From NCBI RefSeq assembly GCF_010119205.1, contig NZ_WRXM01000001.1, positions 1,302,001 through 1,366,000 on the forward strand: 64,000 bases of DNA. Reading direction: 5' to 3'. Numbering within the stretch: the stretch's first letter is position 1; each line of letters starts with the position of its first letter. The DNA is from Haloarcula limicola. Its GTDB lineage: Archaea > Halobacteriota > Halobacteria > Halobacteriales > Haloarculaceae. Shown one piece after another: positions 1-64,000 of the stretch. The notes under the pieces were generated by a model. That model worked only from the letters and a program-made list of their open reading frames with translations. It was not told the DNA's origin and did not search any database. Position numbers and translations under genes: made by a program.

Positions 1-2
1 AC

Positions 3-506
3 GTCCTCGTCGAACGGGAGACCGACGGCGAGCGCATCGGCGTCCCGCACGTCGTTCGGCGGGCGAACCGACGGTCGGTCCGGTCGATTCACGAGGAGAT
101 CCGGCGCGTCGAGGCGGACGCGACGGCCCACCCAGAGCCCGGACTGGAACGGCTCGCGCGCCGCCTCCCGGGCGTGCTGCGTCGCCAGATCTGGCGGCTC
201 CCCAGGTGGTTCCCGGGACGGTGGAAGGCCCTCGCCGGCACCGTCGCGGTCACCTCCGTCGGCATGTTCGGCACCGGAAGCGGCTGGGCCGTCAGTCCCA
301 CGAACTACACCCTCCAACTCACCGTCGGCGGCATCGGCACTAAACCCCGCCTGATCGATGGCGAACTCCGGTCCCGGGAGCTCTTGAGCCTGACCGTCAC
401 CGTCGACCACGACGTCGTCGACGGCGGGGCGGCCGCCCGGTTCGTCCAACGTCTCGGCGAACGTCTGGAGGGCTGTCACGGCCTCGATACGGACGCCACA
501 CAGTAG
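3..506 (+). CDS. 2-oxo acid dehydrogenase E2-type acyltransferase, C-terminal part (5' truncated by window edge)
   Basis: The last 167 residues of a protein that begins before the window. The E2 chloramphenicol-acetyltransferase-like fold is recognisable from the segment with GMFGTGSGWAVSP and from DHDVVDGG near residues 135-142 of the visible part. The family motif HxxxDG supplies the catalytic histidine and aspartate, and both are present. Such proteins transfer acyl groups from lipoyl-lysine to CoA in 2-oxo acid dehydrogenase complexes. Only the catalytic domain is visible, so it cannot be said whether a lipoyl domain precedes it. Haloarchaea also carry stand-alone E2-like catalytic domains of unclear substrate. 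The frame is open from base 3 to the TAG at 506. Confidence 0.75.
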   Translation, partial: VLVERETDGERIGVPHVVRRANRRSVRSIHEEIRRVEADATAHPEPGLERLARRLPGVLRRQIWRLPRWFPGRWKALAGTVAVTSVGMFGTGSGWAVSPTNYTLQLTVGGIGTKPRLIDGELRSRELLSLTVTVDHDVVDGGAAARFVQRLGERLEGCHGLDTDATQ

Positions 507-547
507 CCGCAGTCCTGACCCCGGTCGGTAATTGCAACCGCCTCCGG

Positions 548-1336
548 CTACCGGAACCGCGACCGCGTCGCGACCCGGACGGCGAGCGCGCCGAGCAAGG
601 CGCCGGCGACGACGTCGGTCCCCCAGTGGATGCCGAGGATCATCGTCGAGAGGACGACGCTGGCCGCGAGGAACACCGCGACCGGCGTCCAGCGCGGGAA
701 GCGCTCGCGGGTGTGGACCGAGAGCAGCGCGACGGTCACCGAAAGCGAGGTGTGCAGCGACGGGAAGACGTTCGTGTTGGCGTTGACCCGGCTCGTGAGC
801 AGTTGGAATCGCGGGAGCGTATCGAACAGCAGCGGCTCGACGAGTTCCGGCATGTAGTTTCGCGGCCCGTATGCCACGAACAGGAGGTAACAGAGGATGC
901 CGCCGCCGTAGTTGACGGTGTAGGCGAGCGCCGTCCGTCGGAGGACAGAGTCGTCGTCGGCGAAGATACCCAGGAGGATCGGGAACACCAGCAGGAAGAC
1001 GTAGCCGTAGATGTAGACGTAGCCGAAGTACGGCGTCGACCACGGCGTCATGAGCGACTGGAGCGCGGCGACGAACGACCCCTCGATGGCGTAGATGGTG
1101 TCGGTGATGTTGAGACCGATGAGCCAGGAGAGCTCGACGCCCACGTCGCGGACGACGCTGTTCAGCGCCAGCATCGCCCCCAGGACCGCGAGCGGTCGAG
1201 CGGCGTCGCGGAGCCGCTGCGGGAAGTCGGCCGCCGCCGCTCTGATGCCCTCGGGACCGACGACGGCCACCGACGCCAGCGAGAGGGCGGTGGCCACGAC
1301 GACGACGACCTCGGCGAGGACGGTGGCCAGGCTCAT
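548..1336 (-). CDS. PAP2-superfamily membrane phosphatase
   Basis: A 262-residue integral membrane protein with about six hydrophobic segments. PSLHTS (residues 192-197) and H237 with D241 in GIHWGTDVVAG match the second and third PAP2 phosphatase motifs; PSLH rather than PSGH is typical of the inositol-phosphorylceramide-synthase-like branch. Family members remove phosphate from lipid or isoprenoid phosphates at the membrane, but the substrate here is unknown. A longer in-frame start exists upstream. The ATG at 1336 is preferred because it gives a normal membrane N-terminus and lies one base past the stop of the gene upstream (1338), which suggests coupled translation with that substrate-binding protein. 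Confidence 0.8.
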   Translation of the reverse strand: MSLATVLAEVVVVVATALSLASVAVVGPEGIRAAAADFPQRLRDAARPLAVLGAMLALNSVVRDVGVELSWLIGLNITDTIYAIEGSFVAALQSLMTPWSTPYFGYVYIYGYVFLLVFPILLGIFADDDSVLRRTALAYTVNYGGGILCYLLFVAYGPRNYMPELVEPLLFDTLPRFQLLTSRVNANTNVFPSLHTSLSVTVALLSVHTRERFPRWTPVAVFLAASVVLSTMILGIHWGTDVVAGALLGALAVRVATRSRFR

Positions 1337-1337
1337 C

Positions 1338-3122
1338 TCAGACTCGGAGGAGGCGGTGCCGTTCGTCGTATCGGTAGCCGGCGTCCCGGAACGCCTCGCG
1401 GGCGCGTAGCTTGTTGACCGAGCCGCCGCTACCAAGGAAGGACGTGACCGGATGGTCCTCGTCCCACGCGAGGTCCGACGGGAGCCAGTCGGTGCCGGCG
1501 AGCGGACTCACCGCGGGCGTGACGTAGTCGTTGAACACCGACTCCGCGACGGTCTTGCGGTCCAGCAGGCGAGAGAGGAGGTGGCGGAACCGCGGGTTCG
1601 AGAGCGGCGTCCGCCGCGCGTTGAACCCGAGGAAGTAGAACGAGTCCGTCTGGTCGACGGCCAGCGTGAGGTGCTGTTGCTTCCCGATGGTCCGGACGAG
1701 GTCGGGGCCGACGCCGACCGACGTGAAGTCGGCCTCGCCGTTCGCGACCAAGTCGACGGCGGAGGCGTCCGAACCGACGAACCGCAGTTCGAACTCCTCG
1801 AAGGGGACGCCGCCGGCGATGGGGCCGGGCAGTTGCGTCTGGTCGGGCCGTTCGAGGAAGTGGTCCTCGAACCGGGAGAGCGTCAGCGACTCGCGGCCCG
1901 CCGCCGACTCGAATTCGAGCGGGCCGCTCCCGACCGGCGGAACCGCGCTCGCGACGAGGGCCTCCGTCGTCGCCGACCCCAGGTTGAGCCCGCTGACGTC
2001 CGCGCGGGCCGCCCGGTCCTCCCAGACGTGTTCGGCGAGCAGCGGGACGGTGAGCGCCCGCGTCGCGACCTCGGGCGTGCACTCGCCGAACTCGATCTCG
2101 ACGGTGCGGTCGTCCAGCGCCGTCGCCGATTCGACGAGCGACGCCCGGCCGCGAAAGCGAAGCGGCGGGACGGGCTCGTCGAACGAGCCGAGCGAGGTGT
2201 CCGCGAGGAGCGCGTAGGTGAACTCGACGTCGTCCGCGGTCAGGGGCTCGCCGTCGTGCCAGGTCTGGTCCTCCCGGAGCGTCGCGCGCACCACCGGCGG
2301 ATTCTCCGCCGTCCACTCGAACTCGGCGGCCGCCCACGGGTGGAGGTCGCCGCGATACCGGCGGGCCAGCGAGTCGTAGATCAGCTCCGTCACCGAGCCG
2401 CTGCGGCGGAACGAGGCGACCAGCGGATTGAGGTTGGTCGTCGGCCGCATGTCCGGCGTCGTCGCCCGGAGCGTCGTCGCCGAGAGGTCGCGGCGGTCGA
2501 GCGACAGCAGGTGAAGCGGCGAGAGACCGGCCATCGAGCGCCACCCGGTGAACCGCTCGTTGCTGGCCGCCCTGATGACGTCCGGGAAGCCGACGACGAC
2601 GAACGGGCACTCCCTGACGAGGTGGCGCTGTATCTCCGAGACGGCCTCGGCCCGACGCTCGCCCGACGTTCGGCGCTGCTCGGTCAGCAGGTCGTCGACC
2701 GTGAGGTTCGTGTACCCGAAGGGGTTCTGCCAGCCCGGTTCGACCGAGAACCGAGAGTGCAACAGCGGGTATAGCGCGTCCGGTCGAACGGTGTGTGAGG
2801 GGTACTGCCCGACGAACACGTCGAACTCGTGGTTGACGAGCGTCTGGCGGTACAGCTCCTCGGCGGTCATCGGTTGGACGGTGGTGTCGATGCCCGCCGT
2901 CCCGAACCACTCGGCGACCTGGCGGGCGATGGCGATCGAGTACGGGTCCTCGTCGACCGGGAGACACTTCACCGAGAGGGAGATGGGGTCGGGCTGCTGC
3001 CGGTTGGCCAGCGTCCGCAGACGCGTCACACAGCCGCTCGTCCCCGTGGCTCCCGCGGTCAGCCCTGCCAGTAACGCCCGGCGCGTGACCCCGCTTCCGG
3101 GGCGGGGGCTGCGGGAGGTCAT
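1338..3122 (-). CDS. Family-5 (peptide/nickel-type) ABC substrate-binding lipoprotein, orphan
   Basis: 594 residues, the usual size for extracellular solute-binding family 5 (dipeptide/oligopeptide/nickel). The N-terminus has a twin-arginine motif (TRRALLAGLTAG) followed by a lipobox ending in TSGC, so it is probably exported by Tat and lipid-anchored. The WHDGEPLTADDVEFTYALL segment is the diagnostic family-5 signature. No permease or ATPase gene lies beside it, so it either works with a transporter encoded elsewhere or has another role. The ATG at 3122 was chosen because an upstream in-frame start would put 25 extra residues before the Tat signal. The downstream PAP2 gene starts at its stop codon. 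Confidence 0.85.
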   Translation of the reverse strand: MTSRSPRPGSGVTRRALLAGLTAGATGTSGCVTRLRTLANRQQPDPISLSVKCLPVDEDPYSIAIARQVAEWFGTAGIDTTVQPMTAEELYRQTLVNHEFDVFVGQYPSHTVRPDALYPLLHSRFSVEPGWQNPFGYTNLTVDDLLTEQRRTSGERRAEAVSEIQRHLVRECPFVVVGFPDVIRAASNERFTGWRSMAGLSPLHLLSLDRRDLSATTLRATTPDMRPTTNLNPLVASFRRSGSVTELIYDSLARRYRGDLHPWAAAEFEWTAENPPVVRATLREDQTWHDGEPLTADDVEFTYALLADTSLGSFDEPVPPLRFRGRASLVESATALDDRTVEIEFGECTPEVATRALTVPLLAEHVWEDRAARADVSGLNLGSATTEALVASAVPPVGSGPLEFESAAGRESLTLSRFEDHFLERPDQTQLPGPIAGGVPFEEFELRFVGSDASAVDLVANGEADFTSVGVGPDLVRTIGKQQHLTLAVDQTDSFYFLGFNARRTPLSNPRFRHLLSRLLDRKTVAESVFNDYVTPAVSPLAGTDWLPSDLAWDEDHPVTSFLGSGGSVNKLRAREAFRDAGYRYDERHRLLRV

Positions 3123-3209
3123 TAGGATATCTGACTCGCCGAGGCTATAACAGCCCTGTGTTTGTCCCCTCGATACCGCCCGGTGACTCCGAAACACGGA
3201 CGAGAGCCG

Positions 3210-3743
3210 CTAAAAGTCCCACTCCGCCGCCCGCTGCTGGGCTTCCTCACGGGCCTGTTCCCGGATAGCGGCAATTTTTTCTTCGTCTTCGAGGAACGCT
3301 TCCACGGCGCTCTGATCCGTGCTAGCGTCCCCGTCGCTTCCCGTCCGCGCGGTCGGGGCCGCCCGTCGCGTGCTGTCGGCCAGCGCGGGGTCGCCGGCCA
3401 ACCGCTCGGCCGGCATCCCCGGTGGCACCCGCAACTCCTCGGCCGCGTGGGCCTCCGCGAGGTCGGCGGCGGCGAGTTCGAAGACCGAGACGTGGTACGG
3501 CCCGGGGATGGCGAGGTCGGCGAGCGCCGGCGGCCCGCCGCGGTCGGTCCCGGTGTGGTAGGCCAACACGGGTACGCCGTCCTCGAAGGTGACGACGCCC
3601 CGACCCTCGGCGTCCAACAGGAGCGTCTCCTGTGACTCGAACACCGCGTAGCCGGTGACTTCCCGGTCGAGTACGTCCGCGAGCGTATCGCGCGGGTCCA
3701 TGACGACGCGGGACTTGCGGAGCGTTCCCCGCGGGAGTCTCAT
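3210..3743 (-). CDS. Conserved haloarchaeal protein of unknown function, coupled to ParA/MinD gene
   Basis: 177 acidic residues with no recognised catalytic motif. An N-terminal part of about 90 residues looks like a small beta-rich domain (VTGYAVFES, GVVTFEDGVPVLAYH). A low-complexity linker follows, then a charged C-terminal helix with EEKIAAIREQAREE that could form a coiled coil. Its ATG overlaps the stop of the upstream ParA-like gene by four bases (ATGA), a strong sign of one operon and of a shared process such as positioning or partition. A second possible start, M15 at 3701, would drop the basic N-terminus. Function is not known. Confidence 0.7.
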   Translation of the reverse strand: MRLPRGTLRKSRVVMDPRDTLADVLDREVTGYAVFESQETLLLDAEGRGVVTFEDGVPVLAYHTGTDRGGPPALADLAIPGPYHVSVFELAAADLAEAHAAEELRVPPGMPAERLAGDPALADSTRRAAPTARTGSDGDASTDQSAVEAFLEDEEKIAAIREQAREEAQQRAAEWDF

Positions 3744-4507
3744 AGGGTCTCCGGGATGACGGCGCTGCGGAACCGGTCAGCCACGTCGCCGGACTCCCCG
3801 CTGTCGACCGAGAGCGCGTCGGCCGCCCGGCGGTAGGCCGCCGCGGCGTCGCAGTCGGCCGCGTGGGCCAGCAGGGGTCGGCCCGCGCGTCGGGCCTCGC
3901 GCGCCCGTTCGCTCTCGGGGATCGCGGCGAGCGTCGGCCCGTCGAAGTAGCGCTCGGTCTTCTCCGCGACGTCGTCGATGCGCTCGTCCTCCCGGACCTT
4001 GTTGAACAGGATGCCGGCGACGCCGGTCCCGTAGGAGGTCGCGTACTCCTGGACCTTCAGGCCGTCCGAGATGGCCGGGATGGTCGGCTGGAGGACGACC
4101 ACGATGCGGTCGGCCATCACGATCGGCAGCACCGCCGTGCGGCTGTCGAGCGCCGGCGGCGAGTCGAGCAGGATGACGTCGGTGTCGGCCGCGAGCGTGG
4201 CGACCACCTCGCGCAGGCGGGCGGGGTCGGCGTCACGGAACCCGTCCAGGCTCGTCCCGCAGGGGACGACGGTCATCCCGAAGCGCTCGTAGGTCGCCTC
4301 GTCGATCGCGGCGTCGTCGGCCAGCACGTCGTGCAGCGTCGTCTCGGCCTCGGAGAGCCCGGCGTGAAAGAGCAGGTTGGCCATCCCCGTGTCCGCGTCG
4401 ACCACCGTCACGTCGTAGCGGTCCGCGAGCGCCATCCCCAGCGCGACCGTGCTCGTCGTCTTGCCAGTCCCCCCCTTCCCGCTGGCGACCGCGAACACTT
4501 CCACCAT
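3740..4507 (-). CDS. ParA/MinD-family ATPase
   Basis: 255 residues. The deviant Walker A motif SGKGGTGKTT lies at residues 9-18, with the signature lysine before the second glycine. The switch region VVDADTGMANL follows and the Walker B-like strand is VILLDSPPAL. These define the MinD/ParA/Mrp P-loop ATPases, which position protein complexes or DNA by ATP-dependent dimerisation. The length fits a plain MinD-like protein without a long C-terminal extension. Haloarchaea carry several MinD paralogues whose known effects concern placement of motility and chemosensory machinery rather than the division site. No DNA-binding partner parB is adjacent; the coupled downstream gene is the only visible partner candidate. 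Confidence 0.85.
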   Translation of the reverse strand: MVEVFAVASGKGGTGKTTSTVALGMALADRYDVTVVDADTGMANLLFHAGLSEAETTLHDVLADDAAIDEATYERFGMTVVPCGTSLDGFRDADPARLREVVATLAADTDVILLDSPPALDSRTAVLPIVMADRIVVVLQPTIPAISDGLKVQEYATSYGTGVAGILFNKVREDERIDDVAEKTERYFDGPTLAAIPESERAREARRAGRPLLAHAADCDAAAAYRRAADALSVDSGESGDVADRFRSAVIPETL

Positions 4508-4564
4508 TACCGCTACTGCCCGCGCGCTCGTATATAAACTTCGCGTCTCCCGGGGACGAATAAA

Positions 4565-6061
4565 CTACCACTCGACGGGGAGCGGGTCGGAATCGACGTG
4601 TGTCGCCAGGAGCGACGCCGCCCGGTCGTAGGGCGAGGGACGGTCGTCACCGAGCGTCGTTGGCGGCTCGGTTCCGGCGTATTCAGATATATTTCTCACG
4701 AAGGCATCACGCGCCGCGGCGTTCGCGAAGAGGTCGTGGAGGTAGGTGCCCAGTACGCGATCGGTCGCCGCGCCGCTTCCCTCGAACGGCTGGGCCGCTT
4801 CACCGGCGAGTTCCGAATCGCCCATGTGTATTTCGTACCCTTCGACCGACCCGTTCGCACCCGCCAACGGTCCGACGCCGCGCAGGCGTCGCTCGACGCG
4901 CTCGACGGTCTTCTCCGTCGAGAACGTCGTCGTCACCGGGAGGAGGCCGAACCCCTCGACGCGCTCGCGGCCGCTCGTCCCCTCGACGTCGGCGTTCCGG
5001 ATCTCCTCGCCGAGTAGCTGATAGCCGCCGCAGAGACCGACGATCGGTCCGTCGAACCCCGAGAGCGCGTCGCCGAAACCGGCCTCGCGGAGCGCCAGCA
5101 GGTCGTCGACGGTGTTCTTGCTGCCGGGCAGGACGACGGCGTCGGCGTCGTCGAGCGAGTCCGAGAGCGGGACGTAGGCGACGCGGACGCCGGGTACCGC
5201 GGCGAGCGGCTGGAGGTCCGTGAAGTTCGAGATGCGAGGCAGTCGCGGCACCGCGACCGTGACGCTCTCGCTCTCCGAGACGCCGTCGTCCGCGCCGCGG
5301 ACCGCGCGCTCCCCGACGGCCGGAAGGGCCATGCTGTCCTCCTCGGGGAGGCTCGGGTCGTCGTACGGGAGGACGCCCAGTATCGGAACGCCGGTTCGCT
5401 CCTCGAAGGCGGCGAGGCCGGGCGCGAGCAGCGACTCGTCCCCGCGGAACTTCGTGATCACCGCCCCGACAACCCGCTCTCGGATATCCTCGGGTACGAG
5501 TTTGAGCGTGCCGACCAGCGAGGCGAAGACGCCGCCGCGTTCGATGTCCGCCACCAGTAACACGTCGGCGTCGGCGAAGCGCGCCGTCTCGACGTTGGCG
5601 AGGTCCCTGTCGTGGAGGTTTATCTCGGCGATGGAACCCGCGCCCTCGGCGACGATCACGTCGTGGTCGGCGGCCAGTCGAGCGTGAGCCTCGCGGGCCG
5701 CCGTCAGCGCGTCGTCCCAGTGGACGTCGTAGTACGCTCCGGCGGCGAAGTGACCGACCGCCTCGCCGTCGACGACCAGTTGGGACTCGCCGTCGCCGCG
5801 CGGTTTCAGCAGGACCGGGTTGTGGTCGGTCGTCGGCGGGACGCGGGCCGAGCGGGCCTGTACGTACTGCGAGACGCCGATCTCGCCGCCCGGCGTCGCC
5901 CGCGCGTTGTTGCTCATGTTCTGGGCCTTGAACGGCGCGACCGAGACGCCGCGGTCGGCGAGGAGCCGACAGATTCCCGCCGCTACCGTACTCTTTCCCA
6001 CGTGTGAAGCGGTTCCCGCGACGAGAATCGTGTCGGCCGCCGGTCCGCCGCTCGAAGTCAT
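4565..6061 (-). CDS. cbiP: Cobyric acid synthase (adenosylcobyrinic acid a,c-diamide amidase)
   Basis: 498 residues, typical for CbiP/CobQ. The N-terminal BioD-like ATP-binding domain shows [14 protein letters not shown] and KAQNMSNNA. The C-terminal class-I glutamine amidotransferase domain has the nucleophile elbow [10 protein letters not shown] and a histidine in YLHDLF. The enzyme adds four amide groups to the corrin ring using glutamine and ATP, giving cobyric acid, the entry compound for the nucleotide-loop genes encoded 0.8-6 kb away on the same strand. It stands alone, separated from that block by two small genes. Its own promoter would lie just beyond 6061. Confidence 0.93.
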
Positions 6062-6190
6062 CTATCGAGAGTGGGCGGGCCGGCGACAAGAGTGATTCGA
6101 CGGCGGCATTGTCGGAAACCCTCAGCAGATGATGTGGTTTGACCCGGTACGGTCAATTCAGATGGCTCACTTACCGTTTTGAGGACGAAT

Positions 6191-6361
6191 CTAAAACGCT
6201 TGTTTCAATTCTACGAGTGCGAATACGATAGCAATAGCTCCAATGACTACACTAATCGTGCCCAAGAGTTGATTTCGCGGAACGACAGTCGTCTGAGAGA
6301 CGGTCAGTAGTGCCAGCAAAATCACATGAAGCGCAAGCAGTCGGTCTGTACGATTGGACAT
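6191..6361 (-). CDS. Small membrane protein, unknown
   Basis: 56 residues starting MSNRTDRLL, with two hydrophobic helices (about residues 8-24 and 29-50) joined by a short polar loop, ending in KQAF. The composition is clearly AT-richer than the flanking cobalamin genes. A start 17 codons upstream is possible but would add a Cys/Phe-rich leader unlike a haloarchaeal protein. The region between this gene and the next one (6362-6510) is AT-rich and holds the likely divergent promoters. I do not recognise a family; coding potential rests on the clean transmembrane pattern. Confidence 0.5.
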   Translation of the reverse strand: MSNRTDRLLALHVILLALLTVSQTTVVPRNQLLGTISVVIGAIAIVFALVELKQAF

Positions 6362-6510
6362 AATGATACTTGTATAACGGTTCGAAAAGAAACAACCGAT
6401 TATTAAGCACACCTAACTAACGGCTGTTTCGCGCGATAAGATATCTGAATAATAGTATTTCGGCCGAGCCTCGACGGCGGGCTTTTCCCTTCGCCGATCG
6501 AAGCGTCGCC

Positions 6511-6792
6511 GTGGACGAAGACAGATTGCACGCCCTGCACGAGCACCTCGAAGCGACCGGCGAGCGACCAGTCGAGCGGACGGCCAGTCGCTGGCTGGGC
6601 GAGGCCGAGGCCATCGCGCTCGACGCCGCGATCACCGACCTCGCGCCCGCCGTCCGCCGGGAGCGAGTGGCGAAGGTCGCGGAGCTACTGGAGGAGTTCG
6701 ACTCGACGGGCGACGAGAAAGCCGACGAACACGTCGACGCCGCCCGGTCGCTGGCCGCGGACCTGCTCGCGGAGTCGGAGCCCGACTCGTAG
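6511..6792 (+). CDS. Small acidic helical protein, haloarchaeal hypothetical
   Basis: 93 residues with a GTG start (MDEDRLHALHEHLEA). It is strongly acidic and predicted all-helical, with heptad-like spacing in VRRERVAKVAELLEEFDSTG and DAARSLAADLLAE. The amino-acid composition is typical of a real haloarchaeal cytoplasmic protein, unlike shadow frames. It lies inside the cobalamin region but on the opposite strand, converging on cobA (stop to stop about 27 bases). No family or function recognised. Confidence 0.65.
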   Translation: MDEDRLHALHEHLEATGERPVERTASRWLGEAEAIALDAAITDLAPAVRRERVAKVAELLEEFDSTGDEKADEHVDAARSLAADLLAESEPDS

Positions 6793-6818
6793 CCGGCGGG
6801 CCAGTCGGTCCTGCCGAC

Positions 6819-7469
6819 TCAGTACTCGGTGCCCTTCCGCGCGGAGTGGCCCGATTCGAGGGGGTGTTTGATTTTCCCGACTTCCGTGACGAGGTCGGCA
6901 TGCTCGAAGACGTACTCGGGCGAGTCGTGGCCCCCCGTGAGGACGAGTTCCACGTCGTCGGGCTTGTTCTCGATTAGCGAGACGACGTCCTCGGGGTCGA
7001 CGAGGCCGCGGTTGGCGGCGTAGAGGATCTCGTCCAAGACGAGCATGTTCACGCCGTCCTCGGGCGGGCCGTCGGCGTCGAGCGGTTCCGAGAGGTCCGC
7101 GTCGGCGCTGGCGTCGAGGATCTCGCGGGCGCGAGAGAGCGCGCCCTGCGCGCGGGCGGCGTGCTCGTCGTCGTCGCTGCCGTCCATGAAGCCGTGCCAG
7201 CCGTAGTGGCCCGCGTTCTCGTAGGAGAAGCCCGGCAGCGCGGCGATGGCGTTGTACTCGCCGCGGACGTCCTCGACGGTGCCGGTGCCGCCCTTCATGA
7301 ACTGCAGGAGGTGGACGCGGTAGCCGTGGCCGACGGCGCGGGTCGCCATTCCCAGCGCCGCCGTCGTCTTCCCCTTGCCGTCGCCCCACCACACCTGCAC
7401 GAGACCGAACTCCTCGGGCGCGCTGGGCGTGATCGGTTCGGCCGTCGGGCCGGCGGAGTTGTCGCTCAT
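6819..7469 (-). CDS. cobA: Cob(I)alamin / corrinoid adenosyltransferase, CobA type
   Basis: 216 residues. The P-loop GDGKGKTTAALG (about 29-40) plus LLQFMKGG, VLDEILYAANRGL and ELVLTGG are hallmarks of the CobA/CobO/BtuR family. The enzyme transfers the adenosyl group of ATP to Co(I) of a corrinoid, making the adenosylated intermediates used by CbiB, CobY and CobS. It is the last gene of the minus-strand block, nine bases after cbiZ. The first 20 residues are a variable haloarchaeal extension before the conserved domain. Confidence 0.92.
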   Translation of the reverse strand: MSDNSAGPTAEPITPSAPEEFGLVQVWWGDGKGKTTAALGMATRAVGHGYRVHLLQFMKGGTGTVEDVRGEYNAIAALPGFSYENAGHYGWHGFMDGSDDDEHAARAQGALSRAREILDASADADLSEPLDADGPPEDGVNMLVLDEILYAANRGLVDPEDVVSLIENKPDDVELVLTGGHDSPEYVFEHADLVTEVGKIKHPLESGHSARKGTEY

Positions 7470-7478
7470 AGCCCCGAT

Positions 7479-8171
7479 TCAGGGCCGGCGCACATCGGTC
7501 TGCCGGTCGGTGACGACGCCGTATTCGGCCTCATCGACCGTCGGCGGGCCGTCGTCGTATCGCGCGGCGAGGCTGGCGCGAACGGCATCGCGGACGCAGG
7601 CCCGCGCCGCCGCGCCGACCTCGGTCGCGCTCCCGGCGAACTCGGCGGGTTCGGCCTCGGGGACACAGCCGACGAGAGCGGCGTCGGAGGTGGTGCCGGG
7701 GACGCCAGCGACGGCGAGCAGCGTCGCCGCCTTCGCCTCGACGGCGGTCGCGAGCAGCGTCGCGAGCGCACCGTCGTCCAGCGAGCGGTCGGCCCCGACG
7801 ACGAGGTTCACCGTTCCGGGTCGCCAGTCTGCCCCATCGGTCGATACCGTGTCCGCTCCGCTCTCGCCCATAGGGAGCGCCGCCGGGTTCGAGAGGCCCG
7901 CTGTCGCCAGCACCGCGATGGGGCCGCTCCGAGCACAACGCGCGTGGACCATATCGAGGCCGGTCAGCAGCGCCGGCCCGACCGGGAAGCCGGCCTCTCT
8001 CAGTCGCTCTTCTCGGTAGGCATCGAGGTCCGTCCGATCGAATCCCTCGGGGACGGTGAGGTTGTACACCGCGTCGGCCGCGCGGTAGCCGCCGTCCCAC
8101 GCCGTCGAGAGCCAGCGCGCTCCCTCGCGGCGGGCCCGGACGACGCCCTCGCGCCGGGTCGTCTCAAACAT
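7479..8171 (-). CDS. cbiZ: Adenosylcobinamide amidohydrolase
   Basis: 230 residues. TVNLVVGADRSL, AGVPGTTSDAALVG and a preceding ATAGLSNPAA are characteristic of the CbiZ family. The enzyme cleaves the aminopropanol moiety of adenosylcobinamide to give adenosylcobyric acid, so that salvaged incomplete corrinoids can re-enter the pathway. It is a known archaeal salvage enzyme. Its start overlaps the stop of cobD by eight bases and cobA follows directly, consistent with one transcript. Confidence 0.9.
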   Translation of the reverse strand: MFETTRREGVVRARREGARWLSTAWDGGYRAADAVYNLTVPEGFDRTDLDAYREERLREAGFPVGPALLTGLDMVHARCARSGPIAVLATAGLSNPAALPMGESGADTVSTDGADWRPGTVNLVVGADRSLDDGALATLLATAVEAKAATLLAVAGVPGTTSDAALVGCVPEAEPAEFAGSATEVGAAARACVRDAVRASLAARYDDGPPTVDEAEYGVVTDRQTDVRRP

Positions 8172-9210
8172 CCAGCGCCGCCAGGAGGCGGTCGTTCTGC
8201 TGCTCGGTCCGGACCGCGACCCGGACGTGGCTGTCGAGGCCGCGGAACGAGCGCGCGTCCCGGAGCGCGATCCCCCGCTCGCGGGCCGTCGATAGCAACT
8301 CGTCCACGCTCACGTCGGACACCTCGAAGAGGAGGAAGGGGGCGTCAGACGGGAACACGTCGAAGCGCGCCGAGAGGCGGTCGCGCATCCGCTCGCGCTC
8401 GGTCTCGACCCGGTCGCGCGTCTCGGCGACGAACTCCTCCTGTCGGTAGCAGTGTTCGCCAAGCGCCGCCGCGGGTTCGCTCATCGACCACGCGCGGCGA
8501 GCGGTCGTCAGCCGGTCGAGCGCGTCCCCCGACGCGACGGCGTAGCCCATTCGGACGCCCGGCAGGCCGAACAGCTTCGTCAGCGAGCGCGCGACGACGA
8601 CGCCCTCCCGACCCGCGAGCGAGGGTTGGTCGGTGAATCCGAGGAACGCCTCGTCCGCGAGTAGCGTGGTCCCGTGCTCCCGACAGCGATCGGCGAAGGT
8701 TCGCAGGTCCTCGGCGTCGTAGGACTGCCCCGTCGGGTTGTTCGGGTTGCAGACGATGGCCATTGCGTGGGACGCAGGGTCGCTGTCCAGGATCCCGTTC
8801 TGGTCGACGAACTCGGGTTCGGCTCCCTGCAGTCGAACCTCGCGGGCGTACTCGCCGAAACTCGGCGCGGGCACGAGAACCGATTCGTCGGCCCGAACCG
8901 TCGTCTGGATGGCGAGCCGGATGGCTTCGAGACCGCCCGCGGTGGGGATGACCTGCACGGGGTCACAGCCGACGAACTCGGCGGCCGTCGTCCGGAACGG
9001 GAGGTAGTCGTCGGCCGGGTACGACCGCGCGGCGGCGAAGGCGGAACTGAACACGCGGGCCGAACCGGGCGGTACCCGCGGGTTGGTGTTCGCGCTGAAG
9101 TCGAGCAGTTCCCGGTCGTCGCTGCTGCCGTGCGGGACGCGGCCGTCCGCGTCGAAGTGCGGGTCGGTCTCACCGAGCGTCCGCAACCGGTCGACGCTGT
9201 CGGGGTCCAT
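8164..9210 (-). CDS. cobD: L-threonine-O-3-phosphate decarboxylase (class-I PLP fold)
   Basis: 348 residues, of the histidinol-phosphate-aminotransferase-like PLP fold. LLDFSANTNPRVPP, IPTAGGLEAIRLA, VCNPNNPTG, LLADEAFLGF and the PLP-lysine segment VARSLTKLFGLPGVRMGY are all in the expected order. SANTNP together with the cobalamin context supports CobD (making aminopropanol phosphate for CbiB) rather than HisC. It lies 40 bases after cobY, the widest gap inside this block. Symbol caution: some schemes also use cobD for CbiB. Confidence 0.85.
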   Translation of the reverse strand: MDPDSVDRLRTLGETDPHFDADGRVPHGSSDDRELLDFSANTNPRVPPGSARVFSSAFAAARSYPADDYLPFRTTAAEFVGCDPVQVIPTAGGLEAIRLAIQTTVRADESVLVPAPSFGEYAREVRLQGAEPEFVDQNGILDSDPASHAMAIVCNPNNPTGQSYDAEDLRTFADRCREHGTTLLADEAFLGFTDQPSLAGREGVVVARSLTKLFGLPGVRMGYAVASGDALDRLTTARRAWSMSEPAAALGEHCYRQEEFVAETRDRVETERERMRDRLSARFDVFPSDAPFLLFEVSDVSVDELLSTARERGIALRDARSFRGLDSHVRVAVRTEQQNDRLLAALDV

Positions 9211-9250
9211 AGAGGCCGAACGAGGAGGAGTCGGGAGTATGTTTCGCGTG

Positions 9251-9805
9251 TTACAGATATTGCTCGGCCACGCGAGCGTCTGAACGCGTGTTGACGTTGA
9301 CCGCCAGTCGCACGTCCGTCGGACGCCACGCGCCCTCGTCGTCGTCGCCGACGACGTTGACGCCGGTCGGTGCGACCTCCTCGCCCGCCCGCTCGAAGGT
9401 TGCGTCGTCGCTGACGCCGAGTTCGCGCTTGCGAGCGGCCGGAACGAGCACCGAGAGCGAGCCGCCGTCGTGGGCAGCCAGCACTCGATCGAGTATCTCG
9501 CCGTCGAGCAGCGGGAGGTCCGCCGCGACGGTCAGCACCGGCGTCGTGAGACGAGCGTCCGACAGCGCCCGGTCGAGGTCCGCGACGTACCCTTCGCCGG
9601 GCGTCTCGATACGCGGCACGTCGAGATGAGCGCGGGTCTCGGGGGCGTTCGGCGACGTGACGGCGTACGCTCGCTCGACGCCGCTGGCTTCGATCGCACG
9701 GAGTACGCGGTCGACCATCGGGACGCCGCCGACTTCGAACAGGGGCTTCTCGCGGTCGGCGTCGAGGCGCGTCCCGCGCCCGCCGCACATCACCAGCGCG
9801 TCCAC
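9251..9805 (-). CDS. cobY: Adenosylcobinamide-phosphate guanylyltransferase, archaeal CobY type
   Basis: 184 residues from a GTG start. MDALVMCGGRGTRL is the nucleotidyltransferase glycine-rich motif, followed by EKPLFEVGG, YAVTSPNAPETRAHL and VLTVAADLPLL. The protein matches the archaeal non-orthologous GTP:AdoCbi-P guanylyltransferase rather than the bacterial kinase-fused CobU. It makes AdoCbi-GDP, the substrate of CobS. The GTG lies 16 bases inside the end of cobS, so translation is probably coupled. A longer open frame continues upstream through cobS but has shadow composition, which supports the GTG start. Confidence 0.92.
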   Translation of the reverse strand: MDALVMCGGRGTRLDADREKPLFEVGGVPMVDRVLRAIEASGVERAYAVTSPNAPETRAHLDVPRIETPGEGYVADLDRALSDARLTTPVLTVAADLPLLDGEILDRVLAAHDGGSLSVLVPAARKRELGVSDDATFERAGEEVAPTGVNVVGDDDEGAWRPTDVRLAVNVNTRSDARVAEQYL

Positions 9806-10581
9806 GCGAGCACCCCCCAATCGACGAGTTCCCAGTCGAAGAGCGTCCACGCGACGACGGCCGCGTGCAGGGCGACGACCCGCGAGAGCTCGTTGGCCGC
9901 GCCGAAGACGTCGCCGCCGACGCCGTCGAGGCGACGGTCGGCCCACCGTTCGAGGAGGAGGGCGACGACCGGTCCGGCGGCGACGGCGACGGTCGCCGCC
10001 GGAACGACGAGCGCGGCGGCCGGAAGCGCCGCCGCGACCGACGCGAGGACGTCTCGCGGCCGCTTGTCTGACAGGACGGTCTCGCCGAACCCCTCGTGGC
10101 TCGGACTGCCGAGACACGCGAGCGTCGCCATCGAAAGCTTCGCGCCGACCTCCGCGGCGACGACAATAGCGACGGCCGCGAGCGTCGGCAGTCCCGCCAC
10201 GGCGAGCGCGCCGAGCGCCAGTCCGACGAGAGCGGTCCCGAGCGCCAGCACCGCGCCGACGCCGACCGTCGTGTCGCGCATCGCCTCGCGGCGCTCGGCG
10301 GGGTCGCCGTGGACCACGGCCGCGTCGCCGAGGTCCGCGAGGCCGTCGGCGTGGTTGACGCCCGTGACGACGACGACCCCGGCGAGGTACGCCGCCGCGA
10401 CGACCGGCGCGGGGACGAGTCCGACGGCGAGGAACGGGACGGCGACCAGCGCGCCGACGACGTAGCCCGCCAGCGGGAACGCCGCCGGGGTCGCGGCGAA
10501 GGCGTCCCACGCGGCCTCGCTGTGGCCGATCGGGAGCCGCGAGAGGAAGCCGAGCGCCCCGCGCACGGCGCTCAAAACCAC
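9790..10581 (-). CDS. cobS: Adenosylcobinamide-GDP ribazoletransferase (cobalamin synthase)
   Basis: 263 residues, polytopic membrane protein with a GTG start (VVLSAVRGALGFLSRLP). The conserved GFLSRLP start, PLAGYVVGA, GVNHADGLADLGDAAV and the aspartate-rich motif area are typical of CobS. It joins AdoCbi-GDP with alpha-ribazole (phosphate) at the membrane. It overlaps cbiB upstream by ten bases and cobY downstream by sixteen. In-frame extension upstream is compositionally non-coding. Confidence 0.92.
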   Translation of the reverse strand: MVLSAVRGALGFLSRLPIGHSEAAWDAFAATPAAFPLAGYVVGALVAVPFLAVGLVPAPVVAAAYLAGVVVVTGVNHADGLADLGDAAVVHGDPAERREAMRDTTVGVGAVLALGTALVGLALGALAVAGLPTLAAVAIVVAAEVGAKLSMATLACLGSPSHEGFGETVLSDKRPRDVLASVAAALPAAALVVPAATVAVAAGPVVALLLERWADRRLDGVGGDVFGAANELSRVVALHAAVVAWTLFDWELVDWGVLAWTRW

Positions 10582-11498
10582 GCGAGCACCCCCCCGAGCG
10601 CGTAAGCGAGCAGGCCGGCGCGGCCGACGCCGCGCACGCCGCGCTGCGCCGCCGTTCTGTCCGGAAGGTCCGCGCTGGCGTTCAGAAGGTAGACGCCGGG
10701 TTTCTCCAGCCGAGCGTCGAGAGCGGCGGCGACGGCCCCCATCGGCCACCCCGAGTTCGGTGAGGAGACGCGACTCAGCCATCCGCGAGCGCGGACGAGC
10801 GAGCGCGGGTCGGCGAACGCGACGGCCAACAGCAGAGCGCTCGCCCGCGCCGGGAGCCACATCACGGCGTCGTCGAGGCGCGCGGCGGGTGTCCCCACGC
10901 GCTTCGAGCGATAGCCGAGCATCGAGTCCATCGTGTTGACGGCCTTGACCCAAGCGGCGACAGCGGCGGCGACGGGGAGCGCCGGCAACCCGGCCAGCGG
11001 CGCGAGTGCCGCGCCGAGGACGAACGCGCCGAGCGAGGCGACCAGTCCGTCCGCGAGGTTCTCGGCGGCGCTCTCGACGGCCGCGCTGCGGAGGAGACCC
11101 GGCGAGAGACCGGCGGCGTCCCGGCCGACCAGCGCGAGCAGTCCGTCGCGAGCGGCTTCGGGGTCGGTCTCGGAGTCCGCGACGACCGACCGCGCGGCGA
11201 CGAGGAGTTCGCGGAGACTGGTCGTCAGGAACAGCGCGAGACCGGCCGCGAGCGCCCCAGCCATCGGGGAGAGCGTTTCGGCTAGCGCGACCGACGCGCC
11301 GACGGCCAGCGCCGCGAACAGCGGGAGGACGAGCGCGCCGAGCCCACCGGCCGCGAACGCGTGAGCGTCGCTTCGCCACTCCTGGTCCAGCGGCGCGACG
11401 AGCGAACCGAACCACGCGACGGGGTGGTACCGCGTCGGCGGTTCGCCGACGGCCGCTTCGAGCGCCGCGGCGACGCCGACCGCGAGCGCGCTCAGCAC
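10572..11498 (-). CDS. cbiB: Adenosylcobinamide-phosphate synthase
   Basis: 308 residues from a GTG start with several membrane segments. GEPPTRYHPVAWFG, the VESAAENLADGLVAS motif, VKAVNTMDSMLGYRS and SSPNSGWPMGA are all CbiB signatures. The enzyme condenses adenosylcobyric acid with aminopropanol phosphate. The start overlaps the stop of the HAD gene by seven bases; cobS starts before this gene ends. Three consecutive genes (cbiB, cobS, cobY) therefore use GTG starts inside the end of the preceding gene. Confidence 0.92.
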   Translation of the reverse strand: MLSALAVGVAAALEAAVGEPPTRYHPVAWFGSLVAPLDQEWRSDAHAFAAGGLGALVLPLFAALAVGASVALAETLSPMAGALAAGLALFLTTSLRELLVAARSVVADSETDPEAARDGLLALVGRDAAGLSPGLLRSAAVESAAENLADGLVASLGAFVLGAALAPLAGLPALPVAAAVAAWVKAVNTMDSMLGYRSKRVGTPAARLDDAVMWLPARASALLLAVAFADPRSLVRARGWLSRVSSPNSGWPMGAVAAALDARLEKPGVYLLNASADLPDRTAAQRGVRGVGRAGLLAYALGGVLAWF

Positions 11499-12130
11499 AG
11501 CGTCCCCTCCCGGAGCCGCACGGCGACCGTCGGAAGCGGCACGTCCTCCAACAGGATCGACGCCGCGCCGACCCGTCCCGCGCCACCGTCGGTGCGGGCG
11601 TCGTCGCCGACGTGGACGAGCGCGGAGAGCGGGACGCCCAGTGCGTCGGCCGTCGCCGCGAAGATCGGCTCGAACGGCTTGCGCCAACCGCAGTCGACGC
11701 TGGCGACGACGGTGTCGGGCGCGAGCGCGGCCTCCGGACTGAGGTCGGCCCGGTCGAGCGTCCGCTCGACCAGTCCGGGGACGCTGCAGTTCGAGCAGAC
11801 GGCGACGGGACCGCGGTCGTGCGCGGCGGCAAGCGCCTCGCGTGCGCCGTCCCTGACAGTCACCGGGACGTCGAAGGCCGCGAGAACTGCCTCGCGAGCG
11901 GTGGTCTCGCCGACCTCGACGCCGCGACTCGCCAGCGCGAGGCGGACGTGCTCGTCGAGCGGGGCCTCCCGGCCGCGGTCGTACTCGCGATGAGAACTTC
12001 GATAGGCGGCCTCCCAGTCGTCGGGGACGGTGACGCCGCGCGCGTCGAGCCGCTCGGCCACGGCGTCCCACGGCGCGTCGGATCGGTCGGCGGCGACGAG
12101 CGTCCCGAACAGGTCGAAAGAGACCGCCAT
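11492..12130 (-). CDS. HAD-superfamily hydrolase heading the cobalamin block
   Basis: 212 residues from MAVSFDLFGTLVAADR. Motif I is DLFGT, although the usual DxDGT second aspartate is replaced by phenylalanine-leucine spacing as in many haloacid-dehalogenase-like proteins. Motif II is VCSNCS, and motif III/IV appears in WRKPFEPIF followed by HVGDDARTDGGAG. A 21-residue longer frame exists but overlaps the divergent promoter region. It is the first gene of the overlapping cobalamin block, so by position it could remove a phosphate from a late intermediate such as alpha-ribazole phosphate or cobalamin phosphate. That role is inference only. Confidence 0.78.
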   Translation of the reverse strand: MAVSFDLFGTLVAADRSDAPWDAVAERLDARGVTVPDDWEAAYRSSHREYDRGREAPLDEHVRLALASRGVEVGETTAREAVLAAFDVPVTVRDGAREALAAAHDRGPVAVCSNCSVPGLVERTLDRADLSPEAALAPDTVVASVDCGWRKPFEPIFAATADALGVPLSALVHVGDDARTDGGAGRVGAASILLEDVPLPTVAVRLREGTLC

Positions 12131-12207
12131 ACGCGTGAGATTACTGCAAGCGCACTTGAACTGTGCGGTGGAGCCAGAGTTATGGCGGCCCACGTGGTGG
12201 ACGGGGC

Positions 12208-13272
12208 ATGGCCGAGACGTTTCGGTACGAGGGAGAGGTGCGACCGGGGGAAACGCGGCACGTCAGACACGAGGTGGGCGAGACGTACCTCGGGGACCCG
12301 ATAGAGATTCCGGTGACCATCGTCGACGGTGCCCGCGACGGCCCGACCGTCGGTCTGACCGCGGCGGTTCACGGGGACGAACTCAACGGCGTCAAGGTCC
12401 TCCAGGAGGTCGCCGACCGCTACGACCCGGCCGACGTCCACGGGACGCTCGTCTGCTTGCACGTCGTGAACGTCCCGGGCTACATCGCCCAGACTCGGGA
12501 CATCCCCATCTACGACCAGGATCTCAACCGGGCGTTCCCGGGCAAGCCCCGGAGCAACACGGCCGAGCGGATGGCCAACAACATCTACGAGACGTTCGTC
12601 TCTCAGTGTGATCTGCTGCTCGACTTTCACACCTCCACGCGCAACCGGACGACGATGTATCACGTCCGAGCCGACACGTCCGACGCCACCGTCGACCGAC
12701 TGGCCCGCGCGTTCGGCGCGAACGTCGTCATCGCCGGTCCGGGCGACGTGGGGTCGCTCCGACGGACCGCGACCGCGGACGGGACGCCGACGATCACGAT
12801 AGAGATGGGGAAGGCCCACCGCTTCCAGCCGACGCTCATCGAGCGAGCGCTAGAGGGCGTCAGCAGCGTCTTCGCCGAGTTCGGCGTCGATCCGACGGCG
12901 ACGGTCACGTGGCCGGGGTGGCTCCGCTCGGTCCCCGCCGACCAGGGCGATAAGACGTGGCTTCGCGCCGACACCGGCGGCCTCGTCGAGATGCAGTGGG
13001 GACCGTACCCGCTCGTCGAAGAAGGCGCGCCTATCTGCACTATCAGCGACCACTTCAAGCGGGAGGAACGGACCGTCACGGCACCCTTCACCGGTATCCT
13101 CGTCGGTGTCCTGGAGAACCCGGTCGCCCAACCGGGGCACCCCCTCTGTCACCTCGTCCGCATCGACGAGACGACACACGATGAGATCGTCGCCGAGATC
13201 GACCGCGGCGAGTTCGACGGCTACCGACAGCGCGGCCTCCGATGGCGCGGTGAGAAGGCGGAACTCGACTAG
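12208..13272 (+). CDS. Succinylglutamate desuccinylase / aspartoacylase family zinc hydrolase
   Basis: 354 residues starting MAETFRYEG. The zinc-binding motif AAVHGDELNG (HxxE), QDLNRAFPG and the later LLDFHTST histidine match the M14-like AstE/AspA deacylase family, as does the C-terminal beta domain with TAPFTGILVG. Members hydrolyse N-acyl amino acids or related amides in the cytoplasm; the substrate is not predictable. The gene is divergent from the HAD/cobalamin block and sits alone, followed by a convergent aldo/keto reductase. The start was chosen at 12208 because the upstream in-frame residues overlap the promoter. Confidence 0.85.
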   Translation: MAETFRYEGEVRPGETRHVRHEVGETYLGDPIEIPVTIVDGARDGPTVGLTAAVHGDELNGVKVLQEVADRYDPADVHGTLVCLHVVNVPGYIAQTRDIPIYDQDLNRAFPGKPRSNTAERMANNIYETFVSQCDLLLDFHTSTRNRTTMYHVRADTSDATVDRLARAFGANVVIAGPGDVGSLRRTATADGTPTITIEMGKAHRFQPTLIERALEGVSSVFAEFGVDPTATVTWPGWLRSVPADQGDKTWLRADTGGLVEMQWGPYPLVEEGAPICTISDHFKREERTVTAPFTGILVGVLENPVAQPGHPLCHLVRIDETTHDEIVAEIDRGEFDGYRQRGLRWRGEKAELD

Positions 13273-13313
13273 GACCAAGCCCCGTCAGCGAGACAGAGGC
13301 AAAAACGCGCGTC

Positions 13314-14303
13314 TCACCAGCGGTGGTGAACCGAGTCGAAGACGTACTCCTCGTAGATGTCCCGCACCGCGCCGTGAGTCTGGTTCGAGAGCGGCGCTTT
13401 CTCGCTGGCCGCGGCGTTGGCCTCGATATGCTCGGGCGTCGTCGACCCGGGGATGACCGTCGAGACGGCGTCGTGGTCGAGGATCCAGCGCAGCGCCATC
13501 TGGGCCATCGTCGTCTCCTCGGGGACGTGCTCGCGCAGTTCATCGACGGCGTCGAAGCCGTCCTCGACCGGTAGGCCGGCGAACGTCTCGCCGCGGTCGA
13601 AGGCCTCTCCCTCGATGTTGAAGTTACGGTGGTCGTTCTCCGGAAACTCCATATCGCGCGAGAGTTCGCCGGTCAGCAGCCCCGACGCCAGCGGGACCCG
13701 AACGATGACGCCCACGTCGCGGCGGGCGGCCTCCTCGAAGAACAGCTCCGCGGGTCGCTGGCGGAACATGTTGAAGATTATCTGGACCGTCTCGACGCCG
13801 GGATATTCGATGGCTTTCAGCGCCTGTTCGACCTTCTCGACGCTGACGCCGTAGTGGTCTATCTTCCCCTCGTCTCTCAGGCGATCGAGCGCCTCGAACG
13901 TCTCCGGCTGATAGTACGCCTCGGTCGGCGGGCAGTGCAGCTGGACGAGCCCCAGCGTCTCGACGCCGAGGTACTCCCGCGAGCGGTCCACGAACTTCGA
14001 GAGGTTCTCGTAGTCGTAGCGGTCGGCAGTGTGCGGGTCGAGGCGGCGGCCGGCCTTCGTCGCCACCGTCACCTCCTCGCGGACGCCGCGCTCGTCGAGC
14101 ACCTCGCCGATGCGCTGCTCGCTGAAGCCGTCGCCGTAGACGTCGGCAGTGTCGATGAAGTCGATGCCGGCGTCGAGCGCGGCCCGGACCGCCTCTCGGC
14201 CCGCCTCTTCGTCCACGTCGCCCCAGTCGCCGCCGATGTTCCACGTCCCGAAGCCGACCTCTGTCACGTCGAACCCCGTCGTCCCGAGTTGGCGATGTCG
14301 CAT
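13314..14303 (-). CDS. Aldo/keto reductase
   Basis: 329 residues. The tetrad of the aldo-keto reductase family is visible: D and Y in DFIDTADVYGDG, K in TVATKAG and H in GLVQLHCPP. The cofactor region near the C-terminus has STVIPGSTTPEHIEANA, consistent with NADPH binding. It folds as a TIM barrel and would reduce an aldehyde or ketone; the physiological substrate is unknown. The ATG at 14303 begins MRHRQLGTTGF, the normal family start. It is convergent with the deacylase gene. Confidence 0.88.
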   Translation of the reverse strand: MRHRQLGTTGFDVTEVGFGTWNIGGDWGDVDEEAGREAVRAALDAGIDFIDTADVYGDGFSEQRIGEVLDERGVREEVTVATKAGRRLDPHTADRYDYENLSKFVDRSREYLGVETLGLVQLHCPPTEAYYQPETFEALDRLRDEGKIDHYGVSVEKVEQALKAIEYPGVETVQIIFNMFRQRPAELFFEEAARRDVGVIVRVPLASGLLTGELSRDMEFPENDHRNFNIEGEAFDRGETFAGLPVEDGFDAVDELREHVPEETTMAQMALRWILDHDAVSTVIPGSTTPEHIEANAAASEKAPLSNQTHGAVRDIYEEYVFDSVHHRW

Positions 14304-14429
14304 ACGCTCGCTACCGCTCGCGGTCACTTGTGGCTGTGCCAAGCGGCATGCAACGCTGGAGACAGGCGGCAAAAAAGGGCGTTGAGCCCGATAGCATCGG
14401 TTAGGACGTGCCAGTGTGGACGTCGAGGG

Positions 14430-14588
14430 CTATTCGACCCACTCGGCCCGGCGGACGTCGTATCCGTCACAGACCGGACAGGAGTGGTACTGGACTTCGA
14501 ACGACTCCTCACATTCCAGACAGATGTACGGGCATCTATCCTGTTCCCCGAGTTGGGAAACGTTGCGTGCTTTGTCAAAGACTCCCAT
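14430..14588 (-). CDS. 52-residue zinc-ribbon microprotein
   Basis: A short frame beginning MGVFDKARNVSQLGEQ and ending RRAEWVE, stop TAG at 14430-14432. It has two cysteine pairs, CLEC and CPVC, spaced as in a rubredoxin-like or zinc-ribbon knuckle, with a further cysteine in RCPYI. It is acidic with a compact size typical of the many haloarchaeal small CxxC proteins. Coding is supported by the clean start, cysteine spacing and lack of any competing frame. Function unknown; such proteins often bind zinc and act as adaptors or regulators. Confidence 0.75.
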   Translation of the reverse strand: MGVFDKARNVSQLGEQDRCPYICLECEESFEVQYHSCPVCDGYDVRRAEWVE

Positions 14589-14898
14589 CGACGACCAAGC
14601 CATGCTTCTACCCGCTCCGCCAAAAAGAGGGAGGGTAGTTCACGCGGTTTCACAGCCGCGATATGACGGTTCTCCGTACAGGTCACGGGCGTTCGCGTCG
14701 AGAACTGCTCGATCGCCTGACTCGTTCGCGAGTCGCTCGGTCTTTGGATTGGTGGGAACCCATTCGACACTCGATTGGTTACTAGTTCGATATTATATCA
14801 TTACCTTCATTGAGTCATCACATGTAGGTTACTAGTGTAGATCTCATCAAGACGCGAAACAGGCCAATACAACAATACACGATACAAATAGAGGAAGG
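14589..14898. other. AT-rich intergenic stretch without a recognisable gene
   Basis: No convincing reading frame. GC falls sharply towards 14898 compared with the flanking core genes. The only clear structure is a 10-bp direct repeat (separate entry). It leads into a low-GC hypothetical gene and the tRNA-Tyr region, so it is probably part of the same foreign or decayed island. Confidence 0.5.
14777..14836. repeat. 10-bp direct repeat GGTTACTAGT, two copies
   Basis: GGTTACTAGT occurs at 14777-14786 and again at 14827-14836, 50 bases apart, in AT-rich DNA. It may be a target duplication or a regulator site for the hypothetical gene that reads away from 15363. Two copies alone do not decide. 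Confidence 0.45.
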
Positions 14899-15363
14899 TT
14901 ATTTATCGATCTCAGGGTAGACCTCTACATGTTGGCTTGTTCCGGGTGTGATCTTACCTGCGAATTCCATTATCAAGCGTCCAATCGTTGTTCGGTGTTG
15001 AAGTCTCTCATTGTGCGCATCCTTCACTGCTCTGTTGAGATTTCTATCGATTTGCCTCATCGACAACCTAATCTCCAGCAATTGCTCTTCTGTCAATTCA
15101 TCGAAATCGATGTCAAACATAACTTTCTGAGTAGTCTCGTCCATTAGAGAGTTGTCAGAGTTAGGGAACTCTGTAAGTAGATTATTAAAGCGTTCATTCA
15201 CGATCTCAAATTCTCTATCTAACTGGCCTTCTGGGAGACCTGATAGATTCTCATACGAATAATGTTCTAGCAGTCGAGTCAGGTACGCTTTCAAGAACTC
15301 ATCGTTGCTCATATTATCACGGTCTATCTGTTCAAACAACCATTCTCTATCAGATTCGGACAT
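14899..15363 (-). CDS. Hypothetical protein of low-GC island beside tRNA-Tyr
   Basis: 154 residues, MSESDREWLFEQ to VYPEIDK. It is rich in Asn, Gln, Ile and Glu, with a helical pattern (FLKAYLTRLLEHYSYENL, EIRLSMRQIDRNLNRAVKDAHNERLQ). Codon use is far less GC-biased than every core gene in the window, which points to recent acquisition. No membrane segment, signal or catalytic motif was seen. It lies 400 bases from the 3' end of tRNA-Tyr in a tract with T-arm-like fragments, so it may be the last gene left from an integrated element. Not recognised. Confidence 0.65.
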   Translation of the reverse strand: MSESDREWLFEQIDRDNMSNDEFLKAYLTRLLEHYSYENLSGLPEGQLDREFEIVNERFNNLLTEFPNSDNSLMDETTQKVMFDIDFDELTEEQLLEIRLSMRQIDRNLNRAVKDAHNERLQHRTTIGRLIMEFAGKITPGTSQHVEVYPEIDK

Positions 15364-15595
15364 TCAACAAATAGATCAGTTGAATCGTAATAAATACTTG
15401 TCAATATCTACAAACAACCGTGTGGGTCATTTTGGTAATATAACTTTAACCATATGGTTAGAGAGAAATCAAAAATGAGCCACCACCTCTCAACGTATTC
15501 AATTTGAACAGGTGTCAGATGTTCCCGTCCACACATAGGGCGTTTCGCGAGCGTGCGACTGGTGTGTTCAAATCGGTCCGGGATTGAGCACACAC

Positions 15596-15619
15596 GCGGC
15601 GCTCGTCGTTGAGCGCCGC
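15596..15619. repeat. Perfect 9-bp hairpin
   Basis: GCGGCGCTC (15596-15604) and GAGCGCCGC (15611-15619) pair perfectly around a six-base loop. It lies between the tRNA-Tyr scar repeats. It could be a terminator-like or recombination hairpin; no T-run follows on either strand. Confidence 0.6.
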
Positions 15620-15629
15620 GAGAAGTATC

Positions 15630-15716
15630 CGCCCACGACCCGATTTGAACGAGCCGAGACGGTCGCCTCGCTCCGCTCGGCGCTGCGACTCGTCGGCTCA
15701 AATCGGGTCGTGGGCG
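15630..15716. repeat. 19-bp perfect inverted repeat containing a tRNA T-arm-like sequence
   Basis: CGCCCACGACCCGATTTGA at 15630-15648 is repeated inverted at 15698-15716, with a 49-base spacer. Read on the minus strand, the first arm runs GTTCAAATCGGG, four bases, then GGGCGGA. The tRNA-Tyr 3' end runs GTTCAAATCGGG, two bases, then GGGCGGA. The arm is therefore a degenerate copy of the tRNA T-arm plus acceptor, as expected for an old attachment site. Confidence 0.6.
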
Positions 15717-15767
15717 ACTGAATAGCTGCCGCTGGCTCACTCCGTTCGCAGGCGGCAGCAATGTAAG

Positions 15768-15841
15768 TCCGCCCTCCCCGATTTGAACGGGGGACAAGTC
15801 GATCTACAGTCGACTGCTCTACCAGTCTGAGCTAAGGGCGG
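15768..15841 (-). tRNA. tRNA-Tyr (anticodon GTA)
   Basis: 74 nt on the minus strand without CCA. The acceptor stem CCGCCCT pairs with AGGGCGG and the discriminator is A. The D-arm has AGCTCAGACTGGTAGAGC. The anticodon stem GTCGA/TCGAC encloses the loop CTGTAGA, so the anticodon is GTA. The T-arm is CCCCCGTTCAAATCGGGGA. No intron is seen. A TATA-like TTAAG lies about 30 bases upstream, near 15868-15875. Confidence 0.93.
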
Positions 15842-16022
15842 GCAGCAACAGGAATTAGCCCGCCGTCCGGACTTAAGGATTGTTATTCTCGGGGCGTTCG
15901 CGGGGCGCTCACACGGGGACGCGTACCACGTATGTACCTCCCTGGATCGCCCGGCTTTCCGTTCATCGCGACAGCCGCCTCACAGTATGGGCAACACGTA
16001 AACCAGCGGTCGTTGTACGTCC

Positions 16023-16247
16023 GTGACAGTGCTCGGGGACTGCATCTACTGTTCGGACCGCCTCACCAGCGAGCTGCGATCGGTGACGTGCGACCACTGC
16101 GGTGCCGGATTCCACGTCGCGTGCGCTCGCGATGCGGGAGAGCTGTCCGTCGAAGAGACGTCACACTTCCTGCGGTCGAACGCGTATCAAGTCGAGTGTC
16201 CCGACTGCGGCGACCGCTGGGACGCCGGGTTCGACCCGCGAGAGTGA
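16023..16247 (+). CDS. RING/PHD-like zinc-finger small protein
   Basis: 74 residues from a GTG start; an in-frame TAA at 15999-16001 limits the start to 16023 or the GTG at 16029. Cysteine/histidine pairs are CIYC, CDHC, H and C in FHVACA, and CPDC. This gives a C4-HC-C2 spacing like RING/PHD or C1 zinc fingers, with an intervening helix (SVEETSHFLRSNAY). It lies 77 bases before cdrL in the same direction. It may be a nucleic-acid or protein-binding adaptor; function unknown. Confidence 0.65.
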   Translation: MTVLGDCIYCSDRLTSELRSVTCDHCGAGFHVACARDAGELSVEETSHFLRSNAYQVECPDCGDRWDAGFDPRE

Positions 16248-16286
16248 ACGCGTCTCGCCGGCCGTGCGTCTGACCCAGCGGGAAGA

Positions 16287-16316
16287 TTTTAATACCCGGG
16301 TGACGACCTGTCTTAC
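16287..16316 (+). promoter_or_regulatory. cdrL promoter: TATA box and GTCTTAC half-site
   Basis: A TATA element TTTTAATA at 16287-16294 lies 30 bases before the cdrL ATG (16324), the spacing for a leaderless haloarchaeal transcript. A GTCTTAC motif at 16310-16316 sits between the TATA box and the start. The same motif forms the palindrome in the cdrS promoter, so a shared regulator is likely. Confidence 0.6.
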
Positions 16317-16323
16317 GAGTTGG

Positions 16324-16980
16324 ATGAGCAAGATCACGTTCCGCGCTGACGACGACCTCATCGAACGCCTCGAAGCGTTCGACGCCTCGAAGAGCGAGGT
16401 CATGCGCGAGGCCCTCCGAGCGTACCTCGACGGGAGCGGCGACGACCCGTCGCCCGCCCGCTCTGACTCCGCCGAGTCGACGGGGGCCGAATCGGTGACC
16501 GACACCGAGAGCATCGACGAACTCATCGCGGAGCGCGTCGACGCCATCATCACCGACCGGTTGTCCGAGCGAGCGGAGCGACCGCCCGCGCGGCAGCCAC
16601 AGGACGTCAACGTAAACATCTCACTCGACGCCGAACGTGGCGCTGTGGCGACCGAAGGGGCGGCCGAGTCACACGCGTCTGACACCGCCGCTGCCGACAC
16701 TGCTGAGGACGTATCACACGGCTCCGAGGGCCGTAAGACACCGGCCAAACGCCGTGAAAACGCGGAGCCGAGCGAACAGAGCTCCTGTGCGCAATGCGGC
16801 GAAAACCTCTCCGCAGACCACGTTTACTGTCCGAATTGCGGCGAGAAGGCGTCCCGGCGCGTCTTCTGTGACTGCGGTGACGAGATCCGGTCCGACTGGG
16901 GATTCTGTCCCAGCTGCGGTCGTCGGACGCCGGCGGCGGACGTACTCGACCAATCCCGAAGTGGCGCAAACGAGCGGTAG
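16324..16980 (+). CDS. cdrL: CdrL-like ribbon-helix-helix regulator with C-terminal zinc ribbons
   Basis: 218 residues. The N-terminus (about 1-42, MSKITFRADDDLIERLEAFD...SKSEVMREALRAYL) is a CopG/Arc-type RHH DNA-binding domain. A long acidic low-complexity linker follows. The C-terminus has two zinc ribbons: CAQC with CPNC, and CDC with CPSC (about residues 155-200). The gene lies immediately upstream of cdrS-ftsZ2 in the same direction, the arrangement described for CdrL in Halobacterium and Haloferax. It probably regulates the division operon and itself. The true start is set by the RHH beta-strand and the TATA spacing; an upstream in-frame extension is non-coding. Confidence 0.85.
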   Translation: MSKITFRADDDLIERLEAFDASKSEVMREALRAYLDGSGDDPSPARSDSAESTGAESVTDTESIDELIAERVDAIITDRLSERAERPPARQPQDVNVNISLDAERGAVATEGAAESHASDTAAADTAEDVSHGSEGRKTPAKRRENAEPSEQSSCAQCGENLSADHVYCPNCGEKASRRVFCDCGDEIRSDWGFCPSCGRRTPAADVLDQSRSGANER

Positions 16981-17028
16981 CGTGTTTCTTCTGACGTAAA
17001 CGCGCGTTTGTCATACACTCGGCGATAG

Positions 17029-17079
17029 TTTTAATATCCCCCAGTTTGTGGTACATCTTGCGTAAGACGGTCGTCTTAC
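17029..17079 (+). promoter_or_regulatory. cdrS-ftsZ2 promoter with GTAAGAC-N4-GTCTTAC palindrome
   Basis: TATA element TTTTAATA at 17029-17036 predicts a start site near 17060. Directly there is a perfect inverted repeat GTAAGAC (17062-17068), GGTC, GTCTTAC (17073-17079). A further GTCTTAC lies at 17170-17176, 20 bases before the cdrS ATG. Placement over the start site suggests repression. The implied leader is about 135 bases, unusually long for a haloarchaeon. Confidence 0.65.
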
Positions 17080-17195
17080 ACGGTGTGCGCAACGGTGGCA
17101 TCCCGCCATCGGCTGTCGATTTCACGGTGTAAACAACCGGACGGGTCGAAATCTCGACTCGCCCGGGCCGTCTTACCCAAAGGGGACCAACAACA

Positions 17196-17378
17196 ATGGA
17201 GCGTGTGACACTACGGATTCCGAAGCAGCAGATCGAAGAGGTCGAACAGATGGTCGAGACGGGGGAGTACCCCAACCGGAGCGAGGCGATCCGGTCGGCC
17301 GTCCGTGAGATGCTCGCAGAACAGGACGGTTCCGAGCGCGCCTCGGAGAAGCAAAAGCGGACGTGGGCGAGGGCCTAA
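17196..17378 (+). CDS. cdrS: CdrS ribbon-helix-helix cell-division regulator
   Basis: 60 residues. [20 protein letters not shown] is the RHH strand and first helix, and [17 protein letters not shown] is the second helix-turn-helix segment; almost the whole protein is one RHH domain that would dimerise. CdrS is known from haloarchaea as a regulator of ftsZ2 and cell division. It lies two bases before the ftsZ2 ATG, so the two are co-transcribed. The promoter palindrome is a natural binding-site candidate. Confidence 0.92.
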
Positions 17379-17380
17379 CG

Positions 17381-18610
17381 ATGCAGGACATCGTCAACGA
17401 GGCCCTCGAGCGCGACGAGCAGGAACAGCAGAAGATGTCCGAGGACGACGTCGACGGGTTCGGCGACCCGCGGATCGTCATCGTCGGCTGTGGCGGTGCC
17501 GGGAACAACACCGTCAATCGGCTCTACAACATCGGCGTCGAGGGTGCCGACACCGTCGCCATCAACACGGACAAACAGCACCTCAAGATGATCGAAGCCG
17601 ACACGAAGATTCTGGTCGGCAAGTCCCTCACCAACGGACTCGGTGCCGGCGGCGACCCCTCGATGGGCGAGCGCGCCACCGAGATGGCACAGGGGACTAT
17701 CAAGGAAGTGCTGGGCGACGCGGACCTCGTGTTCGTCACGGCCGGCATGGGCGGCGGGACCGGGACCGGTGCCGCTCCCGTCGTCTCGAAGATCGCCAAG
17801 GAGCAGGGCGCGATCGTCGTCGGCATGGTCTCGACGCCGTTCAACGTCGAGCGCGCCCGCACGGTGAAGGCCGAAGAGGGCCTAGAGAAGCTCCGCAACG
17901 AGGCGGACTCCATCATCGTGCTGGACAACAACCGCCTGCTCGACTACGTCCCGAACCTGCCCATCGGCAAGGCGTTCTCGGTGATGGACCAGATAATCGC
18001 CGAGACGGTCAAGGGCATCTCCGAGACCATCACCCAGCCGAGCCTCATCAACCTCGACTACGCCGACATGACCTCCATCATGAATCAGGGCGGCGTCGCG
18101 GTGATGCTCGTCGGTGAGACCCAGGACAAGAACAAGACCCAGGAGGTCGTCAAGGACGCGATGAACCACCCGCTGCTGGACGTGGACTACCGCGGTGCCA
18201 GTGGCGGCCTGGTCCACATCACCGGCGGCCCGGACCTCACGCTGAAGGAGGCCGAGGGCATCGCCCAGAACATCACCGAGCGCCTCGAGGCCTCGGCGAA
18301 CGTCATCTGGGGAGCCCGCATCCAGGAGGAGTACAAGGGCAAGGTCCGCGTCATGGCCATCATGACCGGCGTCCAGTCCGCGCAGGTGCTCGGCCCGACC
18401 ACGCAGAAGCAGGCCAACAAGTCCCGCGAGGCGATCCAGGAGGTCGGCGACGACACCTCCTTCGACGCCTCCGAGAACTTCGAAACCAGCGCCAGCGACG
18501 GCGGCACCGCCAACCACGCCGGCAGCCCCAGCGGCTACGGTGAGACCGACGGCGGCCGCGACCAGCGCGAGAAGAACAACGGCCTCGACGTCATCCGGAC
18601 GAACGAGTAA
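17381..18610 (+). CDS. ftsZ2: Tubulin-family cell-division protein FtsZ2
   Basis: 409 residues. The GTPase core includes [15 protein letters not shown], the signature [14 protein letters not shown], and the catalytic T7-loop region NLDYAD. An N-terminal extension of about 35 charged residues ([17 protein letters not shown]) and a Gly/Asp-rich C-terminal tail ending VIRTNE surround it. Coupling to cdrS identifies it as FtsZ2, the paralogue that constricts the division ring after FtsZ1 organises it. The ATG at 17381 is two bases after the cdrS stop. A start six codons upstream overlaps cdrS and is less likely. A T-rich stretch after the stop (about 18621-18645) may end transcription. Confidence 0.95.
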
Positions 18611-18691
18611 CCGCCGACCCCTCTTTCCTCCCCGTTTTCGCGCTCCGAGCGACGGCGTCCGACGACCGCTGTCAATCGAACGGGACCGCTG

Positions 18692-18970
18692 CTAGGTGTC
18701 AGTCGTCTCAGCGATTCGTTCGACGATCGACCAGTGTTCTCGGGCCGTCTCCGTCGTGAAGTAGACGGCCCCGTAGTCGGAGTCGCTGTGTTCGACCAGC
18801 CCGTGCTTCGAGAGCACGTCGAGGTGGTGTTCGACCGTCTTGTAGTTGAGCGAGAGGTCGTCGGCGAGCCGGTGGCGGTTCCGCGGTCGCTCATCGAGGG
18901 CGCGAAGGATCCGGACCCGGTTGGGCCCGCCCTCGGTGCCGGCGAGGACCTGCCAGAGCACGGTCTCCAT
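18692..18970 (-). CDS. Winged-helix (ArsR-like) transcription regulator
   Basis: 92 residues from METVLWQVLAGTEGG. The winged helix is seen in NRVRILRALDERPRN, RLADDLSLNYKTVEHHLDVLSKHGLVE and a wing with YGAVYFTT. METVLW...GGPNR is the typical start of a haloarchaeal family of small ArsR-type regulators. A GTG three codons upstream could also serve. It converges on ftsZ2. The ligand and targets are unknown. Confidence 0.82.
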   Translation of the reverse strand: METVLWQVLAGTEGGPNRVRILRALDERPRNRHRLADDLSLNYKTVEHHLDVLSKHGLVEHSDSDYGAVYFTTETAREHWSIVERIAETTDT

Positions 18971-19030
18971 CGGCGACACGGACGCGTTGGGACGCCCTTA
19001 GTATACGCCGCGTATCAGCGGTAAGCCGAC

Positions 19031-19783
19031 TCAGTGATCGTCGTCGTCGCCGTCGCGCCGAGCGTCGACTGCGGCCAGGAGGTCGAAGACCTCGTACTCT
19101 GCCGCTTTATCGGGCATAAAGAACCCGGTGGCGACGATAGTGTACACTCGGCCTCGGCGGAGGCGGGCGTCGAACTCCGCGTCGAAGGGGTTGTCGTTCT
19201 TCGAACTCGCGGGTCGCACTTCGAGCTCGTAGCGGTCCGGCTTGACCGTCAGGTAGTCGCTCTCCTCGCCGAATTCGAGGTCCTCGACGAGGACAGTATC
19301 ACCCTCGTCGAGGGTCACGTCGACGTCGGGAGCGTCCGGCGAGGCGTGGATCACTCGGACGCGCGCCCGGTCTCGGCGGGTGCTACGGTCGTCCTCGTAG
19401 ACGAACACCTCGAAGTCGTCCTCCTCGAACTCGCCGGTGGCGACGACGGTGTACGCCTCGTCCTCCTCGAGCTCCAGGTCGTCCTCGAAGACGATGGCGT
19501 CCCGGTCGCCGGCGGCGGTTATCTTCACCTCGTACTCGTCCGGTTCGACCCGGAGATAATCCGAGATAGTGCCGTACTCGACGTCCCTCAGCACTCGGTC
19601 GCCGTCGACGTAGACGTCGACGTCCGGAGCGTCGGGGGACGCGTGGACGACCCGGACGAGGGCGTCCTCGTCGTCGTAATCGTCATCGTCGTCATCGTCG
19701 TGGGCGCTCGCGACGCCCGCGATGGCGGATGCGGTTCCGGTCGCAGCGATACCTCGCAACACGTCTCGTCGATCTGGTGTCAT
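19031..19783 (-). CDS. Tat-exported DUF4397 double-domain surface protein
   Basis: 250 residues. The start MTPDRRDVLRGIAATGTA is a Tat signal, followed by SAIAGVASAH and a poly-aspartate linker. Two repeated DUF4397 domains follow, each with VRVVHASPDAPDVDVYVD or VRVIHASPDAPDVDVTLD, then YGTISDYLRV or FGEESDYLTV, and a VYTIVATG end. Such beta-sandwich repeats occur in secreted or wall proteins; their function is not established. There is no lipobox cysteine, so the protein is probably released or held by charge. The two domains are an internal duplication. Confidence 0.85.
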   Translation of the reverse strand: MTPDRRDVLRGIAATGTASAIAGVASAHDDDDDDDYDDEDALVRVVHASPDAPDVDVYVDGDRVLRDVEYGTISDYLRVEPDEYEVKITAAGDRDAIVFEDDLELEEDEAYTVVATGEFEEDDFEVFVYEDDRSTRRDRARVRVIHASPDAPDVDVTLDEGDTVLVEDLEFGEESDYLTVKPDRYELEVRPASSKNDNPFDAEFDARLRRGRVYTIVATGFFMPDKAAEYEVFDLLAAVDARRDGDDDDH

Positions 19784-19867
19784 ATGGAATACACCGTCAG
19801 AAAGAGAGGATTACCGACACATGAACGATTTCCAGATTCCTACCGGGAACGGACACGACTCACGCAC

Positions 19868-19904
19868 GAGTCGGACACGAGTCGTCCCGGAGTCGGACAC
19901 GAGT
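19868..19904. repeat. 15-bp direct repeat GAGTCGGACACGAGT
   Basis: The motif occurs at 19868-19882 and 19890-19904, with weaker copies of GACACGA before and after (about 19852-19960). It lies just upstream of the DUF4397 gene on its promoter side and is not in a gene. It may be a short tandem array from slippage or a regulator-binding cluster. Confidence 0.5.
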
Positions 19905-19977
19905 GAGACACGAATCGGCCACCAGTCACACCGGCGGTAGACACGACTTATCCACGAATCGGTACCTTCTCGCCCAA

Positions 19978-20979
19978 TTACACCGCTTCGAGCGCGTCGA
20001 GGAGGTTGCACTTCCGACACAGGTCCCGAGCGGTCGGCGCGCCGCAACTGTCGCACTCGCCGAACTCGGCGTCGGCGTCGTCGCCGCCGTAGGCGTCGGC
20101 CGCCAGCGCCGCGAGTTTCTCGTAGCCGGCCATAATCGAGTGTCGCGTGCCGGGGTGGTTCTCCTCGAGGCCGAGCATCAACTGCTGGACCTCTCCCCGA
20201 TAGGCCTCCTCGGCGTGGGGACACTCGGTGATGTGGGCCGGCAGGTCCCGGAAGCGGGCGTAGAGCGCGATCTCTTTCTCGGGAACGTCCCGAAGCGGTT
20301 TCGCTCGCGGGACGTGGTGCTCCTGTTTCTCGCGCGTTCGCTCGGTCGGCGCGTCGCCGTCGGACCCCGTCTCGAACGGTCCGAGCGAGGCGTCGAAGTG
20401 CTGGGCCATCTGCTCGACGTCCCCTTCGAAGAAGTTCATCAGCGCCGTCTCGGCCTCGTCGTCTAAGTTGTGGCCCGTCAGCAGTTTGTCCGCGCCCAGT
20501 TCCTCGGCGTACCGCGAGAGCACGTCCCGGCGGAAGACCCCGCAGTACGCGCAGGCGGCCATCCCCTCCGGGTCCTTCTCGACGACGTCGTCCATCCGGA
20601 CATCGAACTCCTCGGCGTAGGAGACGACTTCGTGGCGGATACCCAGGTCCTCGGTCAGTTCCTCGCAGGCCTCCAGGCTCTTATCGCGGTAGCCCTCGAT
20701 CCCCTCGTGAATCGACAGGGCGACGAGTTCGATGCGCGGGTCGCGCTCGAAGACGTCGTGGAGGATCGACGTGAGGACGACGCTGTCTTTCCCGCCCGAG
20801 AGCCCGATGACCCACGTGTCCGGGTCCTCGGGGGTGGCGTCGTCCGGGACGAGGCCGTCCTCGCGCACCCGCCGCCGGAGCCGCTTCTCGACGGTCCGGC
20901 AGAGGTGGTCCTCACAGAGGTGGAGCCCCGAGTACGCCGCGTGCAACACCGCGTGATCCCCGCACTTGTCACACTCCAT
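19978..20979 (-). CDS. ncsA: tRNA 2-thiolation ATPase, NcsA/Ctu1 type
   Basis: 333 residues. The N-terminal zinc finger (MECDKCGDHAVLH...CEDHLC) is followed by the PP-loop VIGLSGGKDSVVL, then ACAYCGVFRR with its catalytic CxxC, the LLTGHNLDDEAE motif and a C-terminal zinc finger (CDSCGAP...CRKC). These are all marks of the TtcA/NcsA family that thiolates U34 of tRNAs, with a SAMP ubiquitin-like sulfur donor in haloarchaea. The start at 20979 is the canonical MECDKC; an upstream in-frame extension runs into the next gene. Confidence 0.93.
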   Translation of the reverse strand: MECDKCGDHAVLHAAYSGLHLCEDHLCRTVEKRLRRRVREDGLVPDDATPEDPDTWVIGLSGGKDSVVLTSILHDVFERDPRIELVALSIHEGIEGYRDKSLEACEELTEDLGIRHEVVSYAEEFDVRMDDVVEKDPEGMAACAYCGVFRRDVLSRYAEELGADKLLTGHNLDDEAETALMNFFEGDVEQMAQHFDASLGPFETGSDGDAPTERTREKQEHHVPRAKPLRDVPEKEIALYARFRDLPAHITECPHAEEAYRGEVQQLMLGLEENHPGTRHSIMAGYEKLAALAADAYGGDDADAEFGECDSCGAPTARDLCRKCNLLDALEAV

Positions 20980-21073
20980 CGTCTCCGCTTTCGTGCGAGC
21001 GGTGGTGAGGGTTTCGTCTCGGTTCAGGTTCGGTCGTCGTGGCCCACGAGGACACGGACGGTCGAGAGCGGCT

Positions 21074-21775
21074 CTACGAGAGCGCGCCCGGGCCGCGTTC
21101 GAGGGCGTCGAGCACAGTGTCGATATGGCGGTCCCGAGCACTCGAACTGAACAACTCGTGACCGCCGTCGTACAGGCGGATGCGGTCGGCGGGCAGGCGC
21201 TCGCCGATGGCTCTCGGATCCACTATCTTGTCCGTGAGACTGCAGAATGCGACGGCGTTCTCGCGGGCCGGCGGGAGAGAGGCGTGCGCCCGGCGGGTCG
21301 TTCGCAGGAACGCGGGCGAGGCCGCGTCCGGCCCGTCGCGTATCTGTTCCTCGGTGGCGAGGTCGCCGATGGCCTCGCGTTCGAGCGTCCCAGTGGGGAG
21401 GAACGGTTCGGTGACGGGCAGCCGTGAGAGCGCCTCGACGACCGCCTTCGGGAACGGGAGGTCGTCGCCCCACCACGGACTGAGGTAGACGCGGTTCGTG
21501 ACGCCGTCGACGTCGAGGTGAGCCGTCGTCAGCCCACCGGCGCTGTGGGCGAGAATCGGGAAGTCGTCGAGGTCGGCGGCGTACTCTCTGACCGGTGCGA
21601 CCCACTCGCGCCGGACGTCGGTGATGTGCGTCGGCAGTTCGACGGCGTGGACGCGATAGCGCTCGGCCAATCGGTCGACGAGCCATCGAACGTTCTCGTG
21701 ACGGCAGCGGTTGCCCCATCCGAGGACGAGCAGGCAGTCTCGCTCCGCTCCGTCGTCATAGACGCGAACCTGCAT
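21074..21775 (-). CDS. Alpha/beta hydrolase
   Basis: 233 residues. LLVLGWGNRCRH is the strand and oxyanion region. LAHSAGGLTTAHL contains the nucleophile elbow (Ser in HSAGG), an aspartate lies in DKIVDP, and the catalytic histidine in GGHELF. This completes a Ser-Asp-His triad. RYRVHAVELPTH fits the first crossover of the fold. The substrate is unknown, perhaps an ester or lactone. It follows the direction of ncsA with a gap of about 95 bases. Confidence 0.8.
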   Translation of the reverse strand: MQVRVYDDGAERDCLLVLGWGNRCRHENVRWLVDRLAERYRVHAVELPTHITDVRREWVAPVREYAADLDDFPILAHSAGGLTTAHLDVDGVTNRVYLSPWWGDDLPFPKAVVEALSRLPVTEPFLPTGTLEREAIGDLATEEQIRDGPDAASPAFLRTTRRAHASLPPARENAVAFCSLTDKIVDPRAIGERLPADRIRLYDGGHELFSSSARDRHIDTVLDALERGPGALS

Positions 21776-21859
21776 GGCCGGGCCTTCGACGGCCCCCTGT
21801 AAAAGGCCGTGGCCGGCAGAGCGTCAGCGATTTGCCCGCTCGCCCGCTACGGACGATCA

Positions 21860-22516
21860 ATGAGCATGGACCGCGCGGCGGCCGTTTCCCGGGTCGAGGA
21901 CGTCGTCGCCACCGTCGAGGCGGAGACGATGCCGGTCCCAGTCCGAGAGGTCTGGGTGTACGGCGACGTGGCGCTGGGACTGGACCCCATCGAGCGCCTC
22001 GATATCTACGTCACCAAGGACATCCTGTTCAAGGACGCCCCCGAGCGGAGCGAGGAGTTCGAGCGGAGCCACGGCGTCGACGGCGTCGGCAAGACGGTCC
22101 GGGCCGAGTGGGCCGACGAGTACCCCGAGTACCTGCGCGCCAACGCCAGCGGCCACGCCGCCCCCGAGAAGTGTCTGGCCGCACACCTCTTGCCCGATGA
22201 CGGCGACGCGCCGATTCACCTGGAGGTCTGTAACGCCTCTTTCGACGACAACGTCACCCAGCGGCTACAGGGAGCGATGGCCCGCGACGACTACGAGCAG
22301 ATCCTGGACCCCCGCGGCGCGTGCCTGTGGGTGGACGGACAACGTTCCGAGGAGGCCTTCGAGAAGCTCCGCGACGGCGACTTCGTCCTGCCGACGCTGT
22401 CGGGCGCGCTGGAGATGCTCGGGATGGACGACGGGGAAGCCGGCGAGGCCGCCGACGCCGTTCGGGCCTACCGCGAGCGTCAGGAGGGCGCGACGGTCCG
22501 CGGCGACGTGGTGTGA
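21860..22516 (+). CDS. Conserved haloarchaeal hypothetical protein
   Basis: 218 acidic residues beginning MSMDRAAAVSRVEDVV. VREVWVYGDVALGLDPIERLDIYV followed by a short segment ending in LFKD resembles a nucleotidyltransferase-like beta-strand pattern but lacks a clear GSxxxGxxxSDxD motif, so no activity is assigned. The remainder (HLEVCNASFDDNVTQRL, RGACLWVDG) is well ordered and of normal haloarchaeal composition. It stands alone with a promoter just upstream. An earlier in-frame start exists; the ATG at 21860 is favoured by composition. Confidence 0.7.
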   Translation: MSMDRAAAVSRVEDVVATVEAETMPVPVREVWVYGDVALGLDPIERLDIYVTKDILFKDAPERSEEFERSHGVDGVGKTVRAEWADEYPEYLRANASGHAAPEKCLAAHLLPDDGDAPIHLEVCNASFDDNVTQRLQGAMARDDYEQILDPRGACLWVDGQRSEEAFEKLRDGDFVLPTLSGALEMLGMDDGEAGEAADAVRAYRERQEGATVRGDVV

Positions 22517-22578
22517 TGGTATAAATTATCCTACACTAACAGACATACGTCGGGAGTCGAGAGTGTAAGCTAGCAGCC

Positions 22579-23094
22579 ATGATCGATCCGATCCCGCGCC
22601 GGATGACCGCCGACGTCGACGACGATTTCGTGGTGTTTCGCATCGGCATCCGCCTCAACAAGCTCTGGAAGGTCCACGAGTGGCTCCCGGTCTTCCTCGC
22701 GATGCCCCGGATGTTGCGGGAACTCGACGCCGACCCCGACAGCGGGCTGCTCGGGTACCGGACCAGTTTCGGCATCAGGAATCACACTCTGACGCAGTTC
22801 TGGCGGTCCTTCGAGGAATTACACGCGTACGCCCACGACGCCGACCGAGAGCACGTACCGGCCTGGGAACGGTTCGTCCAGAGGGTTAGCGAAGGCGGCG
22901 ACGTGGGTATCTGGCACGAGACCTACCGCGTTCGAGCCGGCGACCACGAGTCCGTCTACGTCAACATGCCGCCGTTCGGACTGGGAGCCGCGACCGGTCT
23001 CGTCCCGGCGACGGGCGCTCGGGCGACCGCGTCGGAGCGGCTCGGGCGGACCGGCGACGGAGCGACGGCCGACGAGGACGGAACCGACGCCTGA
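22579..23094 (+). CDS. DUF4188-family protein
   Basis: 171 residues. FVVFRIGIRLNKLWKVHEWL, ADPDSGLLGYRT, TQFWRSFEELHAYAHD, GIWHETYRV and YVNMPPFGLG follow the ordered motifs of the DUF4188 ferredoxin-like (dimeric alpha/beta barrel) family, members of which have been linked to monooxygenase-like or heme-associated functions. A TATA element TATAAATTA at 22520-22528 lies about 50 bases before the ATG. The C-terminal 30 residues are disordered. Biochemical role unknown. Confidence 0.8.
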   Translation: MIDPIPRRMTADVDDDFVVFRIGIRLNKLWKVHEWLPVFLAMPRMLRELDADPDSGLLGYRTSFGIRNHTLTQFWRSFEELHAYAHDADREHVPAWERFVQRVSEGGDVGIWHETYRVRAGDHESVYVNMPPFGLGAATGLVPATGARATASERLGRTGDGATADEDGTDA

Positions 23095-23137
23095 TCGACG
23101 ACCAAGCGCTTTTGTCGAGCCGCGCGTACACCGACCG

Positions 23138-23581
23138 ATGGCGCAACTGGTCTCCCTCGCCGTCCGAACCCTCCACGTCCTCACCGTCGCGGTGCTGGTC
23201 GGCAGCACCGTCGCGCTCTGGTACGGCTACCGAACCGCCGCGGTGACCGATCTCGCCGCCGCTAGACGGTACGAGTGGCTGTTCTGGGGCGCGCTCGGCG
23301 TCCTCGTCCTCACCGGCGTCGGCAACCTCGGCGCGCTGGGCGTGCCCGGACCGACGACCGACTGGGGCCGGACGCTGCTCGCGAAACTCCTCGCGGTACT
23401 GGGCGTCGTTCTCGGGTCGGCGATCAGAACGCTCGTCGTCGTCCGGGCGGGCGAACGGAACGGCTCCGGAGCCGATACCATGAATATGGCCCTCCGCGGA
23501 ACGCTCGGCCGATCCTACGGCGTGACGGCCGGCGCGCTCCTCGCGCTGGTCGTCCTCGCGGAGGTGCTGGCACATGGCTGA
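23138..23581 (+). CDS. CopD-like small membrane protein
   Basis: 147 residues with four membrane helices (about 5-25, 48-68, 82-103, 125-146). LHVLTVAVLVGSTVALWYG, ALGVLVLTGVGNLGALG and WGRTLLAKLLAVLGVVLG resemble the CopD/DUF2269 family, in which conserved histidines may handle copper or heme. H13 is retained near the N-terminus. It overlaps the next membrane gene by eight bases, so they are one unit. Function unproven. Confidence 0.65.
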   Translation: MAQLVSLAVRTLHVLTVAVLVGSTVALWYGYRTAAVTDLAAARRYEWLFWGALGVLVLTGVGNLGALGVPGPTTDWGRTLLAKLLAVLGVVLGSAIRTLVVVRAGERNGSGADTMNMALRGTLGRSYGVTAGALLALVVLAEVLAHG

Positions 23582-24104
23582 GTCGGCCACCGACGGCCGG
23601 CGACTCGACCTCCTCCCGTGGGCGCTCGGCACCGTCGACGTCGTCGCGTTCGCCCTCGTCGGCGTCGTCGCCGCCCACGCGGCGGGCGCTCTCGGGGGTT
23701 TCCTGCGGGGCCTGAACACGCTCGCAGGCGTCGCCGTCTTCCTGTATCTCTGGGCGATATTCGTCCTCGCCGCGCGCTGGGTGCTCTCGGCGGCGTCGCT
23801 CGCCGACGACTCGCTACGGTCGCTCGCACTGCGGGGCGTCGCGGTCGGCGGGGTCGGCGGTACCGCGTTTCTGCTCGGCATCCTCGCGGTCACCGCCGTC
23901 CCGCAGTTGCTCGTGAGCCAGCCGGTCTCGGCGCTACTGGTCGTCCTCATCGGAATCGTCGTCGCCGCGCCGGTCGGTGCCCTCGTGGGACTCGTCCTCG
24001 GCGGTCTCGATATCGCCCTCTACCGAGCCGCCGGCTACCTGCTCCCCGAGGAACCCAGTCGAGAGACGGCCGACGCGCCGCCGACTACACCCGACCGACG
24101 GTGA
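23574..24104 (+). CDS. Polytopic membrane protein, unknown
   Basis: 176 residues with four predicted membrane helices (about 15-37, 48-66, 84-110, 117-148) and a cytosolic C-terminal tail. No catalytic motif was recognised. The start overlaps the end of the CopD-like gene (ATG at 23574), which suggests that the two proteins form a complex. The gene ends 20 bases inside the convergent methyltransferase. Confidence 0.65.
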   Translation: MAESATDGRRLDLLPWALGTVDVVAFALVGVVAAHAAGALGGFLRGLNTLAGVAVFLYLWAIFVLAARWVLSAASLADDSLRSLALRGVAVGGVGGTAFLLGILAVTAVPQLLVSQPVSALLVVLIGIVVAAPVGALVGLVLGGLDIALYRAAGYLLPEEPSRETADAPPTTPDRR

Positions 24105-24873
24105 CGAAGAACGGGACCGTCTCGCGGCGCTCGTAGTCGTCGGTCTGCATCTGGGATATCACGTCTCGTCCCATCTCCCGCCAGCGCTCGCGCAGCGCGT
24201 CGTACTCCTCCGGCGTGGTCTCGCCGGCGAGGATCGTCTCCCGGTCGCTCGCCAGCCCCTCGCCGGTGGCCTTCCGCCGGGCGGCCCGCACCGCCGCTTC
24301 GCCGTAGGGCGGTTCGACGGTCCGCTCCTGGTCGTACCGGCGCGTCGAGACCACGTCGAGACCCGCCGCCTCGAACACCTCGGCGGCGTCGGCCCCCAGC
24401 GTCACGTCGGTTCGGACGCCGTCCAAGAAGTAGCGCCGCGCTCGCCGAGCCAGAACGGGTTCCCGGTCGACGGTCGAATCGACGGTGACCGCGCCGTTGT
24501 TCGGTTCGACCGCGGCGACCCGGTCGCTCGCGACGCGGGCGAACTCCCGAACCGCCGCCTCGGGGTCGGGGAGGTTGATGAGCAGCGCCTGACAGACCAC
24601 GAGGTCGAACGAATCGTCGGCGAAGGGGAGCCGCGTCGCGTCGCCGCGGACGGCTGGGCCGTCCACTCCGGCGAGCAGTTCGGCGTCGGCGTCGAGCCCG
24701 ACGACCGTCCCGCCCGACTCCTCGCGGAGAACTCGCGTCAGCTCGCCGGTGCCACAGCCGACGTCGAGGACGCGCTCGCACTCCCCGAGGGCGAGGTCCG
24801 ACAGCGCCGCTCGGGAATCGTCCCACATCCCGGTCCGGGTCGCGTCGAGGTAGTCGGCTGAGAACTCGCGCAC
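24085..24873 (-). CDS. Class I SAM-dependent methyltransferase
   Basis: 262 residues from a GTG start (VREFSADYLDATR). Motif I is VLDVGCGTGELTRVL, motif II VVGLDADAELL, motif III-IV AVRGDATRLPFADDSFDLVVCQ. This is the UbiE/Methyltransf_11 pattern. The C-terminal half contains LDVVSTRRYDQ, a typical accessory element. The substrate is unknown. An ATG 38 codons upstream is possible, but the methyltransferase fold begins at or just after the chosen GTG. Confidence 0.82.
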   Translation of the reverse strand: MREFSADYLDATRTGMWDDSRAALSDLALGECERVLDVGCGTGELTRVLREESGGTVVGLDADAELLAGVDGPAVRGDATRLPFADDSFDLVVCQALLINLPDPEAAVREFARVASDRVAAVEPNNGAVTVDSTVDREPVLARRARRYFLDGVRTDVTLGADAAEVFEAAGLDVVSTRRYDQERTVEPPYGEAAVRAARRKATGEGLASDRETILAGETTPEEYDALRERWREMGRDVISQMQTDDYERRETVPFFVTVGRV

Positions 24874-24947
24874 TGTCGGAGAGAGACGGGTCGGCGGCAA
24901 AAAGTTCGCGATTAGCGCGCCGTGAGGATTATCGCCTTCGTGAAAAC

Positions 24948-25781
24948 CTATTCGTCGCGCAGTTCCCGCACTCGCTCGATATTCCACGCGAAGCCCTTGC
25001 CGTTCTCGGTCGGCGTCTCCAAGACGAACGGCACGTCCGCCACGGCGTCGTGGTTGACGAAGGCGCGCATGCCGGCCTCGCCGATCTCGCCCTCGCCGAC
25101 GTGGGCGTGTTCGTCCTTGTTCGTCCCACAGGCGTGTTTCGAGTCGTTGAGGTGGACGCAGGCCAGCCGGTCCAGCCCGACCACGTCGTCGAACTCGGCG
25201 ACGGTCTCCTCGACCCCCTCCGGGGAGGAGATGTCGTAGCCCGCGGCGAACGCGTGGGCGGTATCCAGACAGAACTCGATGTCCTGGTCGGTCCGCTCGC
25301 CCACCGTCGCCAGGTGCTCGAAGTCGCCGCCGAGCTTCGTCCCGCTCCCGGCGTCCGATTCGACGAGGACGGTGACGCCGTCGGGGATCGCCAGGTCGTC
25401 AAGCACGCTCGCGGCGTTGTCGAGACCGCCGTCGACACCCGCGCCGGTGTGTGCGCCCAGGTGGACGTTGACGTACTCGATGCCGAGTTTCGCGGCCGCC
25501 TCGACCTCCTTCTGCATGGAGTCGCGGGACTTCTCGCGGAGGTCCGCCTTCGGCGTACAGAGGTTCACGAGGTACGACGAGTGGATGACCCACGGGCCGA
25601 CGCCGTTGTCCTCGCTCAGCTCTCGGAACCGCTCGGCCTCCTCGTCGTCGATATTCGGGTCCTGCCAGACCTGCGGCGAGTGAGAGAAGATCTGCCCGCA
25701 GTTGCCCTCGTACTCGACTTGCTCCGTAACGGCGTTGTACGCACCGCCCGCGATGGAGGTGTGTGCACCGACTCTGACCAT
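24948..25781 (-). CDS. nfo: Endonuclease IV (AP endonuclease)
   Basis: 277 residues, the normal family length, starting [13 protein letters not shown]. Metal-binding motifs are visible in order: [41 protein letters not shown] with HAHVGEG, and [10 protein letters not shown]. The enzyme cuts DNA 5' to abasic sites during base-excision repair, using three zinc ions. It lies 60 bases after the lipoate-ligase-like gene on the same strand. Confidence 0.94.
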
Positions 25782-25841
25782 GGTTCCGGTCGGCGACGAC
25801 ACGACAAAGAGATTCCGAACTGTCCGTCGAACCGACACGCG

Positions 25842-26636
25842 CTACGGCGAGCGGCGAACCCAGGCCTCGGTATCGTATTTCGACTCCGCGCGCTCGCGCG
25901 CACGCGAGCGCTCCTCGTCGGTCCACTCGCTTTCCTCGGCGTCCACCCATTCGGCCAGCGTCTCTTTTAGCGTCTCTACGGCCGTCTCCCGCTCGATATC
26001 TGCGTATTCGTCGATGGCACCCACTCGCTCGCGGAACGCGTCGATGTCGATATCGCCGGAGAAACAGCCGCAGTGGCGCTCGGGTCGCAGCGAGAACGAC
26101 AGCGACCCGTGCTGGACGACGGCGTCTCGCTGTCGGTACTGGGCGTTCCCGCCGAGTTTGCGGCCGTCCGAGCCGACGATGTCGTGAGCGGGGTGGAGTT
26201 CGCGGAGGTAGCAGGCCGGTCGGTGGACGGCCTCGCGTTCGCCGGCGACGAACTTCGCGTCCACGCCCATATCCTCGAAGGCATCGAGAATCGGCTCGCA
26301 GAACAGTTCGTAACACTCCATCAGGTCGCCCGGGACGGCGTCGGCCGGTGCGACGATGCCGTACGAGATGTCCGCGACCGAGTCGTGATAGATGGCGCCG
26401 CCGCCAGTCGGCCGCCGCGTGACCCCGATCCCCTCGCGCTCGCAGTACTCCCAGTCGACGCTGTCGGGGTCCTGTCGATACCCGAGCGAGAGCGTATCGG
26501 GCCACGTGTAAACCCGGACGGTGGCGGGACCGCCGTCGGCGACCGTCTCGGCCGCTACCTCCTCGAACGCCATCGTCAGCGGGCCGTCGTGTCGCTCCTC
26601 GCCGACGACGCGCCAGTCTAGGTCCGCGAGTGTCAT
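25842..26636 (-). CDS. Biotin/lipoate A/B protein ligase family protein (LplA-like)
   Basis: 264 residues. VYTWPDTLSLGYRQ, TRRPTGGGAIYHD and KLGGNAQYRQRDAVVQHGSL are the three core motifs of the lipoate ligase/octanoyltransferase fold; the lysine in KLGGNAQ is the acyl-binding residue. It probably attaches lipoate or octanoate to 2-oxoacid dehydrogenase or glycine-cleavage H proteins. A C-terminal accessory segment rich in Glu/Arg replaces the bacterial LplA C-domain. Start MTLADLDW agrees with the family. Confidence 0.85.
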   Translation of the reverse strand: MTLADLDWRVVGEERHDGPLTMAFEEVAAETVADGGPATVRVYTWPDTLSLGYRQDPDSVDWEYCEREGIGVTRRPTGGGAIYHDSVADISYGIVAPADAVPGDLMECYELFCEPILDAFEDMGVDAKFVAGEREAVHRPACYLRELHPAHDIVGSDGRKLGGNAQYRQRDAVVQHGSLSFSLRPERHCGCFSGDIDIDAFRERVGAIDEYADIERETAVETLKETLAEWVDAEESEWTDEERSRARERAESKYDTEAWVRRSP

Positions 26637-26713
26637 CGGCGACGGTAGGTGATGGGATGTGTTAGACGTTGCGGGCCGGGGAAGGGAACCGACTCGGCTC
26701 CTTCGGTATTCCT

Positions 26714-27388
26714 TCAGACCGGACCGCTGTACTCCGCGACGGCGCGTTCCATCACGCGGGCCTCCGCTTTCCGGAGGTGTTCGGCGGCCGTCCCCGGCGC
26801 GCAGTCGAGTCGCTCGGCGACGTCTTCGGTGGTTCCGCTCCGCGGATCGCCGTAGTAGCCGCAGTCGACGGCGGCGGCGACGGCCTCGAACTGCCGGTCG
26901 GTCAGCGTCGCCGCCGTCTCGAAGCGGCGACTGTCGTACTCACTGACCTCGCGGACGTCGGCCGAGATACCGTCCGGGACGGCCTCGATAGCCCGCTGGA
27001 CGGTCCCGCCGGGACCGACGAGCGCGAGGCGGATGGTCCCGTCGTCGCGGTACGCGATGGGCGAGACGACCACGAGCCCCGCTCTGACGAGCGCGTCGAC
27101 GAGCTCGTGGTCCTGCTCGGACGGGTTGCCGCGCACGTAGAGGTAGAACGTCTCGTCGGGGCACGTCGAGATGGCGTACTCGACGACGTTCTCGGCGCGT
27201 TCCAGCGCCTCGCGGTAGGGTTCGACCGGGTGGCCGTCGACGTGAAAGAGGAGCGTCTGTACGTCCTCGCCGAGCTGGTTACCCCGGACGAGGTAGCTGG
27301 CGTCGAAGCCGTCGTGCTCGACGACGAACTGGTGCATCGGATGGCGCAGGGCCGGCGCCATCGAGAGGGAGAGCCTGACGTACTTCAT
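26714..27388 (-). CDS. Bacterio-opsin-activator-type HTH_10 regulator
   Basis: 224 residues beginning MKYVRLSLSMAPALRHP. The N-terminal two-thirds is the sensor-like region of haloarchaeal Bat paralogues (AENVVEYAISTCPDETFYLYV, RLALVGPGGTVQRAI). The C-terminus is the HTH_10 domain: LTDRQFEAVAAAVDCGYYGDP, TEDVAERLDCAPGTAAEHLRKAE. It is divergent from the orphan nuoCD gene, with an 82-base gap. Local control of nuoCD is plausible but unproven. Confidence 0.88.
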   Translation of the reverse strand: MKYVRLSLSMAPALRHPMHQFVVEHDGFDASYLVRGNQLGEDVQTLLFHVDGHPVEPYREALERAENVVEYAISTCPDETFYLYVRGNPSEQDHELVDALVRAGLVVVSPIAYRDDGTIRLALVGPGGTVQRAIEAVPDGISADVREVSEYDSRRFETAATLTDRQFEAVAAAVDCGYYGDPRSGTTEDVAERLDCAPGTAAEHLRKAEARVMERAVAEYSGPV

Positions 27389-27470
27389 GTCGGTAGTTCG
27401 GACACTTGGTATAAAGGCACCTCGCAACAGAGGCAGCAATTCGAGGGGGGACCCGGCCGACGGGTCTCGT

Positions 27471-29114
27471 ATGTCACGGACAGTCGGGGTCACAGAGCGC
27501 GACGCGCACGCAGACCTCGTCGAACCGATACGCGAGTACGTCACCGCCGAGGAGACCCACGAGAACGCGCCGGCGGTCGTCGTTCGCGCCGACGAGGTAC
27601 AAGCGGTGCTCTCGACGCTGAAGGCCGAAGCGGGACTGGACCACTGCGCCTGCGTCACCGCACAGGAGTACGCCGACCGCTTCGAGACCATCTATCACCT
27701 GCGGAGCTACGACGACCCGACCCGCGAGCTGTCGGTGGTCGTCCCCACCACGTCGGACCGCCCCCGCAGCGAGTCGGCCGCGCCGGTGTACCGGACCGCC
27801 GAGTGGCACGAGCGCGAGGCCTACGACCTGTTGGGCATCGAGTACGACGACCACCCGGACCTGCGACGAATCCTCCTGCCGGAGACGTGGCAGGGTCACC
27901 CGCTGTCCCGTGACTACGACCGGGACCAGCCGCAGATCGTCACCTTCCGCGAGCATCAGCACCTGCTCGAAGACAGGCGCGCCGGTCCCGATACGATGCA
28001 CCTCAATATCGGCCCGCACCACCCCTCGACCCACGGCGTCCTCCACCTCAACGTCGAGCTCGACGGGGAGCAGGTCGTCGGCGTCGACCCCGACATCGGC
28101 TTCATCCACCGCTGCGAGGAGCAGATGTGCGAATCCGGGACCTACCGTCACCAGATCATGCCCTACCCCGACCGCTGGGACTGGAGCGGGGCCGGTCTGG
28201 CCAACGAGTGGGCCTACGCCCGCGCCGCGGAGGACTTAGCGGACATCGACGTTCCCGAGTACGCGCAGGTGATTCGGACGATGTGCGCGGAGTTCAGCCG
28301 GATGCTGGGTCACCTGCTCGCGTTCGGCACCTACGCGCTGGACGTGGTCGGCGAGTTCAACGCTGTCTGGCAGTACGCGGTCCGCGACCGCGAACTCATC
28401 CAGGGGATCCTCGAAGACCTCACCGGCCAGCGCCTGATGTTCAACTACTTCCGGCTGGGCGGCGTCGCGTGGGACCTCCCGGAACCGCGCGAGCCGTTCC
28501 TCGAGAAGGTCCACGCCTTCCTCGATTCGCTCCCCGAGAAGGTCCGGGAGTTCCACGACCTGGTGACCAACAACGAGATCCTCCAGCTGCGCACCGTCGA
28601 CACGGGATACCTCTCGCCCGAGACCGCGAAGGCCTACGGCTGTACCGGCCCCGTCGCCCGCGGGTCGGGCGTCGACTACGACCTGCGCCGCGACGACCCC
28701 TACGGTTACTACGACCAACTGGACTGGGATGTCGTCACGCAAGAGGGCGGCGACAACTTCGCGCGCCTCCTCGTCCGGCTGCGGGAGGTCGAACAGTCCG
28801 CGAGGATCGTCGAGCAGTGCGCCGACCTGCTCGCCGACTGGCCCGAAGACGAGCGCGAGATTCAGTCGAACGTCCCCCGCACGCTTCGGCCCGACCCCGA
28901 CGCCGAGATCTACCGCGCCGTCGAGTCCGCCAAGGGCGAACTCGGCATCTACATCCGCTCGGACGGCACGGACACGCCCGCCCGCTTCAAGATCCGCGGT
29001 CCCTCCTTCTCGCACGTCCAGACGTTCCCCGCGATGGCCGAAGGCGAGTACGTTGCCGACCTCGTGGCGACGCTGGGCAGTCTCGACCCCATCATGGGCG
29101 ACGTGGACCGCTAG
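27471..29114 (+). CDS. nuoCD: NADH-quinone oxidoreductase subunit C/D fusion, orphan copy
   Basis: 547 residues. Residues 1-150 match NuoC (EWHEREAYDLLGIEYDDHPDLRRILL), and from about 178 the NuoD domain begins (LNIGPHHPSTHGVLHLNVEL). It includes GFIHRCEEQMCESGTYRHQ, LFNYFRLGG-like segments, VARGSGVDYDLRRDDPYGYY and the end LGSLDPIMGDVDR. CD fusion is normal in haloarchaea. Here no nuoA, B, H or I genes flank it, so it is either a paralogue outside the main operon or a relocated gene. The ATG at 27471 was selected; the preceding in-frame codons overlap the divergent promoter. Confidence 0.9.
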   Translation: MSRTVGVTERDAHADLVEPIREYVTAEETHENAPAVVVRADEVQAVLSTLKAEAGLDHCACVTAQEYADRFETIYHLRSYDDPTRELSVVVPTTSDRPRSESAAPVYRTAEWHEREAYDLLGIEYDDHPDLRRILLPETWQGHPLSRDYDRDQPQIVTFREHQHLLEDRRAGPDTMHLNIGPHHPSTHGVLHLNVELDGEQVVGVDPDIGFIHRCEEQMCESGTYRHQIMPYPDRWDWSGAGLANEWAYARAAEDLADIDVPEYAQVIRTMCAEFSRMLGHLLAFGTYALDVVGEFNAVWQYAVRDRELIQGILEDLTGQRLMFNYFRLGGVAWDLPEPREPFLEKVHAFLDSLPEKVREFHDLVTNNEILQLRTVDTGYLSPETAKAYGCTGPVARGSGVDYDLRRDDPYGYYDQLDWDVVTQEGGDNFARLLVRLREVEQSARIVEQCADLLADWPEDEREIQSNVPRTLRPDPDAEIYRAVESAKGELGIYIRSDGTDTPARFKIRGPSFSHVQTFPAMAEGEYVADLVATLGSLDPIMGDVDR

Positions 29115-29118
29115 CGAG

Positions 29119-29457
29119 GGTAGCAGTATTTAGTTTGGCAAGGAACGGCTCGAAGAGCCAGAAAGCCCCCGCTCTCTCGGCTCCCGCGGCTCGCTGCGCT
29201 CCAGTAGGTGCTTGCGTCGCCGGGGTTCGCCAAGAGAGCGGCCCCTTTCAGTCCCACCTGTATCAGCTGGTCAACCAGCAACTGGCGGGACTGAAAGGGG
29301 CGTTGTCGGCACGTAGCGCCGACTGCTCGGGAGACCGACGGTCTCCCGGTGGCTGGCTTCGGGACGGCGGACGACGTAAGGACCGCAGCGAGTCCCCCGA
29401 CTGAAGCCAGCCGAGGCTTTCTGGCTGTGCGTACTCTACGAAGCGTAACTAAACAGT
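29119..29457. mobile_element. MITE-like, highly structured non-coding element with 9-bp direct repeats
   Basis: 339 bp without a credible gene. It is bounded by the direct repeat GCTAGCGAG (29110-29118 and 29458-29466), which resembles a target-site duplication. The ends carry imperfect inverted repeats: AGTATTTAGTT (29125-29135) against AACTAAACAGT (29447-29457), 9 of 11 matching. Inside are six nested or serial stems. These are 29156-29167 with 29415-29426 (12 bp perfect); 29170-29177 with 29233-29240; 29241-29258 with 29284-29301 (18 bp, one mismatch), enclosing GCTGG-TCAA-CCAGC; 29305-29310 with 29318-29323; 29329-29336 with 29340-29347; and 29351-29360 with 29403-29412. It begins four bases after the nuoCD stop. 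Confidence 0.65.
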
Positions 29458-29509
29458 GCTAGCGAGAGTCGACCGTCTGTTTTTGTGCGTTCCCCGCCTA
29501 CGCCTCCCC

Positions 29510-30040
29510 ATGACCGAAACCGAGCAAGCGACGTTCGCCGGCGGCTGTTTCTGGTGTACCGAGTCCGTCTTCGAGCAGGTGAGAGGCGTCGAGAAGGTGG
29601 TCTCCGGATACGCGGGCGGCCACGTCGAGGACCCCAGCTACGAGGCCGTCTGCCGCGAGGAGACGGGCCACGCCGAGTGCGTCCAAGTTACGTACGACCC
29701 CGACGCGGTGAGCTACGAGGATCTCCTGGCGGTCTTCTTCACCACGCACAACCCGACGACGCTGAACCGGCAGGGCAACGACGTGGGGACGCAGTACCGC
29801 TCTGCGGTCTTCTATCACGACGACGCCCAGCGCGAGACCGTCGAGGCGTTCATCGACGACATCCAGCACGGCTACGACGACGACATCGTCACCGAGGTCG
29901 AACCGCTGGAGACGTTCTACCCCGCCGAGGAGTACCACCAGGACTACTTCGAGAAGAACCCCAATCAGGCATACTGCACGATGACGATCCCGCCGAAAAT
30001 AGAGAAACTCAAGGACAAGCACGCGGAGCTACTGGCATGA
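29510..30040 (+). CDS. msrA: Peptide-methionine (S)-S-oxide reductase
   Basis: 176 residues. The active-site motif GGCFWC at residues 11-16 (nucleophile C13) lies at the very N-terminus as usual. GVEKVVSGYAGGHVEDPSYEAV, TGHAECVQVTYDP, NPTTLNRQGNDVGTQYRSA and FYPAEEYHQDYFEKNP are in family order. It repairs oxidised methionine. The next gene begins within its stop codon (ATGA), so it forms an operon with a thioesterase. The ATG at 29510 starts MTETEQATFAGG. Confidence 0.95.
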   Translation: MTETEQATFAGGCFWCTESVFEQVRGVEKVVSGYAGGHVEDPSYEAVCREETGHAECVQVTYDPDAVSYEDLLAVFFTTHNPTTLNRQGNDVGTQYRSAVFYHDDAQRETVEAFIDDIQHGYDDDIVTEVEPLETFYPAEEYHQDYFEKNPNQAYCTMTIPPKIEKLKDKHAELLA

Positions 30041-30459
30041 GCTTCGAGTTCGCGACCGAGGTCGACATCCGCTACGACGACCTCGACACCTACGGCCACG
30101 TCAACAACGTCCGGTACGGGACCTACCTCGAAGAGGCCCGCATCGACTACCTCCGGGAGGTCCTCGGACAGAACGACGACGACCTGCTCTCGGCGGCCGG
30201 CGACGGGACCGGGATCGTCATCGCCAACCTCGAACTCGACTACGAGCGGCCGGTGCGGACCCTCGATAGCGTCACCATCGGCGTCCGCGTTCCCCGCCTC
30301 GGTACCAAGAGCTTCCCCTTCGAGTACGAGGTCCGCTCCGATGGCCACGTCGCCGCCACCGGGGAGACGACGGTCGTCGCCTACAGCCGCAGAGAGGAGA
30401 CCCCCCAACCCATCCCCGAGAGCTGGCGCGAGGCGATCGCCGAGTTCGAGGGGCTCTGA
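30037..30459 (+). CDS. Acyl-CoA thioesterase, hot-dog fold (4HBT/YbgC type)
   Basis: 140 residues. The motif DLDTYGHVNNVRYGTYLEEARIDYL fits the 4-hydroxybenzoyl-CoA/YbgC thioesterase signature, with the catalytic aspartate in the first turn. LELDYERPVRTLDSVTIGVRVPRLG and SFPFEYEVRSDG follow. It hydrolyses an acyl-CoA of unknown chain. It is translationally coupled to msrA. Confidence 0.88.
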   Translation: MSFEFATEVDIRYDDLDTYGHVNNVRYGTYLEEARIDYLREVLGQNDDDLLSAAGDGTGIVIANLELDYERPVRTLDSVTIGVRVPRLGTKSFPFEYEVRSDGHVAATGETTVVAYSRREETPQPIPESWREAIAEFEGL

Positions 30460-30485
30460 GCGACGACGCGACGCTCCCGACTTGG

Positions 30486-31685
30486 CTACTCGCCTCGCTC
30501 GATGCCGAGAACGCGCCGCCTGAGCGCGGCGATGCCGTCCGCGCGGTGGAGGAGGACGCTCCCGACCACGCTCGTCAGCAGCACGTAGCCGACGGTGAAC
30601 GCCGGGATCGTCTCGGAGAGCGTCGGCGTCGTCCCGGCGGCGGTGAGGAACGCGGCGATGACCAGCGAGAACTCCCCTCGCGGCGTCAGCGCCGCGCCCA
30701 TCCGGACCGCGCCGTCGGCGTCCAACCCGAACGCGCGCCCGGCGTAGTACCCGCTGACCAGTTGCCCGACGAGCGTGACGCCGCCCACACCGAGAACCAG
30801 CGGCGCGACGCTCGTGACCACCAGCGGGTCCGTCTGCACGCCGATCCACAGGAAGAAGACGACGGCGAAGACGTCCCGCACCGGCGCGAGGTAGCGCTCG
30901 GTCTCGGGGGCGAGACCGGCTTTCTGGAACAGCCCGCCGGCGAGGAACGCGGCGACGGCCTCGCTCGTCCGCGTGAACGCGCCGAGACCGGCGATCAGCG
31001 CCGCCGCGCCGAGGGCCGCGACGACGAACAGATCGCCGCGAAGCGGCCTGAGCGCAGTCCCGATCCGGGCGGCCCCGCGGAGGGTGACGGCCGCGAGCGC
31101 CGCCAGAAACACGACGCCGGCGGCGAGCGACCACGCGAGGTCGATTCCGGTCCCCCCGACGACCAGCGCGGACAGGACGGCGAACGACAGCGCCGTCACG
31201 ACGTCCTCGACGACGACGACGCCGAAGATCGCGTCGCCGGCCCGCGTCCCCAGCCACCCGGCGTCGACGACGGACTTCGCGATGACGACCGTCGAGGAGT
31301 TGAACACGACGAGCGCCAGGAACCCCGCTTCGAGCGGCGCGAACCCGGCGGCGAGCCCGACCAGAAACCCGAGCGGCAGGCTCGCTCCGACGTCGACGGC
31401 ACCGGCGAGGCCGAACGCCCGTCGGTCGGCCAGCAGTTCGTCGACGCTCAGTTCCAGCCCCACGAAGAACAGCAACAGGACGACCCCCAGCGCCGCCGGG
31501 AGCGACAGCAACTCGGGCAGGGGGACGCCGATCGTCCCGCCGCCGAGACCGACGCCGAACGGTCCGACGACGACGCCGGCGAGGATGTACGTCGGGATGA
31601 CCGACTGCCCGAGCCGCTGCGCGCCGAGCGCGAGCGCGACCAGCGATAAGAGCACCGCGCCGGCAACGAGCAGCGGGTTCGCCAC
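30486..31685 (-). CDS. CPA2-type cation/proton antiporter (membrane domain only)
   Basis: 399 residues with 11-13 hydrophobic helices. LGQSVIPTYILAGVVVGPFG, LLLFFVGLELSVDELL, ALVVFNSSTVVIAKSV and VVVEDVVTALSFAVL are CPA2/KefB family landmarks, including the ion-binding acidic residues. The RCK/TrkA-N domain of full KefB is absent. The adjacent upstream gene supplies a TrkA-C-type subunit instead. Haloarchaea use such antiporters for Na+/H+ or K+/H+ balance. Confidence 0.85.
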   Translation of the reverse strand: MANPLLVAGAVLLSLVALALGAQRLGQSVIPTYILAGVVVGPFGVGLGGGTIGVPLPELLSLPAALGVVLLLFFVGLELSVDELLADRRAFGLAGAVDVGASLPLGFLVGLAAGFAPLEAGFLALVVFNSSTVVIAKSVVDAGWLGTRAGDAIFGVVVVEDVVTALSFAVLSALVVGGTGIDLAWSLAAGVVFLAALAAVTLRGAARIGTALRPLRGDLFVVAALGAAALIAGLGAFTRTSEAVAAFLAGGLFQKAGLAPETERYLAPVRDVFAVVFFLWIGVQTDPLVVTSVAPLVLGVGGVTLVGQLVSGYYAGRAFGLDADGAVRMGAALTPRGEFSLVIAAFLTAAGTTPTLSETIPAFTVGYVLLTSVVGSVLLHRADGIAALRRRVLGIERGE

Positions 31686-31688
31686 GGC

Positions 31689-32162
31689 TCACCCGAGGAG
31701 GTCGGCCAGTTTCTCGTGGGCCTCGTCGGTCCCGACGGCGACGAGGACGTCGCCCGACTCGATTCGGGTGTTCGCGTCGGGACTCGAGATGGTCCGGTCT
31801 CCCCGCTGGACCGCGAGGACGAGGGCCCCCGTTCGACTGCGAATCCCGGTTTCACCGATGGTCCGCCCGACGACCGGGTCGTCCGAACCGACCCCGACCC
31901 AGCGGATGCGCGCGTCCCGCAGGACGTCGTCGACGCCCTCGGGTGCCGGTTCGAAGTACGTCCCGTCGTAGATCTCGGCGAGTTTCCGCGCCTGTCCCTC
32001 GGTGAGCGAGAACAGCCGGTCGCTGTCGCCGTCGCCGTCCTCGCGCCAGTATGTCTCCCGCGTCCCGTCGTTGCCGACGAGGACCGTCAGGCGGCCGCCG
32101 TCGGGGAACTCGACGGCGTATCGCCGGCCGACGCCCGGGAGGTCGGTCTCGTAGACGCGCAT
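31689..32162 (-). CDS. TrkA-C domain regulatory subunit of the antiporter
   Basis: 157 residues. The N-terminal half (MRVYETDLPGVGRRYAVEF...RLTVLVGNDG) is a small beta domain. The C-terminal 75 residues, WVGVGSDDPVVGRTIGETGIRSRTGALVLAV...LVAVGTDEAHEKLADLLG, are a TrkA-C (RCK-C) ligand-binding domain. Its stop is three bases before the antiporter ATG, so both are co-expressed and probably assemble. Likely ligand: a nucleotide or ion that gates transport. The start at 32162 excludes a proline-rich leader. Confidence 0.88.
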   Translation of the reverse strand: MRVYETDLPGVGRRYAVEFPDGGRLTVLVGNDGTRETYWREDGDGDSDRLFSLTEGQARKLAEIYDGTYFEPAPEGVDDVLRDARIRWVGVGSDDPVVGRTIGETGIRSRTGALVLAVQRGDRTISSPDANTRIESGDVLVAVGTDEAHEKLADLLG

Positions 32163-32331
32163 ACGCGGACGTACGGGCAACACTCACTTCGCTGTTCGCG
32201 TGCCGCGGCCTCGATTTCTCGTAAGCCTGGTCCGACGTCACAGATAGCCGTAACTCGGCCTCTCACGCCCCTAATCGGAGTTTTCGAAGGCAAGCAACAG
32301 CACTTCTTGCACAGACGGCGACGGGCGAGGC

Positions 32332-33621
32332 GTGCGTCAGCTACACATCAGAGTGTCCGAAGAACACGAGTCCGAGGTGGCGTCGGTTCTCGACGACGAG
32401 GGAGCCGACTATACGGCACTTTCCGAGGACGGTACCACGCACGTGTTCGCGCCCGTGCCGACGCCGGCCGTCGGCGACGTCCTCGACGCCATCGAGGAGC
32501 GAGACGTCGGCAGCGACGCCTACTCGGTGGTGACGAGAGCGGAGTTCGCAGAGACGCCCCGGTTGCCGGACCTACAGGAGCGGTACTCCTCGACGGTGCG
32601 GACCCTCTCGAGTCAGGAGCTGCGGGGGAAGATTCGAGAGATGCAGTGGCCCTACCAGATCTATTACGTTGGGACGCTGCTCAGCGTCATCGCGGCGGCC
32701 GCGGGGCTGCTCGCCGACCTGCCGGCGCTGGTCATCGGGTCGATGATCATCGCGCCCCAGGTCAGTTCGGCGCTCGCGGTCCCGGCCGGGACGATACTCG
32801 GCGACTGGGAGATGGTCACGTCGAGCCTGCGGAATCAGGTCCTCGGCCTCGCGCTCGGCATCGCCGGTGCGGCTCTGTTCGCGGTACTGCTGCGGCAGTT
32901 CGGGTTCGTCTCTCCGAGGATGGCGGTCACGAACCTCGAACTGCTCGGGCTCCGGGCCTCGCCGACGTTGCTCTCGACGATCGGGGCCATCGTCGCGGGT
33001 ATCGTCGGTGCCTTCGGGTACACGACCGAGCAGTCGACGTCGCTCATCGGCGTGATGGTGGCGGCGGCCATCGTCCCCGCCGTCGCCGCGGTCGGCATCG
33101 GCATCGCGTGGTCGGTGCCCGTGTTCACCTACGGAGCCTTCCTCCTGCTGGCGGTGAACCTCCTCGCTATCAACATCGGCGCGACCTGCACGCTGGTGGC
33201 GATGGGCTACCTGCCGAAGTGGTGGCAGCGAGACGGACCCCACTTGCGCGAGTTCAGGCGCTCGCTCCCGTCGAAGGACCGGGTCACGGTGTACGCGATG
33301 CTCGGCCTCCTCCTCGTCGCCGCCGCAGGCACCGGTGCCCTCACCGGACTGAACATCGCGTTCGCACAGGACGTCGAACGGGAGACCGAGGAGACGCTCT
33401 CGCAACCGGCGTACGACTCGCTCACCCTGATCGACGTGCAGCCGGCCTACGGCGGGCCGCCAGAGACCGACGAGCCGGTCGAGGTGACGGTAGCGGTGAG
33501 CCGCACCGCGAACGAGTCGTATCCCGACATCGCCGCGACGCTCGAACGCGGCATCGAGCGGCGAACCGGACAGGACGTGAAGGTCGTCGTCGAGTTCACC
33601 GGCACTCGAACGGCGAAGTGA
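32332..33621 (+). CDS. DUF389 / TIGR00341-family membrane protein
   Basis: 429 residues from a GTG start (MRQLHIRVSEEHESEV). Residues 1-75 are a soluble ferredoxin-like domain. From 100 on there are about seven membrane helices with the DUF389 signature ALVIGSMIIAPQVSSALAVPAG, then TTEQSTSLIGVMVAAAIVPAVAAVGIG and LLLAVNLLAINIGA. A C-terminal soluble domain after a last helix ends in VEFTGTRTAK. Family function is unknown; members are widespread in haloarchaea. Confidence 0.85.
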   Translation: MRQLHIRVSEEHESEVASVLDDEGADYTALSEDGTTHVFAPVPTPAVGDVLDAIEERDVGSDAYSVVTRAEFAETPRLPDLQERYSSTVRTLSSQELRGKIREMQWPYQIYYVGTLLSVIAAAAGLLADLPALVIGSMIIAPQVSSALAVPAGTILGDWEMVTSSLRNQVLGLALGIAGAALFAVLLRQFGFVSPRMAVTNLELLGLRASPTLLSTIGAIVAGIVGAFGYTTEQSTSLIGVMVAAAIVPAVAAVGIGIAWSVPVFTYGAFLLLAVNLLAINIGATCTLVAMGYLPKWWQRDGPHLREFRRSLPSKDRVTVYAMLGLLLVAAAGTGALTGLNIAFAQDVERETEETLSQPAYDSLTLIDVQPAYGGPPETDEPVEVTVAVSRTANESYPDIAATLERGIERRTGQDVKVVVEFTGTRTAK

Positions 33622-33802
33622 GGGCTGAGCGGTATTCTCGCGCGGTCTCGGCACATCGGACCGTTTTCAATCGCTTCTGATGCTGGGAAACGTCTCGCCG
33701 CAGGCACCGACCATTCCTCATTCTGTATCGCGCTATCCGATTTATATCCTGGCTCGTGCCGACGCGTCGAACTTTTACGAGTCGGGCGATTAGAGCCGGT
33801 AC

Positions 33803-34705
33803 ATGGTCCAGAACGTGGCTTCCGTGATGACGGAGTTGGAACCCGAGGACTTCCACCTCCTGTCGGGCGTCGAGCAGGGGATGCGCTTCTCCGAGTACGT
33901 CAATCGCGAGAAGCTGACCGAGTTCTCCCGGCTGAGCGAGGAGAACGTGGACTATCGGTTGGACCGCTGTGCCGACCGGGAGCTGCTCGAACGCAAGACG
34001 ATGCAGTACGAGGGGTTCAAACTCACCTTCGAGGGCTACGACGCGCTCGCGTTGCATACCTTCGTCGAGCGGGACACGATCGAGGGCTTCGGCGCACCGC
34101 TGGGCGTGGGTAAAGAGAGCGACGTCTACGAGGTGCAGTCCTACAAGCCGATGGCGCTGAAGTACCACCGCGAAGGGTACACCAACTTCCGCGAGGTGAT
34201 GAAAGAGCGCGAGTACACCGCCGACCGCGACCACGTCTCGTGGCTCTACACCGCCCGGAAAGCCGCCGAACGAGAATACGAGGCCCTCGAAACCCTGTAT
34301 CCCGACGTCTCGGTCCCCCAGCCGATCGACACCAACCGCCACGCCATCATCATGGAGAAGATCGACGGCGTCGAGCTCTCCCGGACCGGTCTCGAACCCG
34401 AACAGGTCGTCCCGCTGCTGGAACTCGTCTTGGACGAAATGCAGACGGCCTACCGCGAAGGGTTCGTCCACGCGGACATGAGCGAGTACAACGTCTTCGT
34501 CACGACCCAGGGGATCGTCGTCTTCGATTGGCCCCAGGCCGTGCCGACCGACCACGAGAACGCACGCGAATTGCTAACTCGGGACGTGGACAACATCGTG
34601 AGCTACTTCCAGCGGAAGTATCCCGCAGAAGTCGACGACGTCGACGTCGACGCGGTGGCCGACGCCGTGGCGACGGACTCGTTCGAGTCGCTGGCCGGCT
34701 ATTAA
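33803..34705 (+). CDS. rio2: RIO2-family atypical serine kinase/ATPase
   Basis: 300 residues. The N-terminal winged helix (about 1-85; LTEFSRLSEENVDYRLDRC) is typical of RIO2. The kinase core shows the P-loop-like GVGKESDVYEV, ALKYHREGYTNFREV (catalytic lysine), HADMSEYNVFV (catalytic loop) and VVFDWPQAV (metal-binding DWPQ). RIO2 acts in late small-subunit ribosome maturation. Two AT-rich elements near 33740 and 33773 could be TATA boxes; the second gives a leaderless start. Confidence 0.95.
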   Translation: MVQNVASVMTELEPEDFHLLSGVEQGMRFSEYVNREKLTEFSRLSEENVDYRLDRCADRELLERKTMQYEGFKLTFEGYDALALHTFVERDTIEGFGAPLGVGKESDVYEVQSYKPMALKYHREGYTNFREVMKEREYTADRDHVSWLYTARKAAEREYEALETLYPDVSVPQPIDTNRHAIIMEKIDGVELSRTGLEPEQVVPLLELVLDEMQTAYREGFVHADMSEYNVFVTTQGIVVFDWPQAVPTDHENARELLTRDVDNIVSYFQRKYPAEVDDVDVDAVADAVATDSFESLAGY

Positions 34706-34783
34706 CGGTTTGCGGCGTCTCCGGCCTATCTTCTACGGACTGTTCTCGTATTAGCGATGTGTTCGGGCCATCTGATAAACAAT

Positions 34784-34795
34784 ATATAGCTATAT
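34784..34795. repeat. 12-bp palindrome ATATAGCTATAT
   Basis: A perfect palindrome in the 200-base convergent gap between rio2 and the iron-binding protein gene. It may be part of a bidirectional transcription end or a regulator site. No other gene feature was seen in this gap. Confidence 0.4.
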
Positions 34796-34906
34796 GAAAT
34801 CGGCATCGAGACAGATTCGACCGGCTCGAACGGACTGACTTGGACAGCGTTGCCGCTACTGAGTGAGAATCGGGAAAACGACGGCCGCAGCGGGGCGCAG
34901 TGGCCG

Positions 34907-36103
34907 TTAGAAGTCGCCGTTGACGATGCTCGCAACGCGCTCTCGGTCGAACAGGTCGTCCTCAGCGCCGTAGACCTGCTTCGCGGCGCGTTCGGTCACG
35001 ACGAGGTTCGTGATCGGTCCCTGATACAGGGGGCCACCGCGGTAGACGTCGCCGTTCTTCACGGCGGTGAGTTGGCTGGCGACGTCGTGGTTCTCCATGA
35101 AGTCGACGACGGTGTCCTGGAACTCCGATTTCGTCTGGCTCTCGTGGCCCCGCAGCATGAGCATCGGCGGGTCGATCTCGAGCAGCGTCTCGTAGTCGAC
35201 GGCCGCCCGGGTGGCGTGGAAGTCCTTGACGTCGGTCTCGGCCAGCGCGTCTCGAACCTTCAGGTCGCGCCACTGCTTGAAGCTCGTCCCCTCGCCGATG
35301 AGGTACGGCGAGAACTCCTCGGGCTCGTTGCCGGCGGCCCACATGATGGCGACGGCCGGGCGTTCGCCCTCGTCGGGGACGACATTCGCGACGTTCGACT
35401 GGAACGTCTCGTCGTGGTACGCCTTGAACGCATCGTAGCGGTCGGTCCGCTGGAAGACCTGCGCGAGTTTCCCGAAGGCCTCGTACAGCGATAGGTACGG
35501 GTAGCTCTGGTGCCACTCGTACCCCGTCGAGAAGATGCTGTTGCCGAAGAAGGGCGCGACGTTCTCGGAGATCTCGTCGACGTCGCTCTGCTTCCAGCCC
35601 TTCGCGCGATTGATGAGGAAGTTCGGGTCGATGACGTGGACGTCCGCGTCGATCGAGTAGAACTGCTCTTTCCCGACGCCGCTGCTCCCCCAGAGCTTCT
35701 TCATTCCGCTCTTGTCGACGCTGACGTCGGGAATCTCGTCGTAGTACCGCGTGTGGTATCGGCTCGGGAGCCAGACGCCCTCGGGCGGGTCCCGGCCGAG
35801 TGCGACGCCCATGTCGGCCCAGCTGCCGTTGTTGGCGACCCACGTCTCGGGGACCGCCTCGAAGGTGACCTCACCGACCGGCTCCATCGACACGGCGTAA
35901 CTCCCGTCGCTCGATGCTTCCGTCTCGGCGTCCGTCTGCTCGGTCCCCGCAGACGTCGCGGCGTCCGTCCCGGACGTTTCGGTGTCGTTCGGCGTCCCCG
36001 ATCCGCCCTCGCTCTGTGAACAGCCCGCGAGCGCGGCGGCACCGGCGAGGCCCGCGGCGGTCCGCAGTACGTTGCGTCTCGTTCGGCGTGGTTCGTCGGC
36101 CAT
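34907..36103 (-). CDS. Iron(III)-siderophore ABC transporter substrate-binding lipoprotein (first paralogue)
   Basis: 398 residues. Tat-lipoprotein start RRTRRNVLRTAAGLAGAAALAGC. After an acidic Thr-rich linker comes the TroA/FepB-like domain: VSMEPVGEVTFEAVPETWV, SDVDEISENVAPFFG, LYEAFGKLAQVF and a final DLFDRERVASIVNGDF. It shares the module order and many motifs with the second paralogue at 38370. It has its own promoter with an iron box 3 bases before the ATG, separate from the permease-ATPase unit upstream. Ligand probably a ferric chelate; exact siderophore unknown. Confidence 0.88.
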   Translation of the reverse strand: MADEPRRTRRNVLRTAAGLAGAAALAGCSQSEGGSGTPNDTETSGTDAATSAGTEQTDAETEASSDGSYAVSMEPVGEVTFEAVPETWVANNGSWADMGVALGRDPPEGVWLPSRYHTRYYDEIPDVSVDKSGMKKLWGSSGVGKEQFYSIDADVHVIDPNFLINRAKGWKQSDVDEISENVAPFFGNSIFSTGYEWHQSYPYLSLYEAFGKLAQVFQRTDRYDAFKAYHDETFQSNVANVVPDEGERPAVAIMWAAGNEPEEFSPYLIGEGTSFKQWRDLKVRDALAETDVKDFHATRAAVDYETLLEIDPPMLMLRGHESQTKSEFQDTVVDFMENHDVASQLTAVKNGDVYRGGPLYQGPITNLVVTERAAKQVYGAEDDLFDRERVASIVNGDF

Positions 36104-36106
36104 GGT

Positions 36107-36122
36107 TTTAGGTTCGCCTAAA
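36107..36122. promoter_or_regulatory. Iron box TTTAGG-TTCG-CCTAAA before first binding-protein gene
   Basis: Perfect palindrome, extended one base on each side (36106-36123), between the likely TATA (about 36124-36131) and the ATG at 36103. It matches the haloarchaeal DtxR/Idr/SirR-type iron-box consensus TTAGG-N-CCTAA, expected to repress when iron is sufficient. Confidence 0.8.
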
Positions 36123-36157
36123 AGTTAAAAACCCTTCCGAAACGGAGACCGGCGCGA

Positions 36158-37009
36158 CTACTCGTCGGGGAGCGCCCGCTTCGGGAGTACCTGCAGCTCC
36201 GGTTCGTGGGTAACGGTGGCCTCGACGCCGAAGACGTCGGCGAGGAGCTGTTCGGTGACCACGTCCGTCGGCGGTCCCCAGTCGTACAGTTCGCCGTCTC
36301 GCAGCGCGACGAGGTAGTCCGCGAACCGGGCCGCCTGTGCGATGTCGTGGAGGACGATCGCGACGGTGACATCCGTCTGCTCGTTCAGCTGCCGGACCGT
36401 CTCTAACACCTTGAACTGGTTGTGTAAGTCGAGGAACGTGGTCGGCTCGTCGAGCAGCAGGACGTCGGTGTCCTGTGCCAGCACCATCGCGATCCACGCG
36501 AGTTGTTTCTGCCCGCCGGAGAGCTGCCCGACCTCCGAGTTCCGCAGGTGTTCGACGCCGGCCATCGAAAGCGATCGCTTGACCACCTCTCGGTCCTCCT
36601 CGGTCGTGCTTTCGAAGAAGCCCCGATGGGGATACCGCCCGTGATAGACCAGGTCCTCGACGGTGATGGAGTCGGGCGACTCGTTCTCCTGTGAGAGGAC
36701 GCCCATCGCGCGGGCGAGTTCCTTCTCGCCGAAGGACTGGATCTCCCGGTCCCAGAGACGGACGGTGCCCGACTCCGGGGAGAGGTGGTTCGAGAGGCCC
36801 TTCAGCAGCGTGCTCTTGCCGCTCCCGTTCGGGCCGACGAGGGCGGTCACCTCCCCCTCGGGGACGTCCAGTCGGGCGATGTCGACGATGGTCTCCTCGG
36901 CGTTGGGATAGCTCAACGCGAGGTCCTCGGCGACCACCGCGCTCTCGACGGGGACGCCCTCGGTGTCGGTGACTCGCTCGTGGCCGTGTTCGCCGTCGGT
37001 CCGCGCCAT
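36158..37009 (-). CDS. Iron-siderophore ABC transporter ATP-binding protein (FecE type)
   Basis: 283 residues. Walker A GPNGSGKSTLLKG, Q-loop in VLSQENESPDSITVEDLVYHGRYP, signature LSGGQKQLAWIAM, Walker B DVLLLDEPTTFLDLHNQ and H-loop VLHDIAQAARFAD are all present. YHGRYPHRGFF after the Q-loop is typical of the siderophore-importer ATPases. The ATG overlaps the permease stop by one base, so they form one operon, and the first binding-protein gene follows. Confidence 0.93.
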   Translation of the reverse strand: MARTDGEHGHERVTDTEGVPVESAVVAEDLALSYPNAEETIVDIARLDVPEGEVTALVGPNGSGKSTLLKGLSNHLSPESGTVRLWDREIQSFGEKELARAMGVLSQENESPDSITVEDLVYHGRYPHRGFFESTTEEDREVVKRSLSMAGVEHLRNSEVGQLSGGQKQLAWIAMVLAQDTDVLLLDEPTTFLDLHNQFKVLETVRQLNEQTDVTVAIVLHDIAQAARFADYLVALRDGELYDWGPPTDVVTEQLLADVFGVEATVTHEPELQVLPKRALPDE

Positions 37010-38175
37010 CAGAGATCACCCATCGTCTGCTGTCTGCGCATGAGATAGAGGAAGTACGGCCCGCCGACGACGCCGGTGACGACGCCGACGGGTATCTGAC
37101 CACCGCCGAACAGGACCGCGAGTCCGAGCCGCGCGCCGACGTCGGCGACGACCATCAGCGCCGGGCCGGCGAAGAGACAGCCGACGATGAGCCGCCGGTA
37201 GTCGCTCCCCAGGACGATGCGGACGACGTGGGGGACGACGAGGCCGAAGAAGCCGATGATCCCGGCGACGGCGATGGCCGTGCTCGCCGCGAGGATGGCG
37301 ACCCCCGAGAGGAGGAACCGCATGCGTTCGACGCGCATCCCGAGCGACTTCGCCGTCCGTTCGCCGAGCAACAGGACGTTGAGCTGGCGAGCGCCGCCGA
37401 TAGCCAGGACGATGGCGAGCGTCGCGGGCACGATCGCCAGTCGGACTTGCTCCCAGCCGGTGCCGGTGAGCGACCCCGTGATCCAGGCGAGCGCCGATTG
37501 GACGACGCCGAGGCTGTCGGCGAAGAAGAAGAGCCCGCGCTGGAGGGACTGGAACACCATGTTGACGATGACGCCCGCGAGGACGAGGCGGACGGGACTG
37601 GTGCCGCCCTTCCACGCGATCCCGTAGACGAGGAGGAACGCGATGGTCCCACCCACGGCGGCCAGCAGCGGCAGCAGCGCCGAGGTAGTGAGCGCGACGC
37701 CGCCGAACAGAACCGGGATCACGATGGTCGCGCCCGGGAAGACGACGAGCGTCAGCAGCACCGTGAGACCCGCTCCGGAGGAGACGCCGAGGACGTACGG
37801 ACTCGCCAGTTCGTTGCGCGTCACGGCCTGGAAGATAGCGCCCGAGACCGCCAGCGACGCGCCGACGATGGCGGCGACGAACACCCGCGGGAGGCGGATG
37901 TTCCAGACGACGAGACTCCGCCGGTTCATCTCGGGGAGTTCGCCGCCCAGCAGGAACGACTCCCAGGCGTCGAGGTCGAAGACGACGCTCGGGTTGAACA
38001 CCGCTCGCCACGCCTGGCCGATCGTCATCGAATAGGAGCCGAAGCTCACCTGCACCAGGCCAGCGATGACGGTCACCCCGAGACAGGCCAGACAGAACGT
38101 CACGAGTTGGGGTGTGATCCAGCCGCGCTCGTCGGCGGTCTCCGAGGGGGCTGAATCGGAATGCGCACTAGCCAT
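37009..38175 (-). CDS. Iron-siderophore ABC transporter permease (FecCD family)
   Basis: 388 residues with about ten membrane helices. Family motifs include RLPRVFVAAIVGASLAVSGAIFQ, NELASPYVLGVSSGAGL, ERTAKSLGM and GIIGFFGLVVPHVVRIVLG. It probably forms a homodimeric pore with two copies of the ATPase encoded next. It starts 7 bases from an iron box. The start codon lies within an AT-rich promoter shared with no other gene; the opposite operon begins 195 bases away. Confidence 0.94.
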   Translation of the reverse strand: MASAHSDSAPSETADERGWITPQLVTFCLACLGVTVIAGLVQVSFGSYSMTIGQAWRAVFNPSVVFDLDAWESFLLGGELPEMNRRSLVVWNIRLPRVFVAAIVGASLAVSGAIFQAVTRNELASPYVLGVSSGAGLTVLLTLVVFPGATIVIPVLFGGVALTTSALLPLLAAVGGTIAFLLVYGIAWKGGTSPVRLVLAGVIVNMVFQSLQRGLFFFADSLGVVQSALAWITGSLTGTGWEQVRLAIVPATLAIVLAIGGARQLNVLLLGERTAKSLGMRVERMRFLLSGVAILAASTAIAVAGIIGFFGLVVPHVVRIVLGSDYRRLIVGCLFAGPALMVVADVGARLGLAVLFGGGQIPVGVVTGVVGGPYFLYLMRRQQTMGDL

Positions 38176-38182
38176 ACATGGA

Positions 38183-38198
38183 TTTAGGGTTACCTAAA
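38183..38198. promoter_or_regulatory. Iron box TTTAGG-GTTA-CCTAAA before permease gene
   Basis: Perfect arms with a four-base spacer, seven bases upstream of the permease ATG (38175). On the minus strand an ATAATATG element at 38202-38209 is the likely TATA. Same spacing as the other boxes in this region. Confidence 0.78.
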
Positions 38199-38312
38199 CA
38201 GCATATTATGGGTTTCGGTTCGGCATAGTGACTGAGAGATTCGACGGGACTCTCGGCGAACAGTACGGGAGTTTTTCGGTCGGAGCGGCGTTCGCTGTAA
38301 CACCCTCCTACT

Positions 38313-38328
38313 TTTAGGCTCGCCGAAA
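38313..38328. promoter_or_regulatory. Near-palindromic iron box TTTAGG-CTCG-CCGAAA
   Basis: One mismatch in the right arm. It lies 36 bases before the perfect box that precedes the second binding-protein gene and just upstream of its TATA, so it may be a second operator for tighter control of the plus-strand operon. Confidence 0.55.
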
Positions 38329-38348
38329 TACCGGAACGAATATATGTA

Positions 38349-38364
38349 TTTAGGTGTCCCTAAA
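38349..38364. promoter_or_regulatory. Iron box TTTAGG-TGTC-CCTAAA before second binding-protein gene
   Basis: Palindrome with TTTAGG and CCTAAA arms, five bases upstream of the ATG at 38370. A TATA-like ATATATGTA precedes it at about 38340. Binding here would block the start site. Confidence 0.8.
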
Positions 38365-38369
38365 CGATA

Positions 38370-39623
38370 ATGCCAATCGACGACGACTCCTGCTCGACGC
38401 GGCGGCGGTTCGTAGCGGCGGGCCTCGGCGCGGCGACGAGCGGACTACTCGCGGGGTGTGGCGGATCGAGCGCCGACGGAGACGGGACCGAGCGGTCGAC
38501 CGCGACCGACGCCGATCAGGGTCCAGAGACGGCCGCCGAGACGGACGGTTCGACCGCCGCGGGAGAGGGACACACCGTCTCGATGTCCCCGGTCGGCGAG
38601 GTGAGCTTCGACGCGGTTCCGACGGAGGTCTTCACCGTCTTCCCGCAGTACCTCGACATGGCCGTCGCGCTGGGCCACGGCGAGTCGGTGAACTCGGTGT
38701 ACGTCCCCGAGATGTCGGGGACGACGATGAACCACTACTACCACCGCCTCGACGGCGTCTCGTTGGAGTGGGAGGGGTTGCGGGACCCGCTGAGCGACGG
38801 ACTTCCGAAGGAACTGCTCTACGAGTTGGGAAGTGACGTCCACCTCGCCGACCCCGTGTGGGCGGCGGCCCAGGACAACTGGAGCGACGCCGACGTCGAC
38901 GAAATATCCTCCCAGATCGGCCCGTGGTTTGGGAACTTCTACAGCGGGACGCAGGCGGCCCCGCCGAACGGCGACGGCGACTACCGGTACTACGGTCTCT
39001 GGGATTTATTTGGGAAGGTCGCGACTGTGTTTCGGGAGCGCGAGCGCTACGAGGCGCTCGCGCAGGTCCACTCGGACCTCGTCTCGCGCGTCCAGTCGAA
39101 CCTCCCGCCGGAGTCCGAGCGACCGACCGCCGTGCGGGTGACGCTGGCCAGCGACGGCTCGAAGTTCTGGACGTACCACCTGAACGAGCCCGGTTACTGG
39201 CTGGCCGACACGCGGCCGCTCGGGGCCCGCGACGCCTTCGCCGAGAAGGACTGGGGTAGCCTCTGGGGCAGCGTCTCCTACGAGGCGATGCTGGAGGCGG
39301 ACCCGGACGTCATCCTCCACCTCTGGGGACTGACCCCGAACTACGACATGGCGAAGACCCGTCAGCAACTCGAGAACCACTCGGCCGGGCAGACCTTACA
39401 GGCCGTCCGGAACGACCGGGTGTACCCCGCTGGGATGCGCTATCAGGGCCCCATCATGAACCTCTTCCAGATAGAGATGGGCGCGAAACAGCTCTATCCC
39501 GACGTCTTCGGCGAGTGGCCCGAGTACGAAGACGGGAGTCCGTACCCGGAGATTCCCGAGGAAGAACAGTTGTTCGACCGAGAGAGAGTCGCCGGCATCG
39601 TCACGGGGGAGGGAAGCGCGTGA
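38370..39623 (+). CDS. Iron(III)-siderophore ABC transporter substrate-binding lipoprotein (second paralogue)
   Basis: 417 residues. Tat-lipobox start TRRRFVAAGLGAATSGLLAGC. Core motifs parallel the first paralogue: VSMSPVGEVSFDAVPTE, DMAVALGHGE, DADVDEISSQIGPWFGNF, LWDLFGKVATVF, YPAGMRYQGPIMNLFQIEMGAKQLY and LFDRERVAGIVTGEG. It lacks its own permease, so the two proteins may share the single permease-ATPase pair. The last four bases overlap the start of the flavoprotein gene (GTGA). Confidence 0.88.
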   Translation: MPIDDDSCSTRRRFVAAGLGAATSGLLAGCGGSSADGDGTERSTATDADQGPETAAETDGSTAAGEGHTVSMSPVGEVSFDAVPTEVFTVFPQYLDMAVALGHGESVNSVYVPEMSGTTMNHYYHRLDGVSLEWEGLRDPLSDGLPKELLYELGSDVHLADPVWAAAQDNWSDADVDEISSQIGPWFGNFYSGTQAAPPNGDGDYRYYGLWDLFGKVATVFRERERYEALAQVHSDLVSRVQSNLPPESERPTAVRVTLASDGSKFWTYHLNEPGYWLADTRPLGARDAFAEKDWGSLWGSVSYEAMLEADPDVILHLWGLTPNYDMAKTRQQLENHSAGQTLQAVRNDRVYPAGMRYQGPIMNLFQIEMGAKQLYPDVFGEWPEYEDGSPYPEIPEEEQLFDRERVAGIVTGEGSA

Positions 39624-40615
39624 GCGCGGCGGACGGACGCGACGGGGACGACGAAGACGACGGAGACGACGCGGCCGCGAGCCACTACGACGTCGCGATC
39701 GTCGGGGGCGGGCCGGCCGGCTGTTCGGCCGGGGTCTTCACCGCCCGCTACGGCCTCGATACGGCGGTCTTCGACCGCGGGAACTCCTCGCTGGCCCGGT
39801 GTGCGTACCTACAGAACTACCTGGGCTTCCCGGGCGGCATCGACGTCGAGACGTTCCTCGAACTCGCGCGGGACCACGCCGGTGCCGCCGGCTGTGACGT
39901 GGTCGAGGACATGGTCGAATCGATCGAACGCGGGGGCGAGAGCGGGGGCGGCTTTCGGGTCGAGACCCAAGACGGCGGGCCGGTCACCGCCGACCGGGTC
40001 GTCGCGGCGACGCGCTACGGCGGGGAGTACCTTCGGCCGCTCGACGGCGACGCGATGTTCGAGACCCACGAACACGACGGCGAGGAACACGAGCACTTCG
40101 ACCCCGACTACGCCGACGACGACGGTCGGACGCCGGTCGAGGGGCTGTACGTCGCCTCGCCGGCGGGCGAACGCGACGTCCAGGCCATCGTCGCCGCGGG
40201 CCAGGGCGCCCACGTTGCCCGCACGCTCCTCGCGGAGTGGCGGCGCGCGGAGGGGCTTCCGGAGGGCGTCCTCGCCAACCACTACGACTGGCTGCGCCCC
40301 GACTCGGAGTTCGAGGGGGCGTGGGGCGAGCGCGAGCGCTGGCGGGAGTGGTTCGACGACCGCGCGGCCGACGCCGAGGTGGACGACGAACGCCTCTCGA
40401 CGCTGCGCGAACGGGCCGTCGACCGGGCGTTCGAGACGCGTCGCAGCGACGAGGAGATCCAGCGCCTCACCGACGAGGGCCGCCGACGCCTCGCCGAACA
40501 CCTCGACCCCGAGAGTCTGGTCGAGGCCGTCGGGAGCGACGCGGTCCTCGACGCCGTCGACGACGAGCAAATCAGGGAGTATCTGGAGACCGAACCCGTC
40601 GAGCGGACGCCGTAG
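39620..40615 (+). CDS. Thioredoxin-reductase-like FAD protein of the iron regulon, lacking the NAD(P) domain
   Basis: 331 residues from a GTG overlapping the upstream stop. The FAD-binding motif VAIVGGGPAGCSAGVFTARYG lies near residues 24-44. ARCAYLQNYLGFPGGI resembles the thioredoxin-reductase fold but has no redox CxxC. The usual second Rossmann domain for NAD(P)H is missing; between the FAD halves is a His/acid-rich stretch (ETHEHDGEEHEHFDPD). The GLYVASPAG...DVQAIVAAGQGA motif closes the FAD site. A C-terminal helical extension of about 100 residues is unusual. Context suggests release or reduction of siderophore-bound iron, but no electron donor site is visible. Confidence 0.8.
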   Translation: MSAADGRDGDDEDDGDDAAASHYDVAIVGGGPAGCSAGVFTARYGLDTAVFDRGNSSLARCAYLQNYLGFPGGIDVETFLELARDHAGAAGCDVVEDMVESIERGGESGGGFRVETQDGGPVTADRVVAATRYGGEYLRPLDGDAMFETHEHDGEEHEHFDPDYADDDGRTPVEGLYVASPAGERDVQAIVAAGQGAHVARTLLAEWRRAEGLPEGVLANHYDWLRPDSEFEGAWGERERWREWFDDRAADAEVDDERLSTLRERAVDRAFETRRSDEEIQRLTDEGRRRLAEHLDPESLVEAVGSDAVLDAVDDEQIREYLETEPVERTP

Positions 40616-40625
40616 CCGGACCACC

Positions 40626-41540
40626 ATGGTCGGAACCACACTCGCCGAACTCCGCGACCGAATCGAGACCCTCGCCAGTTCCGACGGCGAGTACTACCTC
40701 GTCTGTGCGCGCACCGGGGACCGCCCGGTCCCGGCGGCCGAGGCGCGCTTCGACAGTCGCTCGACGGCACAGCGGGCAGCACGCGCGACCGAGCGGTATC
40801 GGCGAGCGCTCCGACGCTACGACCCGCGGCTCCCGCACTACGACGTCGTCGTCTGTCAGGCAGTCGAACCGCGCGTGACGGGCGAGCGACCGGCGGGCGA
40901 CTCGACGGACGAGGGCGCGCCCGCGGACACCGGCAGCGGGGACGCGTCCGCGGAACCGACCCGCCGTCGCCGCATCGACTTCTGTCACAGCGTCGCGGCC
41001 GCCGTCTTCGAGACGCTGTCGGCGGCGGGCCACGACGCCGTCGAATCGGCGGTCATGGACACCTACTTCGACCTCGCGGAGACCGTCGACGACCTCGACG
41101 ACCTCTGTGTCTGCCTTCTAGAGAGCATGGCGACCGAACTCGACCGGCGACTCACGCCCGACGAACGGGCCGACGTCCTCGCCGACGCCGCGGGACGGCT
41201 GCCGCCGGTCGAGTCCGGGAGACGGCCGATCCCGGCGGCGTTTTCCCACCTCCGAGACCGGGGGTTGCTCGACGGCTACGTCGAGTCGCCGCCGTCGGCG
41301 TCCACCGACGGCGGCACTCGATCGGTCGTCGTCCGGCTGTCCGGGTACGCCCTCTCGCCGCGGAACGGTCGACTTCCCGTCCTCCCCCTCGTCCTGGCGC
41401 TCTACCGGGGTGCCGGCGACGGGCCGCCCGCGGCGCTCCGGGCAGTTCACGTCGACGGGGACTGGCGGCTCACGCTCGTCTACACCCGGGACGGCGGGCC
41501 AGAGGAACTGGCGAGCGTCCCGATCCGATCCGCGCTCTGA
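40626..41540 (+). CDS. Conserved haloarchaeal protein of iron regulon, unknown function
   Basis: 304 residues. The N-terminal 85 residues (MVGTTLAELRDRIETLA, STAQRAARATERYRRALRRYDP, YDVVVCQAVEP) form a small alpha/beta unit. After a disordered Asp/Ala linker there is a domain with FCHSVAAAVFETLSAAGHDAVESAVMDTYFDLAE, CLLESMATELDRR, and a beta-rich end. No cofactor motif recognised. It starts ten bases after the flavoprotein stop, so it belongs to the iron-controlled operon. Confidence 0.75.
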   Translation: MVGTTLAELRDRIETLASSDGEYYLVCARTGDRPVPAAEARFDSRSTAQRAARATERYRRALRRYDPRLPHYDVVVCQAVEPRVTGERPAGDSTDEGAPADTGSGDASAEPTRRRRIDFCHSVAAAVFETLSAAGHDAVESAVMDTYFDLAETVDDLDDLCVCLLESMATELDRRLTPDERADVLADAAGRLPPVESGRRPIPAAFSHLRDRGLLDGYVESPPSASTDGGTRSVVVRLSGYALSPRNGRLPVLPLVLALYRGAGDGPPAALRAVHVDGDWRLTLVYTRDGGPEELASVPIRSAL

Positions 41541-41664
41541 GCGGCGCTGTCATCGATATCCGGCGTTCAGACGGGGTGGTAACCGAGACAGGTCACTTCC
41601 GGTCCCGTGCGGAAATTGTTAGAAAAATGAAGAGCGTTATCTACCTGAGAAGAGTACGTAGCGA

Positions 41665-42327
41665 ATGGTCACGATCGTCAGAGGGTCGATTCCGGCGACC
41701 GAGTTCGCACTCAGCCACACGCTCGAACGCCACCCAGACGCGGAGTTCGAAGTCGAGCGGATCGCCGACAGCGGGAACGGGCAGGTGATGCCGATCCTGT
41801 GGGTCAGAAGCGACGACGCCGACGCGATCGAGGCGACGCTCGACGAGAACCCGACGGTCAGCGACGTGACCCTCATCGGGGACTTCGACGGGGAGTGCCT
41901 CTACTGGATGCAGTGGGTCAGCCACGTGCAGCTGGTCATCCAGATGCTGACCAACTCGAAGGCGACGATCCTGACCGCCTTCGGCAGCGGCGACAGCTGG
42001 CAGTTGCGAGTGATGTACCCGACCCGAGAACTGTTCGCCGAGACCCACGAGTTCGCCGCGGACCACGACATCCCGTTCGAAATCGAATTCATTCGCGAGA
42101 TGGAGGGGGAGCCGGCGGGCCGATACGGCCTGACCGTCGAGCAGCACGAGGCGCTCGTCGCCGCCGCGAGAGCGGGCTACTTCGAGGTCCCGCGCGAGAC
42201 GACGCTCGAGGAACTCGCCGAGTCGGTCGGGGTCTCCCACCAGGCCCTCTCCGAGCGACTCCGGCGAGCGACGGGCGCGCTGGTCGAGGACACGCTCCTC
42301 ATCGGTCGGCCCGGCGACGGCGACTGA
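41665..42327 (+). CDS. Bacterio-opsin-activator-type HTH_10 regulator
   Basis: 220 residues. The N-terminal sensor-like part shows VMPILWVRSDDADAIEATL, MQWVSHVQLVIQMLTNSKATIL. The C-terminal HTH_10 domain is LTVEQHEALVAAARAGYFEVPRE, LEELAESVGVSHQALSERLRRAT. It follows the iron regulon on the same strand after a 124-base gap with its own AT-rich promoter, so separate control is likely. Targets unknown. Confidence 0.88.
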   Translation: MVTIVRGSIPATEFALSHTLERHPDAEFEVERIADSGNGQVMPILWVRSDDADAIEATLDENPTVSDVTLIGDFDGECLYWMQWVSHVQLVIQMLTNSKATILTAFGSGDSWQLRVMYPTRELFAETHEFAADHDIPFEIEFIREMEGEPAGRYGLTVEQHEALVAAARAGYFEVPRETTLEELAESVGVSHQALSERLRRATGALVEDTLLIGRPGDGD

Positions 42328-42345
42328 GAGCCGGCCGACGACGGG

Positions 42346-43440
42346 TCACACTGCCGGTCTCGCGGCCACCGGGTCGTCGTCGTCGACCAGCGTCGCCACG
42401 TCCTCGCGGAGCAACTGCGCGGCCAGCAGCCGCATCTGCCGGGCCTCGGCGGCAGAGAGGACGTCCGGTCCGACGAGCCGGTCGGCGAGCGGGTCGTAGG
42501 CCGACGGATCGAACCCGAGCTCCGAGAGGTACTCGCGGACGGCCGACGATTCCAGTCCCTCGGATATCGCGGCGTCGCTGAGGTCCCGGAGGTCGCCGAA
42601 CGACGGGATTTCGACGCGGTTCGAGTCGACGCCGCCTCCCCCGACGCCCACCGATTTCGTCGCCGTCTGCTCGACGACGCGGCCCATGTCGAAGGCGAGT
42701 CGCACCGTCTCGCTGGGCAGTGCCGTGTCGGGCGCTCGCCACTCGACGGTCGGGGTCGCCTCGCGCAGTCGAACGGGATTCAGCATCGTGTCCTCCGGGC
42801 AGAAGTGCTCCTCGACGGCGGCGGCCTCGACGCCGTTGCTCGCCGCGACCCCTTTGAACAGTTCGAAGGCGGTATCGACGCGGTCGTTCCACTCGGAGAC
42901 CGAGTCCGCGTACGACCAGAGGCCGCAGTACCGGGCGAACTCGTCGCTCTCCTGCTGTCGATACGCGTGAGCGCGGGAGGACTGCTGTCGGCGCTCCCCG
43001 AGGTAGTACGGCGAGGAGTTCACGAGCGCCAGCGCCGGGTCCAGCGCCGTCAGGAGGTTCAGCTGTCGCACCGGCTCGGTCTTCTCGAAGTGGACGTGCG
43101 TGCCCGCGCAGTTCTTCGCGCTCGTAATCCGTTCGCCGTAGATGTCCTCGAACAGCCGCCCGCGGTCACCCGTCGCGTCCGGCGCTGCGCTGGTCAGCGG
43201 CGTCCCGAGCGGGACGAGGTGGAGCCCCTCGCTGCGGGCCGCCGTGAGCGCGGTCCGGAGGATCGACTGCAGTTCCCGGCGGAGGGAGTCCTCCGTCTCG
43301 TGCGGAGAGGTCCGTACCTCTACGAGGGGCGCGATGAACTCCGGCTCGATCCTGTCGTGTGCCTTCGGCAGCGCTCGCCCGTCGGTCAGTCTCCCCTGTT
43401 CGTCGACGGTCCAGAACTCCATTTCGATGCCGAGTTTCAT
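42346..43440 (-). CDS. gshA: Glutamate-cysteine ligase family protein (GCS2 type)
   Basis: 364 residues. MKLGIEMEFWTVDEQGRLTD, EFIAPLVEVRTSPHET, KNCAGTHVHFEKTEPV and LVNSSPYYLGERRQQSSRAHAYR are GCS2-type ATP-grasp-like ligase motifs (carboxylate-amine ligase). Haloarchaea accumulate gamma-glutamylcysteine as their main thiol, made by a GshA of this kind. This may be that enzyme or a relative with another amine. It is convergent with the HTH gene. Confidence 0.8.
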   Translation of the reverse strand: MKLGIEMEFWTVDEQGRLTDGRALPKAHDRIEPEFIAPLVEVRTSPHETEDSLRRELQSILRTALTAARSEGLHLVPLGTPLTSAAPDATGDRGRLFEDIYGERITSAKNCAGTHVHFEKTEPVRQLNLLTALDPALALVNSSPYYLGERRQQSSRAHAYRQQESDEFARYCGLWSYADSVSEWNDRVDTAFELFKGVAASNGVEAAAVEEHFCPEDTMLNPVRLREATPTVEWRAPDTALPSETVRLAFDMGRVVEQTATKSVGVGGGGVDSNRVEIPSFGDLRDLSDAAISEGLESSAVREYLSELGFDPSAYDPLADRLVGPDVLSAAEARQMRLLAAQLLREDVATLVDDDDPVAARPAV

Positions 43441-43832
43441 GATTGATGTGAGCCGTCCCGCTCACGTTCGAGTTGTCACGAGCGAAACATCTGGGTACTC
43501 GGCTTGCGCTCGCCAAGCAGTCATAAGGGGGTAGATGTTGCCTCGATCTCGAACTGAAATACGCAGACAGCGGCTGTCTCGACGGCGATATCGGCGTCGT
43601 TCACGTAGGCGTTGTCGACGGCGCTACCCATCGTTCGCGGCAATTCTGTCCGACGGCTGTTCTTCGCCCGGCTCGCTTCGACGGGGAGGCGACGATCGGA
43701 CCGCAGCGTGGCGGTTCTGACACGCGGACTCGAGTGAGATCGGCGACGCCGCCGTCGGCTGGCAAATGGTATATCGCGATATAGAATCGAGCTGTCCGAC
43801 GGTCGCGGCCGAGAGACACGAGCGGCGTCGGC
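43441..43832. other. 392-base intergenic region without a gene
   Basis: Open frames here are arginine-rich shadows and none is credible. It should hold the promoter of the gshA-like gene at its left end and the 3' end of the membrane protein at its right end. The only distinctive element is a 14-bp palindrome (separate entry). Confidence 0.5.
43770..43783. repeat. 14-bp perfect palindrome TATATCGCGATATA
   Basis: Perfect dyad in an otherwise plain intergenic stretch, about 50 bases beyond the stop of the membrane protein gene. It might be a regulator site, a terminator-linked element or a remnant. Confidence 0.5.
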
Positions 43833-44273
43833 CTACGACTCGGTCCGTCGCTGCGTCGCGTCCGCCGTTTGGCCGTAGTGTTTGACGTCGGCATAGAGGT
43901 CAGCGAGCACGTGGACGTATAGCGTCAACCCGACGACGAGCGCCCAATACGGTGCCGAAAGGACCCAGAGCGCGCCGACGGCGACCCCGGCGATGACGAC
44001 GTGACTGAAGAGACGCTGGACGTGCGAGAGGTCCGTCTCGCCGAACAGCGAGTCCTGGTCGGTGACGGCAGCGAGCGGGTTTCGGAGGAGCCGGCGGATA
44101 TTCTCGGTCGAGCCGGTGTTCAGGTAGGCGACGAGGAAGTGGTCGAAGTCGATGCCGACGCCGACGACGACGGCGACTGCGACGACCAGTACGGGGTGGA
44201 CCCGCGGCGAAGTGACGGCCAGTAGCGCCGCGCCGGTCACCGCCGAGAGGATCGCGTGGTTGCGGGAGTACAT
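43833..44273 (-). CDS. Membrane protein resembling YdjM-like metal-dependent hydrolases
   Basis: 146 residues with four hydrophobic helices. NHAILSAVTGAAL near the start, GIDFDHFLV, LFSHVVIAG and YVHVLADLYADVKHYG place His and Asp residues as in the YdjM/DUF457 membrane metal-hydrolase family. Whether it is catalytically active is unclear, because the spacing is shorter than in E. coli YdjM. It is divergent from the Nudix gene. Confidence 0.6.
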   Translation of the reverse strand: MYSRNHAILSAVTGAALLAVTSPRVHPVLVVAVAVVVGVGIDFDHFLVAYLNTGSTENIRRLLRNPLAAVTDQDSLFGETDLSHVQRLFSHVVIAGVAVGALWVLSAPYWALVVGLTLYVHVLADLYADVKHYGQTADATQRRTES

Positions 44274-44361
44274 TCATCGGTGATTCCGGTGCCACGGTTA
44301 TCAACGTCGGCCACTGTGTGGCGACCGGTAGACTAACACCGCTCTCCCTCCATCGCATTCT

Positions 44362-44784
44362 ATGAACGAGCAGTTCCTCGAAGCGACGGTGAGCGTTCGC
44401 GGGGTGGTCTGTACGCCCGACGAGCAGATTCTCACGGTCCGTCGCGCGAGCGACGGAGGGTGGGAACTGCCGGGCGGGCGGATGAACCGCGGCGAAGACG
44501 TGACCGACTGTCTCCGGCGGGAGATCGACGAGGAGACGGCGCTCTCGGTGACGGTCCACCGGCCGGTTCACGTCGTCTCGTGGCAGAACGACACCGACGA
44601 CAGCCGCCTCGCCGTCTACTACCACTGCACCGCGGCGAGCGCCGAAGTGACGCTGAGCGAGGAGCACACCGATTCGGCGTGGGTGTCGGAAACGGCGGCC
44701 AGAGAGCGGTTGAGCGACCCGCAAGTGACCGCTCTGGAGCGAGCGCTCGACGCGAACGCGAAGCCGGCGGTCGGCGACGACTAG
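44362..44784 (+). CDS. Nudix hydrolase
   Basis: 140 residues. The Nudix box is GGRMNRGEDVTDCLRREIDEE with all catalytic acidic residues (GX5EX7REUXEE). Such enzymes hydrolyse nucleoside-diphosphate derivatives; substrate not predictable. The final stop overlaps the stop of the convergent GNAT gene by four bases (CTAG). Confidence 0.88.
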   Translation: MNEQFLEATVSVRGVVCTPDEQILTVRRASDGGWELPGGRMNRGEDVTDCLRREIDEETALSVTVHRPVHVVSWQNDTDDSRLAVYYHCTAASAEVTLSEEHTDSAWVSETAARERLSDPQVTALERALDANAKPAVGDD

Positions 44785-45839
44785 TCGCCCTGTCCACCCG
44801 CCGCCGAGGGGGACAGGTGAGCGACGGCGCGGTCGCTGCCAAGCAGGTAGAGAACGCGACCGACAAGCGAGTCGATCCGCTCCCAGCGCGTAGTCGGCAC
44901 CGCTTGCCCGCCGAAGTCGGTCTTGAACGAGAACGTGCCGTCGTCGAAGGCGGGGGTCGTCTCGCCGAAGTTACAGGTCTCGTAGCCGGCGTCGATGCCC
45001 CACCGAATCGCGGCCCGGTAGAGTACCTCCGAGGGGAAGTGCTCGAAGTTCGTCGGGTCGTAGGCCGGAAAGAGGAGGAACAGGCAGTCCCGTTCGTCGT
45101 CGAGGACCGCCAGCAGTTCGCCCGCCGGGTCGCCGTCGACGCTCGCCCGGAACAGTTTGAGGCGGTCGCCGACGTTCGCCAGCAGCGCTCTGAGGAACGA
45201 AAGCGACGTGCCGTCGCCGTCGATTCGGGCCATGTGTTCGGCGTGGCGGTCGGCGAACGTCTCGATGGACTCGGGCGTGACCGGCACGTCGGTCGCGGTG
45301 ACACCGGCCTCGTCCGCCTTTCGGAGGTTCCGGCGTTTCTTCTGCGAGAGGTCCTCGGCGACGGCCTCCCACGGGCGGTCGATGTCGAGGACGAACTGGC
45401 AGTCCCGAACGGACGGATAGTACCCCCGCTCGCGGAGACGAGTGGCGTAGCGAAGCGACCGCGACGACGCGGGTTTGAGCAAGTGACCGACGGTTCGACC
45501 CGCAGTCAGCTCTTCCACAGCGTCGGCGATCGCACCGAAGACGGCGGCCTCGTCGGTCGCGATCATCGCGCCGTTCGAGCCGGGTCTGGCCGGGCCGAGA
45601 AAGCGAAAGGGCGTGCCCGGAAGCGACCGGACGAACAGCGGATGGACGCCGACGAGCGTCCCGTTTTTCCGGACCTGTACGTGCCGAGCGGGCGAGTCCG
45701 TCGCGTCTTCGTAGGCTTTGAGCCACTCGTAGCGCTCGAAGACGCTACCGGTCTCGGACTGCTGAGCGACGATCGCGTTCCACTCCCCCTGTTTGACCCC
45801 GGTTATCGATCGGTGGACCGAGGTCGTGAGGTCGGTCAT
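44781..45839 (-). CDS. GNAT/FemAB-like acyltransferase (BioF2/PF13480 type)
   Basis: 352 residues. Two GNAT-like halves are seen: YEWLKAYEDATDSPARHVQVRKNGTLVGVHPLF and FFERHAEHMARIDG-like helices before GELLAVLDDERDCLFLLFPAYDP. DCQFVLDIDRPWEAVAEDLSQKKRRNLRKADEAG is a landmark of the PF13480 family found in polysaccharide clusters. It lies at the edge of the surface-glycan cluster and may acylate or aminoacylate a sugar. Confidence 0.8.
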   Translation of the reverse strand: MTDLTTSVHRSITGVKQGEWNAIVAQQSETGSVFERYEWLKAYEDATDSPARHVQVRKNGTLVGVHPLFVRSLPGTPFRFLGPARPGSNGAMIATDEAAVFGAIADAVEELTAGRTVGHLLKPASSRSLRYATRLRERGYYPSVRDCQFVLDIDRPWEAVAEDLSQKKRRNLRKADEAGVTATDVPVTPESIETFADRHAEHMARIDGDGTSLSFLRALLANVGDRLKLFRASVDGDPAGELLAVLDDERDCLFLLFPAYDPTNFEHFPSEVLYRAAIRWGIDAGYETCNFGETTPAFDDGTFSFKTDFGGQAVPTTRWERIDSLVGRVLYLLGSDRAVAHLSPSAAGGQGD

Positions 45840-45954
45840 CGACCGAGGTTCGCCCAGCGCCCTCGTAACTGTGTGGTTTCCGACAACCCGGCGGCGTAGT
45901 GTGGGACACGGTGACGATGAGAGCTTTTATGCCGTCGTCGGTAGAGACGTACCT

Positions 45955-46977
45955 ATGACCGAACTGGCCGTCGGGGTGGTGGGGGCCGGGTGGATGGCCA
46001 CAGACTATCACGTCCCGGCGTTCACCAGTCACCGACGCACTCGCGTCACGGCGTTCGCCGAACGCGACGACGCCCGACGGGAGACCGTCGAAGCCGACCT
46101 CTCTCTGCCGGGGTACGAAGACGCCGCGTCGATGCTCGCGGCTCAGGATATCGACGTGGTGAGCATCTGCACGCCGACTAGTACACACGAGGGCATTTTT
46201 CTCGACGCCGTCGAATCGGGCTGTCACGTCCTCTGTGAGAAACCGCTCGCCCTGACCGCCGAGAGCGCGCGACGGATGGCCGACGCGGCGGCCGAGGCGG
46301 GCGTCGTCGCGCAGGTCGGCTACCTCCATCGCTACTACCGGAACTACGGGCGAGCGCTCGACGTGCTCTCGAACCACTTACTCGGCGACGTCGTCGAGGT
46401 CACCGTCGCCCACCACTCCGCACCGCCGACGCAGGGGTGGTATTACGATCCCGCGCTGTCGGGCGGCGGCGTCGCCCGCGACCTGTTTCCCCACTCGCTC
46501 GACGTGCTGATGGCGGCGTTCGGTGAGGACGTGACCGTCACCGACGCGAGCGTCCGTCATCTCCGCGAGCGCCCGGTCGAGGACGTCGCCCGCGCTTCTC
46601 TTTCCTTCGACGGTATCCTGGTGCGGCTCTCTGCGTCGTGGACCCAGACCGACGGCGTCTCCCGAGTGCTGGTCGTCGGCACGGAGGGATGGCTGGAGCT
46701 CGACGCCGAGACCTTACAGGGAGAGGTCCACGGTCGCCCCTTCGAGTTCGAACACGGCGCACTACCGATCTTCGATATCGGCGTCGCCGACCTATTCCCG
46801 GCGAGCGACGACGACGCCCACACCGCTCGCATCCACGACTTCGCCGACCACGCGGCGGCGGGCGACGGGGAGACGGCCGCGCCGCCGAGTCGCGGCGTCG
46901 CCGTCGCCGAGGTGATCGACGCCGTCTACGAGCGGAGCGGCAGCGAGCGAGACGCCAAACGGGAGGGCGGGCGATGA
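45955..46977 (+). CDS. Gfo/Idh/MocA-family sugar oxidoreductase
   Basis: 340 residues. The NAD(P) motif VGVVGAGWMATDYHVPAF, the STHEGIFLDAVESGCHVLCEKPLALT segment with the catalytic EKP lysine, and VGYLHRYYRNYG are all typical. The second domain contains GGGVARDLFPHSLDVLMAAFG. It oxidises or reduces a sugar or nucleotide sugar. It overlaps the epimerase start by four bases. A leader of 54 codons in frame precedes the ATG at 45955 but is unlikely. Confidence 0.9.
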   Translation: MTELAVGVVGAGWMATDYHVPAFTSHRRTRVTAFAERDDARRETVEADLSLPGYEDAASMLAAQDIDVVSICTPTSTHEGIFLDAVESGCHVLCEKPLALTAESARRMADAAAEAGVVAQVGYLHRYYRNYGRALDVLSNHLLGDVVEVTVAHHSAPPTQGWYYDPALSGGGVARDLFPHSLDVLMAAFGEDVTVTDASVRHLRERPVEDVARASLSFDGILVRLSASWTQTDGVSRVLVVGTEGWLELDAETLQGEVHGRPFEFEHGALPIFDIGVADLFPASDDDAHTARIHDFADHAAAGDGETAAPPSRGVAVAEVIDAVYERSGSERDAKREGGR

Positions 46978-47909
46978 CCGTCCTCGTCACGGGCGCGACC
47001 GGGTTCGTCGGCCTGAACCTCCTCCACGCGATGGCGGGCGGCGGCAGCGAGCGAGAGCCGGTGGCGATGGTCCGCGCGAGCGCCTCGACCGCGCGACTCC
47101 CCGACGGCGTCGCGACCGTCGAGGCGGACCTCTCGGATTCGCAGTCGCTGACCGCGGCGATGGCCGAAACCGACGCCGACAGCGTGGTCCACCTCGCGGC
47201 GGCGGTGTACGACCAGTCGGCGATGCGGGGCACCAACGTCGCGGGCACGGAACGATTGCTCGACGCGGCGACCGAGACCGGCGTCGAGCAGGTCGTCTTC
47301 CTCAGCACCATCGGTGCTCACCCGGAGGTGCCCGCGGACCCGGACTCTCCGTACCAGTCCTCGAAGGTCGCCGTCGAGAAGTCGCTGTTCGAGCGCGACC
47401 ACCCCTTCGACGTCGCGGCGCTGTACCCCACGTATATCTTCGGCCCGCGGGACTACCGCCTGACCCGCTACGAACACGTCCGCCCGATCGCCGCGAACCG
47501 CGTGCTCGTCCCGCCGCTGTACACGTACGACGAGTACAACGTCGTCCACGTCGACGACGTGGTCGGCAGCATCGAGTACGCGCTCGACGCGGGCGAGACG
47601 GAGAGGTACCTGATAACCGGACCGAACCTCACGAATCGGGACGTGCTCGGGACCATCGCCCGGCACGCGCCCGGGAACTGCCGCGTCGTGAACGTCCCCT
47701 ACGGCGTGGCTCGCTGGGCCGTCAAGCCGACGATGGACCTGCTCCACCGCGTCGGCGTCTCGCCGGTCCCCGGTGCGGGCTTTCTGGAGCGCGGGGACTA
47801 CGGCACGGTTCGAGAAGACCTCGCACGGCGGGCACCGGTGCGCCAGCGCTCGTGGCAGGCGGCGCTCACCGAGACCGTCGACTGGTATCGGACCGTCGGC
47901 GTCCTCTAA
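46974..47909 (+). CDS. NAD-dependent sugar epimerase/dehydratase (extended SDR)
   Basis: 311 residues. The Rossmann motif VTGATGFVGLNLL is at the N-terminus; VVHLAAAVYDQSA, VFLSTIGAH and YQSSKVAVE give the active-site Ser and YxxxK. ALYPTYIFGPRDYRLTRY and VVHVDDVVGSIEYAL are further extended-SDR motifs. It is coupled to the Gfo/Idh gene, so the pair probably act on the same nucleotide sugar. Confidence 0.9.
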   Translation: MTVLVTGATGFVGLNLLHAMAGGGSEREPVAMVRASASTARLPDGVATVEADLSDSQSLTAAMAETDADSVVHLAAAVYDQSAMRGTNVAGTERLLDAATETGVEQVVFLSTIGAHPEVPADPDSPYQSSKVAVEKSLFERDHPFDVAALYPTYIFGPRDYRLTRYEHVRPIAANRVLVPPLYTYDEYNVVHVDDVVGSIEYALDAGETERYLITGPNLTNRDVLGTIARHAPGNCRVVNVPYGVARWAVKPTMDLLHRVGVSPVPGAGFLERGDYGTVREDLARRAPVRQRSWQAALTETVDWYRTVGVL

Positions 47910-47914
47910 TCCGT

Positions 47915-49333
47915 TCAGGCGCGCAGTCGGTAGACGACGCCCGCTTCGGTCGAGAGCGGGTCGTCAGCCAGCGCGGTTCGCGTCCCGAGGACGTAGCTGT
48001 CGGTCCCGTCGGTCCCGAACGCGAGTATCTGGATGTCGAGGCCGCCCTCGACCTGCGCCTCCCGAATCGGCCACCGACCGGATTCCTGCGGTACGGCGAC
48101 GAGGAGGCGACCGGCGGCCTCGGTGAACGAACTCGTGAACACGCCGAAGACGTACGAGTCGCGCAGCGCCTCGACCGGTCCGGTGTGGACGTGACCACCG
48201 ATGACCGCGAAGCCGACCGGATAGCCCTCGTCGTCGAAGTGGGGGAACTCCAGAACCGGGTCGATCAGGGACTCGCCGCGGTCGGATTGGACGACGCACT
48301 CGCCGTCCTCGCTCGTCCCGACCTGCGGGTCGTGACAGTGATACCCCTCCTTGAGCGGCCAGCCGTAGTTGCCGCCCCTCTCGACGACGTTGACCTCCTC
48401 CCACGTCGCCTGCCCGACGTCGCCGACGAGGAGATCGTCGCCGCTGAAGCCCATCTTCCACGGGTTGCGAAGCCCCCACGCGTAGTGCTCGTCGCGGCCC
48501 TCCTTCCCGACGAGCGGGTTGTCCTCGGGGATGCCGTACGGCAGGTCGCCGGTGCGGCCGTCCACGTCGATGCGGAGGACGCTCCCCTTGAGGTTGTCGG
48601 TGAGGTCCTGGCCGTTGTACGGGTTCAGGCCGTCGCCGAGCGCCGCATAGAGGTAGCCGTCGGGACCGAACTCGATGGTGCCGGCCTGATGCAGCGGGCG
48701 CGCCCACGGCAGGTCGAGCAGGATTCGCTCGCTGTCGGGGTCGCCGCGCGACCCGTCGTCGGCGGCGCGGAACTCCGAGAGGCGCTCGCGGTGGTCCAGT
48801 TCGTCGTCGTCGGTCGGCGCGCTGTAGCGGACGTAGAACAGGCCGTTCTCGGCGAAGTCGGGATGGAAGGCCAGTCCCAGCAGCCCGCGTTCGTCGTAGG
48901 CGACCCAGTTCGGTAAGTTCTCGCCGACGGCGACCAACCGGTCGGTGAGGTCCAGAAACGGCTCGGAGCGGAGGCCGTCGGCGTCGTGGACGTACACCTT
49001 CCCGATCTGATCGACGACGAACCGCCGGTTGGTGCCGTCGGTGGCGGTGACGAGCGCCGTCGGCGAGACGAGGCCCGTCGCCACCGGTTCGAGCGAGACG
49101 GTCGGGCCGGGTTCGAAGAAGTTGCCCGAGGACGCCGGCGTGTCCGTCGCGCCGTCGCCCCCGTCCCCTCCGCCACCGTTCCCGCCGTCTCCCCCGTCGC
49201 CCGCCGCGTCGTCGCGGCTGCCGAACGAACAGCCGGCGAGCGCGCCGGTGGCACCGACGACGCCGAGCGTCCGCAAGAAGTCCCGCCTCGACGGTCCCGG
49301 CGCGGTCGTCCACCGCTCGTTTCGTGGGTTCAT
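47915..49333 (-). CDS. PQQ-dependent glucose/sorbosone dehydrogenase-like Tat lipoprotein
   Basis: 472 residues. Tat-lipobox start PSRRDFLRTLGVVGATGALAGC, then a Gly/Asp-rich linker. The six-bladed beta-propeller of soluble glucose/sorbosone dehydrogenases is shown by GLLGLAFHPDFAENGLFYVRY, HQAGTIEFGPDGYLYAALGDG, YAWGLRNPWKMGF, VGDVGQATWEEVNVVERGGNYGWP. PQQ or a related quinone would be the cofactor. It is convergent with the epimerase. Confidence 0.88.
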   Translation of the reverse strand: MNPRNERWTTAPGPSRRDFLRTLGVVGATGALAGCSFGSRDDAAGDGGDGGNGGGGDGGDGATDTPASSGNFFEPGPTVSLEPVATGLVSPTALVTATDGTNRRFVVDQIGKVYVHDADGLRSEPFLDLTDRLVAVGENLPNWVAYDERGLLGLAFHPDFAENGLFYVRYSAPTDDDELDHRERLSEFRAADDGSRGDPDSERILLDLPWARPLHQAGTIEFGPDGYLYAALGDGLNPYNGQDLTDNLKGSVLRIDVDGRTGDLPYGIPEDNPLVGKEGRDEHYAWGLRNPWKMGFSGDDLLVGDVGQATWEEVNVVERGGNYGWPLKEGYHCHDPQVGTSEDGECVVQSDRGESLIDPVLEFPHFDDEGYPVGFAVIGGHVHTGPVEALRDSYVFGVFTSSFTEAAGRLLVAVPQESGRWPIREAQVEGGLDIQILAFGTDGTDSYVLGTRTALADDPLSTEAGVVYRLRA

Positions 49334-49459
49334 GACCGTAAAAAGCTCCGTTAGTATTTAACTGTTCTTCGATAGGTAGTATTCGAATATCCGTCGATAG
49401 CAAAGATATATACTGTTTAAAACCAGTTACGAAGTGATGATTATCCGGGTGGTAGACCG

Positions 49460-50626
49460 ATGCAAGCAGTGATCTTGGCCGCGGGGGAGGGACAGCGATT
49501 GGGACCGCTGACGGAGGGCCGACCCAAACCGATGGTGCCCGTCGGCAACCGACCGATCCTCGAAGCCGTGCTGGAGGCCGCGGTCAAGGCGAGCGTCGAA
49601 GAGGTGGTTCTCGTCGTCGGCCACTGCCGAGAGCGCATCCAGAGTCACTTCGGCGACGGCGACGACTGGGGCGTCCCGATACGCTACGTCGTGCAGGACC
49701 ACCAACTCGGCGCGGCCCACGCGCTGGCACGGACCGAGTCCGTCGTCGAGGGGCCGTTCTTCGTCCTCCACGGCGACCAGTTGGTCGAGGCCGCGCTGCT
49801 TGAGCGACTCCTGGAGCGGTGGGAGGCGACCGAGACGCCGACCATCGCCGCCGTGCAGTCGGACCGGCCGACCGAGTACGGCGCGGTCGACGTGGACGGC
49901 GAAACCGTCGTGGCCGTCTCGAAGACGCCGACGGCCGATCCGCCGTTCCTCGTCAACGCCGGCGCGTACGTCCTCGACGAGGGCGTCTTCGACGTGGTTC
50001 GAGGGGTCGAGACCGCGGACGGCACCGACTTCGGGATGGCGACGACGCTCCAGCGGCTCGCCGACGCGGGACGGCTCTCGGCGGTGCTCCACCGCGGGTC
50101 GTGGCAGGACCTGACCTACCCGTGGGACCTGCTCTCGACGAACGCGACGCTGCTCCGGCAGCGCGACAGCGAGGCGGTCGCCGAGGACGCGCGGGTCCAC
50201 TCGACCGCGGCGGTCTCGGCGAGCGTGGCCGTCGACGAGGGTGTCTCCGTCGGCCCGAACGCGACGCTCCTGCCGGGGACGGCGCTCGGCCGAAACGTCC
50301 GCGTCGGCGCGAGCGCGACGCTCTCGAACTGCATCGTGCTGGACGGGGCGCGGATCGGCGACGGGGCGGTGCTGCGCGACTGCATCGTCGGCGAGTCGGT
50401 GTCGGTCGGCCCGAACGCCACCGCCGAGGGCGGGCCGGCCAGCGTCGTCGTCGGCGACGCGGTCCACGACGACGTGGGACTCGGTGCGGTGCTCGCGGAC
50501 CGAACCGTCCTCCGGGGCGGCGTGACGGTCGCGCCCGGGACCGTCGTCGGCCGCGACGTCGAAGCGGACTGCGGGACCGTCCTGCGCGGGCGAATCGACT
50601 CGAACGAGACGGTACGGAGGGGATAA
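49460..50626 (+). CDS. Sugar-1-phosphate nucleotidyltransferase with left-handed beta-helix (GlmU-like)
   Basis: 388 residues. N-terminal nucleotidyltransferase: MQAVILAAGEGQRLGPLTEGRPKPMVPVGNRPILE, VLHGDQLV, SVSKTP-like and YVLDEGVF. The C-terminus from about 245 is a hexapeptide-repeat beta-helix (VSVGPNATLLPGTALGRNVRVGASATLSNCIVLD). Together with glmS three bases downstream it should make UDP-GlcNAc, or a similar dual-function enzyme. Archaeal GlmU variants may use another nucleotide. A TATA-like ATATATA lies near 49406-49412. Confidence 0.9.
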   Translation: MQAVILAAGEGQRLGPLTEGRPKPMVPVGNRPILEAVLEAAVKASVEEVVLVVGHCRERIQSHFGDGDDWGVPIRYVVQDHQLGAAHALARTESVVEGPFFVLHGDQLVEAALLERLLERWEATETPTIAAVQSDRPTEYGAVDVDGETVVAVSKTPTADPPFLVNAGAYVLDEGVFDVVRGVETADGTDFGMATTLQRLADAGRLSAVLHRGSWQDLTYPWDLLSTNATLLRQRDSEAVAEDARVHSTAAVSASVAVDEGVSVGPNATLLPGTALGRNVRVGASATLSNCIVLDGARIGDGAVLRDCIVGESVSVGPNATAEGGPASVVVGDAVHDDVGLGAVLADRTVLRGGVTVAPGTVVGRDVEADCGTVLRGRIDSNETVRRG

Positions 50627-50629
50627 TCC

Positions 50630-52429
50630 ATGTGCGGAATCATCGGCTACGTCGGCGAATCGGCCGCCCAGTCACGGCTCGTGACCGGGTTGCAGAAACT
50701 GGAGTACCGCGGCTACGACTCGGCGGGTATTGCGCTGGTCGACGACGCGCTGTCGGTGTACAAGCAGGTCGGCCTCGTGGGCGACCTCGACCTCCCCGCC
50801 GACTCGCCCCAGACGTGTGGTATCGGCCACACCCGCTGGAGTACGCACGGGAAGCCGACAGACGCGAACGCCCACCCCCACACCGACTGCACGGGGCGAG
50901 TCGCCGTCGTCCACAACGGCATCGTCGGCAACTACGACGACCTGCGGGCCGAACTGCCCGACCACGAGTTCCGGAGCGAGACGGACACGGAGGTCGTCGC
51001 CCACCTCGTCGAAGTCGAACTCGAGTTCACCGACGACCTCGTCGCGGCGGTCAGCGCCGCCGTCGAGCGAATCGAGGGGAGTTACGCGCTGGGTGTCGTC
51101 GCGGCCGGACACGACGGCATCGTCGTTGCCCGCCGGAACAGCCCGCTGGTCGTCGGTCACGGAAGCGACGGCAACTTCGTCGCCAGCGACGTGACGCCGC
51201 TCTTGGAACACACGCGCGAGGTGTCCTACCTCGAAGACGGCGACGTGGCACACGTCACCCGCGACGGCGTCGCGGTCCGGCACGACGGCGCGAGCGTTGA
51301 GCGGGCCGTCCACCGAATCGAGTGGAACGCCGACGCCGCCGAGAAGGGCGGCTACGACCACTACATGCTCAAGGAGATCCACGAGCAACCGCAGGCGCTC
51401 CGACAGGCCGTCGCCGGCCGCATCGACGCCGTCGAGGAGCGCGTCGAGTTGGACCGCTCGCTGTCGACGGCGTTTCTGGACTCGCTCGACGAGATTCAAC
51501 TGGTCGCCTGTGGTACGTCCTACCACGCCTGCCTCTACGGGAAGCAGCTGCTGGAGTCGCTCGCGGACGTCCGCGTCACCGTCGAGTTCGGCAGCGAGTA
51601 CGCCGTCGGGAGCGGCCGCGACCCCGAGCGGACGCTGGTCGTCGGCGTCAGTCAGAGCGGCGAGACGGCCGACACCCTGCGGGCGCTCAGGACGGCGAAG
51701 CGGACCGGCATTCGAACGCTCGGCGTGACGAACACCGTCGGGAGCACCGTCGCCCGCGAGTGCGACGACGCGCTCTACATCCAGGCCGGTCCCGAGATCG
51801 GCGTCGCCGCGACCAAGACGTTCGCCTCGCAGGTCGTCACGCTCGCCCTGCTCGCCGTCGACGTGGCGGATTCGCGCGGCGAACTCGACCCGGCGGACGG
51901 CCGGGAACTGCTCTCGAACCTGCAGGCCCTGCCCGGCGCGGTCCAGACCGCCCTCGACCGGGACCGGGAGGTCCGCGAAGTGGCCGACGCCTACGCCGGC
52001 GGCGAGGCCTTCTTCTTCATCGGTCGGCAGTTCGCCACGCCGGTCGCGCTCGAAGGGGCGCTGAAACTCAAGGAGATCTCCTACGACCACGCGGAGGGGT
52101 TCCCGGCGGGCGAACTCAAGCACGGGCCGCTGGCGCTGATCACGGAGCGGACGCCGGTGCTGGCGATACTCACAGACGGTGCTCGGCCGGAGGAGACCCA
52201 CAACAACGTCAAGGAGGTCCAGTCCCGCGGCGCGCCGGTGGTCGCCGTCACCTCCGAGACGGGCCGGGAGGGCGACTACGAGGTGGGCTTCGACGTCCCC
52301 GATCTGGGCGTCCTCGAACCGCTGGTCGCCAACGTCTACCTCCAGTTGTTCGCCTACCACGTCGCCGACGGGAAGGCCCGCCCCATCGACCGGCCGCGCA
52401 ACCTCGCGAAGAGCGTCACCGTCGAGTGA
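50630..52429 (+). CDS. glmS: Glutamine-fructose-6-phosphate aminotransferase
   Basis: 599 residues, full length. The Ntn-type glutaminase domain begins MCGIIGYVGESAAQ (catalytic Cys2), with GIGHTRWSTHG and GRVAVVHNGIVGNY. Two SIS isomerase domains follow: VACGTSYHACLYGKQL, VVGVSQSGETADTL and GAALKLKEIS-like segment ALEGALKLKEISYDHAEGFPAGELKHGPLALI. It converts fructose-6-phosphate to glucosamine-6-phosphate for the nucleotidyltransferase encoded upstream. Confidence 0.95.
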   Translation: MCGIIGYVGESAAQSRLVTGLQKLEYRGYDSAGIALVDDALSVYKQVGLVGDLDLPADSPQTCGIGHTRWSTHGKPTDANAHPHTDCTGRVAVVHNGIVGNYDDLRAELPDHEFRSETDTEVVAHLVEVELEFTDDLVAAVSAAVERIEGSYALGVVAAGHDGIVVARRNSPLVVGHGSDGNFVASDVTPLLEHTREVSYLEDGDVAHVTRDGVAVRHDGASVERAVHRIEWNADAAEKGGYDHYMLKEIHEQPQALRQAVAGRIDAVEERVELDRSLSTAFLDSLDEIQLVACGTSYHACLYGKQLLESLADVRVTVEFGSEYAVGSGRDPERTLVVGVSQSGETADTLRALRTAKRTGIRTLGVTNTVGSTVARECDDALYIQAGPEIGVAATKTFASQVVTLALLAVDVADSRGELDPADGRELLSNLQALPGAVQTALDRDREVREVADAYAGGEAFFFIGRQFATPVALEGALKLKEISYDHAEGFPAGELKHGPLALITERTPVLAILTDGARPEETHNNVKEVQSRGAPVVAVTSETGREGDYEVGFDVPDLGVLEPLVANVYLQLFAYHVADGKARPIDRPRNLAKSVTVE

Positions 52430-52794
52430 GTGTCTGTCCGCGCTCGCGCGCGCTGGGTCCAGCTAATTTTCCGGGGAACGGGGCGATAGCGTCGACCGAC
52501 CCGTCGGCTTCTCGACGAGCGCGGTCAGAACCTTCGATACTCCGACTGTCACGTCAGCGGTGGCGATAGTACTGTCGAACCCGTTCTGAGTCTCAGGATA
52601 GATATTTTGGGGGATTCGTCGCGCCGATGTCGCCGATATCCGCCGTCAGTCGAATCGGCGTAGAACCGTCGGGAACGCGACAGGCGTAGAGACGTCTCCG
52701 TTCTCCGGCACGAACGGGGATCCGGCCTCTCAGGGTATCTACGTTGATAATCCGTCGAAAAGGATATTATTGCTGGTATAGAATTGGTTGGCAG
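52430..52794. other. Intergenic region before the LamG lipoprotein gene
   Basis: 365 bases. No frame has coding composition. The left half is GC-rich and may contain the end of the glmS transcript. The right end is AT-rich (about 52744-52785) and probably holds the promoter of the LamG-beta-helix operon. Confidence 0.5.
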
Positions 52795-54600
52795 ATGGCA
52801 CCAGATCCACCGCCGACCGACCGGCCAGCCAGTCCCGGTCTCTCCAGACGGGCGCTCCTCAAGTTGACGGGCACCGCGCTCGGGACAGCGGCCGTCGCCG
52901 GCTGTCTGGGGGATGACCCGAGCGGCGAGCGGCGAGTCGGCTACGGCGGCGTCACTCCGGCGATGCTCGCGGCGGGGCGACTGTCGCTGTCCGCGCCCGA
53001 CGACGGTCTCGTCGCTCACTGGGCGTTGGACGGGACCGGCGCGACCGCGACCGACGCGGTCGGCAGCAACGACGGAGCCATCCGCGGCGCGCCCCGGCAG
53101 GGCGTTCCCGGCGTTCACGAGTCGACTGCCTACGGCTTCCGGCCGGGGGCGGGCAACTACGTCGAGGTCGCCGACGCCGGCGTCCTCCGGCCCGCCGCCG
53201 AACTGTCCTTCGGCGGGTGGTACCGCACGGAGAGCGACGACAACGGTCAGACGCTGGTCCAGAAGGCCGATGCCCGCTTCGGCGAGACGGGGTACGCCGT
53301 CGACGTCCAGACGCCGAACAGCGTCCGCGGACACGTCGCCGTCGAGAGCGGGCGAGCCTCAGTCAACCTGTGGGGCGTCGCGACCCACGACGGGGAGTGG
53401 CACCACCTCTTTCTGACGTGGGACGGCTCGGCGCTCGTCCTCTATCTCGACGGCGAGGAGATCGATCGCGACGCCTCGCAGTCGGGACGCGTCGTCCACA
53501 GCGACCGCTCGCTATTCGTCGGCCGCGGCGACAACGGCTATACCTCTTACTACGGGATGGACGGTGCCATCGACGACGTTCGCGTCTACGAGCGCGCGCT
53601 GCCCGCGAGCGACGTGGCCGACATCTACGAGGGCGAGACGGTGACGCCGACAGCGACGCCAACGCCAACGGCAACTTCGACGCCGACAGCGAACCCAACG
53701 CCCACGCCGACACCGACCGCTGCGCCAACTCCGACAGCGGCCCCCACGCCGACCGAGAGCGACGGACCGGCCCCGGTCGCTCGCTGGCGGTTCGAAGAGA
53801 CCGAGGGCACCGTGGCGGCCGACGGCGTCGGGTCGGCCGACGGGTCCCTTCGCGGGTCCCCGACGCTCGACGCCGCGGGCGTGTTCGACACGTCGGGAAT
53901 CGCGTTCGGGGCCGGCGACGCGGACTACGTCGAAGTGGCCGATGCCGGCGTTCTCCGGCCCGCGGCCGAACTGTCCTTCGGCGGGTGGTACCGCACGGAG
54001 AGCGGTGACAACAGTCAGACGCTGATCCAGAAAGCCGACGCCCGCTTCGGCGAGACGGGTTACGCCGTCGATATCCAAACTTCCGACAGCGTCCGCGGGC
54101 ACGTCGCCGTCGAGAGCGGGCGAGCCTCAGTCAACCCGTGGGGCATCGCCACCCACGACGGGAAGTGGCACCATCTCTTGCTGACCTGGGACGGGAGCGC
54201 GCTCGTCGCGTACCTCGACGGCGAGGAGGTCGGCCGCGACACGTCGCAGTCGGGCCGCGTCGTCCACAGCGACCGCTCGCTGTACGTCGGCCGCGGCGAC
54301 AACGGCTACACCTCGTATTACGGTCTGGTCGGGCGCGTCGACGACATTCGCGTCTACGACACCGCATTGACAGCGAGCGATGCCGGCGCGCTGTACGAGG
54401 GGGGAAGTACGCCGCCGACGCCGACTTCCGAACCGACTCCTGAACCGACACTAACGCCGACCCCCGAGCCGACGGCGACGGCCACTGAGACCGCGACACC
54501 GACTGAAGCTCCGACCGAGACGATCGCGAACGACGAGTTCGGCGAATCCGGCTACGGCGGCCACGGATACGGCGGCGTCGTCGACGCGGACCAACTATGA
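52795..54600 (+). CDS. Tat lipoprotein with two tandem LamG (concanavalin-like) domains
   Basis: 601 residues. Tat-lipobox start SRRALLKLTGTALGTAAVAGC. LamG domain 1 spans about residues 70-280 (GLVAHWALDGTGATATDAVG ... DDVRVYERALPASDVADIYEG). A Thr/Pro/Ala linker (about 283-325) follows, then LamG domain 2 (about 325-540), a near copy of the first. A second T/P/E linker and the C-terminal motif ESGYGGHGYGG end it. Such domains bind carbohydrates; here probably the surface glycan. The stop overlaps the next ATG by four bases. Confidence 0.88.
   Translation: MAPDPPPTDRPASPGLSRRALLKLTGTALGTAAVAGCLGDDPSGERRVGYGGVTPAMLAAGRLSLSAPDDGLVAHWALDGTGATATDAVGSNDGAIRGAPRQGVPGVHESTAYGFRPGAGNYVEVADAGVLRPAAELSFGGWYRTESDDNGQTLVQKADARFGETGYAVDVQTPNSVRGHVAVESGRASVNLWGVATHDGEWHHLFLTWDGSALVLYLDGEEIDRDASQSGRVVHSDRSLFVGRGDNGYTSYYGMDGAIDDVRVYERALPASDVADIYEGETVTPTATPTPTATSTPTANPTPTPTPTAAPTPTAAPTPTESDGPAPVARWRFEETEGTVAADGVGSADGSLRGSPTLDAAGVFDTSGIAFGAGDADYVEVADAGVLRPAAELSFGGWYRTESGDNSQTLIQKADARFGETGYAVDIQTSDSVRGHVAVESGRASVNPWGIATHDGKWHHLLLTWDGSALVAYLDGEEVGRDTSQSGRVVHSDRSLYVGRGDNGYTSYYGLVGRVDDIRVYDTALTASDAGALYEGGSTPPTPTSEPTPEPTLTPTPEPTATATETATPTEAPTETIANDEFGESGYGGHGYGGVVDADQL
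53149..54408. repeat. Internal duplication of LamG domain, 768-bp period
   Basis: DNA of about 490 bp at 53149-53640 is repeated at 53917-54408 with high identity, including GAACTGTCCTTCGGCGG at both sites. The period is 768 bases. The flanking T/P-linker codons are themselves imperfect tandem repeats. This is recent enough to allow recombination that changes domain number. Confidence 0.8.
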
Positions 54601-55934
54601 CAGACAACCACCGATACGAGACGCCAGCGGCCGGGACGCTGGACTGGGACGAACCGCTGAACCGCAACTTCGAACGCATCGACACCGACGTCGAGATCCG
54701 CGATACCGACGCCAATCGGTCGAACTACGTCGCCAAGACCGGCGCGAAGTTCCTGGCGACGGACACCGGCGACGTCTACATCGGCGAGGGCGGGTCGTGG
54801 AACCGCCTCGGCACGATCGGCTCGGGCGACTCCGGCGGGAGCGAGCCCGCAGACGGGACGGACCTCACGTCGCTGCTTCTCGACGGCTACGTCGTCGCCC
54901 TCGCCCGGAACCTCTCGTCGCCGCGAACGATCGACCCCGCGGGGACGGACACCCCGATTCAGGACGCGCTCGACGTCCTCGCGGCCAACGGCGGCGGCTC
55001 GGTCCGCCTCCCGACGGGCATCGTCGAGGAGACGGGACCGATCCGACCCTACGAAGAGACCCGGATCCTCGGGCTCGGCGTCGAGATATCGAAGGTATCC
55101 ATCACGGACCGGAGCGCCGACGGTATCCGCTTCGACCGCGACGAGGGTGCCGACCGGGTCGCCCTCGACGGGTTCGCGCTGAACGGCCCGGCCGGCACCG
55201 GCCCCACCGGCGTCGCCATCCACCACACGAACCGCGACACGCAGGACCTCCACGTCGGTCGCCTGCTGTTCTGGGGGTGGAACAACTCGGTGTACCGTGT
55301 CGAGGAGGGCGTCGGCCCCTTCCAGTGCCGACACGACCAGCTCACCATCTACGAGTGCGACGCCGGCGAGGAGGACGGCCTCTTCGAGTTCCGGTCGTGG
55401 TACGGCCCGGCCAACTGGTTCGGGACGATCGCCGCGTACCCGAGCGCGACGGTCAGCGGGCGGAACACCACCGTGTTCTTCTCCCGCGGCGGCACGCAGA
55501 CCGTCGATTACCTCACGATGGGCGGGTCCGCCGGCGTCGCCGTCGACCAGACGTGGGACGGCGTCGTCGAGTTCGGCCACGTCCACTGGGAACCGACGAC
55601 CAACCCGACGGACCCGCCGGCTATCGTCCGTCTGCGCGGCCACGGCACCGGCGTCGTCGGCGCGGTCAAACACGTCACCGGAACCGCGGACTACGTCTAC
55701 GAACTGGGCTACGACAGCTACAACGGTCGCGGCCCGGCCCGGAAGGTACTGGGGCCGTACATCGAGTTAGGCCGAGAGGCGGACATCACGTCGAACGTCC
55801 TCAACCTCGCTCACCCGGCCGACCCCGCCGCGCCGTCGTTCTATCAGGGCGCGCCGGACGACGTGAGCGTCACTCACGAACGGGGGAACACGGGCGGCCT
55901 TCGCGCGCTCGGGACGGCCGGGACCGGTTTCTGA
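54597..55934 (+). CDS. Right-handed beta-helix protein with tail-fibre-like N-terminus
   Basis: 445 residues without a signal peptide. The N-terminus (YETPAAGTLDWDEPLNRNFERIDTD, LATDTGDVYIGEGGSWNRLG) looks like the foot of phage tail-fibre or surface pectate-lyase-like proteins. From about 95: VVALARNLSS, DTPIQDALDVLAANGGGSVRLP, then beta-helix repeats (GIRFDRDEGADRVALDGFALNG, HTNRDTQDLHVGRL, GPANWFGTIAAY). Likely a polysaccharide-binding or -cleaving protein; catalytic residues were not identified. It is coupled to the LamG lipoprotein and may leave the cell in complex with it. Confidence 0.8.
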   Translation: MTDNHRYETPAAGTLDWDEPLNRNFERIDTDVEIRDTDANRSNYVAKTGAKFLATDTGDVYIGEGGSWNRLGTIGSGDSGGSEPADGTDLTSLLLDGYVVALARNLSSPRTIDPAGTDTPIQDALDVLAANGGGSVRLPTGIVEETGPIRPYEETRILGLGVEISKVSITDRSADGIRFDRDEGADRVALDGFALNGPAGTGPTGVAIHHTNRDTQDLHVGRLLFWGWNNSVYRVEEGVGPFQCRHDQLTIYECDAGEEDGLFEFRSWYGPANWFGTIAAYPSATVSGRNTTVFFSRGGTQTVDYLTMGGSAGVAVDQTWDGVVEFGHVHWEPTTNPTDPPAIVRLRGHGTGVVGAVKHVTGTADYVYELGYDSYNGRGPARKVLGPYIELGREADITSNVLNLAHPADPAAPSFYQGAPDDVSVTHERGNTGGLRALGTAGTGF

Positions 55935-55968
55935 GCGCGAATACTCTCGCATATGATTAAGTAGTCCG

Positions 55969-57111
55969 ATGACGGAAACGAAGGCAGTTATCATGGCCGG
56001 CGACACTCCGCAGACCCGGTTGCTCGCGCACGCGCAGTACCGGATCGCCCCGCTCAAGACCCGACTCCGAACGGCCCTCGCTCGCTCGACGCTCGTCGAG
56101 CGAACGGCGTGGCACGCGGGCGAACGCCTCCACATGCGAACGCCGACCGGCCGGCGAGTGCCCGAGGCCGTTGACATCTCCGGACTCTACGACGGCCCGG
56201 CGGCCCCGTCGTACCCCTACGCCGCCGCCGACCGGGAACCCTCGCTATTCCTGCCGGCGGGCGACATCGACCCGGTGGTGACCGCCGCCGACGTCACCGA
56301 CTTCGGCCGCACCGACTGCGTCGCCGACCCGTTCCTGTTCGTCACCGAAGACGGAGAGTGGCATCTCTTCTTCGAGGTGTACACCCAGAACCGAGAGCCG
56401 AGCGCCGCCATCGCCCACGCCGAGAGCGCCGACGGCTACGACTGGACCTACGACCGCGTCGTCCTGGAGACAGACGAACACCTCTCGTATCCCTACGTCT
56501 TCCGCTGGGCGGGCGAACACTACATGATTCCGGACCGCTGGGCCAAAGAACGGGGACCGGCCGGCGTGACCCTCTACCGCGCCGAGCGGTTCCCCCACGA
56601 GTGGACGCCCGTCGCCGACCTCGTCCAGCCGGAGACGCCGCTGCACGACTTCAGCCCCTTTCGCTGGGGGGACCGCTGGTGGGCGCTGCTGGGCGACGGT
56701 CGAGACCTCTACGCCTACTACAGCGACGAGCTCGAAGCGCCCGACTGGACGCCGCACGAGGCCAATCCCGTGGTCCGCGACCGACCGAACGCGGCTAGGC
56801 CCGGCGGTCGTCCGCTCGTCTTCGACGACTACGTCCTCGCGTTCTATCAGGACTGTGCGGCCCGCTACGGCGAGCGAGTTCGAGCGTTCGAGATCGCCGA
56901 GTTGACGCCGACGGCGTTCGAAGACCGCGAGCGAGACGACTCGCCGGTCATCGAGCCGACGGGCGGCCTCGGCTGGAACTCCGGTGCGATGCATCAGGTC
57001 GACCCGTGGTTCGACGGCGAGGGGTGGCACTGCGCGGTCGACGGCAACCTCGGAGCGGGGTATCGGGTGTTCGGCGAACACCACTGGGCGATCGGCATCT
57101 ACCGGGCGTGA
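55969..57111 (+). CDS. GINT1-N-like five-bladed propeller protein (glucosamine inositolphosphorylceramide transferase-like)
   Basis: 380 residues. VADPFLFVTEDGEWHLFFEVYTQ, AIAHAESADGYDWTYDRVVLE, LSYPYVFRWAGEHYMIPD, LHDFSPFRWGDRWWALLGDG and MHQVDPWFDGEGWHCAVDGN are repeated propeller blades as in GH43/GH32-like folds and the N-terminal domain of the GINT1 family. Members are found in exopolysaccharide clusters; the biochemical activity in archaea is not established. It may be a glycan-modifying enzyme. It starts 34 bases after the beta-helix gene. Confidence 0.8.
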   Translation: MTETKAVIMAGDTPQTRLLAHAQYRIAPLKTRLRTALARSTLVERTAWHAGERLHMRTPTGRRVPEAVDISGLYDGPAAPSYPYAAADREPSLFLPAGDIDPVVTAADVTDFGRTDCVADPFLFVTEDGEWHLFFEVYTQNREPSAAIAHAESADGYDWTYDRVVLETDEHLSYPYVFRWAGEHYMIPDRWAKERGPAGVTLYRAERFPHEWTPVADLVQPETPLHDFSPFRWGDRWWALLGDGRDLYAYYSDELEAPDWTPHEANPVVRDRPNAARPGGRPLVFDDYVLAFYQDCAARYGERVRAFEIAELTPTAFEDRERDDSPVIEPTGGLGWNSGAMHQVDPWFDGEGWHCAVDGNLGAGYRVFGEHHWAIGIYRA

Positions 57112-57140
57112 ACTCGTCGTCGGACCGAGAGCGCCTCGGG

Positions 57141-57968
57141 TCAGTCGTCGTCACCGGCCTCCGCGGACGAGAGCAAGCCGGTCGCCAGGATGCGACGGAC
57201 GATGGTCACGAGGCCGTTGTCGAACCCCTGGCCGAAGACAGCCTTCTCCTGTGTTCGCTCGCCGCTGTCGGTCTGATAAAACGAGCTCACGAGGATCGTC
57301 TCTCTGTCGACCAGTAGCAACCGGCCGATCTCCGTGTCGTCGCCCGGCAGCGAGGAGTGAGTCAGCCACGCCAGTTCCGAGACGAACACCTCCGTCCCGG
57401 GGAGCGCCTTCTCGACACGGTCGCGCAACGCATCGGAGACCGTTCCGACGATGACGTCGACGTCGTGACGCTGGGCCTGCTGGAGGCAGTCCGCGAGGTC
57501 GTCGGTGAAGACGCCCTCGTGGCCGAGGACGATGACGACTTCGCTGTCGGCCCCGCTTATCAGCTGCGCCGTGCGGCTAGTTATCCCCGCCTCGCCCGCC
57601 AGCGCCCACACCTCGTGTGTGACCTCCGACTCTTCGTCGCTAACGGCTGGGTCGAGTCCCTCCAGAGCCTGTCGGAGCGTCTCGACTCGGTCGTCGTACT
57701 CGTTCCGGAGCGTCTCGACCGCCTCGTCAATGGAGACGGCGCGAAACACCTGCGGATTCGAGTGTTGAATCTCGACGAGTCCTTTCGCCTCTAAGACCCG
57801 TATGGCGTCGTAGACGCGGGTCCGGGGCACCTCGGAGACGTCACTGATTTCTTTGGCCGTCCCTCGCGGAAGCCGCGAGAGCGCGACGAACGCCTTGGCC
57901 TCGTACTCTTTGAGGCCGAGTTGCTGAAGTAGTTCGACTGCGTGTTCTCGGTTTACGGTTTCGTCCAT
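57141..57968 (-). CDS. TrmB-family sugar-responsive transcription regulator (minus-strand member)
   Basis: 275 residues from MDETVNREHAVELLQQLGL; an alternative start is 15 bases upstream (57983). Winged helix: LKEYEAKAFVALSRLPRGTAKEISDVSEVPRTRVYDAIRVLEAKGLVE. The C-terminal sensor domain (about 110-270) has AGITSRTAQLISGADSEVVIVLGHEG and LLLVDRETILVSSF, as in TrmB regulators that bind sugars. It is divergent from a close paralogue, so they probably regulate each other or the cluster. Confidence 0.88.
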   Translation of the reverse strand: MDETVNREHAVELLQQLGLKEYEAKAFVALSRLPRGTAKEISDVSEVPRTRVYDAIRVLEAKGLVEIQHSNPQVFRAVSIDEAVETLRNEYDDRVETLRQALEGLDPAVSDEESEVTHEVWALAGEAGITSRTAQLISGADSEVVIVLGHEGVFTDDLADCLQQAQRHDVDVIVGTVSDALRDRVEKALPGTEVFVSELAWLTHSSLPGDDTEIGRLLLVDRETILVSSFYQTDSGERTQEKAVFGQGFDNGLVTIVRRILATGLLSSAEAGDDD

Positions 57969-58346
57969 ATGGGCCCCAACCATCGCTACCGTGACCGGTA
58001 GGCTAGATAACGGTTTCTCACCGGGACTGAAAGTCGTTGTCACTCCTTTCGGCCTGTACTGGAACAGGTCCCCCTCCCACTTCGATAACCGTCACGGCGG
58101 CCCGAACTGGGGAGGGTTGCGTTTATTTTAATAATTACCGCCTCGGTTGACAGGTTAGCGGTGTCTCTACGGACGGTTCGTCTCCTCTCGTCAGGTCGGC
58201 CGAATTCCCCGCGAACGACCCGTTAACTCAGATAATCACAATACCATTATACGGGGTGAGCGGGAACGTGCTACTGGCGCGCAGCTCCAGACTGGGTCCC
58301 AACCGATCTGTTGCTGCGCGCCTTTACGTACGGTACATCGCCACAC
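57969..58346. promoter_or_regulatory. Divergent intergenic region between two TrmB genes with an inverted repeat
   Basis: 378 bases. CTACCG-TGAC-CGGTAG at 57986-58001 is a perfect inverted repeat 18 bases upstream of the minus-strand ATG and between it and a TATA-like TTATCT (about 58005-58012). The plus-strand gene has a TATA-like CTTTACGTA about 20 bases before its ATG. The centre (58125-58260) is AT-rich with no gene. Both regulators could act here. Confidence 0.5.
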
Positions 58347-59138
58347 ATGACCTCGGAGTCCTCGGACGAGCCCCGTTCTGTCGCGGTCGACCAACTCGAA
58401 GCGCTGGGGCTGAGCGCGTACGCCGCCCGGACGTTCGTCGCGCTCTCGAGTCTGGGCAGCGGGACGGCAAAAGACGTGAGCGACGTCTCCGAGGTGCCCC
58501 GGACCCGCGTCTACGACGCCGTCGAGGAACTCCGCGACTGGGGACTGGCTGACGTACAGCACTCGAAGCCGAAGCAGTTCTGGGTCGTCTCCCCGGAGAC
58601 GACGAGCCGGCGGTTCGAACGGGAGTACAGCCGTCGCATGGACGCGCTGACCGAAGCCCTCGACGGGTTGAACTCGACCGAGCGAACCGTGGAACAGCGC
58701 GGCGTCTGGACCGTCGTGGGCCGGGGTACCGTTTCGGAGCGCGTCGCGGACTTGATCGACTCGGCCAGCGACGAGGTCGTTTTCATGACCGTGAGCGATC
58801 TCCTCACCGACGAGGTCGTGGCCCGTCTCCGGACCGCAAGCGAACGCGGCGTCTCGATCAAACTCGCGGGGATGGCCGACGGCGTCGAACGAGACTTCTC
58901 CGACACGGTACCAGAGGCGGAGTACTTCGACTCAATGTGGGTCTGGTCGGACACGCCGGCCGGTCGCATGCTGATGGTCGACCAAGAGAAGACGCTCGTG
59001 AGCGTGCTCGTGGACGGCGACGGCGACCACCCGCCGGAGCCGCGCGACGAGACGGCCATCTGGGGGACCGGCGAATCGAACGGCCTGGTCGTCGTCCTCC
59101 AAGCGATGTTCACGTGGCAACTCGATGGGACCAGATAG
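58347..59138 (+). CDS. TrmB-family transcription regulator (plus-strand member)
   Basis: 263 residues from MTSESSDEPRSVAVDQLEALGL. The winged helix LSAYAARTFVALSSLGSGTAKDVSDVSEVPRTRVYDAVEELRDWGLAD shares its recognition-helix core SEVPRTRVYDA with the divergent paralogue. The sensor domain has GRGTVSERVADLIDSASDEVVFM, LLTDEVVARLRTASERGVSIKL and GRMLMVDQEKTLVSVLV. A 12-codon longer start is possible. Effector sugar unknown. Confidence 0.88.
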   Translation: MTSESSDEPRSVAVDQLEALGLSAYAARTFVALSSLGSGTAKDVSDVSEVPRTRVYDAVEELRDWGLADVQHSKPKQFWVVSPETTSRRFEREYSRRMDALTEALDGLNSTERTVEQRGVWTVVGRGTVSERVADLIDSASDEVVFMTVSDLLTDEVVARLRTASERGVSIKLAGMADGVERDFSDTVPEAEYFDSMWVWSDTPAGRMLMVDQEKTLVSVLVDGDGDHPPEPRDETAIWGTGESNGLVVVLQAMFTWQLDGTR

Positions 59139-59271
59139 CGTTCGGGGCTTGTAACGCACATATTCACAAAAGGTCTATATCGACATCGGTTCAACTGTTC
59201 GACTGTAGCAAAGCGTCGCCGACAGCGGAGTCGTGTATCGCGTGAGAGATTGTCGTCAGGAAGAGAGGACA

Positions 59272-59589
59272 ATGGACGACAATACAGACCACAGAAAGGG
59301 CTCGAAAGCGCCTACCGAAGCGAGTCAGTCACGATTCGAGTGGAAAACGACCGAGAGTCCGTGTGCTGCGGTCGTCGAGGCCGTCGCCGCGTCGATAGGG
59401 CGAGATTCCACCGACCTGCCGCCGCTGTACGCCACCGTCGACCCCGACGCGCTGACGGCGGTTCTCGCCGACAGGCCGGACGGCTCCGAAAGCGCAGTCA
59501 GCGTGTCGTTCGAATACGCCGGGGTCGACGTGACCATCGACAGCCACGGCGGCGGCGTGGTCAGCTCGACGGCGGCCCGTCGCGAGTGA
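59272..59589 (+). CDS. HalOD1 output-domain protein
   Basis: 105 residues. SPCAAVVEAVAASIGRDSTDLPPLYATVDPDALTAVLAD and VSVSFEYAGVDVTIDSHGGG are the two parts of the haloarchaeal HalOD1 output domain. Family members are small presumed signalling output modules linked to regulator proteins. It faces the broken DUF7344-like gene, and such genes are often neighbours. The start is set by the ATG after an in-frame GTG/ATG leader of 13 codons. Confidence 0.85.
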   Translation: MDDNTDHRKGSKAPTEASQSRFEWKTTESPCAAVVEAVAASIGRDSTDLPPLYATVDPDALTAVLADRPDGSESAVSVSFEYAGVDVTIDSHGGGVVSSTAARRE

Positions 59590-59611
59590 GCGGGACAGTA
59601 CCGTCGACGAG

Positions 59612-59942
59612 TCAGAACCACTCGGCTGGCAGTTCGTCTTCGTGAGCCACCAGCAGTTCGAGCAGGGGACGCGCCCGGTCGAAGTTCGGTCCCCGACGTA
59701 TCTCGTCGCTCTCCCGGTCCCACTCGATGAACCCGTGGTCGGCCAGTTTCGGCAGGTGGACGTGATGCATCCGCACGGCGTTCGAACCGGCACCACTCTC
59801 GGGACGGGCCCCCGTCGACAACCGTCGAAGGGTCCGTTCGCGGATTGTCCGCCAGCAGGTCCACGAGCAGTTTTCGGCGTTCAGCGGCGGCTAGCGCGCT
59901 CAGTAGGTCGTCTGGAAATGTATCTCCCGCCGTGGAATCCAT
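59612..59942 (-). pseudogene. DUF7344-like winged-helix regulator with a frameshift in a five-C run
   Basis: The start MDSTAGDTFPDDLLSALAAAERRKLLVDLL and the C-terminal half (NAVRMHHVHLPKLADHGFIEWDRES, ARPLLELLVAHEDELPAEWF) fit one haloarchaeal DUF7344 domain but lie in different frames. The total length is 331 bases, one more than a multiple of three. A run of five C at 59809-59813 (GGGGG on the coding strand) sits exactly at the break; removing one base joins STVVDGARPESGAGS smoothly. This is either a recent pseudogene, a programmed shift or a sequencing error. Confidence 0.75.
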
Positions 59943-60037
59943 ACGGATTATTGGTCGAGGGAGCGGATAATTACGGCGGTTTTTCGGTTTGGTAGACGTT
60001 TGAGGAAGTGAGTAACAAGCCACGCGGCGTCGCCGGC

Positions 60038-61060
60038 TCAGGGCAGTTCCTGCGGCACGGGGTCCGGTGCGAGCGTCCCTTCGAGGAACCCGACGCCGTA
60101 GTACGCGTACTGTGCGGCCAGCATGACCGGTATCAATAGCGCCAGCGGCGTCCGTCGGTCGCGATACACCTGTGCCGTCGCGTAGCCGCTCGCGAGGAGG
60201 AACGCCGACAGGAGCAGCGGGAGGTAACGGATCTTCCGGGCCCGCCAGTCGCTCAATGCAGCGAGTACCCCCGTTCCGAGACCGAGCGACGGCAGCGCCG
60301 AGTACCACCGGATGACCTTCCCGTGGCGGCGCTGGACGCGCGCCATCGCGTACCCGTACGATCGGCTCTTCCGACAGAAGGAGCCGAAGTCGGCCGAGAG
60401 ATGGTGCGAGACGGCGATAGTCGGGTCGAAGACGAACCGGTAGCCCGCCTCGCTCAGGCGGAAGTGGAACTCGGCGTCCTCGCCGACGTTGATCCCGTCG
60501 TCGTAGCGGAACTCGGAGAACACGTCGGCGTCGTAACAGACGTTGCAGGCCGCGACCGAGCGGACCAGTCGCTCCCCGTCGATGGCGTGAGACTGGGGCG
60601 ACCCGCCGGAACCGAACACGGTTCCCTGCAGACTCCCGACCAACTTGGCGAAGGGCGGGTCGTCGGGAAACGGACGGTTCGGACCGCCGACGCCGACGAC
60701 GTCCTCGCGGTCGGCGTAGCCCTCGATGCGCTCGACGTGGGATTCGAGCCACGTCGCCGGGACGGCGCAGTCCGAGTCGGTGAAGGCGACGTACTCGCCG
60801 CTGGCCGCCTCGACTCCCCGATTCCGACACGCACCGATCGTGGCCCCCTCGGCGACGCGGAACCGGACGCCGTACTCAGCGGCGACCTTCTCGGTGCCGT
60901 CAGTCGAGCCGCCGTCGACGACGATGACCTCGTAGCGGTCGTCGGGGTACGTCTGTCCGGTGAGCGAGGAGAGCGTCTCGGCGACCGTCCGCGCCGAATT
61001 GTAGGTCACGACGACCGCGGACACCATCGGGGCGCTGTCGCCGCGCAGATTCGTCGACAC
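60038..61060 (-). CDS. Family 2 glycosyltransferase with C-terminal membrane helices
   Basis: 340 residues. VSAVVVTYNSARTVAETLSSL, YEVIVVDGGSTDGTEKVA, GACRNRGVEAASGEYVAFTDSDC (the DxD-type motif) and GEDAEFHFRLSEAGYRFVF belong to GT2/GT-A enzymes. FRKSRSYGYAMARVQRRHG-like helices and three C-terminal hydrophobic segments anchor it to the membrane. It probably transfers a nucleotide sugar onto a lipid-linked glycan. MVSAVVVTY at 61027 is an alternative start. Confidence 0.9.
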   Translation of the reverse strand: MSTNLRGDSAPMVSAVVVTYNSARTVAETLSSLTGQTYPDDRYEVIVVDGGSTDGTEKVAAEYGVRFRVAEGATIGACRNRGVEAASGEYVAFTDSDCAVPATWLESHVERIEGYADREDVVGVGGPNRPFPDDPPFAKLVGSLQGTVFGSGGSPQSHAIDGERLVRSVAACNVCYDADVFSEFRYDDGINVGEDAEFHFRLSEAGYRFVFDPTIAVSHHLSADFGSFCRKSRSYGYAMARVQRRHGKVIRWYSALPSLGLGTGVLAALSDWRARKIRYLPLLLSAFLLASGYATAQVYRDRRTPLALLIPVMLAAQYAYYGVGFLEGTLAPDPVPQELP

Positions 61061-61106
61061 GGCTGCATCCTCGCCGTGTCGCTGAATAACCCTATCGGTG
61101 GGCGGG

Positions 61107-61475
61107 TCAGCCCAGTCCCCTCCGTACGACCGAGACGTTCATCCCGAACCCGTAGAGTCCGGTGTTCGGGTGCGGGCGGATCGGCCCCCGCTCGCTGACC
61201 CGTCCCGGCGGGAGGTAGACGCGACCGCCGCCCGCCTCGGCGACGCGGTCGAGAGCGTCCTGTACCGGCGTCGCCGTCTCGTCGGGCCGGACCACCGCTC
61301 CGTCGAGGTTGCGGGCGATAGCGACGAGGTGTCCCGCGAGCAGCGCCTCGGTCGCGCTCGTCGGCGAGTCCGCGGACACGTCGTCACCGCCGAACAGCGA
61401 GTAACCCGCGGTCGTCGCGGCGAGCACCAGCGAGAGGTACGCCCGGCGACCGAGCGGCGCGGTCACCGAACCCAC
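61107..61475 (-). CDS. Tat-exported short protein, truncated relative of the beta-helix protein
   Basis: 122 residues. The start MGSVTAPLGRRAYLSLVLAATTAG is Tat-like. The remainder (LVAIARNLDGAV, ATPVQDALDRVAEAGGGRVYLP, GPIRPHPNTGLYGFGMNVSVV) aligns with residues 95-165 of the beta-helix protein encoded at 54597 (VVALARNL, DTPIQDALDVLAANGGGSVRLP, GPIRPYEETRILGLGVEISKV). It then stops, with no continuation in another frame. It is a truncated duplicate or a stand-alone N-terminal module. Expression is uncertain. Confidence 0.6.
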   Translation of the reverse strand: MGSVTAPLGRRAYLSLVLAATTAGYSLFGGDDVSADSPTSATEALLAGHLVAIARNLDGAVVRPDETATPVQDALDRVAEAGGGRVYLPPGRVSERGPIRPHPNTGLYGFGMNVSVVRRGLG

Positions 61476-61633
61476 CCGAGAGCGTCGGTTGTCGACACAC
61501 GCGAGACGGTTCGCGGTCGGCGTGGAAAAGCGTCGACCCCCGAGACTCCGGAAAGCCTAACATCTGTCTGCTGATATGGTAGGACGAACATACTGTCGCC
61601 CGGCCACGATATCGGCGATACGTCCCCCATCAC

Positions 61634-62875
61634 ATGTCAGACGACTCGACATCCAGAAGCGACCCGGCGACCGGGTCAGACGCCGAGGCGGCCTCCCGCG
61701 TCCTCGGTTGCGCGACCGAACACCCGAACCACGTCTTTCCGGTCCGGACCCCGTTCAACCACCGCTCGTTCGACGCCCTGAACGCCACCGGCGTCGACCT
61801 CGACGTGGTGTCACCGACGCCCTTCGCCCCGCCGGTCGGCCCCTTCTCCGAGTACCGCCACGTCCCGAAGACGGAGCAGTGGGGGTCGTATCAGGCACAC
61901 TACCCGCGATTTCTCTACGCGCTCCCCAAGCGCTACTTCTATCAGTACTCCGGCGACTCCGCGCAGAAGCGCGTCACGCGCTACGTCGAGCGCACCTTCG
62001 AGACGCCACACGACGTGGTGCAGACCTGTGGGTTCTACCTCGACGGCTACGCCGCCCTCGAATACTGCCGACGCCACGATATCCCGCTGGTCGCCCTCTC
62101 GCACGCCGGCGACCTGAAGAACTTCGACCGGTTCAACGACGAGGTGCAGGCCCGCATCCGCGAGACGATCGACTACTGTTCGGCCGTGCTGACGGTCAGC
62201 GACGAACTCGCCGCCGTCGCCCGGCAGTTCGCCCCCGCCGGGAAGGTCCGCACGCTCCCCATCGGCGAGGACCCCGAGGACTACCCGACCGAGCGCCGGG
62301 CGGCCATCCGCCGGGAACTGGGCATCGCTCCGGAGACGAAGCTTCTGCTGTACGTCGGCCGCTTCGAGAAGGAGAAGGGCATCCGCGAACTCGTCGCCGC
62401 CCTCGACTCGCTCTCCCGCGAGGACGTGGCCGTCGCCGCCGTCGGTCACGGCGGGGCCCTCCGGTGGTGGTTCCTCGACAGCCTGGGCGAGCTTCACCAC
62501 CCCGCACACGCCTACTGGCAGCTCGACCCCATCGCGGTCCGTCGCCTCCACGTCGCCGCGGACCTGCTGGTCCACCCGAGTTGGATAGAGGCGCGTCCGA
62601 CGGTCCTCTACGAGGCGATGGCCGCCGAGACGCCCGTGTTGGCCTCGAACGTCGGCGGCATCCCCGAGATGGTCGTCGACGGCGAGACCGGCGTCCTCGT
62701 CCCGCCCCACGACCCCGAGACGCTCTCGCGGACGCTCGATTCGCTGCTCGACGACCCCGAGCGCCTGCGCGAGATGGGACGAGCGGGCCGAGCGCGGCTC
62801 GTCGACCAGCGCTGGACGTGGACCGACCACGCGCAGCGACTGCGCGAGGTCCACCGGGAGGTCGCGCGTGACTGA
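61634..62875 (+). CDS. Family 4 glycosyltransferase
   Basis: 413 residues. The acceptor-side domain begins with VFPVRTPFNHRSFDALNATGVDLDVVSPTP, and the donor domain shows LLLYVGRFEKEKGIRELVAAL, HVAADLLVHPSWIEARPTVLYEAMAAETPVLASNVGGIPEMV, the GT4 E-x7-E motif. It is a retaining GT-B enzyme using a nucleotide sugar. The following GT2 gene overlaps its end by eight bases, and a partial paralogue follows that. Confidence 0.92.
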   Translation: MSDDSTSRSDPATGSDAEAASRVLGCATEHPNHVFPVRTPFNHRSFDALNATGVDLDVVSPTPFAPPVGPFSEYRHVPKTEQWGSYQAHYPRFLYALPKRYFYQYSGDSAQKRVTRYVERTFETPHDVVQTCGFYLDGYAALEYCRRHDIPLVALSHAGDLKNFDRFNDEVQARIRETIDYCSAVLTVSDELAAVARQFAPAGKVRTLPIGEDPEDYPTERRAAIRRELGIAPETKLLLYVGRFEKEKGIRELVAALDSLSREDVAVAAVGHGGALRWWFLDSLGELHHPAHAYWQLDPIAVRRLHVAADLLVHPSWIEARPTVLYEAMAAETPVLASNVGGIPEMVVDGETGVLVPPHDPETLSRTLDSLLDDPERLREMGRAGRARLVDQRWTWTDHAQRLREVHREVARD

Positions 62876-63800
62876 CCGGCCCCGCGTGAGCGTCGTGATT
62901 CCGGCATACGATCGAGCGGACGTGGTCAGCCGAGCTGTCGACAGCGCGCTCGCCCAGACGGTCGACGCCGTCGAAGTCCTCGTCGTCGACGACGGCAGCA
63001 CCGACGAGACGGCGGCCGTCGTGAGGCGGTTCGAACGCGAGGACGACCGGGTCCGCTATCTCGCTCACGAGACGAACCGGGGCGTCAGCGCCGCCCGCAA
63101 CACCGGCGTCGAGGCGGCGACCGGCGAGTACGTCGCCTTCCTCGACTCCGACGACGAGTGGCTCCCGCGGAAGCTCGACCGGCAACTGGCGCTGCTCGAC
63201 TCGCGCGGCGAGGGGTGGGTCGGCGCCTACTGCGACGTGGTGACGGCGTCCCGCCCGACGGTCGGGCGGATCGCCGCCGCCGTCTCCGATAAGGTATTTC
63301 GTTCGAGGGCACCGAGAGAGGGCGGCCGGGAGCTGGCCGAGTCGCTGCTGTCGATGCAGGTGTTCATGGGGCCCGGGTCGACGCTGCTGGCCGAGCGCGA
63401 CGCCCTGCGAGCGACGGGCGGATTCGACGAGGGGCTGTCTATCTACGAGGACTGGGACCTCGTCCTCCGGTTGCTCGCCGCCGGGAAGGTGGCCTACGTT
63501 GACGAACCGCTCGCGGTGACTCACTTCACCGGTGACGCGCCCGCCGAGGCGTACGTCGAGAACGACGAGCGCTACCTCGACCGCAACGCCGACCTCGTCG
63601 CCGAGGTAGAGCGCCGGGGCGTCGCCGTCCGGCGCGCTCACCGCATGGGGCTCGTCGGCCACTTCCTCGCCGAGGGGCGGTTCCGTGAGGCGAGCGCGTA
63701 TCTGGATCGCCGGGCGTTCACGCGGCCGAAGGATCTCGCTCGACTGGGTTTCTGGTCGCTGCTCGGTCTCCGAGCGCTGGCAGCTGGGAGGACGGCGTGA
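62868..63800 (+). CDS. Family 2 glycosyltransferase
   Basis: 310 residues from a GTG start. VSVVIPAYDRADVVSRAVDSAL, VEVLVVDDGSTDETAAV, SAARNTGVEAATGEYVAFLDSDDEWLPRKL and GGFDEGLSIYEDWDLVLRLLAAG are GT2 motifs; DSDDEW supplies the DxD. No membrane anchor is evident. Start and stop overlap both neighbours (GTGACTGA upstream, GTGA downstream), so the three transferases are translated in concert. Confidence 0.93.
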   Translation: MTDRPRVSVVIPAYDRADVVSRAVDSALAQTVDAVEVLVVDDGSTDETAAVVRRFEREDDRVRYLAHETNRGVSAARNTGVEAATGEYVAFLDSDDEWLPRKLDRQLALLDSRGEGWVGAYCDVVTASRPTVGRIAAAVSDKVFRSRAPREGGRELAESLLSMQVFMGPGSTLLAERDALRATGGFDEGLSIYEDWDLVLRLLAAGKVAYVDEPLAVTHFTGDAPAEAYVENDERYLDRNADLVAEVERRGVAVRRAHRMGLVGHFLAEGRFREASAYLDRRAFTRPKDLARLGFWSLLGLRALAAGRTA

Positions 63801-64000
63801 CCGCGACCCGCGGCGACGGGGCGGTCCCACGAATCGGCGAAACGGCCGACGCCGCCGCCGACGGCGACCCCTACCGCGTGCTGGCCTGCTGTATCCACCA
63901 CCAGAGCCACCCGCTGCAGGTCCGCTCGCCGTTCAACCACCGGTCGTTCGACGCGCTGAACCGCACCGCCGCCGACCTGGACGTGGTCGTCCCGACGCCG
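63797..64000 (+). CDS. Family 4 glycosyltransferase paralogue, truncated by window end
   Basis: 68 residues are visible from a GTG that overlaps the stop of the GT2 gene (GTGA). YRVLACCIHHQSHPLQVRSPFNHRSFDALNRTAADLDVVVPTP closely parallels the start of the GT4 at 61634, including PFNHRSFDALN. The catalytic half lies beyond the window. The enzyme is likely a tandem duplicate acting on a similar acceptor. Confidence 0.8.
   Translation, partial: MTATRGDGAVPRIGETADAAADGDPYRVLACCIHHQSHPLQVRSPFNHRSFDALNRTAADLDVVVPTP

Follow-up and report, generated by a model that had tools for sequence, protein, structure and literature searches.

The 64,000-nt stretch of Haloarcula limicola DNA analyzed here (the window) carries, on its forward strand, cdrL (16324–16980), cdrS (17196–17378) and ftsZ2 (17381–18610). 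CdrL comprises 218 residues, with an RHH_1 domain, a CdrL_M domain and a double zinc ribbon, and CdrS is an RHH_1 protein of 60 residues; their RHH identity is clear from Pfam, and profile comparison gave NikR as the nearest solved chain to CdrS. Genes and gene order are those of the regulated locus of the CdrSL system (Darnell 2020, PMC7439475; Liao 2021, PMC8406309), for which binding of CdrL at the cdrS-ftsZ2 promoter (PMC7439475) and of CdrS upstream of ftsZ1 (PMC8406309) has been published. The promoter elements were assigned from sequence: the cdrL TATA box (TTTTAATA, 16287–16294), whose context is conserved, the cdrS-ftsZ2 TATA box (17029–17037), and GGGGA (17182–17186), the likely ribosome-binding site of cdrS. 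Upstream of cdrL lies a tRNA-Tyr gene on the reverse strand (15767–15841), and a tRNA detected with Rfam is similarly placed at the related loci L012, L013, L034, L071, L075 and L077. Between this tRNA and cdrL, a small forward ORF of 74 residues (16023–16247) gave weak RING/zinc-ribbon matches below the Pfam cut-offs, while a convergent gene after ftsZ2 (18692–18979, reverse strand) encodes an ArsR/HVO_A0261-type winged-helix protein. Loci L162 and L163, from the small-genome families f11 and f5, have directly upstream of cdrL a gene for an additional RHH-like protein of shorter length (MGRINVRVD...).

The original prediction reported four copies of GTCTTAC or its complement GTAAGAC in the two promoters, and all four are present. 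One, at 16310–16316, falls at the predicted start of cdrL, between the TATA box and the ATG (16324). Two form a dyad in the cdrS-ftsZ2 promoter, with GTAAGAC as the left half (element A, 17062–17068), GTCTTAC as the right half (element B, 17073–17079) and GGTC as the spacer. The last is a proximal half-site, GTCTTAC (element D, 17170–17176), which ends 19 nt short of the cdrS ATG (17196) and 5 nt short of the GGGG in the ribosome-binding site. A fifth exact copy, GTAAGAC, is located in the coding region of cdrL (16733–16739). Counts of the 7-mer by itself are uninformative, its five occurrences in the window not exceeding chance (4.35 expected). The perfect dyad GTAAGAC-N4-GTCTTAC occurs once in the 3.9-Mb genome. 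Across the class, 374 of the 391 Halobacteria genomes contain the pattern GTAAGACN{3,6}GTCTTAC, nearly always as a single copy, compared with just a handful of genomes for the reversed-pattern control; of 242 genomes from the same phylum but outside the class, two have it. Seventeen Halobacteria genomes had no exact dyad. Fourteen of them carry a variant (six with a 2-nt spacer, six with GTATGAC or GTCATAC as the right arm, two with one other change) and in three no CdrS was found, so that dyad and CdrS co-occur.

Aligning the upstream regions of 133 distinct loci, the check that the original prediction had proposed, revealed that the cdrS elements are conserved: A is exact in 131 loci, B in 125 and D in 127, the spacer is N4 in 105, and the dyad begins 32–33 nt after the start of the TATA box in 114. 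Over the FtsZ2 tree, we counted two substitutions in A, five in B and six in D, against 7–41 at each position of the stem extension beside them. A distal half-site (17010–17016, in the window the variant GTCATAC) lies upstream of the TATA box; it is exactly GTCTTAC or GTAAGAC in 83 of the 133 loci and within one mismatch of it in 118. These short, conserved half-sites, in inverted or tandem array at a fixed spacing within a promoter, have the form of an RHH operator. Measured from the TATA box, transcription is predicted to start at about 17057–17060, which places the dyad at about +3 to +20; it thus adjoins the start site and lies just inside the transcript, not over the start as originally described. 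Near-invariant, single-copy and held at a fixed distance from the TATA box, in a promoter with a published CdrL-FLAG ChIP peak in Hbt. salinarum, the dyad almost certainly serves as a specific site of regulation. Our literature search for GTCTTAC in archaea returned no relevant earlier report.

Long structured leaders are unusual in haloarchaea, whose transcripts are largely leaderless. The predicted cdrS-ftsZ2 mRNA leader (17059–17195) folds with a z-score of −4.35 into a three-way junction composed of a closing stem A:D (17062–17071 with 17167–17176, so that A is extended by 17069–17071), a hairpin B:C (17073–17085 with 17123–17134) and a hairpin H2 between C and D (17137–17166). The 3′ strand of B:C is element C (CACGGTGTAAAC, 17123–17134), which is GTAAGAC in many relatives and degenerate in the genus of the window; B with its following bases is complementary to C with its preceding bases, at a fixed spacing. 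Over the 133 loci, the mean folding z-score was −4.26, and A:D was present in 118 of the minimum free energy (MFE) folds. For the Haloarculaceae group and for the Halorubrum group, RNAalifold independently proposed A:D together with B:C. The covariation score, obtained by named-structure counting, was 0.167, compared with 0.083 for shuffled alignments (0 of 500) and 0.04–0.09 for slid ones. On the FtsZ2 tree, positions 2–5 of the B:C extension underwent 3, 6, 7 and 4 concerted changes that kept pairing, against 0–3 in non-partner columns. The B:C pairing is therefore well supported; support for A:D, whose closing-stem sequences hardly vary, comes from folding and from a few concerted changes beside it.

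A covariance model built from the Haloferacaceae group detected held-out leaders of other families, most of which scored higher with structure than without. The leader of the window scored 41.6 bits with structure and 42.7 bits without, probably owing to its degenerate C. Against Rfam, this leader gave no meaningful match, only two chance-level hits far below the gathering scores; it has the stable fold and covarying pairs of a structured cis-regulatory RNA, outside the Rfam families. The full RNA is not universal, since C is degenerate in the genus of the window and C and/or D are missing in lineages L100, L157, L158, L162 and L163.

We consider the best reading, and a reasonably probable one, to be that a DNA operator for RHH regulators is embedded in this structured leader; the data show the conservation and placement of the sites, their retention without cdrL and, by covariation, the RNA pairing, while protein binding, the direction of control and the function of the RNA are what we infer. 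Four observations argue that A and B are recognized as DNA. B is still GTCTTAC in 33 of the 41 loci with a degenerate C, and lineages that have no D (L158, L162, L163) still carry the A-B dyad. Furthermore, the B variants GTATGAC and GTCATAC break the pairing and keep GTNNNAC, and the distal half-site is not transcribed from this promoter. Covariation in the extension argues for RNA pairing, and the two lines of evidence together favor a dual-use element.

Were every half-site simply an RHH binding site, with the RNA pairing a by-product of their inverted arrangement, the near-invariance of A, B and D, the retention of B opposite a degenerate C, the untranscribed distal site and the CdrL ChIP peak at this promoter (PMC7439475) would all be accounted for. 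A DNA-binding site has no need, however, of B-C covariation outside the 7-mers on the FtsZ2 tree, nor of hairpin interiors that contain no 7-mers and yet, in both hairpins, are more stable than the coding control, and we regard this simpler account as rather unlikely. A more elaborate version, in which the four elements form a bistable leader RNA (A:D with B:C versus A:B with C:D) whose strands simultaneously serve as RHH operator, appears improbable; both states are possible on paper, and MFE folding favors A:D with B:C. If it held, transcription and translation of an archaeal division operon would be tied to one sequence element. An A:B hairpin as the main RNA state was rejected, being present in 13 of 133 MFE folds and having arm variants without compensatory rescue.

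A related but distinct sequence marks the cdrL and ftsZ1 promoters. Of 145 genomes, 113 contain the pair GTCWGAC-N4-GTCWGAC and none matches the reversed control, and the genome of the window has 12 sites within one mismatch against one control site. One of the 12 lies upstream of ftsZ1 (L124), a promoter at which the pair immediately precedes BRE/TATA in most of 30 genera. Of 113 cdrL promoters, 86 have it immediately before the TATA box (at most three mismatches; 0.9 expected), six of these copies being perfect. The copy in the window (16257–16274, forward strand) is degenerate, with only the right half intact (GTCTGAC, 16268–16274). The pair shares with the cdrS dyad a 7-bp unit, the N4 spacing and a GAC-N4-GTC core, and a position upstream of the TATA box is the published one for CdrS at ftsZ1 (PMC8406309). 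The pair is a candidate CdrS site, an equation based on ftsZ1, the published CdrS target, and on position. The own-genome sites (L002, L124–L134) constitute a predicted CdrS regulon. Besides ftsZ1, the neighboring frames, named by eye, include CarB-, UMP-kinase-, glutamate-dehydrogenase- and ParA-like proteins and two similar membrane proteins (L002, L132).

As to which protein reads the dyad, the sole reproducible ChIP peak of CdrL-FLAG in Hbt. salinarum lies upstream of cdrS-ftsZ2 (PMC7439475), a report whose text gives no operator sequence or motif. In our survey, CdrL was detected in 376 of 391 Halobacteria genomes. A profile search to an E-value of 0.01 found, apart from partial matches of a kind that CdrL-bearing genomes also give, no CdrL in G001, G002, G007, G026, G093, G136, G138, G183, G261, G282 and G312, nor in a twelfth genome, the 87% complete assembly G353; cdrL is also absent from the cdrS locus of the cdrL-less genomes. 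All of them keep CdrS and the dyad, and A, B and D are exact in all 11 distinct cdrL-less loci, with about six losses of cdrL on the FtsZ2 tree. The site is therefore not lost along with cdrL, and selection on the dyad does not require CdrL. With at least 11 genomes retaining an exact dyad and an exact proximal half-site in the absence of cdrL, we reject CdrL as the sole reader of the dyad; the strongest candidate, and by inference its natural reader, is CdrS. The outer half-sites are suggestive of CdrL specificity: a third site occurs at 1 of 11 cdrL-less loci versus 74 of 122 cdrL-bearing loci, and an exact distal site at 2 of 11 versus 81 of 122, but the comparison is confounded by phylogeny and we make no such claim.

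That neither protein reads the dyad, a third regulator doing so instead, would fit its retention without CdrL as well as the CdrS ChIP-seq data from Hfx. volcanii, in which the 18 sites (ftsZ1, at −50, and 17 others) do not include the cdrS promoter (PMC8406309); competition from CdrL could explain that missing peak. Set against a third regulator are the CdrL peak at this very promoter (PMC7439475), the half-site length, N4 spacing and GAC-N4-GTC core that the dyad has in common with the pair at ftsZ1, a CdrS target, and the lack of the dyad in the three genomes where no CdrS was found, and we judge it decidedly improbable. The same in vivo binding of CdrL weighs against the opposite extreme, a purely regulatory leader whose strands are the repeats and whose A-B palindrome has no role as DNA. 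Covariation and folding, the position of the dyad inside the predicted transcript, and the published finding in Hbt. salinarum that the ribosome occupancy of cdrS and ftsZ2 does not match their mRNA levels (PMC8303175) would suit such an element, but it leaves unexplained why the dyad outlives D, why the half-site recurs upstream of the TATA box and why arm variants lose pairing but retain GTNNNAC, and we hold it very unlikely. Equally hard to credit is the circuit originally proposed, in which CdrS and CdrL autoregulate both cdrL and cdrS-ftsZ2 through a shared GTCTTAC operator: the window does carry GTCTTAC at both promoters, but the 7-mer or its complement is exact near the cdrL start in only 5 of 113 promoters, the conserved cdrL element being the GTCWGAC pair, and cdrL-less genomes retain the cdrS dyad.

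Autoregulation through GTCTTAC thus retains a specific site at cdrS-ftsZ2 and loses the shared operator at cdrL, and GTCTTAC was rejected as a conserved cdrL operator. Haloarculaceae often keep the relative GTATGAC, or GTAAGAC, at the same place in the cdrL promoter, so that weak CdrL autoregulation within this family is possible.

In the dual-use reading, the DNA side would consist of GTAAGAC-N4-GTCTTAC and the distal half-site acting as an RHH operator. Known RHH proteins suggest by analogy that each 7-bp GTNNNAC unit would take one dimer, giving two adjacent dimers at an 11-bp spacing. Their binding beside the start site would prevent initiation or stop elongation at an early stage. CdrL would be one reader of the dyad, as published ChIP indicates, and dispensable for keeping the site, for which reason CdrS is likely the ancestral reader, acting in autoregulation. 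On the RNA side, the same 7-mers would be reused in the leader, with A:D next to the ribosome-binding site and B:C completing a three-way junction with a probable role in adjusting how well the division mRNA is translated or how stable it is. Since the cdrL and ftsZ1 promoters carry the GTCWGAC pair upstream of the TATA box, we propose a revised circuit in which CdrS would activate ftsZ1 and cdrL, and CdrL, with CdrS, would control cdrS-ftsZ2.

The DNA side resembles the operators of Arc, MetJ, CopG and NikR, with short near-palindromic half-sites bound by dimers in tandem or inverted array. The Arc operator has the one-turn (11 bp) center spacing seen between the dyad units of the window, and the NikR half-site GTATGA resembles the natural arm variant GTATGAC. 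Unlike the operators of these repressors, that of the window sits in a structured, covarying leader, and no metal or ligand domain is known in CdrS. With autogenous leader RNAs and attenuators, the locus shares a structured 5′ leader in which four segments complementary to one another lie beside the ribosome-binding site; it differs from them in having no meaningful Rfam match and no known ligand. In the two CdrSL reports (PMC7439475, PMC8406309), we found no mention of a dyad conserved across the class or of its retention in the absence of CdrL, nor of the CdrS site predicted at cdrL or the leader RNA.

The timing of cell division in archaea is poorly understood, and our analysis specifies which bases to mutate in work on CdrL and CdrS. 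It predicts an arm of the circuit running from CdrS to cdrL, with CdrL dispensable for retention of the operator. It also suggests that the ftsZ2 mRNA has a structured leader across the class, which could account for the published discrepancy between the abundance of this mRNA and its occupancy by ribosomes (PMC8303175).
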